DNA of 47,351 bases from contig PCBK01000079.1 in the NCBI GenBank assembly GCA_002731275.1, forward strand, positions 1 to 47,351, given 5' to 3'. Numbering within the stretch: the stretch's first letter is position 1; each line of letters opens with the position of its first letter. The notes below the pieces were generated by a model. That model was given only the letters and a program-made list of their open reading frames with translations, searched no databases and was not told the DNA's origin. This document shows, in pieces, positions 1 through 47,351 of the stretch. The translations under genes were made by a program, and so were the position numbers. This DNA is from Deltaproteobacteria bacterium (GTDB lineage: Bacteria; Myxococcota_C; UBA6777).

Positions 1-238
1 AGTTTGCGGAGACACAAGTGCAACGTCTGCCGGAACAGATTTTAAGCTAAACCACGTATACATCGGTGAAATGGTCCCTCCTCTCGAAAGGATTGAGAGG
101 AGGGAAGAGCCGGAGGCTCAGGGTGGTGAGTTTGTCGAGGCGTATGTTGCAAAGCGCACGAATCAGGTCAGCCCGAAGAGGTCGCTTGTTTTGGACGCTA
201 GTGCAACATATGCCGGAGCCAATTCACAGCTTTCCCTT
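1..238. other. Non-coding left edge with two tandem hairpins
   Basis: I see no supported gene here. Two adjacent inverted repeats stand out: an 11-bp stem at 75-85/95-105 (TCCCTCCTCTC with GAGAGGAGGGA) and a 5-bp stem at 107-111/115-119 (GAGCC-GGA-GGCTC). Neither is followed by a T tract, so they are not clear terminators. The segment around 61-91 resembles a stretch near the right end of the window (about 47060-47090); see findings. Confidence 0.4.
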
Positions 239-757
239 TTAAATGTCCTCCTCTTGGAGGATGTGGGGGGCGAGTGAATTATCTAGCAGATCGCGAAGAT
301 TGGCGATCTGGTCTTTCGCAAATCGTTGGCCCAAAAAGGATAATCCGTACCATAAGACCAACAGCACACCAATCACAGGCAACAACTTGAATCCCCATGC
401 TGGCTGTTTGATACTCCACTGTGAGTAACCCAATGTCAATGCCACAAAGGCCAAAAATAACAACCCAAAGTATCCCGCCATAAACATCGTCCACACATTT
501 GAGGAAGGACCAATCAAGCCATGCACCTGACTACCTGCCTTGTCCTCCAACGCCTTCTCTTCAAACTCCAACGTCACGTAAGGGGACCAAAAGTGACGAT
601 GTTTATCACACACTGAGATCTGTGCGTGGTTTTGCCTGAACTTCCCAATACATTTGCACTCTGGCCCTTCAAGAAGCTGCTTGAGCTTATCAAGTGCCTC
701 GTCTGGTGAAATCGACAGGACTAACTCAAAACGTGGTCTCATGCGATATGCAGCCAT
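239..757 (-). CDS. Hypothetical two-helix membrane protein
   Basis: This is a 172-residue protein I do not recognise. An N-terminal soluble part (about 1-85) carries a Cys/His cluster (C34, C36, C50, H53, H55) that could bind metal. Two hydrophobic helices follow at about 89-112 and 121-144, then a short charged tail with a DQIANLRDLLD helix. The ATG at 757 is preceded by GGAG with 7 bases spacing, which supports this start. The gene is divergent from the Rieske gene. The function is unknown; the topology suggests an inner-membrane protein with cytoplasmic N- and C-termini, which is an inference only. Confidence 0.7.
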   Translation of the reverse strand: MAAYRMRPRFELVLSISPDEALDKLKQLLEGPECKCIGKFRQNHAQISVCDKHRHFWSPYVTLEFEEKALEDKAGSQVHGLIGPSSNVWTMFMAGYFGLLFLAFVALTLGYSQWSIKQPAWGFKLLPVIGVLLVLWYGLSFLGQRFAKDQIANLRDLLDNSLAPHILQEEDI

Positions 758-1029
758 TCTTTTCTCCAGTGTAGCGCGACCCGAATCGTGGTGGTCTGGG
801 ATTCGGGGCTGGTTTGGGCGTCGACAACTATGTGGACGAATTTGTCCTTTGTCTCCGCTGTATCGGTGTCCGTGAAGTCATTCGATTGTATGTCTTTCTC
901 ATGAACGCGTCAACAACTCCACTCTTTTTTGAACCTCGTGACCTTTGACTTTTTCTGTACTTCCTCATAAGCTCGGTGTGTAGTTGGAATCAATGGTATG
1001 TAAGGTCTTATCATGAAAGGGTTTTTGGG
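758..1029. promoter_or_regulatory. Divergent intergenic region with a hairpin
   Basis: This spacer separates two divergently transcribed genes and must hold both promoters. A perfect 8-bp inverted repeat (CCCGAATC at 780-787, GATTCGGG at 800-807, 12-base loop) lies 23 bases upstream of the minus-strand gene start, where it could be an operator or a 5'-leader hairpin. I could not pick convincing -35/-10 pairs. Confidence 0.3.
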
Positions 1030-1734
1030 ATGAGTGATGATAACAAAAATGTCTCACGTCGTGAGTTCACGGCGCTCGCAGGTATCTCCCTTGCCATCGC
1101 TGGCAGCGCAACGCTCTCTTCAACACAAGGTTGTTCGACCACGCCCAGTGATGAAAACACTGTCGAGCAGGTCGCCGATGCTGCCGCAGAAAAAACTCCC
1201 GATACGAACCAAATAGAACTTGTAAAAGAAGCAAAGACAGAGCCAAACCCCACAGAACCTGTCACTGACACCAAGAGCGAGCCGGCCCCTGAACCCAATC
1301 CTCCAGAAGAACCTTCTGTGGCTGATGAACCTCAAACGATCCCCGATGAACCCACACAAGAGAGCGGACCTGAACCAGAGATTGTTTACGAAGCACCCCA
1401 GATCGATATCGGTGGTCGTAAATTTGTCCTCGTTGATGTCAACAAATACCCAGACCTCCAGACGATTGGTTCATATGAACAGATCTCCCTGCCCGACGAT
1501 CTTGTCTTCTTGTTCAGGCGTAACAAAACGACCTTCGAGGCGATCTCGGCGACATGTACACACAAAGGATGCTCAGTTGGGTGGCGTCCTGACAAGAACG
1601 GTTTTGTATGTCCCTGCCACGTCGCGACATTCAATTATCGGGGAGTGGTGACGGGTGGACCTGCGCCTTCTGATCTGCCCATTTACGCGACGGCTTTTGA
1701 TCAGTCCGCGAACAAAGTCTACATCTTTCTATAA
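1030..1734 (+). CDS. Tat-exported Rieske [2Fe-2S] lipoprotein
   Basis: This 234-residue protein starts at the ATG at 1030, chosen because it places a twin-arginine motif (SRREF, R10-R11) at the N-terminus, followed by a hydrophobic stretch and a lipobox-like STQGC (C35). Residues 36-125 are a Pro/Glu/Thr-rich linker, probably a flexible tether. The Rieske fold is C-terminal: CTHKGC (C176, H178, C181) and CPCH (C194, C196, H197). C176, H178, C194 and H197 are the cluster ligands. C181 and C196 match the disulfide of classical high-potential bc1/b6f Rieske proteins. No cytochrome b or other partner is adjacent, so the electron acceptor is unknown. The protein is likely folded and loaded in the cytoplasm, Tat-exported, then lipid-anchored. 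Confidence 0.9.
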
Positions 1735-2106
1735 TCACGGTTTCTTCGGGAAAAAAGTCTGAGGCTTACATGGGGGAGTGTGTGGAATGATAGCTCGATG
1801 TCGATCAAAAGGCACAAAAAAACCGCCGATGCGGTTGCTTCGGCGGTTTCAATAACCAAGGGATCGATTCGAGTTTCATCTGTTTTGTTCTTTCTGCGAC
1901 ATTCGTGTTTGCCGCTGTTTGCGTTATGTTATGTGTTACGGGAGAGGCAGGGGTGAGGTTCGGTTTTCCTGAAACTTTTTTGAAAGTTTTTTCTAGTCAT
2001 TTGTTTTTGATGAGGAAAAAATGGAGAACCGACGTGGGATGGGAGAAAGAAGCACGTCGAAGACGCCTCCCTTGGAGGGGATACAATCATTTCTGGAGGA
2101 GAGGGC
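1735..2106. other. Intergenic gap between convergent genes
   Basis: This 372-base gap between convergent genes holds the terminator at 1816-1849. I see nothing else supportable; open frames crossing it have no start context or recognisable content. Confidence 0.5.
1816..1849 (-). terminator. Intrinsic terminator, best on the minus strand
   Basis: A 10-bp perfect stem (AAACCGCCGA at 1820-1829, TCGGCGGTTT at 1840-1849) with a 10-base loop. On the minus strand it is followed by seven T, a classical intrinsic terminator for the hydroxyacid dehydrogenase gene ending at 2107. On the plus strand the U tract is only three, so it may also stop the Rieske transcript weakly. Confidence 0.8.
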
Positions 2107-3108
2107 TCAGTACCCTCGTTGCAGGGACATCTTGTTGGGCATGGGTTTTCCTTCCGCTGGATAACGCAGGACATCAGCGAGGTGCTTCATACGTAGGTGA
2201 TCATTTTCGTGGCAGTCAGGTGCCCTGTGCGGGCTGAGGACGACATTGTCGAGTGTGTGGAAGGGCATGTTGGAGGGAGGTGTGTGGGCTCGTTCAGCCT
2301 CCGAGGAGGGATAATTGTACCAAACGTCCAAACCAGCGCCAAAGAGATGGCCGGACTTCAGCGCCTGAAAGAGAGGTTCTTCTTGTACGACATCTCCACG
2401 TCCAACATTGACTAAGAGAGCGTGTTTGGGGAGCAATTGCAATTCCTTCTCGCCGATCAGCCCGTGTGTCTCTTTTGTGAGAGGTAGACAGACGATGAGC
2501 GCCTGACTTTGTGGGAGCAATTTGTGAAGGGCTGTGTGTGGATAGCAGGTCGCGTACTTATCTTGCTCTGGACCGTCCAGGTTCCTTCTCGTCGCGAGGA
2601 GCTCCATACCAAGCCCATGAAGCCTTTTGGCGAGAGCCTTTCCAATGTGTCCGTATCCTAGAATAAGTGCAGTTTTTCCTGTTAAAAGGATGGCTTCGTT
2701 GTACTGCGTTTGTGCCATTCGCCAGTCGTGGGTGCGGAACGATCGATCAAAGGGGATGATTTTTTTGGCGGCGGTCATCAAGAGGGTGCACGCAAGCTCT
2801 GCAACTGCATCGGCGTTGTGGTGGATATTATGGATGGAAAGATCTGGAAAGGACGCGAGATGTGCTCGCGTCGCCTTTGGGATCCCGGCCCAGGGGATAA
2901 GCAGGCTGTGCAATTTTTTGCTATGGGCGAGGTCATTATGAGAAGGATAGCCAGCCACGAGGATCTCGAATTGTGGCGTTTGTGAGGTGATCGTGCCTGT
3001 TGTAAAGTGTACTTGTGTTGGGAGTAAGTCTTGAAGGAGTGTCAGATCTTCTTTTGTGGGTGCTTGTAACATATGAATGTGCAGTGTCTTTGGCTGAATG
3101 CTGACCAT
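2107..3108 (-). CDS. D-isomer-specific 2-hydroxyacid dehydrogenase family protein
   Basis: A 333-residue NAD(P)-dependent oxidoreductase, normal length for the family. The nucleotide-binding loop is GYGHIG (151-156). The catalytic arginine lies in VNVGRGDVV (R237) and the catalytic histidine in SPHRAP (H294). The usual Glu in the segment after LDV is not evident: the sequence reads LDVWYNYP, a variant that may change substrate or rate. The N-terminal half is diverged, with a His-rich stretch (SIHNIHHN). The ATG at 3108 has AGGAG 6 bases upstream. It is a single-gene unit, divergent from kmo, ending before the terminator at 1816-1849. The substrate (glyoxylate, hydroxypyruvate, 2-ketoacid) cannot be read from sequence. 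Confidence 0.85.
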   Translation of the reverse strand: MVSIQPKTLHIHMLQAPTKEDLTLLQDLLPTQVHFTTGTITSQTPQFEILVAGYPSHNDLAHSKKLHSLLIPWAGIPKATRAHLASFPDLSIHNIHHNADAVAELACTLLMTAAKKIIPFDRSFRTHDWRMAQTQYNEAILLTGKTALILGYGHIGKALAKRLHGLGMELLATRRNLDGPEQDKYATCYPHTALHKLLPQSQALIVCLPLTKETHGLIGEKELQLLPKHALLVNVGRGDVVQEEPLFQALKSGHLFGAGLDVWYNYPSSEAERAHTPPSNMPFHTLDNVVLSPHRAPDCHENDHLRMKHLADVLRYPAEGKPMPNKMSLQRGY

Positions 3109-3309
3109 ATCCGTCTCCTGAGGTCGTACGTGTGTGGAGATGTATCTTTGTTATGAAGCCTTTGGTCCTTGTCCTATCGTGCATTGGGGAGTAAGGTAAG
3201 GTCAAGGTGGGTGCTGTTGTGTGATGTTTCTGCCCGGATGTGCACATAGCAAGCTTCATAGTAAAGAGCTGGTTTTAACCTATTTCTTTGTGAGTGGAAA
3301 GGTAATGAC

Positions 3310-4671
3310 ATGACAAAGGAACATGCAGATGTAGTAGTCGTTGGTGCGGGTCTTGTCGGCTCTATCCTTGCGATTTTTCTTCGCCAGAGAGGGTACAATG
3401 TACGGATGTTCGAAAAGCGCGCAGATATGCGCGTTGGACAGGCTGAAGGTGGGCGTTCGATCAACCTCGTCGTAACTTCGCGCGGCTTGCAAGCACTTGA
3501 ACAGGTTGGACTCAAGAAGGAAGTCCTCGCGATCACCAAACCCGTCTATGGGCGGATGATGCACGATCTCGATGGTGAACTCACCTACCAGTCGTATAGC
3601 AAGGACGATTCGGAGTGTAACTACTCGGTCTCACGGGCACAACTGAACAAAGAGATGATGACTCACGCCGAGCGTGCAGGAGTGGAGATCGAGTTCTCCT
3701 GTGAATGTACGGACATCGACCACGAGACGGGGACGATCTGGTTTGGCGAGAGAAAAGTGACGGCTGATGCGATCTTTGCGACAGATGGCGCAGGTTCTGC
3801 CGTACGTCGCGAGCTCGTGAAACAAGGACACCTCGAAGATTCCGTGGACTTTCTGCCTCATGGATACAAAGAGCTCCTGATCCCTGCTGGGGAGAACAAC
3901 GCTTTCTTGATCGAGGAGAAAGCGCTTCATATCTGGCCACGTGGGGAGCATATGTTGATGGCCTTGCCTAACCTCGATGGCAGCTTCACAGTGACACTCT
4001 ACCTCGCCAACGAAGGAGAGGTAAGTTTCGCGGCGTTGCAAACCAAAGAGGACGTGATGGCGTACTTTCAAAAGTACTATGCGGACTCACTTGCGCTGTT
4101 GCCGACGTTGGGAGAGGAGTTCTTTGAAAACCCAACAGGTCTGCTTGGGACTGTCCGTTGTGCGCCCTGGTATGTCGGTGAGAAGGTTGTTTTACTCGGT
4201 GACGCAGCTCATGGTGTGGTGCCATTCTTTGGGCAGGGGATGAACGCTGGCTTTGAAGATTGTAGTGTCCTGGATAAGTGCCTTGATGTCTGTAGTGATC
4301 AACTTGATGAAGCCATCGCAATGTACAGCGATATTCAGAAGGCAAACGGCGACGCGATCGCTGATATGGCGATTGAGAATTTCATTGAGATGTCCGAAAA
4401 AGTCGGCGATGAGGCGTTCTTGTTACAGAAGCAAGTCGAGGCGAAGGTGGGGCGTACGTTTCCTGACTTGTATCTCTCGCGGTATTCGATGGTGACACAC
4501 AGCCTGATTCCCTATCATGTCTGCCAAAAAGCCGGCCTGATCCAGCAAGAGATCCTTGATGCCTTGACACAGGATATACAGAGCGCTGATGAGGTTGACC
4601 TTTCGAAGGCTGAGTTGCTCATTCGTGAGAAGCTGAGTCCTTTTTATGCACAGTACCAGGTCGAATGGTAG
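3310..4671 (+). CDS. kmo: Kynurenine 3-monooxygenase
   Basis: A 453-residue FAD-dependent aromatic hydroxylase that would convert L-kynurenine to 3-hydroxykynurenine using NADPH and O2. The dinucleotide-binding motif VVVGAGLVGS is at 8-17, the family GRSINL segment follows at about 49-54, and the FAD/ribityl motif GDAAHGVVPFFGQGMNAG is diagnostic of KMO rather than generic UbiH-type hydroxylases. The C-terminal region is long enough for the membrane-associated/regulatory segment. The start has AAAGG upstream (spacing 7). No tryptophan dioxygenase, kynureninase or quinolinate genes (haao, nadA-type) are nearby, so the rest of the kynurenine route must lie elsewhere. A 70-codon gene follows after 9 bases and is probably co-translated. 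Confidence 0.93.
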   Translation: MTKEHADVVVVGAGLVGSILAIFLRQRGYNVRMFEKRADMRVGQAEGGRSINLVVTSRGLQALEQVGLKKEVLAITKPVYGRMMHDLDGELTYQSYSKDDSECNYSVSRAQLNKEMMTHAERAGVEIEFSCECTDIDHETGTIWFGERKVTADAIFATDGAGSAVRRELVKQGHLEDSVDFLPHGYKELLIPAGENNAFLIEEKALHIWPRGEHMLMALPNLDGSFTVTLYLANEGEVSFAALQTKEDVMAYFQKYYADSLALLPTLGEEFFENPTGLLGTVRCAPWYVGEKVVLLGDAAHGVVPFFGQGMNAGFEDCSVLDKCLDVCSDQLDEAIAMYSDIQKANGDAIADMAIENFIEMSEKVGDEAFLLQKQVEAKVGRTFPDLYLSRYSMVTHSLIPYHVCQKAGLIQQEILDALTQDIQSADEVDLSKAELLIREKLSPFYAQYQVEW

Positions 4672-4680
4672 GAGCCGAAA

Positions 4681-4893
4681 GTGTCTGGCAAAAAGGATAG
4701 CGCTGGTGAGCGTGAGAGATGCCCAGTTCATGGTCATGGACGAAGATTGTCTCAGGAAGAGATGAGGGAGATACGCCGCGCAATCGATATCGAGAATTCG
4801 CGAGCAAGAAGGGAGGGACGTGTCCCTGAGCTTCCGAAAATCACGATGTTTAGCTGCCGGTGCAATTGTTTTTACGTAAATGTCGGAGATTGA
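4681..4893 (+). CDS. Small Cys/His protein coupled to kmo
   Basis: A 70-residue ORF with a GTG start 9 bases after the kmo stop and a clear AGGAG (spacing 7), so it is probably translated. The sequence is basic and charged, with CPVHGHG near residue 14 and a C-terminal CRCNC cluster (about 59-63); together these could form a small zinc site. I do not recognise a family. Its tight linkage suggests co-expression with kynurenine 3-monooxygenase, but any functional link is inference. Confidence 0.6.
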   Translation: MSGKKDSAGERERCPVHGHGRRLSQEEMREIRRAIDIENSRARREGRVPELPKITMFSCRCNCFYVNVGD

Positions 4894-5118
4894 GCAAACA
4901 GAAAGGGGGTTTTGGGGCAGGGTGGGCTTTCCTGAGCTATGTGTTAAAGAATCGAGCAATTACATATTATGTAAACACGAGTTTTCCCTTTTCTATTTGC
5001 GCGAAAGACTTGTCTTTTCGGAGAAGGAGACGTACCCTCCAAGATAGAGTGAACGCTCTGAGCTGGTTGGAATGTTTGGCTGCAGTGATGGCCATTTGGC
5101 AAGAAAGTTGAGGATGCT

Positions 5119-6789
5119 ATGTGTGGAATTGTTTCGATTTTTCGTATCAAGGGTGAACATGAATCATTGCGCAAGCAAGCGCTGGAGTTGTCGAGGAAGA
5201 TTCGTCACCGTGGACCCGATTGGAGTGGAATCTATGCAGATGAGTCGGCGATTCTTGCCCACGAACGTCTTGCGATTGTAGGGATTGAGCATGGTGCACA
5301 GCCGCTCTTCGACGAAAAGAAGGAGCTCGTCCTCGCGGTCAACGGCGAGATTTACAATCATCAAGAGCTCAAGGCCGAATACACCCCCGATGATGTCTAT
5401 CTGACAGCTTCGGACTGTGAAGTCATCATCCCTCTGTATCGGAGATATGGACGGGATTTCCTGAATTGGATGAATGGTATCTTTGCCTTCACCTTGTACG
5501 ATAAGGTCAACAACACTTTCATGATCGCACGCGACCCTATCGGGGTGATCCCTCTGTATTGGGGTTGGGATGAGGAGGAACAACTGTACGTCTCATCGGA
5601 GATGAAGGCGTTGGTTGGGGTGTGCCAAAAGATCGAAGAGTTCCCGCCTGGACACGTGTATTGTAGTGAGGACGACTCGATGACCAAGTACTACGAGCCT
5701 GTGTGGGCAAAGGAGGGCGTTTACCCGTCCGAATCCTATTCCCCTGAGGTGTTGAGAGAGGCGCTCATCGAAGCGGTCCGTCGGCAATTGATGTGTGATG
5801 TTCCGTATGGTGTGTTGTTGTCTGGTGGACTGGATTCTTCGATTATATCGGCGATCGCCGCGCAGTTTGCGAAGAGCCGTGTGGAGAGTCAGGGAAAGTC
5901 ACCGGCGTGGTGGCCACAGATCCACTCGTTCTCGATTGGTCTGGAAGGTTCACCTGATCTTGAAGCGGCCCAAAAAGTGGCGGAACACATCGGGACGATC
6001 CATCACAATTTTCACTTTACTCTGCAAGAGGGGTTGGACGCACTTCGGGACGTGATCTACCACATCGAGACATATGATGTGACGACGATTCGGGCGTCAA
6101 CACCCATGTATTTGATCTCGCGAAAGATCAAGGCGATGGGGATCAAGATGTTGCTGTCAGGGGAGGGGGCTGATGAGATCTTTGGTGGTTATCTGTACTT
6201 CCACAAAGCTCCTGATAGAGAGGCTTTTCACGACGAGACTGTGAGAAAGCTCGACGCGCTCCACATGTACGATTGTCTTCGAGCCAACAAGTCGACCGCA
6301 GCGTGGGGGATCGAAGCTCGTGTGCCGTTCTTGGATGTCGCGTTCTTGGATGTCGCGATGAAGCTCGACGCAGCCGAAAAGATGACCGGTCCAGAGCGCA
6401 TGGAGAAGTACGTCTTGCGCAAGGCGTTTGAGGATATGTTGCCTCATGAGATCGTGTGGCGTCAGAAGGAGCAATTCTCCGATGGTGTTGGGTATGGTTG
6501 GATCGACGCGCTGCGTGATCACGCGGACGCCGAGATCACAGATGAGATGTTAACCAACGCCGCCGAACGCTTTCCTGTTCATCCCCCCCAAACCAAAGAA
6601 GCCTACTTTTACAGGTCGATTTTTGAAGAGCATTTTCCTGGTGATACATGTGCAAGTTGTATCCCTGATGGACCGAGTATTGCGTGCAGTACACCTGCGG
6701 CGATCGCGTGGGACGCTTCGTTCGCAAATCAAGCCGATCCGTCTGGGCGCGCTGTCTTAGGAGTCCACCAACAGGCGAAAGATATCTGA
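5119..6789 (+). CDS. asnB: Asparagine synthetase B, glutamine-hydrolysing
   Basis: A 556-residue enzyme, close to E. coli AsnB in length. It starts MCGI, so Cys2 becomes the N-terminal nucleophile of the class II glutamine amidotransferase domain (about 2-200). The synthetase domain carries the PP-loop SGGLDSS near residue 236 and the SGEGADEIFGGY motif that binds the ATP/aspartate intermediate. It makes asparagine from aspartate, glutamine and ATP in the cytoplasm. GAGG lies just upstream of the ATG. It stands between kmo and a kinase gene with gaps of over 200 bases on both sides, so it is probably a single unit. Other AsnB-like amidotransferases exist, but the intact C-terminus and length favour primary metabolism. 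Confidence 0.93.
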   Translation: MCGIVSIFRIKGEHESLRKQALELSRKIRHRGPDWSGIYADESAILAHERLAIVGIEHGAQPLFDEKKELVLAVNGEIYNHQELKAEYTPDDVYLTASDCEVIIPLYRRYGRDFLNWMNGIFAFTLYDKVNNTFMIARDPIGVIPLYWGWDEEEQLYVSSEMKALVGVCQKIEEFPPGHVYCSEDDSMTKYYEPVWAKEGVYPSESYSPEVLREALIEAVRRQLMCDVPYGVLLSGGLDSSIISAIAAQFAKSRVESQGKSPAWWPQIHSFSIGLEGSPDLEAAQKVAEHIGTIHHNFHFTLQEGLDALRDVIYHIETYDVTTIRASTPMYLISRKIKAMGIKMLLSGEGADEIFGGYLYFHKAPDREAFHDETVRKLDALHMYDCLRANKSTAAWGIEARVPFLDVAFLDVAMKLDAAEKMTGPERMEKYVLRKAFEDMLPHEIVWRQKEQFSDGVGYGWIDALRDHADAEITDEMLTNAAERFPVHPPQTKEAYFYRSIFEEHFPGDTCASCIPDGPSIACSTPAAIAWDASFANQADPSGRAVLGVHQQAKDI

Positions 6790-7242
6790 TCGACACAAAA
6801 GGGGGAGCATCTTCTTGGATGTGGTTTGCTCACTTGCGTTTCGTCTCTTGGGCCTGATGAGCTTGTGTGATGTTTTGGTTTTTTTGGGGAACATTTTATG
6901 AACGAGAGAACCACGCATAAAAAAGTGTGTTTGTACAGACTATGTATACGAGGTCATTTTGAGTGGTGTTGCCACCAAATTGATTGAGCAAGCCCGTAAC
7001 GTTTCTTTTTTCACCCATTTGAAGGGACAAAACACACATTCGCAACCCTGTGTGTGCTGCTTCCAAAGAGAAGCTGCTTGTCCTTTCTGACATTGGATAG
7101 ACCATGTGTCTGTCTGGTTGTCTCAGATCTTTTCCCATCTTTGTGTGGGAGAGAGGTCTCTTTGTACGTGGCTTGTGTTCGTTTGTCAGGCGCTACGGAT
7201 TGGCGCTTGTGTGTTGGACTCGCAGAGTGACAGGGAGATTGG
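6790..7242. other. Intergenic gap upstream of the kinase gene
   Basis: A 453-base gap. An imperfect hairpin follows asnB at 6805-6831 (GAGCATC with GATG and TGCTC) but lacks a T tract, so it is a poor terminator. The remainder is presumably the kinase promoter region; I cannot assign a specific promoter and see no gene. Confidence 0.4.
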
Positions 7243-8130
7243 ATGAAACGATCAGACTTCAAATTACAACGATATCGTATGATCCGCGAGATCGGTCGAG
7301 GAACGTCGGGGATTGTATGGGAAGCCTTTGATAACAAGCGCGGTGAAGCTGTTGCGCTTAAGACCATGAGGTCGGAGATCCCTGACCAATATTATCCCTA
7401 TCTGCTCCAAGAAGCCCGCCGGATGGCGACACTCCATCACACCTCCCTTGTAAATGTATACAACGCCGGACAGCTCGAAGATGGACGTCCCTTCTATACG
7501 ATGAGTCTGATCGATGGTGTCAACTTACAACAGCACATGTCCTCCTGTGAGTCGACTTGGGCGCAAAAAGCCTCTATCCTCAAGCAGCTCTGTCAGGTGC
7601 TCTCCTACGCCTATGGAAAAGGTTACGTCCACAGAGATGTGAAGCCTGCCAATGTGATGATCGATCGACAGGGGAAGGTCTTCTTGGTCGATTGGGGGAC
7701 CGCCGAACACGTCCAGAGTGACAACAGTACAAAGAGCGAGAGTGTCAAAGGTACACCGTTGTATATTGCGCCCGAACTGATCGCTGGTGAGCGTGCGACA
7801 CACGCGTCAGATCAATACGCTTTTGGTGTCATCCTCTACCAATGGTTGACGGGGCAAGATCCTTTTGTGTCCGATACAATTGGTGGCTTGCTCGAAAAGA
7901 TCGAATCAGAACAACCTGCACGACCAAGTCAACTTGTTGGTAGCCAACTTCACCATGAGATGGACGCGCTGTGTATGCGTTTACTCTCCAAAAGACCCGA
8001 AGAGAGGTTTCTCTCCTGGGATGATGTGTTTTTGGCGCTCGATTCTGTCACATTTCGCCACACACCGCCGCCACCCTCATGGTTTGCTCCTCCTGTACAG
8101 CACGCCTTCGCGATCTCTTCACAGTTCTGA
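7243..8130 (+). CDS. Hanks-type serine/threonine protein kinase
   Basis: A 295-residue soluble kinase consisting almost only of the catalytic domain. Visible landmarks are the glycine loop EIGRGTSGIV (about 15-24), the ATP-binding lysine in VALKTM, the catalytic loop HRDVKPANV, a DWG in place of DFG (LVDWGTAEH), and the APE-type IAPELI. All catalytic residues are present, so it should be active. There is no membrane helix or sensor domain, which is unusual: such kinases depend on a partner for input. The next gene downstream is a giant pseudokinase protein on the same strand, so the two may form a signalling pair. SD-like AGGGAG precedes the ATG. Confidence 0.92.
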   Translation: MKRSDFKLQRYRMIREIGRGTSGIVWEAFDNKRGEAVALKTMRSEIPDQYYPYLLQEARRMATLHHTSLVNVYNAGQLEDGRPFYTMSLIDGVNLQQHMSSCESTWAQKASILKQLCQVLSYAYGKGYVHRDVKPANVMIDRQGKVFLVDWGTAEHVQSDNSTKSESVKGTPLYIAPELIAGERATHASDQYAFGVILYQWLTGQDPFVSDTIGGLLEKIESEQPARPSQLVGSQLHHEMDALCMRLLSKRPEERFLSWDDVFLALDSVTFRHTPPPPSWFAPPVQHAFAISSQF

Positions 8131-8360
8131 CTTTCCTTTTTCCTCAAACTTCGCTAATGTCACTGTCTATGTGACCATCATCCTCGGCGCAAATCAACAC
8201 TGCGGGACTTTTTTCGAATTTTTTTGTCACCGATTTTGTTGTTCTTGCGTTGTTCGTTGGAAATGAGATAAGCTCGTTTTGGGATGCTATGTATCTTCGA
8301 TTCGTTGTATCCGCACTGATGGAATTGGAAAAGCTGTTTGCTCCAGACAGGAGATGACAT

Positions 8361-11300
8361 ATGAGCAAGATGTTTGAGTGTTCCCTTGGGGAGATTCACT
8401 TAACCGACAAGATTGACGAAACGCACCAGGACGCGATGTACGTGGGACGAGAGTATCTCGCTACAGATAAAGCATACTATTTACATCGACTTACATTAGA
8501 AGATGACTACCACACGGTCAGCCGAGAGCAGGTGCTCTGGCTCCGAGCGCGACTTCAGGCGCTCAAAGCTCTAGATGTCTTTCAATTTGGAAAGGCATAC
8601 GAGATGGTTGAGGTCGAACCTTCACTGGTCGTCGTCTCCGAGTTCCTTGAGGGGTTCTCATTAGAAGAGGTGATGTCGTTCTTGCGTATGCGCGGACGTC
8701 AGGTCCCGCTCGATATCGTCCTCGCAGTTGCGCACCAAATGATACGGTTTTTGCAACGATGGCAGGAGGTCAGTGGTGAGCTTGGGGATGACGTCTTGAC
8801 GCGCTCACTGTATCCGACAGAGTTGTTTTTCCTCGAAGATGGTCGAATCAAGGGTCGGAATACAGGCCTTTCAGAGGCATATCGAAGACTGGATTCATTT
8901 GATCCATTTGCTCACGCCAATTATCTCGGCTATCTCTCTCCTGAAGAGGTTAAGGGGACGCGACTGACTTTTGCCTCGACGATGTTTACTGTTGGTGTGG
9001 TGTTGTGGGAACTGCTCAACGGTGCGCGCCTGTTCTTAGGGCGCAACTCACTCAGTACACTGCGCAATATCCTCGAAGGTGAGCTGCCTCAGTCTTTCAG
9101 AGACGCTGCACAAGAACCTTCGTATCTTGGGGAGTGTCAGGATTGGATCGCCAAGCTCCTCTCACGAGATCCTTCCACGCGCCAAACGGATCTACAAGCC
9201 CATCTGAAGCAAATTGAGTCTTGGGTACCTGCGCTTTCGAGAGGCCAGGCCAAGGACATGATCGCTGATTGGCTCGGAGCCTGGGAGAGAGAGCTAGAAG
9301 GACAAAGGGTCTCTTTGCCCTATGATGACTTCCTCTCTGGACCTGTGGACGAAGACCCCATCGTCGATACACCTCCTGTCGAGCCATTTGACTCCCTGTT
9401 ATTTGATGATGATAACCCAGTTGTCCCACCCCTTACATTGGACCCTGATCCCGTCTCTATCGTGACGGACGATTTCTCCGATACGATTCCTGAACCGTTT
9501 AAGTATCAGCCTACAACGTCCGAAGACCTATGGCATTTCTACGAAGTCGCCCCACAGCTCGTTGTGGATTGGCTAGATTCACAAAGTGGTGATCTATCAG
9601 AGCTGCTTGGTGGTCTTTTGACCGCGTTGCGTTCACCTGAGTCAAAGGTCCGACATCGTGCTGTATGGATGATGCATGAAATGGGTCCCGATCTCTCTGA
9701 GGTCGTGGACTCCGCAACTTACATGAGTCCAACCACTGCGCGGGCATTTTTGTCACATTACATCAGTCAGATCCTGAAGAAATACGACAAGGTCTCACTC
9801 AGTAACTTTTTCACCTGCTTCTTTGAAGATTGGTCTCCCTTGGAGTTGGAGGTCGCCTCGATCGCGTTGCTGCGTGTGGTATTTGTCTCCAAGAGTGTGT
9901 TGCAAAGACGCGAGGAGAGCGCTTCTTATCTGGCCGAAGAGGTCGCACATGTTAAAAATCGTCTCTTTGAACGCATCCGGTTGTATCAGGGTGAGGACAT
10001 TCCCTCTGAGAAAGAGATGCACGATTGGATCAGAGATGAAGTTGCGTCGACTCTCTCCACCATTCAGATGAGAAAGGAGACGCACAGGCCGTCCTACCCA
10101 CCGCAATCGACAGAGGATCTGATTCGCATCCTTTTTGGGACAGCGCCTGTTCCTGTGCCTTTGGTCCCACTGCCTGTGTCCGTTGTGCCTGTCGAAGAGA
10201 AACCCAGCCCTGTGACTGGTGAGATTGTCGCCGAGAAGCCTGAGGCGCCGAAAGTCGATCTGCTCCCCCAGGAAGAAGCCTCTGCGAGAACAGGAATGTT
10301 CGACTTTTTGAGAGGGGAGAAGAAAACTCTCCAGGCACCAACAGAGCCTTCTAAGATCAGCGTGAAAGAAGAGAAGATCCTCGAAGAGGAAGAGTTGTAT
10401 GTCGCTGACGAAGAAGACTTCGTCGATGAACTCGAAAGAATCTTCGAAATGGAAGATGAGGCTGATCTAGACGGTTTCTTGGACCTTGAGGAGAGTGAGG
10501 CCATTGCCATCGAAGGCCCTCCTGAACCGATCATGCAAGAGGAGCCTGCACCGGAGATCCCACTTGGGGGGATGGAGGCGCCGACAGGTGAGAAGGGTGC
10601 CATACCCACACCCAAAAAGAAATCGAAAGCCAGGAAGAAGGCCGCGCCCAAGAAAAAAGATGAAGCTCCTTCTCTTGGGAGTAAGGCAAGAAGACGTACG
10701 TCAGGCTTACGAGAGCAAGCCAAAGAAGAACAGATTGAGGGCCCAGGACTCTCCCTTGGGCAGCCTCCACCTGCCGAAGGTGCAGGAGGCGCGCCTTTTC
10801 CTCCACCTGCGCCGATGGCACCTTCTGTTCCTAGATCTCCAGCAGCCCCTGCGCCTCCTGCGCCTAGAGCCCCTGCGCCTCCTGCCCCTGCACCTTCGCA
10901 AGCGGCTGCGCCACCGCCGCCACCATTGGCCTCTTTTGACGCGCCTGCAATGGAGCCACCAGAGGTTCCTTCGCCTCCTACTCCGAAGCGAGGCGCTGCA
11001 CCGGCCAAGCCTCCTACGGGACCTGGTGGCCCTCCTGTTGCGGAAGCTCCAGCACCTGCACAGGCCGCACCACCACCGCCGAAGAGCAGTATGGCACCGC
11101 CACCTGTTGTGGCCCATATCCCAGCGCCTACGCCTCTCGCGCCTGCACCTGATGAGGTCGAGATTCCTGAACCATCAAGTGAGTATGCTGCCGCTGAAAC
11201 GCCTTACTTTGCAGATGATGAGGAGATCTCACTCAGTAAATCCGAGGCACCTCCAATTGGCGAATTTGGTCGTCGGGATGCTGACGATGACGATGATGTG

Positions 11301-12902
11301 ACAGTGGGTATGGCACCTCCACAACCTTCCCTTGGCGACATGGAAGAGCGATACGGGATGGCTGCTCCCATTGATAGACGCGATACAGAGGAAAAGAAGG
11401 TCTACCCTGAGCTTTACGGTGGGGAAGAGGCGCCTGTGGATGCCAATTTGACGAGACCAAAGCCTACTGCCCCCGATCTCGATCGTCATCCAACGCCTGA
11501 CCTGGAGGTTCCGGCGACACGACAGGCTCCTCTTCCTTCGAGCATGCCACCTCCTGCTCCGCTACAACCTGCCGCGAAATCCAGCGGTGGCTTTTTGCGC
11601 GGGTGTGCGAAAGTTGTGGGAGGGATCATACTCGCACCGATTATCTTACCGACATTTCTGGTCGTGGGTGTTGTGTGGGGATGTGCGAAGATCGTACAGG
11701 GGATCTTCCGAGGCTTTGGTTGGCTCTTTATGAAGGGCTTCTCTCACTTGGAGAAGAAAGCCAAAGAGAAGGGCGTACCGACCTTCGAGATGTTTTTCAG
11801 TGACAACGCTGGAAAACCTGGTCCCTTGGAGCGAGCTGTCGCGCACTCTGCGATGATGTCTCGTGCGATCCAGGCGACTGTCGGTGTCAGGTTTGTGTTG
11901 TTTATCCACGCGATCGATACATTTGTCGATCTGTTTGTTGGATATATCAGCGGTATCTACCAATCCTGGAAGATGATGAAGACGATCTCTCGCAAAATTC
12001 GTCGGGAGATGGACGGTTCTCAAGCGGACAGTGTGGCAGAGGATCTGGCAGAGTGTCGTGTCAGACTCGCGCGGATCTTTGCTTTTGCTGGTTGTTACAG
12101 CGAAGAGTTGAGGATGCGTTTCTCCGAACACGAGAGACTTCGCGATGTGACAAAGTCTTCATTTCCGCTCAAGGAGATTTTGGGTGTACGTGGTCACATC
12201 GATGATATGGAGCGTGACCTGAACTTCTTGACCTCTGCTCAAACCGTCGCGTTTCTCAAAGGCTCTGTGTGGAGATTCTTTGGTAGTTTGATCCCCAACC
12301 CATTCCAATTTCTTACGGCGTGGAAAGACATCTTCATTATGATCTTCTTTATGCGTTACCCTCGTCGCGACATCGAGTTTATGATGGCTGACTTGCTGCA
12401 TTCGTACCAGACGACGATTGGTTTCTTGCGTTTACTCTTGAAAGACGCAGAGCAGGCTGGAGAGATTGATTTGGATGGGCAGCAAAAGCGCCTCTTGATC
12501 GAAGCCTTGATGGAATATGAAGAGGTCTTGCTTGCTCGCACAGGTGCTGTCGGTGGTGCGATGGAGATCCCTGAGCTGACAGATGCAGTCGAGCGCGATC
12601 GAAATAGTCTCCAACGCCTCAACCGTGTGCTCTGTTCTCCAACGAGAACTGTTGAACCCAGGTATTGGAGTCGTTTCGACTTGCTTAAAGAGGCTCTTCA
12701 TATCGAGGAGGCAGGGCGTTTCCATCCACATATCGCTCTCGAAGTCGAAGGCTGGCTGACCCGTCAGGTTGAGCGCGCGATGAACGAAAAGGGCCTTAAA
12801 GTCGATCGTTCTGAGAAAGAAAGACGTCTTCGTGAGGCGCTTGATTACCACAAACGCCTCAAACTTTACCGCAAAGCTGAACGTAAGCACCTGTTCTTTT
12901 AA
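8361..12902 (+). CDS. Giant pseudokinase / proline-rich / membrane-anchored protein
   Basis: A 1513-residue protein with an AGGAG ribosome site 7 bases before the ATG. Residues 1-275 have the kinase fold outline (YLSPEEVKG for the APE region, VGVVLWELLNG for helix F) but lack the catalytic residues: no VAIK lysine (YYLHRLT), no HRD, and NTGLS where DFG should be. It is therefore a pseudokinase. About 370-590 is helical and HEAT-like. About 600-1070 is acidic, then Lys/Arg-rich, then very rich in Pro and Ala. A long hydrophobic segment near 1080-1125 (GGIILAPIILPTFLVVGVVW) is probably membrane-embedded. The last 390 residues are helical and look like a folded unknown domain. It may be an inner-membrane scaffold controlled by the upstream kinase; that role is inference. 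Confidence 0.85.
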   Translation: MSKMFECSLGEIHLTDKIDETHQDAMYVGREYLATDKAYYLHRLTLEDDYHTVSREQVLWLRARLQALKALDVFQFGKAYEMVEVEPSLVVVSEFLEGFSLEEVMSFLRMRGRQVPLDIVLAVAHQMIRFLQRWQEVSGELGDDVLTRSLYPTELFFLEDGRIKGRNTGLSEAYRRLDSFDPFAHANYLGYLSPEEVKGTRLTFASTMFTVGVVLWELLNGARLFLGRNSLSTLRNILEGELPQSFRDAAQEPSYLGECQDWIAKLLSRDPSTRQTDLQAHLKQIESWVPALSRGQAKDMIADWLGAWERELEGQRVSLPYDDFLSGPVDEDPIVDTPPVEPFDSLLFDDDNPVVPPLTLDPDPVSIVTDDFSDTIPEPFKYQPTTSEDLWHFYEVAPQLVVDWLDSQSGDLSELLGGLLTALRSPESKVRHRAVWMMHEMGPDLSEVVDSATYMSPTTARAFLSHYISQILKKYDKVSLSNFFTCFFEDWSPLELEVASIALLRVVFVSKSVLQRREESASYLAEEVAHVKNRLFERIRLYQGEDIPSEKEMHDWIRDEVASTLSTIQMRKETHRPSYPPQSTEDLIRILFGTAPVPVPLVPLPVSVVPVEEKPSPVTGEIVAEKPEAPKVDLLPQEEASARTGMFDFLRGEKKTLQAPTEPSKISVKEEKILEEEELYVADEEDFVDELERIFEMEDEADLDGFLDLEESEAIAIEGPPEPIMQEEPAPEIPLGGMEAPTGEKGAIPTPKKKSKARKKAAPKKKDEAPSLGSKARRRTSGLREQAKEEQIEGPGLSLGQPPPAEGAGGAPFPPPAPMAPSVPRSPAAPAPPAPRAPAPPAPAPSQAAAPPPPPLASFDAPAMEPPEVPSPPTPKRGAAPAKPPTGPGGPPVAEAPAPAQAAPPPPKSSMAPPPVVAHIPAPTPLAPAPDEVEIPEPSSEYAAAETPYFADDEEISLSKSEAPPIGEFGRRDADDDDDVTVGMAPPQPSLGDMEERYGMAAPIDRRDTEEKKVYPELYGGEEAPVDANLTRPKPTAPDLDRHPTPDLEVPATRQAPLPSSMPPPAPLQPAAKSSGGFLRGCAKVVGGIILAPIILPTFLVVGVVWGCAKIVQGIFRGFGWLFMKGFSHLEKKAKEKGVPTFEMFFSDNAGKPGPLERAVAHSAMMSRAIQATVGVRFVLFIHAIDTFVDLFVGYISGIYQSWKMMKTISRKIRREMDGSQADSVAEDLAECRVRLARIFAFAGCYSEELRMRFSEHERLRDVTKSSFPLKEILGVRGHIDDMERDLNFLTSAQTVAFLKGSVWRFFGSLIPNPFQFLTAWKDIFIMIFFMRYPRRDIEFMMADLLHSYQTTIGFLRLLLKDAEQAGEIDLDGQQKRLLIEALMEYEEVLLARTGAVGGAMEIPELTDAVERDRNSLQRLNRVLCSPTRTVEPRYWSRFDLLKEALHIEEAGRFHPHIALEVEGWLTRQVERAMNEKGLKVDRSEKERRLREALDYHKRLKLYRKAERKHLFF

Positions 12903-13024
12903 GCTTCTTTGGTTTTCTTCTCGTATTCTTCGATCTGACCATCAAACCCCCTTCGATACATTCCTACATCGTACTGACCTGTCCTGTTCGCAATCGCATT
13001 GGTACTCATCAAATTATCTGTACG

Positions 13025-13054
13025 TGATAGCGCTGATATCTATCAGTACTATCA
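13025..13054. promoter_or_regulatory. Nested 30-bp dyad, probable operator
   Basis: Four half-sites are arranged symmetrically: TGATAG (13025-13030), CTGATA (13033-13038), TATCAG (13041-13046) and CTATCA (13049-13054), each neighbouring pair separated by two bases. The two arms match at 12 of 15 positions. It lies 140 bases upstream of the first cysteine-rich lipoprotein gene. A possible promoter follows (TTGCAA at 13100-13105, 17-base spacer, TAAATT at 13123-13128), so the dyad would sit upstream of -35, as expected for an activator site. Confidence 0.5.
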
Positions 13055-13194
13055 GCTGGTAAAGGTTGTATGCAAAAAGGTCTCTTTGAAGATGTTGTGT
13101 TGCAATTTTTGGATATCGTTTCTAAATTCGTACGACAACATAATGTGGGCAAAAATAGAGTCACTTTCACCAGTTTGTTCTGAAGGGAGCTGTG

Positions 13195-15003
13195 ATGAGG
13201 ATTGTACGTGTTGGGCTTGGGGTGATGTCTCTTTCCCTTTTGTTGAGCTTATCATTTGTGTCACAGGGGTGCCTGCCGTTGTGTTTTGTGGATGCCAATT
13301 GTTCGTATGGTATGACTTGTGTTGAAGGGCGTTGTGTCTTGCGTTCGGAGTACGAATGTTGGAGGGACAAGGACTGCGAATCAAAGCCTGGTGGACCGTA
13401 CTATTGTCAAGTTGACCCGGTTTCTTTTCGGCGGGCTTGTGTGCTCGTCGGCTCGACAAAGTCGGATGCCTGTTTGCCTACCTGCGTAGCCAATGCCGAC
13501 TGTGGTGGGTGTACGGAGGGGAAAACAACATGTTTGAGTGGCACCTGCACGAATCCCTGTGGGACGTGTTCCTCTGATGGGGATTGTTCTGGTTGTACAG
13601 GAGGGTCATTCACATGCAAGTCAGGTTCTTGTACTCAAGACGAACAGTGTCCTGTAGACTGCCAAACGAGCGCAGATTGTACGAAGTGTGCTGGAGGCAA
13701 AACGAGTTGTATCCACAAAAAGTGTGTGAAGGTGGAGCAGGAGCTGTGTCCCAAGGCCTGTAAAGTGGACGAGGAGTGCCAGGCATGTCCGGGGAAGACA
13801 TCTTGTATCCAAGGGATTTGTCAGGCTCGCTCAGAGGAAAAGTGTCCCGCGTTTTGCGAAGCCAATGTGGATTGTGCTTTCTGTGAGATCAACAAAAACA
13901 AGTGTGTGGACAACAAATGTGTGAACACGGCGATCTGTCCAGGAAGATGTTCTGAGAACAAGGATTGTGAAACATGTGATAACAAGCGTATTTACTGTGT
14001 GGGGGGGCTCTGTCGGCCCAAGATTCTTTCATGTCGTGACACATGTTTGGGGAACGGCGACTGTGTCGATTGCGAAGGCGGAAAGACGACCTGTTTGAAT
14101 GGTACATGCACGACACCTCCCAAAGTCTGTCCCGCGACCTGCAAAAGCGCCACAGGTTGTCCTGCGTCGGCTTGTAAAGATCGTACTTTTTGCATCAAAG
14201 GAAGTTGTCAGAAGCCCCAGATTGCCGGACCGCTCCAAAGATGTGGCCCTGAGGTTGGCGCAGTCTGTCAAAATCTTCTTGAATGTCGTGAAGGTGTCCC
14301 TGGCTCTGGGGTGAAATATTGTATGATGCCTTGCAAGGATTCTTGTCCAGAAGGAATGGGGACATGCCGATACTTTGGTAACTTCAAGTCCTATTGTTTC
14401 AGTGGACAGTTTGTCAGCGCAAATGACCCTTGTGATTATGAGTCCAAAAGCCGCCCTCGGATGACTTGTAAACCTGGACTCGAATGTTTGCCATTTTTGG
14501 GGCAAGCAGGTGTTGCGATTTGTGTGCCGACGACGCTCAGCAAATGTGTGTCTTCCAGGTGTCCTGAGGGGACTTTTTGTCTTCCTCACGTTCTCGACGA
14601 ATCAAAAGGCATGTGTGTTCGTGACTGTTCTTCTGGGACATGTCCTGGACACCTTACGTGTACCGAGTATAGCACCAAGTTCATCTACGCCAATGTCTGT
14701 TTTCCAGGCTGGCGCACAGGCAATAAACAGGCTGGGGAAAGATGTGACACAAATCCCAAACGTGCTGAGCGATGTGACACAGGCCTTGCTTGTTTGCAGG
14801 TTTTCTACCAAGGAACCATTGGCCTCTGTGCGCGTTCTTGCAAGTCGGACAATGATTGCAGCCAAGCGAGGGTGTGTTTGCCCACAAATGCGAATGGAAC
14901 AGGCAAGATGTGTCTTGACTCATGTCGCCGCAAAAGTTGTCCCGATGAAAAGTATTGCTATCCCATCATCCGCAATGTCGATGCCTGTGTTCCCCGTTGG
15001 TAA
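13195..15003 (+). CDS. Cysteine-rich surface lipoprotein (paralogue 1)
   Basis: A 602-residue secreted lipoprotein. The ATG at 13195 was preferred to the GTG one codon earlier because GGAG is then correctly spaced. A signal peptide (LSLLLSLSFVSQGC) ends in a lipobox. The mature part is a run of roughly ten short disulfide-rich units of the pattern CPxxCxxxxDCxxC...C..G.C, followed by longer Cys-rich modules after residue 350. It is the tandem paralogue of the next gene: both open with a CWxDKDCE segment, and the CEANVDCAFCE block recurs. The likely location is the outer membrane or cell surface, with an adhesive or structural role; no enzyme motif is visible. The nested dyad at 13025 probably regulates it. 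Confidence 0.88.
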   Translation: MRIVRVGLGVMSLSLLLSLSFVSQGCLPLCFVDANCSYGMTCVEGRCVLRSEYECWRDKDCESKPGGPYYCQVDPVSFRRACVLVGSTKSDACLPTCVANADCGGCTEGKTTCLSGTCTNPCGTCSSDGDCSGCTGGSFTCKSGSCTQDEQCPVDCQTSADCTKCAGGKTSCIHKKCVKVEQELCPKACKVDEECQACPGKTSCIQGICQARSEEKCPAFCEANVDCAFCEINKNKCVDNKCVNTAICPGRCSENKDCETCDNKRIYCVGGLCRPKILSCRDTCLGNGDCVDCEGGKTTCLNGTCTTPPKVCPATCKSATGCPASACKDRTFCIKGSCQKPQIAGPLQRCGPEVGAVCQNLLECREGVPGSGVKYCMMPCKDSCPEGMGTCRYFGNFKSYCFSGQFVSANDPCDYESKSRPRMTCKPGLECLPFLGQAGVAICVPTTLSKCVSSRCPEGTFCLPHVLDESKGMCVRDCSSGTCPGHLTCTEYSTKFIYANVCFPGWRTGNKQAGERCDTNPKRAERCDTGLACLQVFYQGTIGLCARSCKSDNDCSQARVCLPTNANGTGKMCLDSCRRKSCPDEKYCYPIIRNVDACVPRW

Positions 15004-15246
15004 GAGCGTTGACCAATCCTCCTTCTTTTTGCTGTAACATAAGCCAAAGTGGGGAGCAGCCGCTCTTCTTGTGAAAAGTCTCTCATCTGTTTTCAACTTT
15101 CCTGAATAAATACATCGATGGAACACGACTTGTTTACCGACGCAGACATCCACACCTTGGAGGGTGCTTCTGTGAATACAACAAGATATGTTATGGTGTA
15201 AGCGGCCATTTTTGATAGGATCATTTGTTGAACGAGGTATAGGATC

Positions 15247-17412
15247 ATGAAAACGCTTCGCCCACTGTTTGGCGTACTTGGCGTCTTGGGCTTTTTATGT
15301 TTGAGTTTTGTGTGGCAGGCTTGCAACACGGGACTTTGTGAAAAGGATGCGCAATGCTCTGGAGGGCTTCGCTGTATTGACGGCTCATGTCAACTCAGCA
15401 ATTCACATGAGTGTTGGACGGACAAAGACTGCGAAGGCAAGTCCGGTGGTTCATTCAGATGTCAGGTTGAACCCATCTCCTTTCGTCACTTTTGTGTGAA
15501 GATCGATGACGGTACGGTCCCAACGGCCTGTAAAAGTCCTTGCGCGACAAATGATGATTGTAAAGACTGCGCCGCGAGCCGGAATCTCTGTCAAAATGGC
15601 GTCTGTTCTGTGCCCACACAAACATGTGGTGGATGTACACAAGACAGTGATTGTGCCCAATGTCCTGGAGATTACTCCTGTAAAGAGGGGATCTGTGCAC
15701 AAAATCTTCCCCAATCTTGTCCTGCGACGTGCACAAAAGATGCGGAGTGTGCGCTTTGCACGGATAAGACCTCTTGCATCGAAGGCACATGCCAGAAAGA
15801 GCCTACGACGAGCAAATGCCCAAGCCTCTGTCGTCTCGATGTTGACTGCACGAACTGTGGGACAAAGAACACTTGTATTGAGGGAACCTGTCAGGAGAAA
15901 CCACCTGAGAATAAATGTCCTGAAAGCTGCGAGGCCAATGTCGATTGTGCTTTTTGTGAGCTGAACAAAAACAAATGTATCGATAACAAGTGCGTGAACA
16001 CGGCTGTGTGTCCTGGCAAATGTTCGGATGACAAGGACTGTGAGACATGTAGCGACAACAAGAGGGCCTGTGTCAACAGCGCTTGCGTTGTGAAGCCAAC
16101 GAGTTGTCCGGATTCATGTCAGGACAACACTGGTTGTCCTGCTTATGTTTGTGGTGACAGGCTCTCGTGTATCAGTGGCAAATGTATCTCCACGCGAAAA
16201 AAGAAACCGGGTGATAACTGTGACTTTACTGTGGACGATGACTGTGGTGGGGATCTCTTCTGTTATCCTGTCAACAGTCGTATTGGTACGTGTTATCAGC
16301 GTTGTCCATCGACTTCATCTGGTTGTAGTGTCAACAATGATGGTCGCACAACGTGTGGCAATGTCGTCGGTAGCACGACAGTGAGCGCTTGTATCCGTGT
16401 TAACGAAGTTGGGCGTAACTGTGGCCATGATATCCAAACCAATTGTAAAACAGGCGAAAATCCTCCCCTCTACTGTTACGAAGCGAAAACGATCTGTACT
16501 GCCTACAAAGTCATCTCCAAAGAAGGCGCTGTATGTGGTGAGTCCAATAAGACCATTTGTGACGCGACAATGGGCCTCAAGTGCATCAAAGATATCTGCA
16601 CATGTACGACTGGAAGCTCTTGCACACCGAAAACAACCGCAAAGGTCTTCGAGGAATGTGGTGGGACAACAGGCGCAGTATGTGATGCCAACCTCGTCTG
16701 CACCGAAGTCAAACCCGGATCGGGCGCGAGGTATTGCCTCGAAAAGTGTAATCTCGCGCGTCCTGTGTGTTCAGCGGGGACATGTCGGCAGGTTGGGACT
16801 TCGACGGTCTGTATGCCAAAGGGGTTTGTCGGAGAGGATCGCAAGTGCAAAGGTAGTGGAGATGTTTTGGAGACTTGTCGTGATGGGTTATTTTGTGTGA
16901 TTTTCTCTGCCGGTGCGTCAACTGGTCTCTGTATTCCTAGTGTACAAGGCGGTTGCCAGCCTGGGAGTTGTGCGACAGGTCGGACTTGTATCACGATTTC
17001 TTCGGGGCAGGGACTTTGTCTCAAAGATTGCTCACAATCGGACACATGCCCCAAGCCTGACTCCGCATGTGTTACGATTCAGCAAGGGTCACAAGTTTGT
17101 GGACCGAGCACGACAACGCAACCAGGTACGCAAGATTTTGGCGAGAAGTGTGATCAGAATGTGACCTGCAAGTCCGGTCTAACGTGTCTCCCTTCATCGG
17201 GGCCAAATACAGGATTTTGCTCAAAGACCTGTAGTTCACAGGCTGATTGCCCCTCGGTCACGAATGCGGCAGGGGTAACGATTGCGTCATCTTGTACTTC
17301 ACTGAGTGGCGTCAAATTCTGCGCATTCCCTTGTAGCCTGCCTGGAACCACCTGTCCTGACAACATGACTTGCCAATCCCTCCCCGGATTTGGCGACTTC
17401 TGCGCACCGTGA
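15247..17412 (+). CDS. Cysteine-rich surface lipoprotein (paralogue 2)
   Basis: A 721-residue lipoprotein with signal peptide and lipobox VWQAC. It parallels the preceding gene: CWTDKDCEGK near the N-terminus, serial Cys-rich units (for example CPATCTKDAECALC), and a CEANVDCAFCELNKNKC block nearly identical in protein to its neighbour. The C-terminal half adds Ser/Thr/Gly-rich modules, with Cys pairs spaced as in the last modules of paralogue 1. Differences between the shared blocks are mostly at third codon positions, which suggests an old duplication under selection rather than recent conversion. The 243-base gap upstream may hold its own promoter. Its function is unknown; a surface or adhesin-like role is plausible. 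Confidence 0.88.
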   Translation: MKTLRPLFGVLGVLGFLCLSFVWQACNTGLCEKDAQCSGGLRCIDGSCQLSNSHECWTDKDCEGKSGGSFRCQVEPISFRHFCVKIDDGTVPTACKSPCATNDDCKDCAASRNLCQNGVCSVPTQTCGGCTQDSDCAQCPGDYSCKEGICAQNLPQSCPATCTKDAECALCTDKTSCIEGTCQKEPTTSKCPSLCRLDVDCTNCGTKNTCIEGTCQEKPPENKCPESCEANVDCAFCELNKNKCIDNKCVNTAVCPGKCSDDKDCETCSDNKRACVNSACVVKPTSCPDSCQDNTGCPAYVCGDRLSCISGKCISTRKKKPGDNCDFTVDDDCGGDLFCYPVNSRIGTCYQRCPSTSSGCSVNNDGRTTCGNVVGSTTVSACIRVNEVGRNCGHDIQTNCKTGENPPLYCYEAKTICTAYKVISKEGAVCGESNKTICDATMGLKCIKDICTCTTGSSCTPKTTAKVFEECGGTTGAVCDANLVCTEVKPGSGARYCLEKCNLARPVCSAGTCRQVGTSTVCMPKGFVGEDRKCKGSGDVLETCRDGLFCVIFSAGASTGLCIPSVQGGCQPGSCATGRTCITISSGQGLCLKDCSQSDTCPKPDSACVTIQQGSQVCGPSTTTQPGTQDFGEKCDQNVTCKSGLTCLPSSGPNTGFCSKTCSSQADCPSVTNAAGVTIASSCTSLSGVKFCAFPCSLPGTTCPDNMTCQSLPGFGDFCAP

Positions 17413-17568
17413 GCCTGACTGATTTTCTCCAGAGAATACAGTAGGCGTGTGATTGGGGGTTCGGGGGAGTCTCTTCTTTCCATCCAAAGCAGGATGTTGA
17501 TACATCACTCTTTTTTTGCTATAAAACTTGAAAAAGACTTCACTTTTTTTGCTATGGAGCTAGAACGG

Positions 17569-19503
17569 ATGTCTATCTTTTCCAGGCGTTTATACGCCAA
17601 GACCGCTGCAATTTCATTGGTGATGATATGTTTTTTGATGTGTTTGAGCGCCTGTCCCGGTCCACCTGAGGAGTGCGTGAGCAAATCCGATTGTGAACAG
17701 CAATACTTTTGTGTCGATGGAAAGTGCACTTTACCTGACGTATACGTTCAACCTGAGCCTTCTGACGAGAAGACCGTCGATGATGTTCCTGAAAAGACTC
17801 CCGAATTGCCTCCCAAAGAAACAGTGGAGGAAAAAGAAGCACAAGTTGAGACGGTTGTCGATGAGAGTGGTCCTTGCAAGGCAGGGAGTCGCCGGCTTTG
17901 CTACACTGGACCTCCTGAGACGCGCAATGTTGGTGCATGTCGAAGTGGAAAGCAGACCTGTAAGAGCGATGGTACCTGGACGACGTGTCTTGGTGAGCTG
18001 AAACCCAAAGATGAAGTCTGTAACGGAAAAGATGACAACTGTGACGGAACTGTCGATGAAACAAACGAGTGTGATGCGTGCTCTGCGTGCAAGAGCGGTG
18101 GTTGTGTGGTCAAAGAAGACGCTGTCCCCGTCCTTAACAGCCTCTCTGTCGTCTCCCTCACTGGAAACGCGCTCAACTCTGTGACTGCCAAGGGACAATG
18201 TTTCTCTGCGCAGGCAAAACTTGTCTTTGATAGCAACAGCGTGACCACTAAGATCGTATCGAGCAACGAATTACAGGGGGAAGTCGACACCAAAGGCATC
18301 GCACCTGGTAAATACGACGTCATCGTGTCCAATGGACAAGGCAAGGACTCCAAACCCATCGAGGTTGAGGTCCAACAGGCGAGCTGTCTCTCTAGGCCAT
18401 TCTTTGGTACGATGAACACGAACAATGGCGAAGCCGGGAAGCAAATCCCCTTCACGATCACAGGCTTTTCACTCCAACAAAAGACCAGCATCATTTTTGA
18501 TGGAAAGGCGATCCCTACGAAGTTCATCAACACGAGCTCACTTGAAGCGGATCCCCGCCTTGACCTGACCAATGTTAAAGCCGGTGTCTACGAAGTGTGG
18601 TTGAGGAACCCTGATTTTTGTGAATCTACCAAGATGAAGTTCTACGTACTCGACCCCAACGCGACACCTCTTATCTCGAATGTCACACCTGGTACGGTCT
18701 CGTTCAATAAAGCGACAACGGTCGAGATTCGTGGGAACAACTTTGTACAAGGCGCCAACGTATTTGTGGGCCTACAGTCACTCCCAGGCGTGATCTACAG
18801 GAGCCCTGTTTTACTCGAAGTCCCCCTTACACTGACTGCTAAAAATGATTCCTCTGGCGATTTCTCGCTCTCTGTGCTCAATCCCAACGGGAATCGCTCG
18901 AACAGTATGCCCATCAAATATAGAAATGGACTCCCTACAATCATCTCAACCACCCCCAGTATGTGGAACACAAAGTGTTCAAAAGACATCGTCGTACAAG
19001 GGACTGGTTTTGAACGAGGTGTTTCGTTGACCTTTGGGACGACGAAGTACACAACTGGCGGGGCGACTCATCCTCTGACAAGGACAAGTGATGTGGCGTT
19101 GTCTTTTTCACTCGATCATACGACATTGCAAAAGCAGGATTACACCATCACAGTCTCCAATGGGACGTTTGGTACATCCAAGCCGTATACATTCAAGGTT
19201 ATAGATGGTACGTCTTTGGCGGCCTCGATCGGGAATGTACAGCCCCCGTCTGGGAAGGCTGGGCAAACGGTCAACGTGACTGTGACACCAAAAGCCGGAA
19301 CGGACTTTTACTCAGGTGCTGTGGTCGAGCTTGATGGTAAACCGCAGATCACGTCTTGTGTACAACCTGGCCCTGGTCAACCTTGCTCTTCGTTGTCTGT
19401 GATCCTTGATCTCAGTGGTATCGCTGCTGGGACCGCGAATCTTGTCGTGGTCAACCCCTGCCAAAGCAAAAGCGCAGCCACAAGCTTCACTGTCACTCCC
19501 TGA
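17569..19503 (+). CDS. MopE-motif and IPT/TIG-repeat surface lipoprotein
   Basis: A 644-residue lipoprotein. The ATG at 17569 is preferred to the earlier in-frame ATG at 17554 because GGAG lies 9 bases upstream and it begins just before the signal peptide (VMICFLMCLSAC lipobox). After a small Cys-rich knot (ECVSKSDCEQQYFCVDGKC) comes an acidic Pro/Glu linker. Next is a module with RLCYTGPPETRNVGAC and CNGKDDNCDGTVDE, the metal-binding motif family of MopE (PF11617), widespread in Myxococcota. From about 200 to the end are four or five immunoglobulin-like IPT/TIG repeats (PxISNVTPGTVSFN-type openings). It is likely exposed on the cell surface. The gene is convergent with the MoxR-like ATPase gene (43-base gap). 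Confidence 0.87.
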   Translation: MSIFSRRLYAKTAAISLVMICFLMCLSACPGPPEECVSKSDCEQQYFCVDGKCTLPDVYVQPEPSDEKTVDDVPEKTPELPPKETVEEKEAQVETVVDESGPCKAGSRRLCYTGPPETRNVGACRSGKQTCKSDGTWTTCLGELKPKDEVCNGKDDNCDGTVDETNECDACSACKSGGCVVKEDAVPVLNSLSVVSLTGNALNSVTAKGQCFSAQAKLVFDSNSVTTKIVSSNELQGEVDTKGIAPGKYDVIVSNGQGKDSKPIEVEVQQASCLSRPFFGTMNTNNGEAGKQIPFTITGFSLQQKTSIIFDGKAIPTKFINTSSLEADPRLDLTNVKAGVYEVWLRNPDFCESTKMKFYVLDPNATPLISNVTPGTVSFNKATTVEIRGNNFVQGANVFVGLQSLPGVIYRSPVLLEVPLTLTAKNDSSGDFSLSVLNPNGNRSNSMPIKYRNGLPTIISTTPSMWNTKCSKDIVVQGTGFERGVSLTFGTTKYTTGGATHPLTRTSDVALSFSLDHTTLQKQDYTITVSNGTFGTSKPYTFKVIDGTSLAASIGNVQPPSGKAGQTVNVTVTPKAGTDFYSGAVVELDGKPQITSCVQPGPGQPCSSLSVILDLSGIAAGTANLVVVNPCQSKSAATSFTVTP

Positions 19504-19546
19504 ACACGCCTTCCCTCGCTTCCTCTTTCCTTTGGGTGTCTTTCCC

Positions 19547-20692
19547 TTACGATTTTTTCTTGGGTTTTTTCTTGTTGCGAAGGTTGCGATCTTCGCGGAG
19601 CGCGTCTTGTACGATTGCCCAAACCGCGCCTGCATCAGAGGACACGTCATCCCAGCGGCCTGAGAAGCGACCACAAAACGAAGACTTGAGGATCTCCGAG
19701 AGCATCGCCCGTTGCTTGTTATCCATTAGCGGGTGTTTGAGGTAGATGCACACTTCTTCGGTCGCACGAACGGAGAGTCCTGCGTCCAGGTCGGCTGCGT
19801 GGCGCACGCGATCGGCGATCGAGACGACGAGCTGCAAGAGCGATTGTCCCAACTCCGGATGTCGTCTTGAGAGCAGCTTGACCTCCTCTTCGGGGGGCAA
19901 GTAGTCCATCTGGAGAGGGGCAAAACGGTCGAGCTGTGCCGCGTCGATACCAAAGGTGCCAGAGAACTCGTTTCCTCTGTTGACCGCTGCGATAAATTGG
20001 ACGTTATGGGGGATCTCAATGAAGTTATTCTTGATCGGGTTGAAGATCCGGCGTGTCGAGTCCAACGCGGGCATCAACATATTCCGTGCGGACTCCTGGC
20101 ATCGGTTGAATTCATCGAGAAAGACGAGGTAATTGAGATCATTTCGCTCTTGTGCTTCTTCGAGCGCCGAGAGGAACTCCGTCTTGATAAAGTCGGTCAC
20201 AGGTTGACCTGTATCAGAGGCGCGGACCTGGATGGTCGCCATAAAGTCTGTGGCTTCGACAACTGCTGCGCAGTTGAAGAATACAAATTGCATCCCCAGG
20301 GATTCAGCGATCGCTTTGGCGAGGACGGTCTTTCCGCAACCTTGTGGACCATCGAGCAAGATATTCAGCCCACTCTCAAGCAAGATTTGAAGCTTTCGGC
20401 CAATCATAGGATCGACGTAGATGCCTTCGAGCTTGAGGGAGAGACTTTGGACAAACTCGGTCTCAATACGTCCGCGATCAGGGCGTGGATTGTGGACGGA
20501 TGTAACGCGTACAATACAAGGCACACCTGGACGGATCTTGTCGCTGTTACACAGGACGACTTTGGGGGCGCGCTTGCCATCGAGATGGGTCGCTCGATAG
20601 CGAAAATCTGAGCCTTCGACGGTGTTTGGCCAAAACGTCGTCTCCATCGCTGCACCTACTTTGATCTCTTCTACTTCCCATTTACCGGGCAT
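19547..20692 (-). CDS. MoxR-like AAA+ ATPase
   Basis: A 381-residue ATPase. Residues 1-85 form a beta-rich N-terminal domain with CNSDKIRPGVPCIVRV, resembling an OB/TRAM-type fold. The AAA+ core has Walker A GPQGCGKT, Walker B YLVFLDEFNR, a sensor-1 region FIAAVNRG, and an arginine-containing LDRF segment typical of the MoxR/AAA_5 group. The basic tail ends KKKPKKKS. MoxR ATPases work with VWA-domain proteins as chaperones that assemble or activate targets. Here a VWA protein is encoded 33 bases upstream on the same strand, so the two are almost certainly an operon and partners. The N-terminal nucleic-acid-binding-like domain is unusual for MoxR proteins. Confidence 0.9.
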   Translation of the reverse strand: MPGKWEVEEIKVGAAMETTFWPNTVEGSDFRYRATHLDGKRAPKVVLCNSDKIRPGVPCIVRVTSVHNPRPDRGRIETEFVQSLSLKLEGIYVDPMIGRKLQILLESGLNILLDGPQGCGKTVLAKAIAESLGMQFVFFNCAAVVEATDFMATIQVRASDTGQPVTDFIKTEFLSALEEAQERNDLNYLVFLDEFNRCQESARNMLMPALDSTRRIFNPIKNNFIEIPHNVQFIAAVNRGNEFSGTFGIDAAQLDRFAPLQMDYLPPEEEVKLLSRRHPELGQSLLQLVVSIADRVRHAADLDAGLSVRATEEVCIYLKHPLMDNKQRAMLSEILKSSFCGRFSGRWDDVSSDAGAVWAIVQDALREDRNLRNKKKPKKKS

Positions 20693-20725
20693 CTTTCTTC
20701 TCCTTCAAGTCTGGCTTCGACGAGC

Positions 20726-23700
20726 TTAGCCTTTCATTGCCTTTTGTACGAGTCCCGAAACAATACGACCAAATCGATGAATGGCGAGATCCAGTTGATC
20801 ATCCATGACCTCGATATAGTGAGGAAAACAGATCTCATCGAGGGGGCGGACTGCGATCTGCGCGCAACATATTTTTTGCCGCAGGCTCAACCGTTTGACC
20901 AGCGCTCTCAGTGACGCGACGGAACACTCCGTCGGAGAGCCATCGCTGATCATGACGAGCAAGCGGGCTTGTTTTTTACTCTTAAGCGCAACCTGTGCTG
21001 CGTGCCACAGTGCTGCGGCGTCGTTGTTACCGCCACCTGCGACCAATCCGTGTGCACCACAACGTTGCGCTGTGCCCGCATCGTAAATCACCGTGTCTGT
21101 AAAACCAAAGAAGCGACTCTCTACTCCCTGCAAATCCTTCGTCGATTCTGCGAGCAAAGCCGCAAATAACCTCGCACGTTCGATGTCTTCACCGATCATC
21201 GAACCCGAACAGTCGACGATGACACCGAGAAAAAGATCCGTCTTGTAGACGGGCTTGCGGGCGATGAGGACCCTTGGATCATTGCGCAACATTGCGGATT
21301 GGAGGCGTGAACGATCCAGGCGATGTCCGCTCACACGCTGTTTCACGGGAACCATCCCAATCCCCAGGCGCTGTAAGTACGCGCGCATCTTTTTGCTCCA
21401 CCGGGCTGTCCTCTGAGCGTAGGGGCGGTGTAGAGACGGGACATGGGCGATACGCTCGACGTGTGTAATTTCTGGGAAGTACTCGTCCTCACTCAGATTG
21501 ATCGTGCGTGTGGGTGTTCCTTCTTCGTGGTCTTTTTTGCGCTCCTTGGAAGCGTGTGGATTGAGCGCACGTTTGATCTCACCCTGCAACTCTTCGTTGC
21601 TGAATCCATCTGATGACACAGAGACTTCACCTGCGCTTGCGTCGAGGACGGCCTCTTGGCCGAAGCTGTCGAGTAACTGTGTCTCTTTGCCAAAGATCCG
21701 ACGAAGTTCGAGGGTGATCTCCCACAAACGCTGCATGTCCGAACGACGAAAGGCTTTCTTGAAGTATTTCAAAGCCTCTGCGACTTTGGGATCCTGGTGG
21801 ATGTTGCCTTTCCCCATGCGCAACGCCCGCACAAACCGAACGAAACTTGAACCCATCCCCTCCAACTCCAAGAACAAACGTCCCATCTCCAAGCGGATAT
21901 GTCCGAAATTCTTGCCCACTTTGAGTGGGACATGGGTCAACACATGGAAGGTTTTTGCGCCAAGCTGTTCAAGCAGCGTGTATCCCGCGACCTCCTTGTC
22001 TTTGTGCTGGAATCCGTAAGCTGCGAGGCGTTTGAGATCATCACCAAAAGACTCATCTTTCGCGCGCAAATTGCGTTCGAGGTGTTCGTCAGAGACGAGA
22101 TTGAGCAGAGAGTGCAGATGTTGTTGTTGTGCTTTGTTCCAAATCTCAATGGCGTCGGGGTCTGCGTGGTAGATATGATGCCCAAATTCGTGGACGATCA
22201 ATCCTTTGACGATGCTCTCACCGTTCTGCTCTCCCTGGAGGATAGGCAGCGGGTTGATGTGAATACGTGACTCCTTGAGCCTTGTGTAGCCGAGGGCAGA
22301 CCCCCCAATCATCTCGATCGCGAACATTCGTCCAAGAAGCTCTCGTCCGACCTTGACCCCCCACGCGAAGGTGTTGGCCAGTCGGTACAGCTTGTTGTAT
22401 CGGCTCTTGGCGAGTGTCGGCTTGAGCAACGTCAGCGCTCTGTTTTGGATGTTCTCCTGGTTACTTTGCTTGAGCAGGATGAGCAACCCTTTTTCGCGTG
22501 TGCTGGGCAACAGCGATGAGTATTCCAAATGATTGAGGAGTTGTGATTGATCGGCGTTGTGGCCGCCTGCGATCAGGCCCGAGAGGGTGTACGACAAGAC
22601 CCACTCTTCTGGGATGTCGATGTATAGTTGCCCGCGGTCCTTTTGACTGTGTTTGTCGAGGACATGATGTTGCATCAACTCGACGAGAAAACCCGTTAAG
22701 TCGCCTTCTTTTCGCAGCCTGCGTGCGACCTCATAGCGTGTGGAGAACAACCTGTTATGGTCCACTGCGAGGAACGAGCGAAGTGCGCTCTTTGCGTCTT
22801 CATCGAGGGGTTGTGTGCTCTTCGTGAGCTGACTGACAGCGTATTGGTAGATCACAAAGTGGGGAGATTTGATCCATTCTAACGCGAGCTCTCTCGGTGA
22901 GGAAGCTAACGACTGTATGGCTTCCCAATCGTCGCGTTGTAACCACTGTTGCTCTGTCGGCCTCATCATCGCGTCGCGAAGCCAAGGCCACATTGTCTCT
23001 TTGTGCGCTTGTTGGCAGAGGCTGATCGCAAGAAGGACACGGGCTTCTAGGGGGCGTGCTTCATCATGAACCAGCGCACAGAGTGACGCGGGCAACGACA
23101 ACTCGGCGAGAGATAGACCTCTCCAGACCGTTCGGAATTGTTTGGGCCAATCCCCGGAGAGCAACTTATCGAGCAACCTTTGCGCGTGCTGATCTCCCAA
23201 ACAGACGAGCTGTGTGACGGCTTCTTCTGCGAGCTTGGGGTTGTCGTCGTATACGTACTTGAGGAGGAATTCGACATCTTCCGAAGAGCGAAGTTGATTG
23301 AGTAACTCGATTGTGAGCTGTGTGCCTTCGTGTTTTTGTTTCTTTTGGGTTTGTACCCCAACGGTCTCCAACCATCCCCGAAAGAGACGAAGTAGCTCTG
23401 GCGAGAGAGACGCGATGTTTGTTTGTAGTGAGCGCTTGATCGGCTCCAACTTCTCTCGCAGGTCCGTTTGCTTGGTCAATTGAAGGAGGATCTTCGCAGC
23501 GAGCGATTGGAGCGTGTCATCGATCAATGCGGGCTCGAATTCAAACGCCTCTTCAGCGAATACCTCTGGCAGGTCTTCGTGGGGAAGGAGCGTCTGGAGC
23601 AAGAAAGCACCGAGCGCATCGTCGTAAAGCTCTGTGAGTTTGTTCGTCTCGCGCCATGCTCGGTTTTGGACGACCTTTGCGATGGCGTTCCAGAAGCGGT

Positions 23701-26038
23701 GACATAACGGTCCTCTCGCTGTCTGTAATCCCCACTGAAGGGCCGCTGCGAACCCTCCCTTCCATTTGTCCAATTCTTCCTGAAAGACTTTGAGATGCTT
23801 TTCGTAGCGGAACATCCAGGCTCTCGCCCAAAAGGGAAGGTCCGTCGCAAATTCACACTGAGAGACCATCAAGACATCGACGCGTTTGATAAAATCCTTT
23901 TCGTCTTCGACAAAGCGCGGAAAGATGTCTGCGATATCCTGTGGAGAGTCGAAGGAAAGGAGCAGCGCAAGGCAGATCTCCGCGAGCGCTTCACTTTCGT
24001 CTTCCTCTGTAGGTTTGGGACGTTTTGCGAGCGCGTCACACAAACCTTTATGGGGATCGCGCCAGCAGTCTTCGAGTGCGTCGAGCAGAGCCCGTCCATG
24101 TGCATGGATGATCTGTTCTCTCTGCTCTTGGGTGAGTGTCGAGACTTTTTTGTTGCTGCCTCCAAAACCTCTCTTCTTCTTCTGGGGTCGCAAGGAGAGG
24201 TCTCCTGGCGTGTTCTCCTCTAACCACTTTTTGATCTCAGGTTGTGTGTACTTTGAGAGTATACCGAGCAGCGCCAACTTGGTGTCGTGGGAGAACAAGT
24301 AACAATTGCCCAGCAGCGTGAGAAAGCGCATCAACTCCGCTTCATCGAAGGATTGTAGTGCGTGCTTGAATCGTTTGGCGCTGAAGTTGAGACCTGCGCG
24401 AAAGAGCGCCTCGATGCTCATGTTGTTGTGCGCGAACTTGGGCGCGTTGAATAGCAAGCGCAGCAAGACTGGGAGTTCGTCGCTTCCAAATTGTCCGATG
24501 ATGACCTCTGTGATGCGCTCTACCTTTTTGTCGGAGAGCCTTCGTGTCCGTGTCCCCGCTGTGTGGAGAAGGCCTCGTAGAACGTCGACGTGGAGACCTT
24601 CTCCGTACTTGCTCAGTGTTTCGAGGAACCCGAGTCGGTTGGATGGGATGCGCAAGGCGAGCTTGGAGAGCAGGGCGGGTTTGTTCTCGACCTTGGTCTT
24701 CAGTAACGTCGTAAGCAGCGCGTGGTGAAGTTTTTCTCCCTTGCCTGTTTGCGGAGCGAGCGCGATCAATCGGGTCGCACCTTCTGGATCGTCCTGCGCC
24801 GCTGCGATCAGTTTTTGTTTGCCGTAGGAGAATGTATCTTTTTTGGTCGTGTCTTTTGCGAGCGCTTCGAGCAGCTGCGCAAAGGGTCTGCTCTGTAAAA
24901 GGCTCATCAGTCCTGCGAGAGCGCCGAGGTCAAGTTTGTTGGTCGCTGGATGGCGGCAAAAATCACTATCCCACAGGACGTGGGGAAGCTCTTGCATCTG
25001 TCCTGTTCCAAAGCGGCTACCGATCTCCGTCGCGGCGGCTTTGCGCAGCGCGAGTGGGAAACGCTTCTCCGCTAACAAGGCAGGGTATGTGACGGCACAG
25101 ATCGAGTACGCGGTCGCGTTCCAACGTCCGTAGTGTTGCGCCGTTTTGAAGATCGAGAAGAGCAGTCGTTTGCGTGGCTGTGGTGTGAGTCTGTTGGTGC
25201 GGATACCTTCGCACCACTTGTGCAACATTCGCTCTACAAATGGCGGTGGCTCTTCGTTGGTGTCAGGCGTATTGTCCGGTGTCTGTTGCTCCCACATCTT
25301 CCACACAAACTCGACCATTGTATCGAGGTCGTCAGGTTCTTTGGCGGTCTCCTCCAGGAATGCGAGGATCGACTCATCCGTTTTCTTGGAGAGTTCGAGC
25401 GATTTTTGAAAGCGCGAACCTTGGAAAGCGGCGATGTAGTGGTGTCCCTTTTTGATGAAGGGGAGTGTGTCGAGCTGTCTCAGGAGATCTTCTTCGCTGA
25501 GATGGCCATCTTTGTAGAGAGAAAAGTACAAAGGGAGATATTTGGGTTGTTGCTCTGAGCGTTTGAGAGCCTCGATCACGACGTCGCGATTGTCTTCGTC
25601 TGGAAGCAGATAGAGCAGGTGCTCGGAGTCGAATCGCTCAGGGCATGAGAGGATCGCTTGACGGCGGATGTTTTTGTTGGGGTGGAAGAGGGCGTGCAAC
25701 CAACGCTGGGAGTCGATCTCTGCAGACGCACGAAGGGCACCAAGTGCCGCTTGCTGGACGCTCTCGTCTTCGTGGAACAGGTGTTGGTGAATGAGCTTCC
25801 AACCTTGTAGACCAGTTGCACCACCGAGCACACCGAGCGCAGTTTTGCGCAATGAGAGGTCGTCATGTGTAAGGCACCGACTGATCCCACTGAGAAATGG
25901 AACGCGCTCGGCAAAAGGTCGTTTGGCGAGCTCGTCGAGGAGTGGGATAATGGTCTCGGGAGACAGGTGCTCTTCATGGAGTGCCTGCCAACACAGTATG
26001 TCTTGCATACGATCGCTCCAATGCTGTCTGTTGTACAA
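20726..26038 (-). CDS. Giant HEAT-like / HExxH / VWA-domain protein, partner of MoxR-like ATPase
   Basis: A 1770-residue protein. Most of it (about 1-1200) is alpha-helical, with repeat-like pairs such as LRKTALGVLGGATG and VQQAALGALRASAE near the N-terminus, consistent with HEAT repeats. A zinc-peptidase signature VHEFGHH is at H1283/E1284/H1287, within a helix-rich region. An extended charged linker (about 1450-1550) precedes a C-terminal VWA domain (about 1602-1770) with an intact MIDAS motif DCSGS, a G-rich loop GGGNNDAAAL, and ISDGSP. It is cytoplasmic, with no signal peptide. Paired with the downstream AAA+ gene it forms a MoxR-VWA module in which HEAT repeats may hold substrate. I do not recognise the full architecture; whether the HExxH site is a working protease is unknown. 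Confidence 0.87.
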   Translation of the reverse strand: MYNRQHWSDRMQDILCWQALHEEHLSPETIIPLLDELAKRPFAERVPFLSGISRCLTHDDLSLRKTALGVLGGATGLQGWKLIHQHLFHEDESVQQAALGALRASAEIDSQRWLHALFHPNKNIRRQAILSCPERFDSEHLLYLLPDEDNRDVVIEALKRSEQQPKYLPLYFSLYKDGHLSEEDLLRQLDTLPFIKKGHHYIAAFQGSRFQKSLELSKKTDESILAFLEETAKEPDDLDTMVEFVWKMWEQQTPDNTPDTNEEPPPFVERMLHKWCEGIRTNRLTPQPRKRLLFSIFKTAQHYGRWNATAYSICAVTYPALLAEKRFPLALRKAAATEIGSRFGTGQMQELPHVLWDSDFCRHPATNKLDLGALAGLMSLLQSRPFAQLLEALAKDTTKKDTFSYGKQKLIAAAQDDPEGATRLIALAPQTGKGEKLHHALLTTLLKTKVENKPALLSKLALRIPSNRLGFLETLSKYGEGLHVDVLRGLLHTAGTRTRRLSDKKVERITEVIIGQFGSDELPVLLRLLFNAPKFAHNNMSIEALFRAGLNFSAKRFKHALQSFDEAELMRFLTLLGNCYLFSHDTKLALLGILSKYTQPEIKKWLEENTPGDLSLRPQKKKRGFGGSNKKVSTLTQEQREQIIHAHGRALLDALEDCWRDPHKGLCDALAKRPKPTEEDESEALAEICLALLLSFDSPQDIADIFPRFVEDEKDFIKRVDVLMVSQCEFATDLPFWARAWMFRYEKHLKVFQEELDKWKGGFAAALQWGLQTARGPLCHRFWNAIAKVVQNRAWRETNKLTELYDDALGAFLLQTLLPHEDLPEVFAEEAFEFEPALIDDTLQSLAAKILLQLTKQTDLREKLEPIKRSLQTNIASLSPELLRLFRGWLETVGVQTQKKQKHEGTQLTIELLNQLRSSEDVEFLLKYVYDDNPKLAEEAVTQLVCLGDQHAQRLLDKLLSGDWPKQFRTVWRGLSLAELSLPASLCALVHDEARPLEARVLLAISLCQQAHKETMWPWLRDAMMRPTEQQWLQRDDWEAIQSLASSPRELALEWIKSPHFVIYQYAVSQLTKSTQPLDEDAKSALRSFLAVDHNRLFSTRYEVARRLRKEGDLTGFLVELMQHHVLDKHSQKDRGQLYIDIPEEWVLSYTLSGLIAGGHNADQSQLLNHLEYSSLLPSTREKGLLILLKQSNQENIQNRALTLLKPTLAKSRYNKLYRLANTFAWGVKVGRELLGRMFAIEMIGGSALGYTRLKESRIHINPLPILQGEQNGESIVKGLIVHEFGHHIYHADPDAIEIWNKAQQQHLHSLLNLVSDEHLERNLRAKDESFGDDLKRLAAYGFQHKDKEVAGYTLLEQLGAKTFHVLTHVPLKVGKNFGHIRLEMGRLFLELEGMGSSFVRFVRALRMGKGNIHQDPKVAEALKYFKKAFRRSDMQRLWEITLELRRIFGKETQLLDSFGQEAVLDASAGEVSVSSDGFSNEELQGEIKRALNPHASKERKKDHEEGTPTRTINLSEDEYFPEITHVERIAHVPSLHRPYAQRTARWSKKMRAYLQRLGIGMVPVKQRVSGHRLDRSRLQSAMLRNDPRVLIARKPVYKTDLFLGVIVDCSGSMIGEDIERARLFAALLAESTKDLQGVESRFFGFTDTVIYDAGTAQRCGAHGLVAGGGNNDAAALWHAAQVALKSKKQARLLVMISDGSPTECSVASLRALVKRLSLRQKICCAQIAVRPLDEICFPHYIEVMDDQLDLAIHRFGRIVSGLVQKAMKG

Positions 26039-26141
26039 GGTCTCTTTGATGGTCCAAAGGGTTGCTCTGGTTGTACCAAGAACAACCCGTATTGGCTATA
26101 AGGCAATGGTCTGATAGGGGTTCTTTGTGTGGGTTGGTTGC

Positions 26142-26172
26142 AAAAAAAAAGGCACCTCATGGGTGCCTTTTT
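26142..26172 (-). terminator. Strong intrinsic terminator (second of two)
   Basis: The stem GGCACC/GGTGCC is extended by A5/T5 pairs. On the minus strand it is followed by nine T; on the plus strand by only five. It ends the candidate RNA and precedes the start of the HEAT/VWA gene by about 100 bases. Confidence 0.75.
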
Positions 26173-26189
26173 AGAGAGGAAACTTGATG

Positions 26190-26238
26190 AAAAAAAGGAA
26201 CATCACTTCGACCAAATGGGTATGTTGAAGTGTTCTCC
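26190..26238 (-). terminator. Bulged hairpin with U tract (first of two)
   Basis: On the minus strand, GGA-AA and CACTTC pair with GAAGTG and TTCC around a 17-base loop, followed immediately by seven T (26196-26190). The stem has a G bulge and a short ATG bulge. With the next hairpin it makes a tandem terminator. Confidence 0.5.
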
Positions 26239-26670
26239 ACATCAAGGTATGACCTCCCGAAGGGGGTCATCTCGTCACATATCATTTCTCTCGGCGCTTT
26301 CTGTTTTCCCGGTATCTCTAAAGGACGATGGTTCATTTTCCAGCACAGGGAACGGGGTGCTTGTTCGTCTGTGTAATTGGCTGCCTGATGGCGATGTCCC
26401 GTCATCTTATAGAAGAATCAGTGTCAAAATTGTAGAGAGTGTGGAGGCTATCCGAAAACAGGTTCAAAGGTGCTCTTGGTGGTCATTGTGAGTCACCGAA
26501 CTCCATACATCGACCGCTCCCACCAGAGAGATCGCTACAGTTGTATGGACCCACTCACAACGCCTATCAATTACCGGGGAGGTGTTGTGAGCTCGACACC
26601 CATTGCTGGGGTCTATTCATGAGTTTCCTCATGGCTCTCTGTTGACACGAAGTTCGCGAGAGAGGCTTGA

Positions 26671-27016
26671 TTCAAACCAGAAAGAGTGGATTGAAATGTA
26701 TGTGGGATATTCACTTTTCAAATAACGTCTTTTGATATTGTTTGTACTGAGGTACAAGTCAAACCATGACACATGAATTTTTTATCTTTTAAAAACATGT
26801 GATTATATGATTTGTATTGCCCCGTGAAGTTGTCTGTTGATACGTCTGATCTTCGAGAAAGGTTCATTTGTGATCGAAAAAAAGATCTCCTCCCATCAAA
26901 GTCGAATGATTTTGCTCGGTTTTTGGTGATTGTGTTCGTTTGATCTCGATCTGATCATGAGAGCCCTATTCGACTTGTGCCACGTGAACACCCCCTCACC
27001 CAAAGGAAAGAACCCT
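26671..27016. promoter_or_regulatory. AT-rich region, promoter area with inverted repeat
   Basis: This 346-base stretch is noticeably AT-rich around 26700-26830, unlike its neighbours. It holds the inverted repeat TTGTAC-TGAG-GTACAA at 26742-26757. On the minus strand a TTGACT that partly overlaps this repeat and a perfect TATAAT near 26810 are candidate promoter elements for the RNA at 26142-26670, but they do not form one ideal pair. The plus-strand hydrolase gene at 27017 must also start its transcript here. Confidence 0.35.
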
Positions 27017-27829
27017 ATGAAAGTCCATCATTTGAACTGTGCGACGTTGTGTCCGATTGGGGGCAGACTTGTCTCAAAGGTCTTCCCAAGTGAAGTGGTT
27101 TGTCACTGCCTGCTCATCGAAACCAACGAGGGGCTTGTACTTGTCGACACAGGGATCAGCGTGCAAGACTTTCGCCAACGTCGTCGCCTTGGTGTGATGG
27201 CTTATCTGCTCGATCTCAAAAATAAGCCCGAAGAGACCGCGATTCGTCAGATCGCCTCTTTGGGATTCGCTGCACGGGATGTGACGACGCTGATCCCAAC
27301 CCACCTGGATCTGGACCACGCTGGTGGTATCGCCGACTTTCCTGACGCAACAGTTCACACCTTACGGACGGAGTACCAGGCGGCCCACAGGCGTCAAACG
27401 TTTGTGCAAAAACAGCGATATCGTCCGTGTCAGTGGGGAGCACACGCACACTGGACGCTCCATGATGTCGTCGAAGGCGAGCGTTGGTTTGGTTTTGAGG
27501 CCGTCCGACAAGCGCCTGGATTGCCCCCTGAGATTCTCTTGATTCCCCTCCCTGGCCACACCTCCGGACACTTTGGTGTCGCCATCCAGACGGATGACGG
27601 TTGGCTCTTTCACGTAGGGGATTCCTACTATCATCATAATGAGCTGTTGATCGAAGGCGGTGGACCTGCTGGAATGCAGACGTTTCAGCACATCGTTCAC
27701 GAAAATTATGCCAAAGCCATGCACAACCAACAGCGACTTCGCGAACTTCACAAAGAACACGGCGATGAGGTCACGATCATCTCCGCACATGACCCCTCCG
27801 AATTTGCACGCTGTTGTGGGCATCACTAA
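27017..27829 (+). CDS. Metallo-beta-lactamase-fold hydrolase
   Basis: A 270-residue protein, starting at the ATG at 27017 after AAAGGA because the fold begins directly there. Metal ligands are visible in THLDLDHAGG (the HxHxDH motif with Asp at the second His position), LPGHTSGH and FHVGDSYYH. The HxDxDH variant is seen in some lactonase-like and N-acyl hydrolase groups. The substrate cannot be read. It opens a plus-strand run with glyoxalase I, TatD and TcdA (81-base gap to the next gene), so it may belong to a detoxification/maintenance operon; a glyoxalase II-like role is possible but not shown. Confidence 0.85.
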   Translation: MKVHHLNCATLCPIGGRLVSKVFPSEVVCHCLLIETNEGLVLVDTGISVQDFRQRRRLGVMAYLLDLKNKPEETAIRQIASLGFAARDVTTLIPTHLDLDHAGGIADFPDATVHTLRTEYQAAHRRQTFVQKQRYRPCQWGAHAHWTLHDVVEGERWFGFEAVRQAPGLPPEILLIPLPGHTSGHFGVAIQTDDGWLFHVGDSYYHHNELLIEGGGPAGMQTFQHIVHENYAKAMHNQQRLRELHKEHGDEVTIISAHDPSEFARCCGHH

Positions 27830-27910
27830 GTTAATCCATCTCTTTTTGAAAGTCCGCACATCTGCGGCTTCGGAAGCTGGGGTTTTGCAATACAAACAGG
27901 AGACATTCAC

Positions 27911-28330
27911 TTGAAATTTTTACACACAATGATCCGCGTCAAAGATGTTGACGCTGCGCTCGATTTTTTCGTCAACAAGTTGGGTCTCATCGAGACCCGT
28001 CGCAAAGACGTCCCCCAAGGACGCTTTACGCTGATCTTTCTCGCGACCGCCGAGGGAGAGCCAGAGATTGAGCTGACCCACAACTGGGATCAAGAAGAAG
28101 CCTACAGCGTCGGACGAAACTTTGGTCACCTGGCCTTTGCTGTCGATGACATCTACGCGCTCTGTGAGAAGCTCCAACAAGAAGGTGTCACGATCCTACG
28201 TCCACCTCGCGACGGTCGCATGGCGTTTGTCCGTTCACCAGACCTGATCTCCGTCGAGCTGCTCCAAAAAGGGGACGCGCAGCCCGTCCAAGAACCTTGG
28301 GCTTCTATGCCCAGCCAGGGTGAATGGTAA
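27911..28330 (+). CDS. gloA: Glyoxalase I (lactoylglutathione lyase) family protein
   Basis: A 139-residue single-fold VOC protein. It uses a TTG start with AGGAG 8 bases upstream. The N-terminus ([17 protein letters not shown]) closely follows E. coli GloA. The four expected metal ligands are present: H5, Glu in EIELTHNW, His in [10 protein letters not shown] and Glu in SVELLQ. It would isomerise the methylglyoxal-glutathione hemithioacetal to S-lactoylglutathione. The short loop pattern resembles the Ni-type bacterial enzymes. Its position next to a metallo-beta-lactamase-fold gene makes a glyoxalase I/II pair conceivable. Another VOC lyase activity is the main alternative. Confidence 0.85.
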
Positions 28331-28337
28331 GCGCCCG

Positions 28338-29132
28338 ATGTTTGACGCTCATTGTCACCTCGATGATGAACGCTTTGCAGATGATCTCACAGCGGTCCTG
28401 GCGCGCGCCAGGACCGCTGGTGTGCAGAGCTTTATCTCCGCCGGATACTCCCCTGAACGCTGGCGACGACAATCCACCATCGCCACCCAAGAAGAGGGTG
28501 TCTACGTCGCCTATGGTATCCATCCCTGGCATGTCTCTGCACATATGGACGAACCTTCTTCTGTGATGCTCGCTGCGCTTGACGCTTGTTTGTCCGATGA
28601 TGTGTACATCAAGCCCGTTGGAATTGGAGAGATTGGCCTCGATCGCTCTCATTACGTCGAAGAGGCTTCTTACCCCCTTCAAGTCGAGGTCTTTCGTGCA
28701 CAGCTCGCGCTGGCAAGAGAGAAGGACCTCCCCGTCGTGATCCACGCTGTCAAAACACACGCTGACGTGTTGTCATTCTTAAAAAAGGACGGCGTACCAA
28801 AAAGGGGTGGACAGATCCACGCTTTTTCGGCAAGCATCGAGATCGCAAGAGAGTACGTGAAGTTGGGTATGTCCCTGTCCTTTGGTGGAGCTGTCACGAG
28901 ACCGCATGCAAAACGTGCAAGAACAGCGGCTTATGAGATTCCTGGGGAGATGCTCTTGTGCGAAACAGATGCACCTGATATGACACCTCCTGGGTTTCCT
29001 CATCGACGAAACGAACCCACCTCTTTACCACTCGTCTTGCAATCGATCGCAGAGCTTCGCGAGATACCCCTCGAAGAAGCTGTTGCCCTGACGAGCCAAA
29101 ACACAAAACACCTCTTTGCCATTGAGGATTGA
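28338..29132 (+). CDS. tatD: TatD-family metal-dependent hydrolase
   Basis: About 264 residues with a TIM-barrel hydrolase pattern: MFDAHCHLDD (metal-binding HxH), GIGEIGLD, PVVIHAVKTH, and CETDAPDMTP near the C-terminus. TatD proteins are 3'-5' DNA exonucleases or D-aminoacyl-tRNA-type hydrolases that act in the cytoplasm. The ATG at 28338 is chosen because the family normally begins at this motif. An in-frame GTG at 28320 that overlaps the gloA stop is an alternative; neither has a strong ribosome site, suggesting translational coupling. The tcdA gene follows after 4 bases. Confidence 0.88.
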   Translation: MFDAHCHLDDERFADDLTAVLARARTAGVQSFISAGYSPERWRRQSTIATQEEGVYVAYGIHPWHVSAHMDEPSSVMLAALDACLSDDVYIKPVGIGEIGLDRSHYVEEASYPLQVEVFRAQLALAREKDLPVVIHAVKTHADVLSFLKKDGVPKRGGQIHAFSASIEIAREYVKLGMSLSFGGAVTRPHAKRARTAAYEIPGEMLLCETDAPDMTPPGFPHRRNEPTSLPLVLQSIAELREIPLEEAVALTSQNTKHLFAIED

Positions 29133-29136
29133 TCTG

Positions 29137-30006
29137 ATGAACACAACAACTGAAGAATCACAAGTCGATATCCCTCTCACTGACGCCAATGACCCCGAAG
29201 ACGAGTACAGACTCCATCGTCGCTTCGATCGGATAGGTCGACTCGCTGGCGATGAGGGGATGAAGAAACTCTTGCGCGCCAAAGTGATGGTTGTTGGACT
29301 CGGCGGTGTCGGTTCATTTGCAGCCGAAGCGCTCGTGCGTAGTGGTGTTGGGCATGTGAAAATCGTGGACTTTGACAAGGTCTGTATCACCAACACAAAC
29401 AGACAACTGCAAGCGCTCAAAGGACAGGTCGGACGCTACAAAGCCAACGTCCTCGCAGAGCGTCTTCGTCAGATCAATCCACAAGCCACTGTCGAGCCGA
29501 TCGAGCGCTTTTACATGGCCGAAAACTCCGACGAGATCCTCTCTGATGACCTCGACTATGTGATCGACGCGATCGACAACGTGACCGCAAAGTGCCATCT
29601 GCTCGCGACATGTGTCGAACGTGGGATTCCTGTTGTATGTTCGACCGGCGCGTCTGGACGTTGGGACCCCACATTGTTGAGGACCGCTGATCTCTCGGAG
29701 ACACACACAGACCCACTCGCGTCCTCTGTGCGCAAGCTCCTGCGACAAAACCATAACTTCCCGAGCAAAGGAAAGTTTGGTATCCCCGCAGTGTTCTCCG
29801 CGGAGCGCATTGAGCTGCCAAGAGAGCTCTCCTACGACAATGGAAATGGTTTTCGCTGTGTCTGTCCCGGCGGGAAAAACAAATATCACAACTGTGACAA
29901 CAGAAATGTCATCTACGGAACAGCCGGTTTTGTGACAGGAACATTCGGTCTGACCTGTGCGAGCCTCGTCGTCAGACAGATCGTCAACGGCGAACTCTCT
30001 CTCTAG
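29137..30006 (+). CDS. tcdA: tRNA threonylcarbamoyladenosine dehydratase
   Basis: A 289-residue E1-like enzyme that cyclises t6A37 of tRNA to ct6A using ATP. It has the RFDRIGRLAG opening typical of TcdA/CsdL, the nucleotide-binding loop VVGLGGVGS, the DFDKVCITNTNRQ segment with the catalytic Arg/Asp environment, DAIDNVTAK, and the VCSTGASGRWDPT block that separates TcdA from MoeB/ThiF. The ATG at 29137, with GAGG 9 bases upstream, is preferred to an earlier in-frame ATG at 29116 inside tatD. It is the last gene of the plus-strand run and is convergent with the fructosamine kinase gene (34-base gap, no obvious terminator). Confidence 0.93.
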   Translation: MNTTTEESQVDIPLTDANDPEDEYRLHRRFDRIGRLAGDEGMKKLLRAKVMVVGLGGVGSFAAEALVRSGVGHVKIVDFDKVCITNTNRQLQALKGQVGRYKANVLAERLRQINPQATVEPIERFYMAENSDEILSDDLDYVIDAIDNVTAKCHLLATCVERGIPVVCSTGASGRWDPTLLRTADLSETHTDPLASSVRKLLRQNHNFPSKGKFGIPAVFSAERIELPRELSYDNGNGFRCVCPGGKNKYHNCDNRNVIYGTAGFVTGTFGLTCASLVVRQIVNGELSL

Positions 30007-30040
30007 ACGAGTCAGGTTGCTCCTCCCACCTCACAACGCT

Positions 30041-30895
30041 CTATACATAGCGTTTGATCAGGGACAAGGTTTGCTCGTAGTAGGTATGACCAAAGAGATT
30101 GAAGTGGTTGAACACATGGTACAGTTTGTACAGCCCCAAACGCTCTTTGTGTCCTGGAGAGAGAGGAAAAGCCTCTTCGTATGCGTCGTAAAACCTTTGT
30201 GAGAACCCACCAAACAAATGTGTCATCCCCAACTCTGCCTCTCGATGACCGTAAGACACGGCTGGATCGATAAGGCATGGCTCCCCTCGTTCATCACTGA
30301 TCACGTTCCCACTCCACAGATCACCATGAAGCAGAGCGGGTCGCTCTTCGCTTCCTGACAGCAATCCCTCAATCCGAGGCTCCAAACGTCCCATCCATCG
30401 ACGAAGATCATCCGTCGCGATGCCTTGTTGTTCAGCGACCTTGAGCTGGTGTTTGAGTCTGTATTGCCAGTAGAAGGCTGGCCAAGAGATGTCTTTGTCA
30501 CTGGGGACATTTGGCTGCGTTGTCGCACCAATCAAGTTGTCTTCGTAGAATCCGTAATGTGCAGAGGTGACACGGTGTTGGGCTGCGAGGCCACGACCAA
30601 GCGCCTCCATGAAGTCCGTTCGTCTTGGTGCTTGTTCGATGTATTCGAGGAGCAAAAGTTGTGGGGTGGCGTGTTGGATCGATGGAATACGGAGCGCGTT
30701 GGCTTTTGCCAGTTCTTCGAGTCCGTGGGCTTCTTGAAGAAAGGGAGCCTGATCGTCGGGCATGGATTTGACGAAATAGCGTGCGCCATCTTCCATCGTG
30801 ACAATGGCTGCATTGGCGATACAACCGCCTCCAACTCCCTCCATGTGCAATACTTGTTGCCCCAAGGCTGCTGTAAGCTCCTGGCGAACATTCAT
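30041..30895 (-). CDS. Fructosamine/ribulosamine 3-kinase family protein
   Basis: A 284-residue member of the fructosamine kinase family (PF03881). The aminoglycoside-phosphotransferase-like catalytic loop is LHGDLWSGNV, followed by the metal-binding LIDPAVSYGHREAELGM segment, both diagnostic. The family phosphorylates sugars bound to protein lysines (fructosamines, ribulosamines, erythrulosamines) at C3 so that the adduct falls off, repairing glycated proteins. The start codon overlaps the LMW-PTP stop in ATGA, so the two are translationally coupled. Bacterial members mostly prefer ribulosamines and erythrulosamines, so that is the better guess. Confidence 0.9.
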   Translation of the reverse strand: MNVRQELTAALGQQVLHMEGVGGGCIANAAIVTMEDGARYFVKSMPDDQAPFLQEAHGLEELAKANALRIPSIQHATPQLLLLEYIEQAPRRTDFMEALGRGLAAQHRVTSAHYGFYEDNLIGATTQPNVPSDKDISWPAFYWQYRLKHQLKVAEQQGIATDDLRRWMGRLEPRIEGLLSGSEERPALLHGDLWSGNVISDERGEPCLIDPAVSYGHREAELGMTHLFGGFSQRFYDAYEEAFPLSPGHKERLGLYKLYHVFNHFNLFGHTYYEQTLSLIKRYV

Positions 30896-31365
30896 CGTCG
30901 TATTTGGATATGTTGAAGGAGTCCTTCACAGGCATCTTCGAGCAGGTCGAGGACGCGCTCAAAACCGTCTGCGCCGCCGTAGTAAGGGTCGGGGACATGG
31001 TCTGTTGATTCGCGTTGACAAAAGGACGTCATCATATGGAGTTTGTCTTCGTATTGTCCGTCTTCATCGAGGTCCTGAAGATCTCTCATGTTGGACGCAT
31101 CCATCGCGATGATCATATCAAATGTCTCGTAGTCATCGGGAAAGGCGACCTGACGACTGCGGCTGGTGAGGTCATATCCGCGCTTGGCGCCATGTTTTCT
31201 CATGCGGGCGTCTGCTCTCTCGCCAACGTGATAGCCTGCGGTCCCAGCGGAGTCACAAAAGATACTCTCTGACAACCCTGCGCGTTCGACGTAGGCTTTC
31301 ATGACGGCTTCTGCGCTAGGGGAGCGACAGATATTTCCCAAACAGACAAATAACACCTTGAACAT
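30892..31365 (-). CDS. Low-molecular-weight protein-tyrosine-phosphatase family protein
   Basis: A 157-residue phosphatase. The ATG at 31365 is chosen because GGAG lies 6 bases upstream and the fold begins FKVLFVCLGNICRSP. The P-loop C8-x5-R14 is intact, and the general-acid Asp is in VPDPYYGG. Some LMW-PTP homologues dephosphorylate ribulosamine 5-phosphates on proteins, feeding fructosamine-type kinases, and the ATGA overlap with such a kinase gene strongly suggests that role here. Alternatives are tyrosine phosphatase activity on a polysaccharide kinase (Wzb-like), but no such kinase gene is nearby. It follows the cyclic-di-GMP protein gene after 42 bases. Confidence 0.9.
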   Translation of the reverse strand: MFKVLFVCLGNICRSPSAEAVMKAYVERAGLSESIFCDSAGTAGYHVGERADARMRKHGAKRGYDLTSRSRQVAFPDDYETFDMIIAMDASNMRDLQDLDEDGQYEDKLHMMTSFCQRESTDHVPDPYYGGADGFERVLDLLEDACEGLLQHIQIRR

Positions 31366-31407
31366 CTCTTCTCCTTTTGGACGAATCTTGGACAGGAAAA
31401 CATCCAC

Positions 31408-33654
31408 TCATGTGGGAGTGTGTTCTGCAAGGTAAGAGATAAACGCATCGTTGGGAAGGGGACGACTGTAAAAGTAACCTTGACCGAGCCGGCAGCCCAT
31501 CTCTTTGAGTGTGTCGACGAGTGGCTGGTCTTCAATGCCTTCGGCGATGACTTTGAGGCCAAGCTCACGAGACATTTGGATGATGTATTTGACGATCGTG
31601 TAGGTGCGTTTGTTATCGAGTGTGATGACGTAAGAGCGGTCGAGCTTTAACTCGTTGACATGTAGTTTACTCAGGTAGTTGAGAGAGGAGTAACCTGTGC
31701 CAAAGTCGTCGATGGCGATATGGATACCCTTTTCGAGCAAAGCTTGCAATGTACGATTGGCCAGATCAAAGTGACTTAAGACAGCGGTCTCTGTCACTTC
31801 AAAGATCAGGTGTTCAGGTCGGCAGTCGTATTGTTTCAGGAGCTCTTCAAGTGTCGGGATAAAGTGTGGGTCGTAGAGGGTGGAGGGGGAGAGGTTGATC
31901 GCGAGACGGAAGCCTTCGATTTGGTCGACATCCCAAGTCTCCATAGCTTGCAATGCCTCTTCGATGATCAACCTCGTGAGGGGGCGAATGAGCGCTGTCT
32001 GTTCGGCCACTTCGATGAAGAGATTGGGGGCCATGCGACCCCGTTTGGGGTGGCTCCAGCGCACGAGCGCTTCCGCGCCGATGGGGGCACTTGTTTCGAG
32101 GTCAACTTTTGGTTGGAATTCGAGAAAAAACTCTCTGTTTTTGATGGCCTGGTGGATCTCTGCGGCGAGCAAGAAGTGATGAGGGGCGTAGGTCTTTTCG
32201 ACAGGTTCAAAGACCGCGATGGTTTCACCTAGTTGGATCGCCTGATCATTTGCAGTGTCAGCGTATCGGAGTAACTCGTTGCGCTCACTCGCGTGCAGTG
32301 GGGCGAGCGCGATCCCGCAGGTGATCAGGATGTGGATGGGAAATCCTTCGATGTCGATGGGTTGGGAGAGCGCTTCGATGACAGGGCGCATCCGCTGTGT
32401 GACCTCCTCGGGTTTTTGTAGTCTGGAGAATAAGATCCCAAATTGGTCGCCACTAAGGGATGCGATCTCACAAGCTTCTGTGAGATGTTGTTGGATGACA
32501 TGGGTGACACCTTTGCGGATGAGACGTCTTGTCTGTTGGCCGAGGCTATGGGTGAGTGGGTGGAGGTTGTTGATACGGAGCAGGGCGACGCCCAAGAGTT
32601 GGAGTGTGCGGAGATTTTGAGCCAGTGAGTCGTCAAGGATACGTTCAAAATGCTCTCTGTTGGGGAGTCCTGTCACGGAGTCGTGGGAGAGTTCGTATTG
32701 GAGTTTCTTGTGGACTTCGTGTCGCTCAACGGCTGAGGTGAAGATGCTGATGACTGAACGCAATAATTGCAACTCCTCTTGTGTGTATACACGTGTACGT
32801 CGCTCTCCAAGGCAAAGCAATCCCCAGCGGTCTTTGGAACGACCGATGGCTTTGATCGTGAGCTGTTGGATATCTTGTTGGAGGAAGTACGACGGGATAT
32901 GAAGAGAATGTGGTTGGTGGATATCTTCAATATCGACGTGATCTGTCTGTCTGAGCGCGAACCCCAAGACATTTGTGATCTCACCTGAGAAATCATGAGT
33001 TGGAGGTTCGCTTGCCGAGGTGCTATGGATGAGTCGCAGGTTTGGGTTGTTGGAAGTGGCCGAAGGAGCCGATTGCAAAAGGTAGAGTTGATCAATTTGT
33101 AGAATCGAGCGAAGTAGAGAGAGCGCCTCATCGAAGAACAAGGCGAGGTCGGAAAGCTCCAGCGCTCTTTGTCCGAGGAAGGCGATAATATGTTGCTGTT
33201 GGGCGGCTTTTTGTCTCGTCATTTCGCTCTTTTGACGGGCCTCATAAAGACTGCGAAAGCGATTGAGGCGTGTGATGTTTTTCAGTCTCGCGCGCAACAA
33301 GAAACGATCGACAGGTTTACTCATAAAGTCGTCAGCGCCGGCCTCCATCCCTTGTGAGAGGGACTCTCTGTCGTCAAGCGCTGTGAGCATGATAATAGGA
33401 AGCTCTGCGAGCGTCGGGTTTTTGCGCAATTGACGGCAGACCTCAAATCCATCCATATCTGGCATCATCACGTCGAGCAGGATCACATCAGGGATAATCG
33501 CTTCAACCTTTTCAAGGGCCTCTTGTCCACTTGCGGCGAACTCAAGATGGTAACCCTGATTGGCCAAAAGTCCCTTCATTGTCGCGCGTGCGCCGGCTTG
33601 ATCATCCACGATAAGGATGGTTGCTGTCGAAAAGGAGTGTGCACTGTTCATCAC
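31408..33654 (-). CDS. Response regulator REC-GAF-GGDEF(degenerate)-EAL, cyclic-di-GMP phosphodiesterase
   Basis: A 748-residue regulator. REC is at about 10-130 (phospho-acceptor in ILLDVMMPD). A GAF-like domain is at about 165-315. A GGDEF-type domain follows at about 330-480, its signature reading SLSGDQF, so the cyclase is very likely inactive. The EAL domain is at about 495-740, with EALVRW, INLSPST, EVTETAVL, DDFGTGYSS, EGIE and LGQGYF all intact, so it should hydrolyse cyclic-di-GMP to pGpG. The GTG at 33654 and ATG at 33651 overlap the stop of the upstream kinase, showing coupling. It is the probable output of the H-NOX/HNOBA kinase relay: phosphorylation of REC would tune EAL activity. 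Confidence 0.92.
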   Translation of the reverse strand: MMNSAHSFSTATILIVDDQAGARATMKGLLANQGYHLEFAASGQEALEKVEAIIPDVILLDVMMPDMDGFEVCRQLRKNPTLAELPIIMLTALDDRESLSQGMEAGADDFMSKPVDRFLLRARLKNITRLNRFRSLYEARQKSEMTRQKAAQQQHIIAFLGQRALELSDLALFFDEALSLLRSILQIDQLYLLQSAPSATSNNPNLRLIHSTSASEPPTHDFSGEITNVLGFALRQTDHVDIEDIHQPHSLHIPSYFLQQDIQQLTIKAIGRSKDRWGLLCLGERRTRVYTQEELQLLRSVISIFTSAVERHEVHKKLQYELSHDSVTGLPNREHFERILDDSLAQNLRTLQLLGVALLRINNLHPLTHSLGQQTRRLIRKGVTHVIQQHLTEACEIASLSGDQFGILFSRLQKPEEVTQRMRPVIEALSQPIDIEGFPIHILITCGIALAPLHASERNELLRYADTANDQAIQLGETIAVFEPVEKTYAPHHFLLAAEIHQAIKNREFFLEFQPKVDLETSAPIGAEALVRWSHPKRGRMAPNLFIEVAEQTALIRPLTRLIIEEALQAMETWDVDQIEGFRLAINLSPSTLYDPHFIPTLEELLKQYDCRPEHLIFEVTETAVLSHFDLANRTLQALLEKGIHIAIDDFGTGYSSLNYLSKLHVNELKLDRSYVITLDNKRTYTIVKYIIQMSRELGLKVIAEGIEDQPLVDTLKEMGCRLGQGYFYSRPLPNDAFISYLAEHTPT

Positions 33655-35810
33655 GAATGGGACCTCTTTTGTAAGTGTTTTTCGATGGTTGAGATGAGCT
33701 GTTGTAGATTGAGTGGTTTGCTCAGATAGTCATCAGCGCCTGCTTGTAGACAGCGCTCTTTGTCTTCTGGCATCGCGAGGGCTGTCAATGCGACAATTGG
33801 TGTGTGGGCATAGCCTTGGAATTCTCGGAGATTTCCGATCGTCTCAAGACCATCCATCTTCGGCATTTGAATGTCCATCAAGATGATATCAAATGAATCT
33901 TCTCGTGCGTGCTGTAGCGCTTCAATGCCATTTCGGGCGAGCGTGACGTCGTATTGTTTGGCTTCGAGGAAGCGGGAAAACAGCATGATGCTGCTCTCGT
34001 TGTCTTCGGCCAAGAGGATCTTTTTTCTCTCGGACGTAAGCTCGTATGGCATCGTCTTCTTTTTGATCGGCTTGGTCGAGGGGGGAGGAGGTGTCTCGCG
34101 GGGAGGGGGTGGTGCCATCACCCTTGGGAGACTCTTGATGATTGGACGAGCGGGGGTTTGTTTGGGAGCGATATTCGGGAGGGTGATATGGAATTGGCTC
34201 CCCTGACCGATTTGGCTCTCCACTGACAGCGTGCCATTGTGCAGTTTGACCATGTGTTGGACGAGGGAGAGCCCAAGGCCTGTGCCTTCGTATTGTCTGG
34301 AGAGCTTGCTGTCGATTTGGATAAATGGTTGGAAGATGCGCGTCTGGTTCTCTTTCGAGATGCCGATGCCTTCGTCCCATACAGTGAACGTCACCTGTTG
34401 CTGGTCAGGTGTCATCTTCACACGTAGGCCGATACGGCCTCCTTTGGGCGTGAACTTCGTCGCGTTTGAGAGCAGGTTAATCAGGACCTGTTTCAGTCTT
34501 CTGGCATCCGCCCATAGTGGAGCAGTGACACCCTCATCTGTGAAGTTGACTTGCAGTGATTTGTTCGTTGCCCCTTTGCGAATGATTCGCATACACGATT
34601 GGCAGAGGTCGAACAAGTCGACTTTTTCGTATTCAAGTTCGACTTTACCTGCGGATATTTTGGATAGGTCGAGGATATCGTTGATCAGCGCGAGCAAGTG
34701 ACGACCACTCTCTTCGATGTATTGTAGCGACTCTTTTTGGGCTTCGTTAGGGGGACCGTAGACACCTTCTAGAAAGGCCTCTGACATTCCCAGGATGGTG
34801 TTAAGTGGTGTGCGCAATTCGTGACTAATACTCGCAAGAAAGTCATCTTTCATCTTGGAGGCGCGGTCAAGTCGTGCATTTGCATGACTTAGCTGTTCTG
34901 TCCTGACGCGTAACGCTTCTTCCGCTTGCTTGCGCTCTGTGACGTTTCGAATGACGCTCGTGTAGATCTGTGTCTCACCGAGCTCTACGCGACCAAGACT
35001 TAGCTCACATGGAAAAAGCTCTCCATTTTTTTTATGTCCCATCAGCTCGATCGGAGCGTCTGCATGTTTTCGGGCGTACAACACCTCCATAAAGGCGTCC
35101 GCGTCTGTGTCATTGTCAAAGTGTGGAAATAGCAAGCTGAGGTGTTGGGCGGAGAGTTCGTCTTTGCTGTAACCAAAGATCTGCTCGATCGCGCTGTTGA
35201 CGATCATAATTTTGCCGTTTTTGTCGGTAGAAGCGATTCCTTCTGCTGCTGTCTCCAGGATGTTGTGTTTGAGCGCTTCGGCGTGCTCTAGCGCTTCATA
35301 TTGTGTTGAAAGTTTGGCGTTCGCTTGCTTGAGCTGGATGGTCTGCCTGGAGAGCTCCTCGGCGATCTCATGGGCGTCGTGAAGAGATTGTTCTGTCATC
35401 TGGAGAAGATGCAACAAGTCTATCGCCGGATCGTGTAAAGCAAAATCCTTCAGCTTTAAACCGAGCGCGGAGATTTGTTTGGGATGTGTGAGCCAGGGAG
35501 AGCCCAGGAATATCCATGGATTGGACGTTTCATTTTGTAGAGGGAGCCATTGTCCTCTCAACATGAACTCCTCGTTTGTCCGAGAGCGCAGTACCCAGAG
35601 CAAGTGTCTGTCACTGGAGAGCGAGGCAAATGTGAGTGGGACATCTGGTCTTTTGACTTCGAACTCTTGATGTAACGAAGGGAAGGGAGGGGGGAGTAGT
35701 TTTTGAAGCGATGGACCTACCTGTAAGATCGTGAGAGCAGCATCGACCACGATATAAAAAGGGAACAACTCCTCTAGTTGCTGTGGAGATATGTGTGGTG
35801 TCGATAGCAT
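33651..35810 (-). CDS. Hybrid histidine kinase with HNOBA-like N-terminus (HNOBA-PAS-HisKA-HATPase-REC)
   Basis: A 719-residue soluble kinase. Residues about 8-185 match the HNOBA domain of soluble guanylyl cyclases in order: LFPFYIVVD, ILQVGPSLQKLLP, GQWLPLQ, IFLGSPWL, GLKLKDFALHD, then a coiled coil. This domain normally links a heme-NO sensor to its catalytic output. PAS follows at about 185-300 (NSAIEQIFGYSKDEL), then HisKA with HELRTPL, HATPase with N, G1 and G2 boxes (NLLSNATKF, GTGLGLSL), a Pro-rich linker and REC (ILMDIQMPKMDG) at about 590-710. The H-NOX gene lies 58 bases upstream and the EAL protein gene overlaps its end, so this is the middle of the relay. Confidence 0.9.
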   Translation of the reverse strand: MLSTPHISPQQLEELFPFYIVVDAALTILQVGPSLQKLLPPPFPSLHQEFEVKRPDVPLTFASLSSDRHLLWVLRSRTNEEFMLRGQWLPLQNETSNPWIFLGSPWLTHPKQISALGLKLKDFALHDPAIDLLHLLQMTEQSLHDAHEIAEELSRQTIQLKQANAKLSTQYEALEHAEALKHNILETAAEGIASTDKNGKIMIVNSAIEQIFGYSKDELSAQHLSLLFPHFDNDTDADAFMEVLYARKHADAPIELMGHKKNGELFPCELSLGRVELGETQIYTSVIRNVTERKQAEEALRVRTEQLSHANARLDRASKMKDDFLASISHELRTPLNTILGMSEAFLEGVYGPPNEAQKESLQYIEESGRHLLALINDILDLSKISAGKVELEYEKVDLFDLCQSCMRIIRKGATNKSLQVNFTDEGVTAPLWADARRLKQVLINLLSNATKFTPKGGRIGLRVKMTPDQQQVTFTVWDEGIGISKENQTRIFQPFIQIDSKLSRQYEGTGLGLSLVQHMVKLHNGTLSVESQIGQGSQFHITLPNIAPKQTPARPIIKSLPRVMAPPPPRETPPPPSTKPIKKKTMPYELTSERKKILLAEDNESSIMLFSRFLEAKQYDVTLARNGIEALQHAREDSFDIILMDIQMPKMDGLETIGNLREFQGYAHTPIVALTALAMPEDKERCLQAGADDYLSKPLNLQQLISTIEKHLQKRSHS

Positions 35811-35868
35811 CGTCTCTCCTCTTTATTCGCTGTCACTGCGTGTTTGCGAAGTTACAAGTCTCTGTGAT

Positions 35869-36411
35869 TCACCATTGGATCGTGAATTCATCGTGCTTTG
35901 CACCATCTGCGCGTTTGAGTGTGTGTTGGATCGTGAGCGTTGTGTTGTACATCTCACCGAGCCCACGCAACAGTCCAACGACAAATGGTTGTAAACCGTC
36001 ACGATGGGAGTTGTAGTAGAGTCTTATATAGCCGGGGCCTTTCTCCAATACTCTGAACTTGGGTGGGGATAACTTGGGCAGGATAAAAGAGATGCGTGTG
36101 TGGAAGTTGGGCAGGTTCTCCAAAAACTCTTGAAGATTTTCTCCTCCCGCCTCAAAGAGCTCGCTGTATCCTTTTCTTCCTGTGTGTAAAATCCAATGGA
36201 CCCCAAACTCTTCGAGGATCTCTGTCGGGGTGAGCCCCACGTGCTGACTCAACGCGCCGACGATAGCGTATGTCTCCTGATCGTCGTAACCTCGATTGCT
36301 TATATATGTATCTGTCTCGATCCCTGCCGTCTCTTTGACTTTTTCCCACACCCCATCGCCAAAGTGAAGCGTGATGTACTCTTTCATCGAACGGTTGACC
36401 AACCCATACAT
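35869..36411 (-). CDS. Stand-alone H-NOX heme-nitric-oxide sensor
   Basis: A 180-residue heme-NO/O2-binding protein. The ATG at 36411 has GGAGG 7 bases upstream and yields the family opening MYGLVNRSM. The proximal heme ligand is H104 (FLENLPNFH), the propionate-binding YxSxR motif is Y133/S135/R137, and the SPPKF segment gives the heme-distorting proline. The position equivalent to the O2-stabilising distal Tyr140 of thermophile H-NOX is occupied by Pro here, so the protein should discriminate against O2 and sense NO. It is followed after 58 bases by the HNOBA hybrid kinase, its evident partner. It acts in the cytoplasm. Confidence 0.95.
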   Translation of the reverse strand: MYGLVNRSMKEYITLHFGDGVWEKVKETAGIETDTYISNRGYDDQETYAIVGALSQHVGLTPTEILEEFGVHWILHTGRKGYSELFEAGGENLQEFLENLPNFHTRISFILPKLSPPKFRVLEKGPGYIRLYYNSHRDGLQPFVVGLLRGLGEMYNTTLTIQHTLKRADGAKHDEFTIQW

Positions 36412-36564
36412 TGCTCGTCCTCCAAGGTTTGGTAAGAACTCCATACCTTGATAGACGGTTCAAAGTCGCGTTCGATGAAGGAATTTTTTCTGAATCCTTT
36501 TTTCCTTGGAGTGGCCTTGTCGATCCTATCTGCGTTTGTGGCCGTGCTGCGGGAGTTGGGGGGA

Positions 36565-38199
36565 TCAGGTGGCTTTGTGTGTTCTCAGCTCTACATAGAA
36601 TGTCGTCCCTACACCTGGTGAGCTCTCAAAGGTCAACTCACCTCCGTGTAGTCCAACGATCGTCTTGGCGATCGAGAGACCGAGCCCCGTTCCTTTTGTT
36701 GTCCGTTTTGCGTAATCCTCGGCCTGTGAAAATCTTTCGAAGATTTTGCTATGGAACTTGGAAGGGATGCCGTTGCCCCTGTCTTCCACTGCGATCTTTA
36801 AGCAGTTGTCCTCTGTCAGATACGCGCTCACGAGCACCTTTTCCCCTTCTGGCGAAAATTTACAGGCATTGGAGAGTAAGTTGGCCATGACTTGCTTCAT
36901 TCTTTGGACATCGATATCGATGGTGGTGTTGGAGCACTCTCCTAGCTCGATGGAGACTTTGTGTTCTCTCGCGTATGCTTGGTTTTCCTCAACACACGAA
37001 GTCAAAAACGGAGCCACCTTCGTCGGCTTCATTTGAAGGGAGAAGTCTCCGCTGTTGTACTTCTCCGAGTCGAGCAGGTCATTGATCAGTAAGAGCAATC
37101 TCTTGCTGTTCTTCTCTGCGATGTGCAGGAGGTGTTGGGCTTTTTCTTTCTGTACAAGGCCACTGTTGAGTAGCTGCAGCGAACCTTTGATCGACGTTAA
37201 AGGGGTGCGTAATTCGTGGCTGACGGTCGTCAAAAATTCGTTCTTTACGTTGATCAGCATCTTCTTCTCTGTGATATTGAGAAAGTAGCCGTAAAGTGCG
37301 ATCTCTTCGTTATTGAGCTGCTCTGAGGTCGATGTCCCAAAGTACCATTGTTCTCCGTCGAGAGGATCGACGATACGAAACTCATCCTCCCACAAGGTCA
37401 TGTTTTGTGTGGCTCGGTGAAGTCCCTCCCTTACGCGCTCTCTGTCGTCCTTGTGGATGGATTCGAAGAACAATTGTGCCTTGTTCTCGAACTCTTTCGC
37501 AGTGCGTCCCAAGAGTGTCTGTTTGGGGCTGTTGATGTAATCGAAGGACCAACCCCCACCTGAGGACAGGGTGAGCTGCAAGATCTCGCCGGGTACTTGC
37601 TCTGTGATGTGAGAAAGTCGACGTGCGAGTTTCTGGCTTCGTACTGTGTGGAGGTGCACCTTCATCACCATCCGCCAGCCGATGTACGCAAGCAGAGCAG
37701 AGAAGGAGACGAGCGTCGCGATATGATTGAGCCATGGTGCGAGATTATAGGAGTAAGTCTCCGAGCGGATCGAGAAGGTCAACCAACGTTGTGTTGCGGC
37801 AAATCCCAACCCCACAATCGATAAAGACATAAGAGATATCAAAACGATACCCCACCGCAGTGGTAGAAAGAGGATGGCTGTAAAGGAGAAGGTGACCACA
37901 AAGACCCGACTCTCCGCCAATAATCCTAGTTTTGATGCTGGGATCAAGATCGCTGCCCACATCAACGTGAGCAAAAACAACACCCGCGTGGTATACGAAA
38001 AAGCAGACTTTGTCGCCCACAGGAAAAAAACAGCCAATACTAAGAGTAAGTTCGCGATGTAGAACCATCGAAACCCTGTGACAGGTATACGTGAGATGGA
38101 GATCAAGTACGATGGAATACACGCGAGACAGAGTCCAAGGAGAAATTCTTGAAGAAGTTCTTCCTGAAGTGTCCGAAGGTTCCAATCTGTTCTTGGCAT
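36565..38199 (-). CDS. Membrane histidine kinase with multi-helix sensor and PAS
   Basis: A 544-residue kinase. About six hydrophobic helices fill residues 17-180, forming an integral-membrane sensor that does not match a named MASE/7TMR domain by eye. PAS with a PAC-type end is at about 205-310, HisKA with SHELRTPL follows near 330, then HATPase with NLLSNACKF, DRGNGIP and GTGLGLSI. No receiver is fused. It precedes the H-NOX gene by 153 bases on the same strand and could feed the same response regulator, giving a second input to the relay. It could equally act alone. A 13-base palindrome lies 45 bases upstream of its start. Confidence 0.9.
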   Translation of the reverse strand: MPRTDWNLRTLQEELLQEFLLGLCLACIPSYLISISRIPVTGFRWFYIANLLLVLAVFFLWATKSAFSYTTRVLFLLTLMWAAILIPASKLGLLAESRVFVVTFSFTAILFLPLRWGIVLISLMSLSIVGLGFAATQRWLTFSIRSETYSYNLAPWLNHIATLVSFSALLAYIGWRMVMKVHLHTVRSQKLARRLSHITEQVPGEILQLTLSSGGGWSFDYINSPKQTLLGRTAKEFENKAQLFFESIHKDDRERVREGLHRATQNMTLWEDEFRIVDPLDGEQWYFGTSTSEQLNNEEIALYGYFLNITEKKMLINVKNEFLTTVSHELRTPLTSIKGSLQLLNSGLVQKEKAQHLLHIAEKNSKRLLLLINDLLDSEKYNSGDFSLQMKPTKVAPFLTSCVEENQAYAREHKVSIELGECSNTTIDIDVQRMKQVMANLLSNACKFSPEGEKVLVSAYLTEDNCLKIAVEDRGNGIPSKFHSKIFERFSQAEDYAKRTTKGTGLGLSIAKTIVGLHGGELTFESSPGVGTTFYVELRTHKAT

Positions 38200-38243
38200 G
38201 GTATGTATCCTCTTGAAGTTCCCATTCTTGTTGCCGGATGTCT

Positions 38244-38256
38244 TGTCTTAAAGACA
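38244..38256. promoter_or_regulatory. 13-base palindrome upstream of membrane kinase gene
   Basis: TGTCTT-A-AAGACA is a perfect palindrome 45 bases before the kinase start on the minus strand, in the 179-base gap after the WD40 gene. Its position and symmetry fit a dimeric repressor or autoregulatory site. No partner copy was noticed in the window. Confidence 0.3.
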
Positions 38257-38378
38257 CTCGGGGTACATAAATACCAGCACACACACCAAGTTTCAAGCTC
38301 GTACAGAACACTGGTCTAGTGCGTTTCTTTTGTTGGGGATTTTTGGAGGAGAGCGGGGAGGGGCCGACGACCTAATTG

Positions 38379-40640
38379 CTATTGACAACTCCAGAGGATG
38401 GTTTTGTCTGCTGCGCCTGAGATCAGCTGTGAGGTGTTTGTACCAAAGACGACACGAAAGATACCTGCATCATGTCCTGACAACGTGCTCAGCGCTTTTT
38501 TTGATGTTATATTCCACAGCCTCACCGTCGTGTCCAACGAACCAGACAAGAGCAGCATGCTGTCCGCACTGTATTCGAGGGTCTTGATCTCCGCTTGATG
38601 TCCTTCGAAGGTGTGGATGAGTTGTCTTGTTTGTGCATCCCAAAGCTTGATCTGGCCGTTGCTGTCGCCTGACGCAAATGACTTTCCGTTGGGTGCAAAG
38701 GCGATGGCTGTGACCTCTGTTCCGTGTCCATCGATGTTTTGGATCGGGTATTCTTCATCGACCTTCCACCATTTGATCGTGTTGTCCCAAGAGGCCGAGA
38801 CAAACGATGTTCCATCTGGAGAAAATTGTGCCGCATAGACAGGTCCAAGGTGCCCTCGGAAGGTTCGCACATGTGCTCCATCGTCTGCGTTCCACAGCTC
38901 CAATCTGTGTTTGTCGCTGGAGGTCAGGATGCGCGTCCCATCAGGGCTGAAGGTGAGATGATTGATCGGTCCATCTTCTGCCTTTTTGCTACTATACAGG
39001 AGCTTACCGGATGAGACTTCATATGCGTGTAGAAATTGTTCTTCACCGCTCCCTCTCAACGCTGCGACGAGCATCTTGCCATCTGGTCGGAAGGCCATGT
39101 ATCTGATTTTGTGTTTGACTGTTTCGAGGGTGCGCAGCACCTTTTTTTCCGATAATGACCAGATTTTGATCGTATCTTCGTTCGAGACCGTCGCGAAGTG
39201 ATCGGATGATGCGTGGATCGCGACGGTGTTATTCTGCCAATTTTGGATACGGTTGATACGATGAAGGAGCGTGCTATCTTCTGTCTTCCATATGTGGATG
39301 GCACCTTGTTGAGAGCCCGTCACAAAGGCACTCCCGTCTGGATGCATGGTGACACTTTGGGCGCGGTCATTTGTGAGACTGATCTTCGAGATGACTTGTT
39401 TGGTCTCTAAATCGTACACGAGTGTCCTGTAGGTGTATCGATGTGAAACTGCGAGGTGACGATTGTCTCGCGAAAAAGAGAGGCCATATGGACTCCGCTC
39501 TCCTGTGTAGCGTTGCGTGTAAGATTGAATGCTCTTATTGAGATCGTACACATACAAATATCGATAGGAACCCATCGCCAGCCAACGTCCATTATCGGAG
39601 ATCTCCATTGAGCTGTAAGAAGTCTCTGTGTTGTCTCCTGTCTCGATAAGCTTCGATTGTTTGATATCCCACTTGGAGAGCTTGTTGTTGTACGTGGTGT
39701 ACAGTGTATTGTCTTTCCCAAACACGACAAAGTTTTGTCGGGACTCTGTAGGGATACTCTTGCTGAGCACGAGGCGCGTCTTAAAGCTCCAAATGTCAAT
39801 ACTACCCGAACGTGTCACGGCAAATTTGTATTCTGTTGGATGAATGGCCAAAGAGTACACATATGCGCTTTGGAGGAGTGTCTGGAGAGAAGGTTTTCGG
39901 CTCGCGACGTCCCACACGATCAACTGTCTACTTTGGTAGAGTGCGACGAGTTTTTTGCCGTCACCTGTGAATTTGATGTGAGAGGGAGCGCTCTTGCTGT
40001 ATTTGAAGGTCGCGATATGTTTGGCTGTCGCTGCGTCCCATAGTTTGATCGTGTAATCCGTTGAAGCTGTCGCGAAGATCTTACCGTCAGGGCTGTATTG
40101 TACGCTCATGATTTGTGAAAAGTGACCGGCAGGGAGCTGTTCGAGTGGTTCGGCTGTGCAAGTCTTACATGCTTCATCGACAGCGCCGTCACAATCGTTG
40201 TCATGGCCATCACAGAGTTCTTCCTTTGGCGTGACTTCTCCGACACACTCGCTCCATTGGCCAAATTGACAGGTCTGTCTACCTTCTTGGCAGAGTCCAA
40301 CTCCTTTTGTCGCTTCTTTCCCACTGTAGCAACGCCTCGTATCGCCCGAGTTACATTCGATTTTGCGTTCGGAGCTGCCGCCATCAAAGTCCGTCGTCTC
40401 AAAGCTCGTCGAGTTGGTGCTGACGACACAATATCCTGCCTGTGTACACACCTCTTTACTCGTACAGTCCGCATCTTGGGTGCAGAGCTTTACACAAGAT
40501 TGGCTGCGACAGACTTGACCGCCTTCACAATCCGTGTCTTGTGCGCAGGCGAGCTGAATCGTGCTGCTCCCACAATGCCAGCCCCCCACGAGGAGCAAGA
40601 ACGCGCCAACACACAACAAAATGAAACGATGGTACCTCAT
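38379..40640 (-). CDS. WD40-repeat surface lipoprotein with MopE-type motif
   Basis: About 753 residues, starting at the ATG at 40640 just before a signal peptide with lipobox VGGWHC. The N-terminal Cys-rich part (DTDCEGGQVCRSQSC, CTQDADCTSKEVC) is followed by a module with RRCYSGKEATKGVGLC and CDGHDNDCDGAVDE, the same metal-binding motif type as the TIG lipoprotein at 17569. From about 175 to the end there are roughly 13 WD40 repeats (SPDGKIFATASTDYTIKLWD-type), enough for two beta-propellers. It should be exported and lipid-anchored, a setting less common for WD40 proteins. Its role is probably a surface or periplasmic binding scaffold. No kinase domain is fused. Confidence 0.9.
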   Translation of the reverse strand: MRYHRFILLCVGAFLLLVGGWHCGSSTIQLACAQDTDCEGGQVCRSQSCVKLCTQDADCTSKEVCTQAGYCVVSTNSTSFETTDFDGGSSERKIECNSGDTRRCYSGKEATKGVGLCQEGRQTCQFGQWSECVGEVTPKEELCDGHDNDCDGAVDEACKTCTAEPLEQLPAGHFSQIMSVQYSPDGKIFATASTDYTIKLWDAATAKHIATFKYSKSAPSHIKFTGDGKKLVALYQSRQLIVWDVASRKPSLQTLLQSAYVYSLAIHPTEYKFAVTRSGSIDIWSFKTRLVLSKSIPTESRQNFVVFGKDNTLYTTYNNKLSKWDIKQSKLIETGDNTETSYSSMEISDNGRWLAMGSYRYLYVYDLNKSIQSYTQRYTGERSPYGLSFSRDNRHLAVSHRYTYRTLVYDLETKQVISKISLTNDRAQSVTMHPDGSAFVTGSQQGAIHIWKTEDSTLLHRINRIQNWQNNTVAIHASSDHFATVSNEDTIKIWSLSEKKVLRTLETVKHKIRYMAFRPDGKMLVAALRGSGEEQFLHAYEVSSGKLLYSSKKAEDGPINHLTFSPDGTRILTSSDKHRLELWNADDGAHVRTFRGHLGPVYAAQFSPDGTSFVSASWDNTIKWWKVDEEYPIQNIDGHGTEVTAIAFAPNGKSFASGDSNGQIKLWDAQTRQLIHTFEGHQAEIKTLEYSADSMLLLSGSLDTTVRLWNITSKKALSTLSGHDAGIFRVVFGTNTSQLISGAADKTILWSCQ

Positions 40641-41025
40641 ACATACAAACCTTCTATTGGGCAGCCTGCTCAAAAAACCAACTGCCTTGACCTATGGAAT
40701 CGTGAATGTATCACAACAGCTTCTTTGCCTTCGTCTTTAACAAGCAAAAGATATGCCGGGATCTTTTTCACGATGTGTATGATCATTTTTCTTAGGTAGA
40801 GCGATTGTTTACTCGGTGCAGGTGTCGAAGTGGAGGTGTGTTCGTTGAGGGATGTCTCAGATTTTTGAGGATGTTGCCCTTCGAGGTGACAGATCTTTGT
40901 GTTTGATGTGAAGCAAGTCTTTTGTAGTGGGTTGTGCTATAAGGTGGCTACGAATTGGGGTCGGTCTCTGTCTCTGAACCGACCTGAGATCTCCTCTGTG
41001 AGTCTCTTGTTTGGAGTTGTAAAGG
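40641..41025. promoter_or_regulatory. Divergent promoter region
   Basis: A 385-base gap between the divergent WD40 and YwiC-like genes. On the plus strand an extended -10 (TGC-TATAAG, 40935-40943) lies 83 bases before the YwiC-like start, with only a weak -35. I see no gene or strong hairpin. Confidence 0.3.
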
Positions 41026-41835
41026 ATGCAAAAGATACCTCTACCACGGGAGCACGGTGCTTGGGTGATGTTGTTCACGCCGTGTATTCTCGGGACGTTG
41101 TTGGCGCCACAGATCGCCCTCCATGTTGTGTTGTTGTACATCGCAATTCTTGGTGCTTTTCTGGCACGCCATCCCTTTATTTTCTTGCTCAAAACACGCA
41201 CGCACAAAAATCGTGAAGCACAGCGTCAACACATGACAATGTGGCTCGCATTGTACGGTGTTGTGTCGATGGGGGCCGGAGCGCTGTTGTTATTCGCCTA
41301 CCAATTGACGTGGCTCTTGTATTTCGCGTTTGCTGCGGTGATTGGACTCGGCTTGGACACATGGTGGCACCTGAAGAGAGAAGGGATGAGCGCAAAAGCT
41401 GAATATGCTGGCGTGATCGCCATGTCACTCTCTGCACCTGCTGCGTACTACGTCGCTTCGGGGACACTTCCTTGGCAAGCCTTTGCCTTGTGCTTGCTCT
41501 GTATCTTGTACTTTGGAGGGAGCATCTTCTACGTCAAGTTGAAGGTCCGCACACAACCCAAAGCACCCTGTCCAGTCAGCACGCTCCAAAAGCTACGCGC
41601 TGGTAAAGTTAACGCGACCTACCATCTCTTCGCGCTTACCCTCGTCTCCATCCTGGCTGCACTCGGGACACTTCCACTGTGGACACCTCTCGCGTTCCTA
41701 CCTGTAACCATCAAGGCGATGTGGGGAACCTTTCAGTGGCAAACCAAACAAGAACTCAATCTCATGCGATTGGGGATCTATGAATGTGTCCACGCCCTCG
41801 TCTTCTCCGTGATGATTATCCTGACGTTTGCGTGA
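41026..41835 (+). CDS. YwiC-like integral membrane protein
   Basis: A 269-residue protein with about seven to eight hydrophobic helices. The opening LPREHGAWVMLFTPC is the hallmark of the YwiC-like family (PF14256), followed by the FLARHPF segment and a GLDTWW loop. The biochemical role of the family is unknown. In Bacillus subtilis ywiC sits among anaerobic nitrate-respiration genes, so a link to nitrogen oxides has been guessed, which is worth noting given the H-NOX cluster nearby. GGAG lies upstream of the ATG. It is convergent with the methyltransferase gene with only 12 bases between them. Confidence 0.88.
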   Translation: MQKIPLPREHGAWVMLFTPCILGTLLAPQIALHVVLLYIAILGAFLARHPFIFLLKTRTHKNREAQRQHMTMWLALYGVVSMGAGALLLFAYQLTWLLYFAFAAVIGLGLDTWWHLKREGMSAKAEYAGVIAMSLSAPAAYYVASGTLPWQAFALCLLCILYFGGSIFYVKLKVRTQPKAPCPVSTLQKLRAGKVNATYHLFALTLVSILAALGTLPLWTPLAFLPVTIKAMWGTFQWQTKQELNLMRLGIYECVHALVFSVMIILTFA

Positions 41836-41847
41836 AACCTTTTTGCA

Positions 41848-42669
41848 TCATACGATATAAAAATGGCTGAGCGTCGCGAGGGGGCGTCCGCGAGCAAACC
41901 ACGCCGGGAAGACACATCTCTTCTTCATATACCACGGTAACAACTCGATGATATCGAAACTCTCAAGGTGTTGTAGAGACGGGAGCTTCTTGGTGATATC
42001 CGCCGGTTGATGAAGTCCATATTGAAACAGCGTTTGTCGCCTTCTGAACGTCGCGCTCATATTCGCGAAGGTCAGCAGCGCCGGGTGGTATGTATCGATG
42101 AGCAGGTCCGTCCCTTTGGGGAACAGTTCACACAACGTACGTAGCGTCTGCATGACTTTTTCCTCTGGAAAGTAGGGAAGCAGGCCTTCGATGAGCACGA
42201 TGGGAGGTTGTTGAGGGTGGATGTAGGGGCGGATCTGGTGAAGCTCTTCTGGGATGGAGAGGGCGCACAGTGTGTGTTGTGGAGAGCTGGGAAGACATTG
42301 TCGTCTCTGCTCGATGACATGAGGCAGATCCGCACAGATGAATGATGTCTCTTTGTGTCTAAAGGGAAGCGTATCAAGCCCACATGCGAGCACAAACACA
42401 TCCCGCTTTGGGTGCTCTTGGAGCAACAGACGCAAACGCCGATCGATGAGGATACTCCTGGCGATACACAGCCTGATCGGGAAAGTGTCGCTGCTGATAT
42501 CTGCTGGTGACAGCTTCAGTGTTTGCGCGACGTCCAGCGCCAGGTCGTCGTGGAATGTGTGTTGTGGCAGGTATGTTTTGGCATAGGCACGGGCGAGCAA
42601 GGGGATCAAGAGAGTCCAGCTGATGCCGTGCAGTTGTGAGAGAAGTTGTTCTGTTGGGGAGGTGGACAT
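41848..42669 (-). CDS. LCM-family class I SAM-dependent methyltransferase
   Basis: A 273-residue protein of the leucine carboxyl methyltransferase-like group (COG3315/PF04072). The SAM-binding motif VFVLACGLDTLPFR and the next strand FICADLPHVIEQRR match this family, as does IVLIEGLLPYFPEE. Members O-methylate carboxyl groups or polyketide-type products; the substrate cannot be inferred. It is encoded 39 bases after the end of the cytochrome c peroxidase gene on the same strand and may be co-transcribed, although the functions are unrelated on present evidence. Confidence 0.87.
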   Translation of the reverse strand: MSTSPTEQLLSQLHGISWTLLIPLLARAYAKTYLPQHTFHDDLALDVAQTLKLSPADISSDTFPIRLCIARSILIDRRLRLLLQEHPKRDVFVLACGLDTLPFRHKETSFICADLPHVIEQRRQCLPSSPQHTLCALSIPEELHQIRPYIHPQQPPIVLIEGLLPYFPEEKVMQTLRTLCELFPKGTDLLIDTYHPALLTFANMSATFRRRQTLFQYGLHQPADITKKLPSLQHLESFDIIELLPWYMKKRCVFPAWFARGRPLATLSHFYIV

Positions 42670-42708
42670 GGAGAGGTCTCAGGCCGTTATGTCAAAGAGC
42701 GCGTGGTC

Positions 42709-43791
42709 TCAGGTGGGGTCTGCTTTGGGGGTTTTGTCGGTGCTTGCAGGGAGCTTGGGCTCTTTGATGTACTCTGCGGGGATGGTCCCAGTCAGGGTCT
42801 TCAGCCATGTCACGATGCGTGCGACTTGCTCTTTTTTGAGCTCTTTGGCGAGCTGGTGACGTGCCATCAACTTGACCATCTTTTCGAGCGACTTGACCGA
42901 ACCATCATGCAGATAAGGACCTGTCTTCTCGATGTTGCGAAGAGAGGGCACTTTGAACATGAATTTGTCTTCTGCCTTTTTGGTGACTTTGAAGCGACCT
43001 TCGTCTTTGTTACCGGGCCAGGGCTTGATAAGTCCGAGCTTGTGGTACATGTGTCCACCTACGTATGTCCCTGAGTGGCAAGTTGTACAACCTGCGGAGA
43101 CAAACTCTTTGAGGCCGAGCTTTTCCTCTTTGGTGAGGGCTTTTTTGTCGCCTTTGAGGAACTTATCCCAGCGAGAAGGTGTGACCAATTTGCGCTCGAA
43201 AGCACCAATCGCTTTACCGATGTTGTCCATCGTGACGGGATCTTTTTCGCCTGGGAAGACCTTCTTGAACATCTCGACGTACGCGGGGATAGACTTCACA
43301 GTCGCGACCGCGCGCTTAGGATCGATCGCCATCTCAACAGGGTTTTGGATGGGTTGTGTCGCTTGGTGTTCGATGCTGGGGGAGCGACCATCCCAGAATT
43401 GAACGAAGTGTCCAGCGGCGTTGTAAACAGTGGGGGAGTTACGATCACCCTTTTGTTTTTTGTGGCCTTCTGAGGTGGGCTTGTTGTCGACACCAAAGGT
43501 GGACAAACCGTGACAGCTGTTACAGGAGACGTCGTGGTTTTTGGACAGGCGTTTGTCGAAGTACAACATACGACCCAAGGCGATTTTCTCTTTGGTCAGC
43601 TTGATGCCTTTACCTTCCATGACTGCTGGAAGTGCGCCAAAGTTTTTGAGGATCGCAGCGTCAATATCTGCCGATACTTTTGACTTTGACTTTTTCTCGA
43701 ATTGATCGATTGGACCTTTGTTGTTGTTCTTTTTACAACCTGTGAGGGCAAACACAAGCATACAACATACTGGGAACAAGATTCTTTTCAC
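42709..43791 (-). CDS. Di-heme cytochrome c peroxidase lipoprotein (CCP/MauG family)
   Basis: A 360-residue protein. I chose the GTG at 43791 because GGAGG lies 6 bases upstream and a signal peptide with lipobox ALTGC (C19) starts there; an ATG-initiated extension to 43905 would add a 38-residue non-signal leader. Two c-type heme sites are visible: CNSCH (C90, C93, H94) and CTTCH (C235, C238, H239), with RNSPTVYNA and FWDGRSPSIEHQA between them, as in bacterial cytochrome c peroxidases. It reduces H2O2 to water using cytochrome electrons in the periplasm. The lipid anchor replaces the soluble form known from pseudomonads. Tandem inverted repeats sit about 120 bases upstream. Confidence 0.93.
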   Translation of the reverse strand: MKRILFPVCCMLVFALTGCKKNNNKGPIDQFEKKSKSKVSADIDAAILKNFGALPAVMEGKGIKLTKEKIALGRMLYFDKRLSKNHDVSCNSCHGLSTFGVDNKPTSEGHKKQKGDRNSPTVYNAAGHFVQFWDGRSPSIEHQATQPIQNPVEMAIDPKRAVATVKSIPAYVEMFKKVFPGEKDPVTMDNIGKAIGAFERKLVTPSRWDKFLKGDKKALTKEEKLGLKEFVSAGCTTCHSGTYVGGHMYHKLGLIKPWPGNKDEGRFKVTKKAEDKFMFKVPSLRNIEKTGPYLHDGSVKSLEKMVKLMARHQLAKELKKEQVARIVTWLKTLTGTIPAEYIKEPKLPASTDKTPKADPT

Positions 43792-44168
43792 TTTGAACCT
43801 CCATTTCGTCGTGTGAATCCATCTCTTTTTGGCTCCGCAACATTCTTTGGCGGAGCGTCGGAGGAGATGTTGTATCAGAGCCATTATGTCCTTTGCAAGT
43901 GTCAAATGTATCCATTTTGTAAATGGACTACATACGTAGTCTCAGCTCGTATCAATCGTCCTTTTTGTCTACTATTACAAACCCAAATGAGGGAGAGAAG
44001 ACAGCTGTATTGTTTTAGGCCATCGGATGCAAAAAAGGATACAGAAAAAAAACGTCCTTACAGGTCCTCTTGCGAAAAAGACATACAACATCGAGGTCGG
44101 ACACAAGGTCCGACCCTACGGGGGAAATGCAACATCATGCTCATGCGTTTACTTCGCGAGAGGACCAC
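43792..44168. other. Intergenic gap upstream of the peroxidase gene
   Basis: A 377-base gap holding the tandem inverted repeats at 43911-43941 and a perfect 8-bp hairpin (GGTCGGAC/GTCCGACC) near 44095-44115, just beyond the pseudogene fragment. The latter may be a remnant terminator for the broken lipoprotein gene but lacks a T tract. No gene is seen. Confidence 0.4.
43911..43941. promoter_or_regulatory. Two abutting inverted repeats upstream of peroxidase gene
   Basis: TCCATTT-TGT-AAATGGA (43911-43927) overlaps by two bases a second dyad, GACTAC-ATAC-GTAGTC (43926-43941). A TTGACA on the minus strand lies just downstream, near 43902. The arrangement looks like a regulator-binding region for the peroxidase gene; the regulator is unknown. 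Confidence 0.4.
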
Positions 44169-44604
44169 TTACTTGGACCATACGCGAAGTGAGTTATTCC
44201 AGCCTTTGACACTGCTACATCCACCAGATGAACGATATTGTCCTGTGCTCATGAAGATATATGCGTATCCTGCGGGTCTATCTTTTGGCCATGTAAAGTC
44301 GAATTTAAACGCGCGATTTGTCACCTGTACACATTGTCTCTGCCAGCCTCCTCCTTCAAACTGGACATTGAACGCCAAGGCACTTGTCTCATCGGCGACT
44401 TTCCCTTCAAAAGTGTATGTCTTTCCACGCTCCAACCCCCAACAGTCGAAGGGAGTGTTCATGATCACACCACGATATGCGAAGGTCTCCTTTGCACACA
44501 TCGAGCTTGTCGTCTTGGTGCATGTTGACAGGGCTTTGTTCTGTCAAATACCCCCACCTTCGCAAAGCTCAGGAAGGGGCTTGTCGTTCCATTCACTTCC
44601 GCTA
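44169..44604 (-). pseudogene. C-terminal fragment of an interrupted secreted Cys-rich protein
   Basis: Reading on the minus strand directly after the tnpB stop, a frame begins SGSEWNDKPLPELCEGGGI, meets an in-frame TGA at 44546-44544, then continues QNKALSTCTKTTSSMC and about 110 more coherent residues ending GWNNSLRVWSK at 44169. If the TGA were a Cys codon the text would read as a normal Cys-rich module. The frame is in phase with the M23 lipoprotein on the other side of the element, and joining GISF to SGSEW gives a smooth sequence. I infer it is the lost C-terminus of that protein, decaying since the insertion. It has no own start signal. Confidence 0.6.
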
Positions 44605-45792
44605 AAACAACTTCAACTGGACGACACTGGAGGCTTCATCGTTTGCTTCCGAAACCACAACTCCTCCGTTGGGTTGATTGACTGCAACCCTGCCATCATC
44701 TTCGCATTCAAACAACGCACGCTCTCGCTTTATCACGAGTTGACGTCCTTTTTCTGCTATGTTTCTGGCCGCATTCAGGTCTGCGTGGCTCTGCGTTCCA
44801 CACTCCCTACAAACAAACACACTCTGACTTTTTCGATTGCGTTTGTCACAATATCCACACTGACTGCACGTTTGAGATGTATACGCCGCATCTACGAACA
44901 ACACTTCTACACCGTCTCTTTTGGCTTTGTACTCTATTTTTTTGCGCAGGTCATAAAATGCCCACGAATGCAATTCTCTTCGCAGCTCGCGACTGGCCCT
45001 TACCCGATTGCGTATCCCACTCAAATCTTCGAGCACGATCGTTCTCTTTGTGCGTTGCGCTTTTTTGACAATTGCTTTCGAGAGCACATGATTTACATCA
45101 TTTCGAAAACGGGCTTCTCGACCGCTTCTTTCTTTCAATTTGCGTTTACACGATTTTGTCCCTTTTTTCTGCAGTTGTCTGCGTCTATGTACGTTCTTCT
45201 TGCGAACGGCTCGAATCTGTTCTCCTGAAAATGCTGTCGCATCCGAGTCATAAGCGATTTGTGCCAGCCCCAAGTCCACACCGAGGTAACCTTGACTTTC
45301 GAAACCTTCGCTTTCTTTGACTTCAACGCTGACGTGTAGATAGAATTTGTTTTTCCTCAGCAGCAGTTTGGACTCCCCAATTTTGCCACCAAGCATGTTT
45401 TGTTGATGTTCACCACAAACAAACCTGATAGGCTGACGTCCGTTGAGCGTCCACACAGAAATTTTGTCGTCATCTTCCATCCAAGAAAGTAGACGAGCAT
45501 CATACGCAATGGAGCCGTTAAATCTGAACTTTACGAGCGTTCGTTTGTTGTTTTTGTACGCAGCGGCAACCTTTGCAAATGAACGAATGAAGATTTGGGA
45601 TGAGAGTTGAGGGTATTTTTTGCGTAGTTTGTGGTAAAACTCTTTTTGAAGAGAGGACTTGCCAAACTTACGTTCTTTGAATGCAAGTTGAGAAATACGA
45701 TTGCAGAGAATGTTGGTTTCTCTGATGGTGTTGAGCAACAATTGTTGTTGTTCGAGATCAAGCTCAAGTTTAAGTTTGGCAGTCAATTTCAT
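44602..45792 (-). CDS. tnpB: TnpB RNA-guided nuclease of IS200/IS605 type
   Basis: A 396-residue TnpB (OrfB) with all RuvC catalytic acids: D173 in GVDLGLA, E255 in VLEDLSG and D338 in HADLNAARN. The zinc ribbon is intact (C309, C312, C328, C331). TnpB proteins are omega-RNA-guided DNA nucleases, ancestors of Cas12, that protect their element from loss. The length is normal and no frameshift is seen, so it may be active. Its ATG at 45792 overlaps in ATGA the stop of the reading frame entering from the interrupted lipoprotein gene, which suggests translational coupling to the host message. The last 30 codons (VNQPNGGVVV onward) are the kind of tail that overlaps the guide RNA. Confidence 0.93.
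   Translation of the reverse strand: MKLTAKLKLELDLEQQQLLLNTIRETNILCNRISQLAFKERKFGKSSLQKEFYHKLRKKYPQLSSQIFIRSFAKVAAAYKNNKRTLVKFRFNGSIAYDARLLSWMEDDDKISVWTLNGRQPIRFVCGEHQQNMLGGKIGESKLLLRKNKFYLHVSVEVKESEGFESQGYLGVDLGLAQIAYDSDATAFSGEQIRAVRKKNVHRRRQLQKKGTKSCKRKLKERSGREARFRNDVNHVLSKAIVKKAQRTKRTIVLEDLSGIRNRVRASRELRRELHSWAFYDLRKKIEYKAKRDGVEVLFVDAAYTSQTCSQCGYCDKRNRKSQSVFVCRECGTQSHADLNAARNIAEKGRQLVIKRERALFECEDDGRVAVNQPNGGVVVSEANDEASSVVQLKLF
44605..44730 (-). ncRNA. Probable omega-RNA 3' region overlapping tnpB end
   Basis: By family rule the guide RNA is encoded over the 3' end of tnpB and ends at the right element boundary. Here the minus strand folds into GGTTTC/GAAGCC (with one wobble pair) enclosed by GGAGG/CCTCC at 44667-44629. 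The guide would be the flanking sequence just past the tnpB stop, i.e. from about 44604 downward, in the lipoprotein fragment. The extent is approximate. Confidence 0.3.
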
Positions 45793-46931
45793 GAGTATAG
45801 ATCATCCTTTGTATGTTCATGCATGAAAGTATCAAGGATGTGTGTCATATTGTGACAGACGTTTGGAAAAAAAATGAATCGGATGGGGATTTCCTCCCCC
45901 ACCGAATCCACTCGCGGTGCTCGCTGTAGATTCGGAAGGGGCCTCCATCCCTTTGAGAAAGAAATTCCTTTACTAGGTGAAGTGACACGAAGTCCAGGGT
46001 AGGCGACACCTGCGGAGGTGTCTCGTAGTGCTTCGAAGTAGATTGGTTGGGACAAATTCAGGCCATCGAGGATTTCAAGGTGGAGATGTGGACCTGTCGA
46101 GAAGCCTGTGTTTCCAGAGAGGCCAATGACTTGACCTGGGCACACCTGCTCACCGAGTTTGACTCTTACACCGTCTTTTTGAAGGTGTAGATACCGTGCG
46201 GATGTCCCATCACCATGATCGATGTACACATAGTTGGCTTGAGACGAACAAGATGAGTCCCCACAACCTGAGTCGGAGTCGCTCTTTGTACCGATCACAA
46301 TCCCTGCACGGACGGCGACGACCTTTGTGCCTTCAGGGACACCGAAGTCGACGGAGTAAGCAGAGTTTCCTTTGTGAGAGAAGGAGCCATGATGGCCTTG
46401 TGAGATGGTGACAGAGAAGCCCTCTTCGAAGGGGAGACGTATCCATTGTGAACGAGCTGTCAGACATTGTCCTCCGAGTAATACTTTGCCGGGACCACAG
46501 AGCTCTTTGGGGTCATCAGGGATACATTGTCCATTCTCTTCGCGTGTGCCGTCACTACAAGAGAGGGTTTTTTCTGGAAGACATTGTCCTTCATCTTGTT
46601 TGGTCCCCTGGCCACATGTGACCTTTTCGAAGGTTGGGACACATTGACCATCTTTGGAAGTTGTTCCGCTACCACACTCGCGTTTTTCGTAATCTGGGAC
46701 ACATTGACCATCTTTAGGACTTGTACCTTCACCACATTCTATCTTTTCGAAGGCGGGTTTACATTGACCTTGTTCATCGACGGTCCCTGAGGCGCACTCT
46801 TTTTTGGGATAGTTGGGGATGCATTTTCCATCTTGGGCCTGTGTGCCTTCACCACAAAAATCTTGGGCTGAACCGCAACCCATCCACACAAAGCAGAGTA
46901 ATATACCAAACAATAAAACAAGCTGTTTCAT
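45789..46931 (-). CDS. M23-peptidase lipoprotein, 3' end replaced by tnpB element
   Basis: A 380-residue ORF, of which about 325 are original. The ATG at 46931 precedes a signal peptide with lipobox VWMGC. Seven 20-residue Cys-rich repeats fill 26-157. The LytM/M23 domain (about 165-300) shows SHKGNSAYSVDFGVPEGT (first His and Asp), YVYIDHGDGTSARYLHL, and GPHLHLEI (HxH), so the zinc site looks complete and it could cut peptidoglycan cross-links. After GISFS (near 45957) the frame runs into the tnpB element and ends in DDLYS with a stop overlapping the tnpB start. The former C-terminus is probably the fragment at 44169-44604. It may still be made as a shortened enzyme. Confidence 0.8.
   Translation of the reverse strand: MKQLVLLFGILLCFVWMGCGSAQDFCGEGTQAQDGKCIPNYPKKECASGTVDEQGQCKPAFEKIECGEGTSPKDGQCVPDYEKRECGSGTTSKDGQCVPTFEKVTCGQGTKQDEGQCLPEKTLSCSDGTREENGQCIPDDPKELCGPGKVLLGGQCLTARSQWIRLPFEEGFSVTISQGHHGSFSHKGNSAYSVDFGVPEGTKVVAVRAGIVIGTKSDSDSGCGDSSCSSQANYVYIDHGDGTSARYLHLQKDGVRVKLGEQVCPGQVIGLSGNTGFSTGPHLHLEILDGLNLSQPIYFEALRDTSAGVAYPGLRVTSPSKGISFSKGWRPLPNLQRAPRVDSVGEEIPIRFIFFPNVCHNMTHILDTFMHEHTKDDLYS
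45881..45950. repeat. Compound inverted repeat in the left end of the tnpB element
   Basis: Three nested or alternative stems: GGATGG/CCATCC (45881-45886, 45945-45950); CCCC..CCGAATC with GATTCGG..GGGG (45897-45908, 45929-45941); and a competing hairpin GGaTGGGGA/TCCCCcACC (45881-45903). Such imperfect subterminal hairpins are what TnpA binds at IS200/IS605 ends, so this block probably marks the left end. Confidence 0.5.
46461..46856 (-). repeat. Seven tandem Cys-rich 20-residue repeats (about 60 bp each)
   Basis: Within the M23 lipoprotein: units of the form xCGxGTxxxDGQCVPxYEK, seven copies, two cysteines each, so each unit probably forms one disulfide-stapled loop. Copies 3 and 4 are the most alike, suggesting recent unit duplication. 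The array likely acts as a stalk holding the peptidase domain away from the membrane. Confidence 0.85.
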
Positions 46932-47351
46932 GACCAAACCTACCATTTGCGATGAGTTGAGATCTCCCTGCACCAAGGGGAACAGAGAAGCAGACACGTC
47001 CGGTTATAGTCTCTGCCTCGATGATGTGCAAGCCAAAAAAGGTCTCCATCCGCATCTATCGGTTGAATGGTCCCTCCCTTCGAAAGGCTAAGTTGTGTTG
47101 AAGGCGGGTGATCTCTTGGATGATTAGATAGAGGGAATTGTTTGGTTGGTATCACCGGGTTCAAACCCAGTGCTATAGATAAAGTACGCTCGCCTCCAAG
47201 ACTTCGCATCGATGGACACTCATGCCGTATTCACGGGGGATACTTGAATGCTGATCCAGGGGCAGTTGCACTTGTGTCTTCGCAAAGTGCACCCGAACGC
47301 ACGCTACAATCCCTCATGATCATACGTATGTCGCAAGCGACATCCTTCTAA
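46932..47351. other. Non-coding right edge, upstream of M23 lipoprotein
   Basis: A 420-base stretch with no supportable gene. It must contain the M23 lipoprotein promoter. Bases about 47060-47090 resemble 61-91 at the other end of the window. A GGGTTCAAACCC near 47156 looks like a tRNA T-arm but the rest of a tRNA cannot be built. Confidence 0.4.

Follow-up and report, generated by a model that had tools for sequence, protein, structure and literature searches.

A probable split NO switch of the soluble guanylyl cyclase type feeding a two-component cyclic-di-GMP phosphodiesterase in a deltaproteobacterial contig

The window analyzed here is the entire stretch of 47,351 nucleotides of contig PCBK01000079.1 (assembly GCA_002731275.1, Deltaproteobacteria bacterium, UBA6777). 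Three consecutive genes on the minus strand encode an H-NOX protein, an HNOBA hybrid kinase, and a REC-GAF-GGDEF-EAL response regulator. The stand-alone H-NOX (HNOB) protein of 180 amino acids, assigned with PF07700, is encoded at positions 35869–36411 (−). An alternative start for this open reading frame is possible at position 36444. The hybrid histidine kinase follows after a spacing of 58 nt at positions 33651–35810 (−), and its 719 amino acids were assigned using Pfam and motif positions to the domain order HNOBA-PAS-HisKA-HATPase_c-REC. The response regulator of 748 amino acids, whose GGDEF domain is degenerate according to Pfam and a motif check, is encoded at positions 31408–33654 (−). 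From the ORF coordinates and the junction sequence, the kinase stop and the response regulator start overlap by 4 nt (GTGA) at positions 33651–33654 (−), which may be taken as a sign of co-expression. Within the window, promoter-like sites are fewer than in the shuffled expectation, and terminator-like sites are slightly above it.

The H-NOX protein matches PF07700 (HNOB) with an E-value of 5.5e-46 over profile positions 1–163 of 163. The proximal heme ligand H104, P117, and the YxSxR motif (Y133-S135-R137) are present. The nearest solved structure is that of Nostoc Alr2278 (E 2e-43), followed by sGC beta1 (E ~1e-26). Residue F143 of the window protein aligns with the distal position M144 of the Nostoc protein, and among 83 aligned H-NOX sequences of the clade this position is M, F, or L and never Tyr. 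The lack of an O2-stabilizing distal Tyr is the pattern of NO-binding H-NOX proteins (PMC1435932), and the absence of this Tyr across the clade fits the window protein to an NO sensor without O2 stabilization. On the basis of the conserved ligand and pocket residues, the window H-NOX is predicted to bind NO at its heme.

The N-terminus of the kinase was identified as HNOBA using PF07701, which matches in two stretches with an E-value of 8.9e-19 and a score of 68.3 bits against a curated cut-off of 23.4 bits. The PAS, HisKA, HATPase_c, and Response_reg domains all score above the Pfam cut-offs. A phmmer search with the first 180 residues returned 2p04 (E 1.3e-13), 2p08 (E 3.8e-13), and sGC beta1 (E 1e-8); entries 2p04 and 2p08 are H-NOXA structures of a Nostoc punctiforme histidine kinase. 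The PAS-like core of HNOBA comprises kinase residues 1–127 (35430–35810, −), as placed by the PF07701 match, the model, and the structure alignment. The signaling helix (S-helix or coiled coil) that leaves it comprises residues 128–187 (35250–35429, −) in the AlphaFold2 model. A second, ordinary PAS domain is found at residues 182–295 (34926–35267, −; PF13426, E 6.2e-13, and PF00989), the HisKA and HATPase_c core at residues 320–545 (34176–34853, −; PF00512, E 3.5e-21, and PF02518, E 1.7e-29), and the C-terminal receiver at residues 598–709 (33684–34019, −; PF00072, E 1.8e-29). The kinase motifs are intact, including H330, the N, G1, F, and G2 boxes, and the REC Asp.

An AlphaFold2 model of the HNOBA region was built using 54 related sequences from the survey described below. 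The model has a mean pLDDT of 92.8 and consists of a PAS core, with strands at residues 19–105, and one helix. When this model was used as the query for Foldseek, sGC and 2p04/2p08 appeared at the top, with other PAS domains several orders of magnitude behind. Structural alignment with VIA-align gave a Z score of 16.7 for 2p04_B (1.5 Å, 102 aligned residues) and 17.0 for human sGC beta1 8hbf_B (residues 5–188). For the PAS core, Z scores of 16–17 were obtained with the sGC beta1 entries, and other PAS domains gave values of 9.7 or lower. The model helix aligns with the sGC beta1 coiled coil as far as residue 415. It aligns over its full length with NO-activated states of sGC and to about residue 135 with the inactive 8hbe_B and 6jt0_B, and this says nothing about the state of the kinase because the model is a single chain. 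The HNOBA match is beyond chance, as phmmer and the fold model agree with Pfam. The HNOBA of the window is a PAS domain and the beginning of a signaling helix, without the stretch of about 30 residues (Pfam profile positions 78–109) that is the site of an insert in the animal protein. The best-kept residues in the family alignment include F16-P17-F18, G32, R54-P55, G86, W106, and D122-F123-A124-x-H126-D127-x-x-x-D131, the last of which connects the PAS core and the helix.

In the response regulator, REC, GAF, GGDEF, and EAL domains were identified using Pfam. The receiver motifs are intact, and the GAF match is weak (E 4.8e-5, barely above the cut-off). The EAL domain at residues 499–732 (31459–32160, −) matches PF00563 with an E-value of 1.3e-73. 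The motifs EALVRW, INLSP, EVTE, DDFGTG, LKLD, AEG, and QGY are present, with residues E528, N587, E619, D649-D650, K670, E705, and Q725 intact, and solved GGDEF-EAL enzymes and DosP are closest to this domain. At the GGDEF signature the protein has SGDQF (residues 401–405), and at the metal-site segment it has RINNL; five related GGDEF-EAL proteins have GGDEF and DLDRF (D-L-D) at these places. Neither the GG(D/E)EF signature nor the metal-site Asp of an active diguanylate cyclase is present, and a bifunctional c-di-GMP enzyme was ruled out by the degenerate GGDEF site. Given the degenerate GGDEF and the intact EAL motifs, the response regulator is most likely a c-di-GMP phosphodiesterase with a dead cyclase domain. 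Since the kinase contains no Hpt domain beside its own REC, phosphotransfer to the response regulator would occur directly or via a stand-alone Hpt; an Hpt-like frame of 119 amino acids is found elsewhere in the genome on contig C55.

These assignments bear out an earlier note on this DNA, which had described three consecutive genes, the last two with overlapping frames, an sGC-like sensor in separate parts with HNOBA at the start of a histidine kinase, and a c-di-GMP enzyme as the third gene. The gene layout is confirmed by the ORF list and the 4-nt overlap, and the HNOBA by its 68.3-bit PF07701 score, the 2p04/2p08 and sGC beta1 matches, and the fold model. With intact EAL motifs beside a degenerate GGDEF, the breakdown half of the third protein is the likely working one.

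The distribution of this arrangement was surveyed by scanning GTDB genomes with three H-NOX sequences, which provided 369 confirmed relatives. The best 80 were taken, and their loci were searched with an HNOBA profile made from four sequences and iterated. Among these best 80 of 369, HNOBA is found directly downstream of H-NOX on the same strand in 77 loci by automatic count and in 78 when L023, where HNOBA is cut off at the contig end, is included. The contig of L079 ends within H-NOX, and L037 is the sole real exception. The 80 loci span 10 phyla, and the distance from the end of the H-NOX domain to the start of the HNOBA domain is typically 30–50 nt. As output, HNOBA is followed by a kinase in 47 loci, by a kinase with REC in 23, and by GGDEF-EAL in 3; the output in 4 more is truncated or unresolved. 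An H-NOX gene followed by an HNOBA protein with a kinase core is found in the window and likewise in 70 related loci.

Links to c-di-GMP enzymes appear in 6 of the 80 loci (L024, L026, L028, L061, L072, and L080). In L026 and L028, H-NOX lies between an upstream HNOBA-GGDEF-EAL gene and a downstream HNOBA kinase gene, and in L024 (Gemmatimonadetes) the pair is preceded by two genes, one for REC-HD-GYP and one for GGDEF-REC. The order H-NOX, HNOBA-HK-REC, and REC-GAF-GGDEF-EAL was detected in the window and in none of the 80 related loci, and an EAL response regulator as the third gene is likewise absent from all 80. Of five genomes examined from the phylum of the window, HNOBA is present in one, the window's own. 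Genome G194, for which no H-NOX is listed, encodes an HNOBA hybrid kinase without an adjoining H-NOX gene, and no further true HNOBA was found across 82 genomes of its phylum. Weak HNOBA matches in G034, G245, G251, G316, G326, and G461 were set aside, as they are confined to profile positions of about 165 and above, the coiled coil. The H-NOX of the relative G003 was rejected as an orthologous system; it belongs to another H-NOX clade and adjoins a hybrid kinase without HNOBA.

The genome of the window has two H-NOX genes and two HNOBA genes in all, and these are paired. The second pair, on contig C81 (L007), comprises an H-NOX gene at 6725–7297 and an HNOBA-HisKA-HATPase protein at 5037–6728 that overlaps H-NOX by 4 nt and has an unassigned middle region and no REC. 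This pair is unlinked to that of the window, and no EAL response regulator adjoins it. Identity between the two copies is 41% for H-NOX and 28% for the kinase. In the H-NOX tree, the C81 copy groups with a Gemmatimonadetes sequence (97/65), and the copy of the window forms a long branch without a clear placement. A recent duplication of the pairs is unsupported, as the tree does not join them. From the two pairs, their identities, and the tree, two separate H-NOX/HNOBA channels seem to be present in this genome.

HNOBA is not the companion of every H-NOX. In a domain-wide sample, H-NOX exceeds the cut-off in 23 of 386 genomes, and among the neighborhoods fetched from this sample HNOBA is downstream only in L106 and L108, whose H-NOX proteins score highest with the clade profile. 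In L109/L134, L114, L116, and L119, H-NOX is located beside kinases without HNOBA, and in one control genome, that of Caulobacter, HNOB is present and HNOBA absent by Pfam. On Rhodobacterales plasmids, H-NOX genes are followed by genes for GGDEF proteins whose N-terminus resembles HNOBA, a resemblance above the Pfam cut-off in L102 (Phaeobacter) and detected with the survey-built profile in L100, L103, and L104; none was found in plasmid loci L101 and L105.

The survey changes other parts of what had been proposed. HNOBA on a kinase was regarded as unusual in the earlier note, and this view is contradicted by the Nostoc system (PMC2576301; 2p04/2p08) and by HNOBA downstream of H-NOX in 78 of the 80 loci. 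The pairing of H-NOX with an HNOBA kinase is already known and widespread in bacteria. The statement that known relays use kinases without HNOBA applies to another H-NOX clade (Caulobacter and the distant H-NOX loci) but not to the clade of the window. Among the 80 loci, recurrence of the gene order, which the note had proposed as a check, is seen for the H-NOX/HNOBA pair but not for the EAL third gene.

HNOBA, and not the kinase, is the element with which H-NOX travels. Because the outputs behind it vary, HNOBA is the constant companion of H-NOX, and it is the only part common to all of the downstream proteins, including the GGDEF-EAL proteins without a kinase core. In 43 non-redundant pairs, H-NOX distances correlate with HNOBA distances with an r of 0.76 and with those of the kinase cores of the same proteins with an r of 0.60; the bootstrapped difference for the 43 pairs is 0.17 (95% range 0.07–0.31). 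The test also captures shared ancestry of the genomes, and exchange of kinase cores may have contributed. Both the shared part and the distances provide association and not proof of contact. From homology and gene association, we infer that H-NOX docks onto HNOBA.

The locus probably encodes a split sGC-type NO switch that feeds a two-component phosphodiesterase. H-NOX would bind NO at its heme, and the NO-bound protein would dock in trans on the kinase, at its HNOBA PAS domain and signaling helix, as in cis in sGC. The resulting change would be relayed along the helix, reach the HisKA core, and alter autophosphorylation. The kinase would phosphorylate its own receiver and the REC domain of the overlapping response regulator, where direct phosphotransfer to the neighboring protein is our assumption. 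The phosphorylated REC domain would turn the EAL domain up or down and thereby shift the breakdown of c-di-GMP. With respect to direction, NO activates sGC. In Shewanella, NO inhibits the kinase (PMC8846402).

The link from the kinase to the EAL response regulator rests on the frame overlap in one genome, since it is absent in all 80 related loci. H-NOX may instead control a kinase that signals to another regulator by way of its own receiver and an Hpt encoded elsewhere, with the phosphodiesterase as a co-transcribed neighbor only. The kinase REC and missing Hpt, the Hpt-like proteins elsewhere in the genome, the absence of an EAL third gene in the related loci, and the second pair without such a neighbor are all consistent with this route, which is nevertheless unlikely when set against the 4-nt overlap and the ties of H-NOX to c-di-GMP enzymes in 6 of the 80 loci and in Rhodobacterales. 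That the neighborhood is accidental and the proteins form no pathway is hardly credible: the trio is found in one genome only, but H-NOX and HNOBA adjoin in 78 of the 80 loci, across 10 phyla, and twice in the genome of the window.

At the sensor end, HNOBA could serve as a dimerization module only, with H-NOX acting directly on the kinase core or the coiled coil. In the crystal, H-NOXA of Nostoc forms a dimer (title of 2p04; PMC2576301), and other H-NOX clades adjoin kinases without HNOBA; such an arrangement is nonetheless improbable, because HNOBA is the sole common part downstream, even in GGDEF-EAL proteins without a kinase core, and H-NOX distances follow those of HNOBA better than those of the kinase core. 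It is also quite improbable that the window H-NOX mainly senses redox state, heme status, or CO rather than NO. Redox sensing is reported for the V. cholerae H-NOX (PMC7108781), but all heme-contact residues are kept in the window protein and the distal F, M, or L in place of an O2-stabilizing Tyr across the clade is the pattern of NO-binding H-NOX proteins (PMC1435932). The split NO switch that acts through HNOBA on a phosphodiesterase is the preferred reading.

A wider proposal built on this NO switch is offered tentatively. The activation of sGC, in which NO drives a change in the helix past the HNOBA PAS domain, might take place here in trans, with a dissociable H-NOX that gates a phosphorelay to a c-di-GMP phosphodiesterase. 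HNOBA might be a plug-in adaptor for bacterial kinases and c-di-GMP enzymes, and sGC could have arisen by fusion of neighboring genes. The passage of the NO signal from H-NOX to HNOBA and the coiled coil is a central question for sGC, a drug target, and with H-NOX and HNOBA as separate bacterial proteins their binding could be measured directly in the presence and absence of NO. One adaptor domain joins the sGC-like H-NOX clade to varied outputs in at least 10 phyla, which offers a picture of the possible assembly of the animal receptor. The cassette of the window would extend HNOBA-linked outputs to c-di-GMP breakdown by a response regulator.

HNOB and HNOBA were reportedly defined by Iyer et al. 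in 2003. A 2008 paper assigns the Nostoc H-NOX to a histidine kinase operon and refers to the H-NOXA domain of a Nostoc punctiforme histidine kinase as a solved structure (PMC2576301; see also PMC2828450). As in the window, a stand-alone H-NOX of the same clade (Alr2278) occurs there with an HNOBA-first histidine kinase (2p04/2p08), and the H-NOX/HNOBA-kinase order recurs in cyanobacteria. Unlike the window protein, most of the surveyed cyanobacterial kinases are short, consist of HNOBA-HK, and lack PAS, REC, and an adjoining EAL response regulator.

The HnoX-HnoK-HnoB relay of Shewanella oneidensis and Vibrio cholerae, which leads from NO to an EAL phosphodiesterase, resembles the window in its H-NOX, its kinase, and its phosphorylation-controlled EAL phosphodiesterase (PMC8846402). 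In the window as well, H-NOX, a kinase, and an EAL response regulator are encoded together. To our knowledge, HnoK has no HNOBA and HnoB has neither GAF nor a degenerate GGDEF; by this domain make-up the relay differs from the window, whose hybrid kinase carries HNOBA and PAS domains. To find such a kinase together with an EAL response regulator is less usual, and HNOBA-type input is likely joined here to a phosphorelay onto a phosphodiesterase. Given the known HNOBA-kinase pairing and the known relay, the cassette would be a variant that combines both.

The H-NOX/diguanylate cyclase pairs of Rhodobacterales (Dinoroseobacter and Paracoccus type) share with the window an H-NOX that adjoins a c-di-GMP enzyme, and HNOBA with GGDEF has been noted previously (PMC8846402). 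The cyclase starts with an HNOBA-like domain that passes the Pfam cut-off in Phaeobacter (L102) and is weaker in Paracoccus. These pairs use direct control of the cyclase without a phosphorelay, whereas the effector of the window is a response-regulator phosphodiesterase. Animal sGC beta1 contains H-NOX, HNOBA/PAS, and a signaling helix of the same families and in the same order as the window, but within one chain that has a cyclase output, where the window has a separate H-NOX, a kinase, and a phosphodiesterase response regulator. No class III cyclase domain was identified by Pfam in any of the three window proteins, and a kinase core is present instead. The system of the window is not a member of the sGC family, and its sensor half may work like sGC.

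The cassette in the window is flanked by further genes on the same (minus) strand. The genes for a low-molecular-weight phosphotyrosine phosphatase and a fructosamine kinase (30041-31407) are located 3' of the response regulator gene and overlap each other by 4 nt; these two genes may be co-transcribed with that of the response regulator. Upstream of H-NOX, after a gap of ~150 nt, an additional histidine kinase is encoded at positions 36565-38199, in which a weakly MASE11-like N-terminal region is followed by PAS, HisKA, and HATPase domains.

A second H-NOX and HNOBA kinase pair, unlinked to that of the window, is found on another contig of the same genome, C81 (locus L007:5037-7297). The two reading frames overlap by 4 nt, the kinase lacks a REC domain, and the pair adjoins ABC transporter genes that appear to be of the osmoprotectant type.

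In two of the surveyed neighbourhoods (L026:4993-9994 and L028:5095-9992) a single H-NOX gene is located between those of two HNOBA proteins, with an HNOBA-GGDEF-EAL protein encoded upstream and an HNOBA kinase downstream. One sensor possibly serves two outputs at these loci. An HNOBA hybrid kinase with two receivers is encoded in genome G194 (L016:5701-7845). No H-NOX gene was found beside it, and G194 is without an H-NOX among the matches listed.

Other H-NOX neighbourhoods were also observed. A tandem of four H-NOX-like genes is present in an unrelated genome (L124, L132, and L133; G262, contig C202:6238-8590). On a Natrinema plasmid (L105:4001-5658), a pyridoxamine 5'-phosphate oxidase family gene directly follows the archaeal H-NOX gene at its 3' side, with a 4-nt overlap. 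At many cyanobacterial loci (e.g., L048:6299-7792), H-NOX is preceded by a recurrent two-gene pair for a methyltransferase-like protein (~256 aa) and a protein judged by eye to be TenA/PqqC-like (~240 aa).
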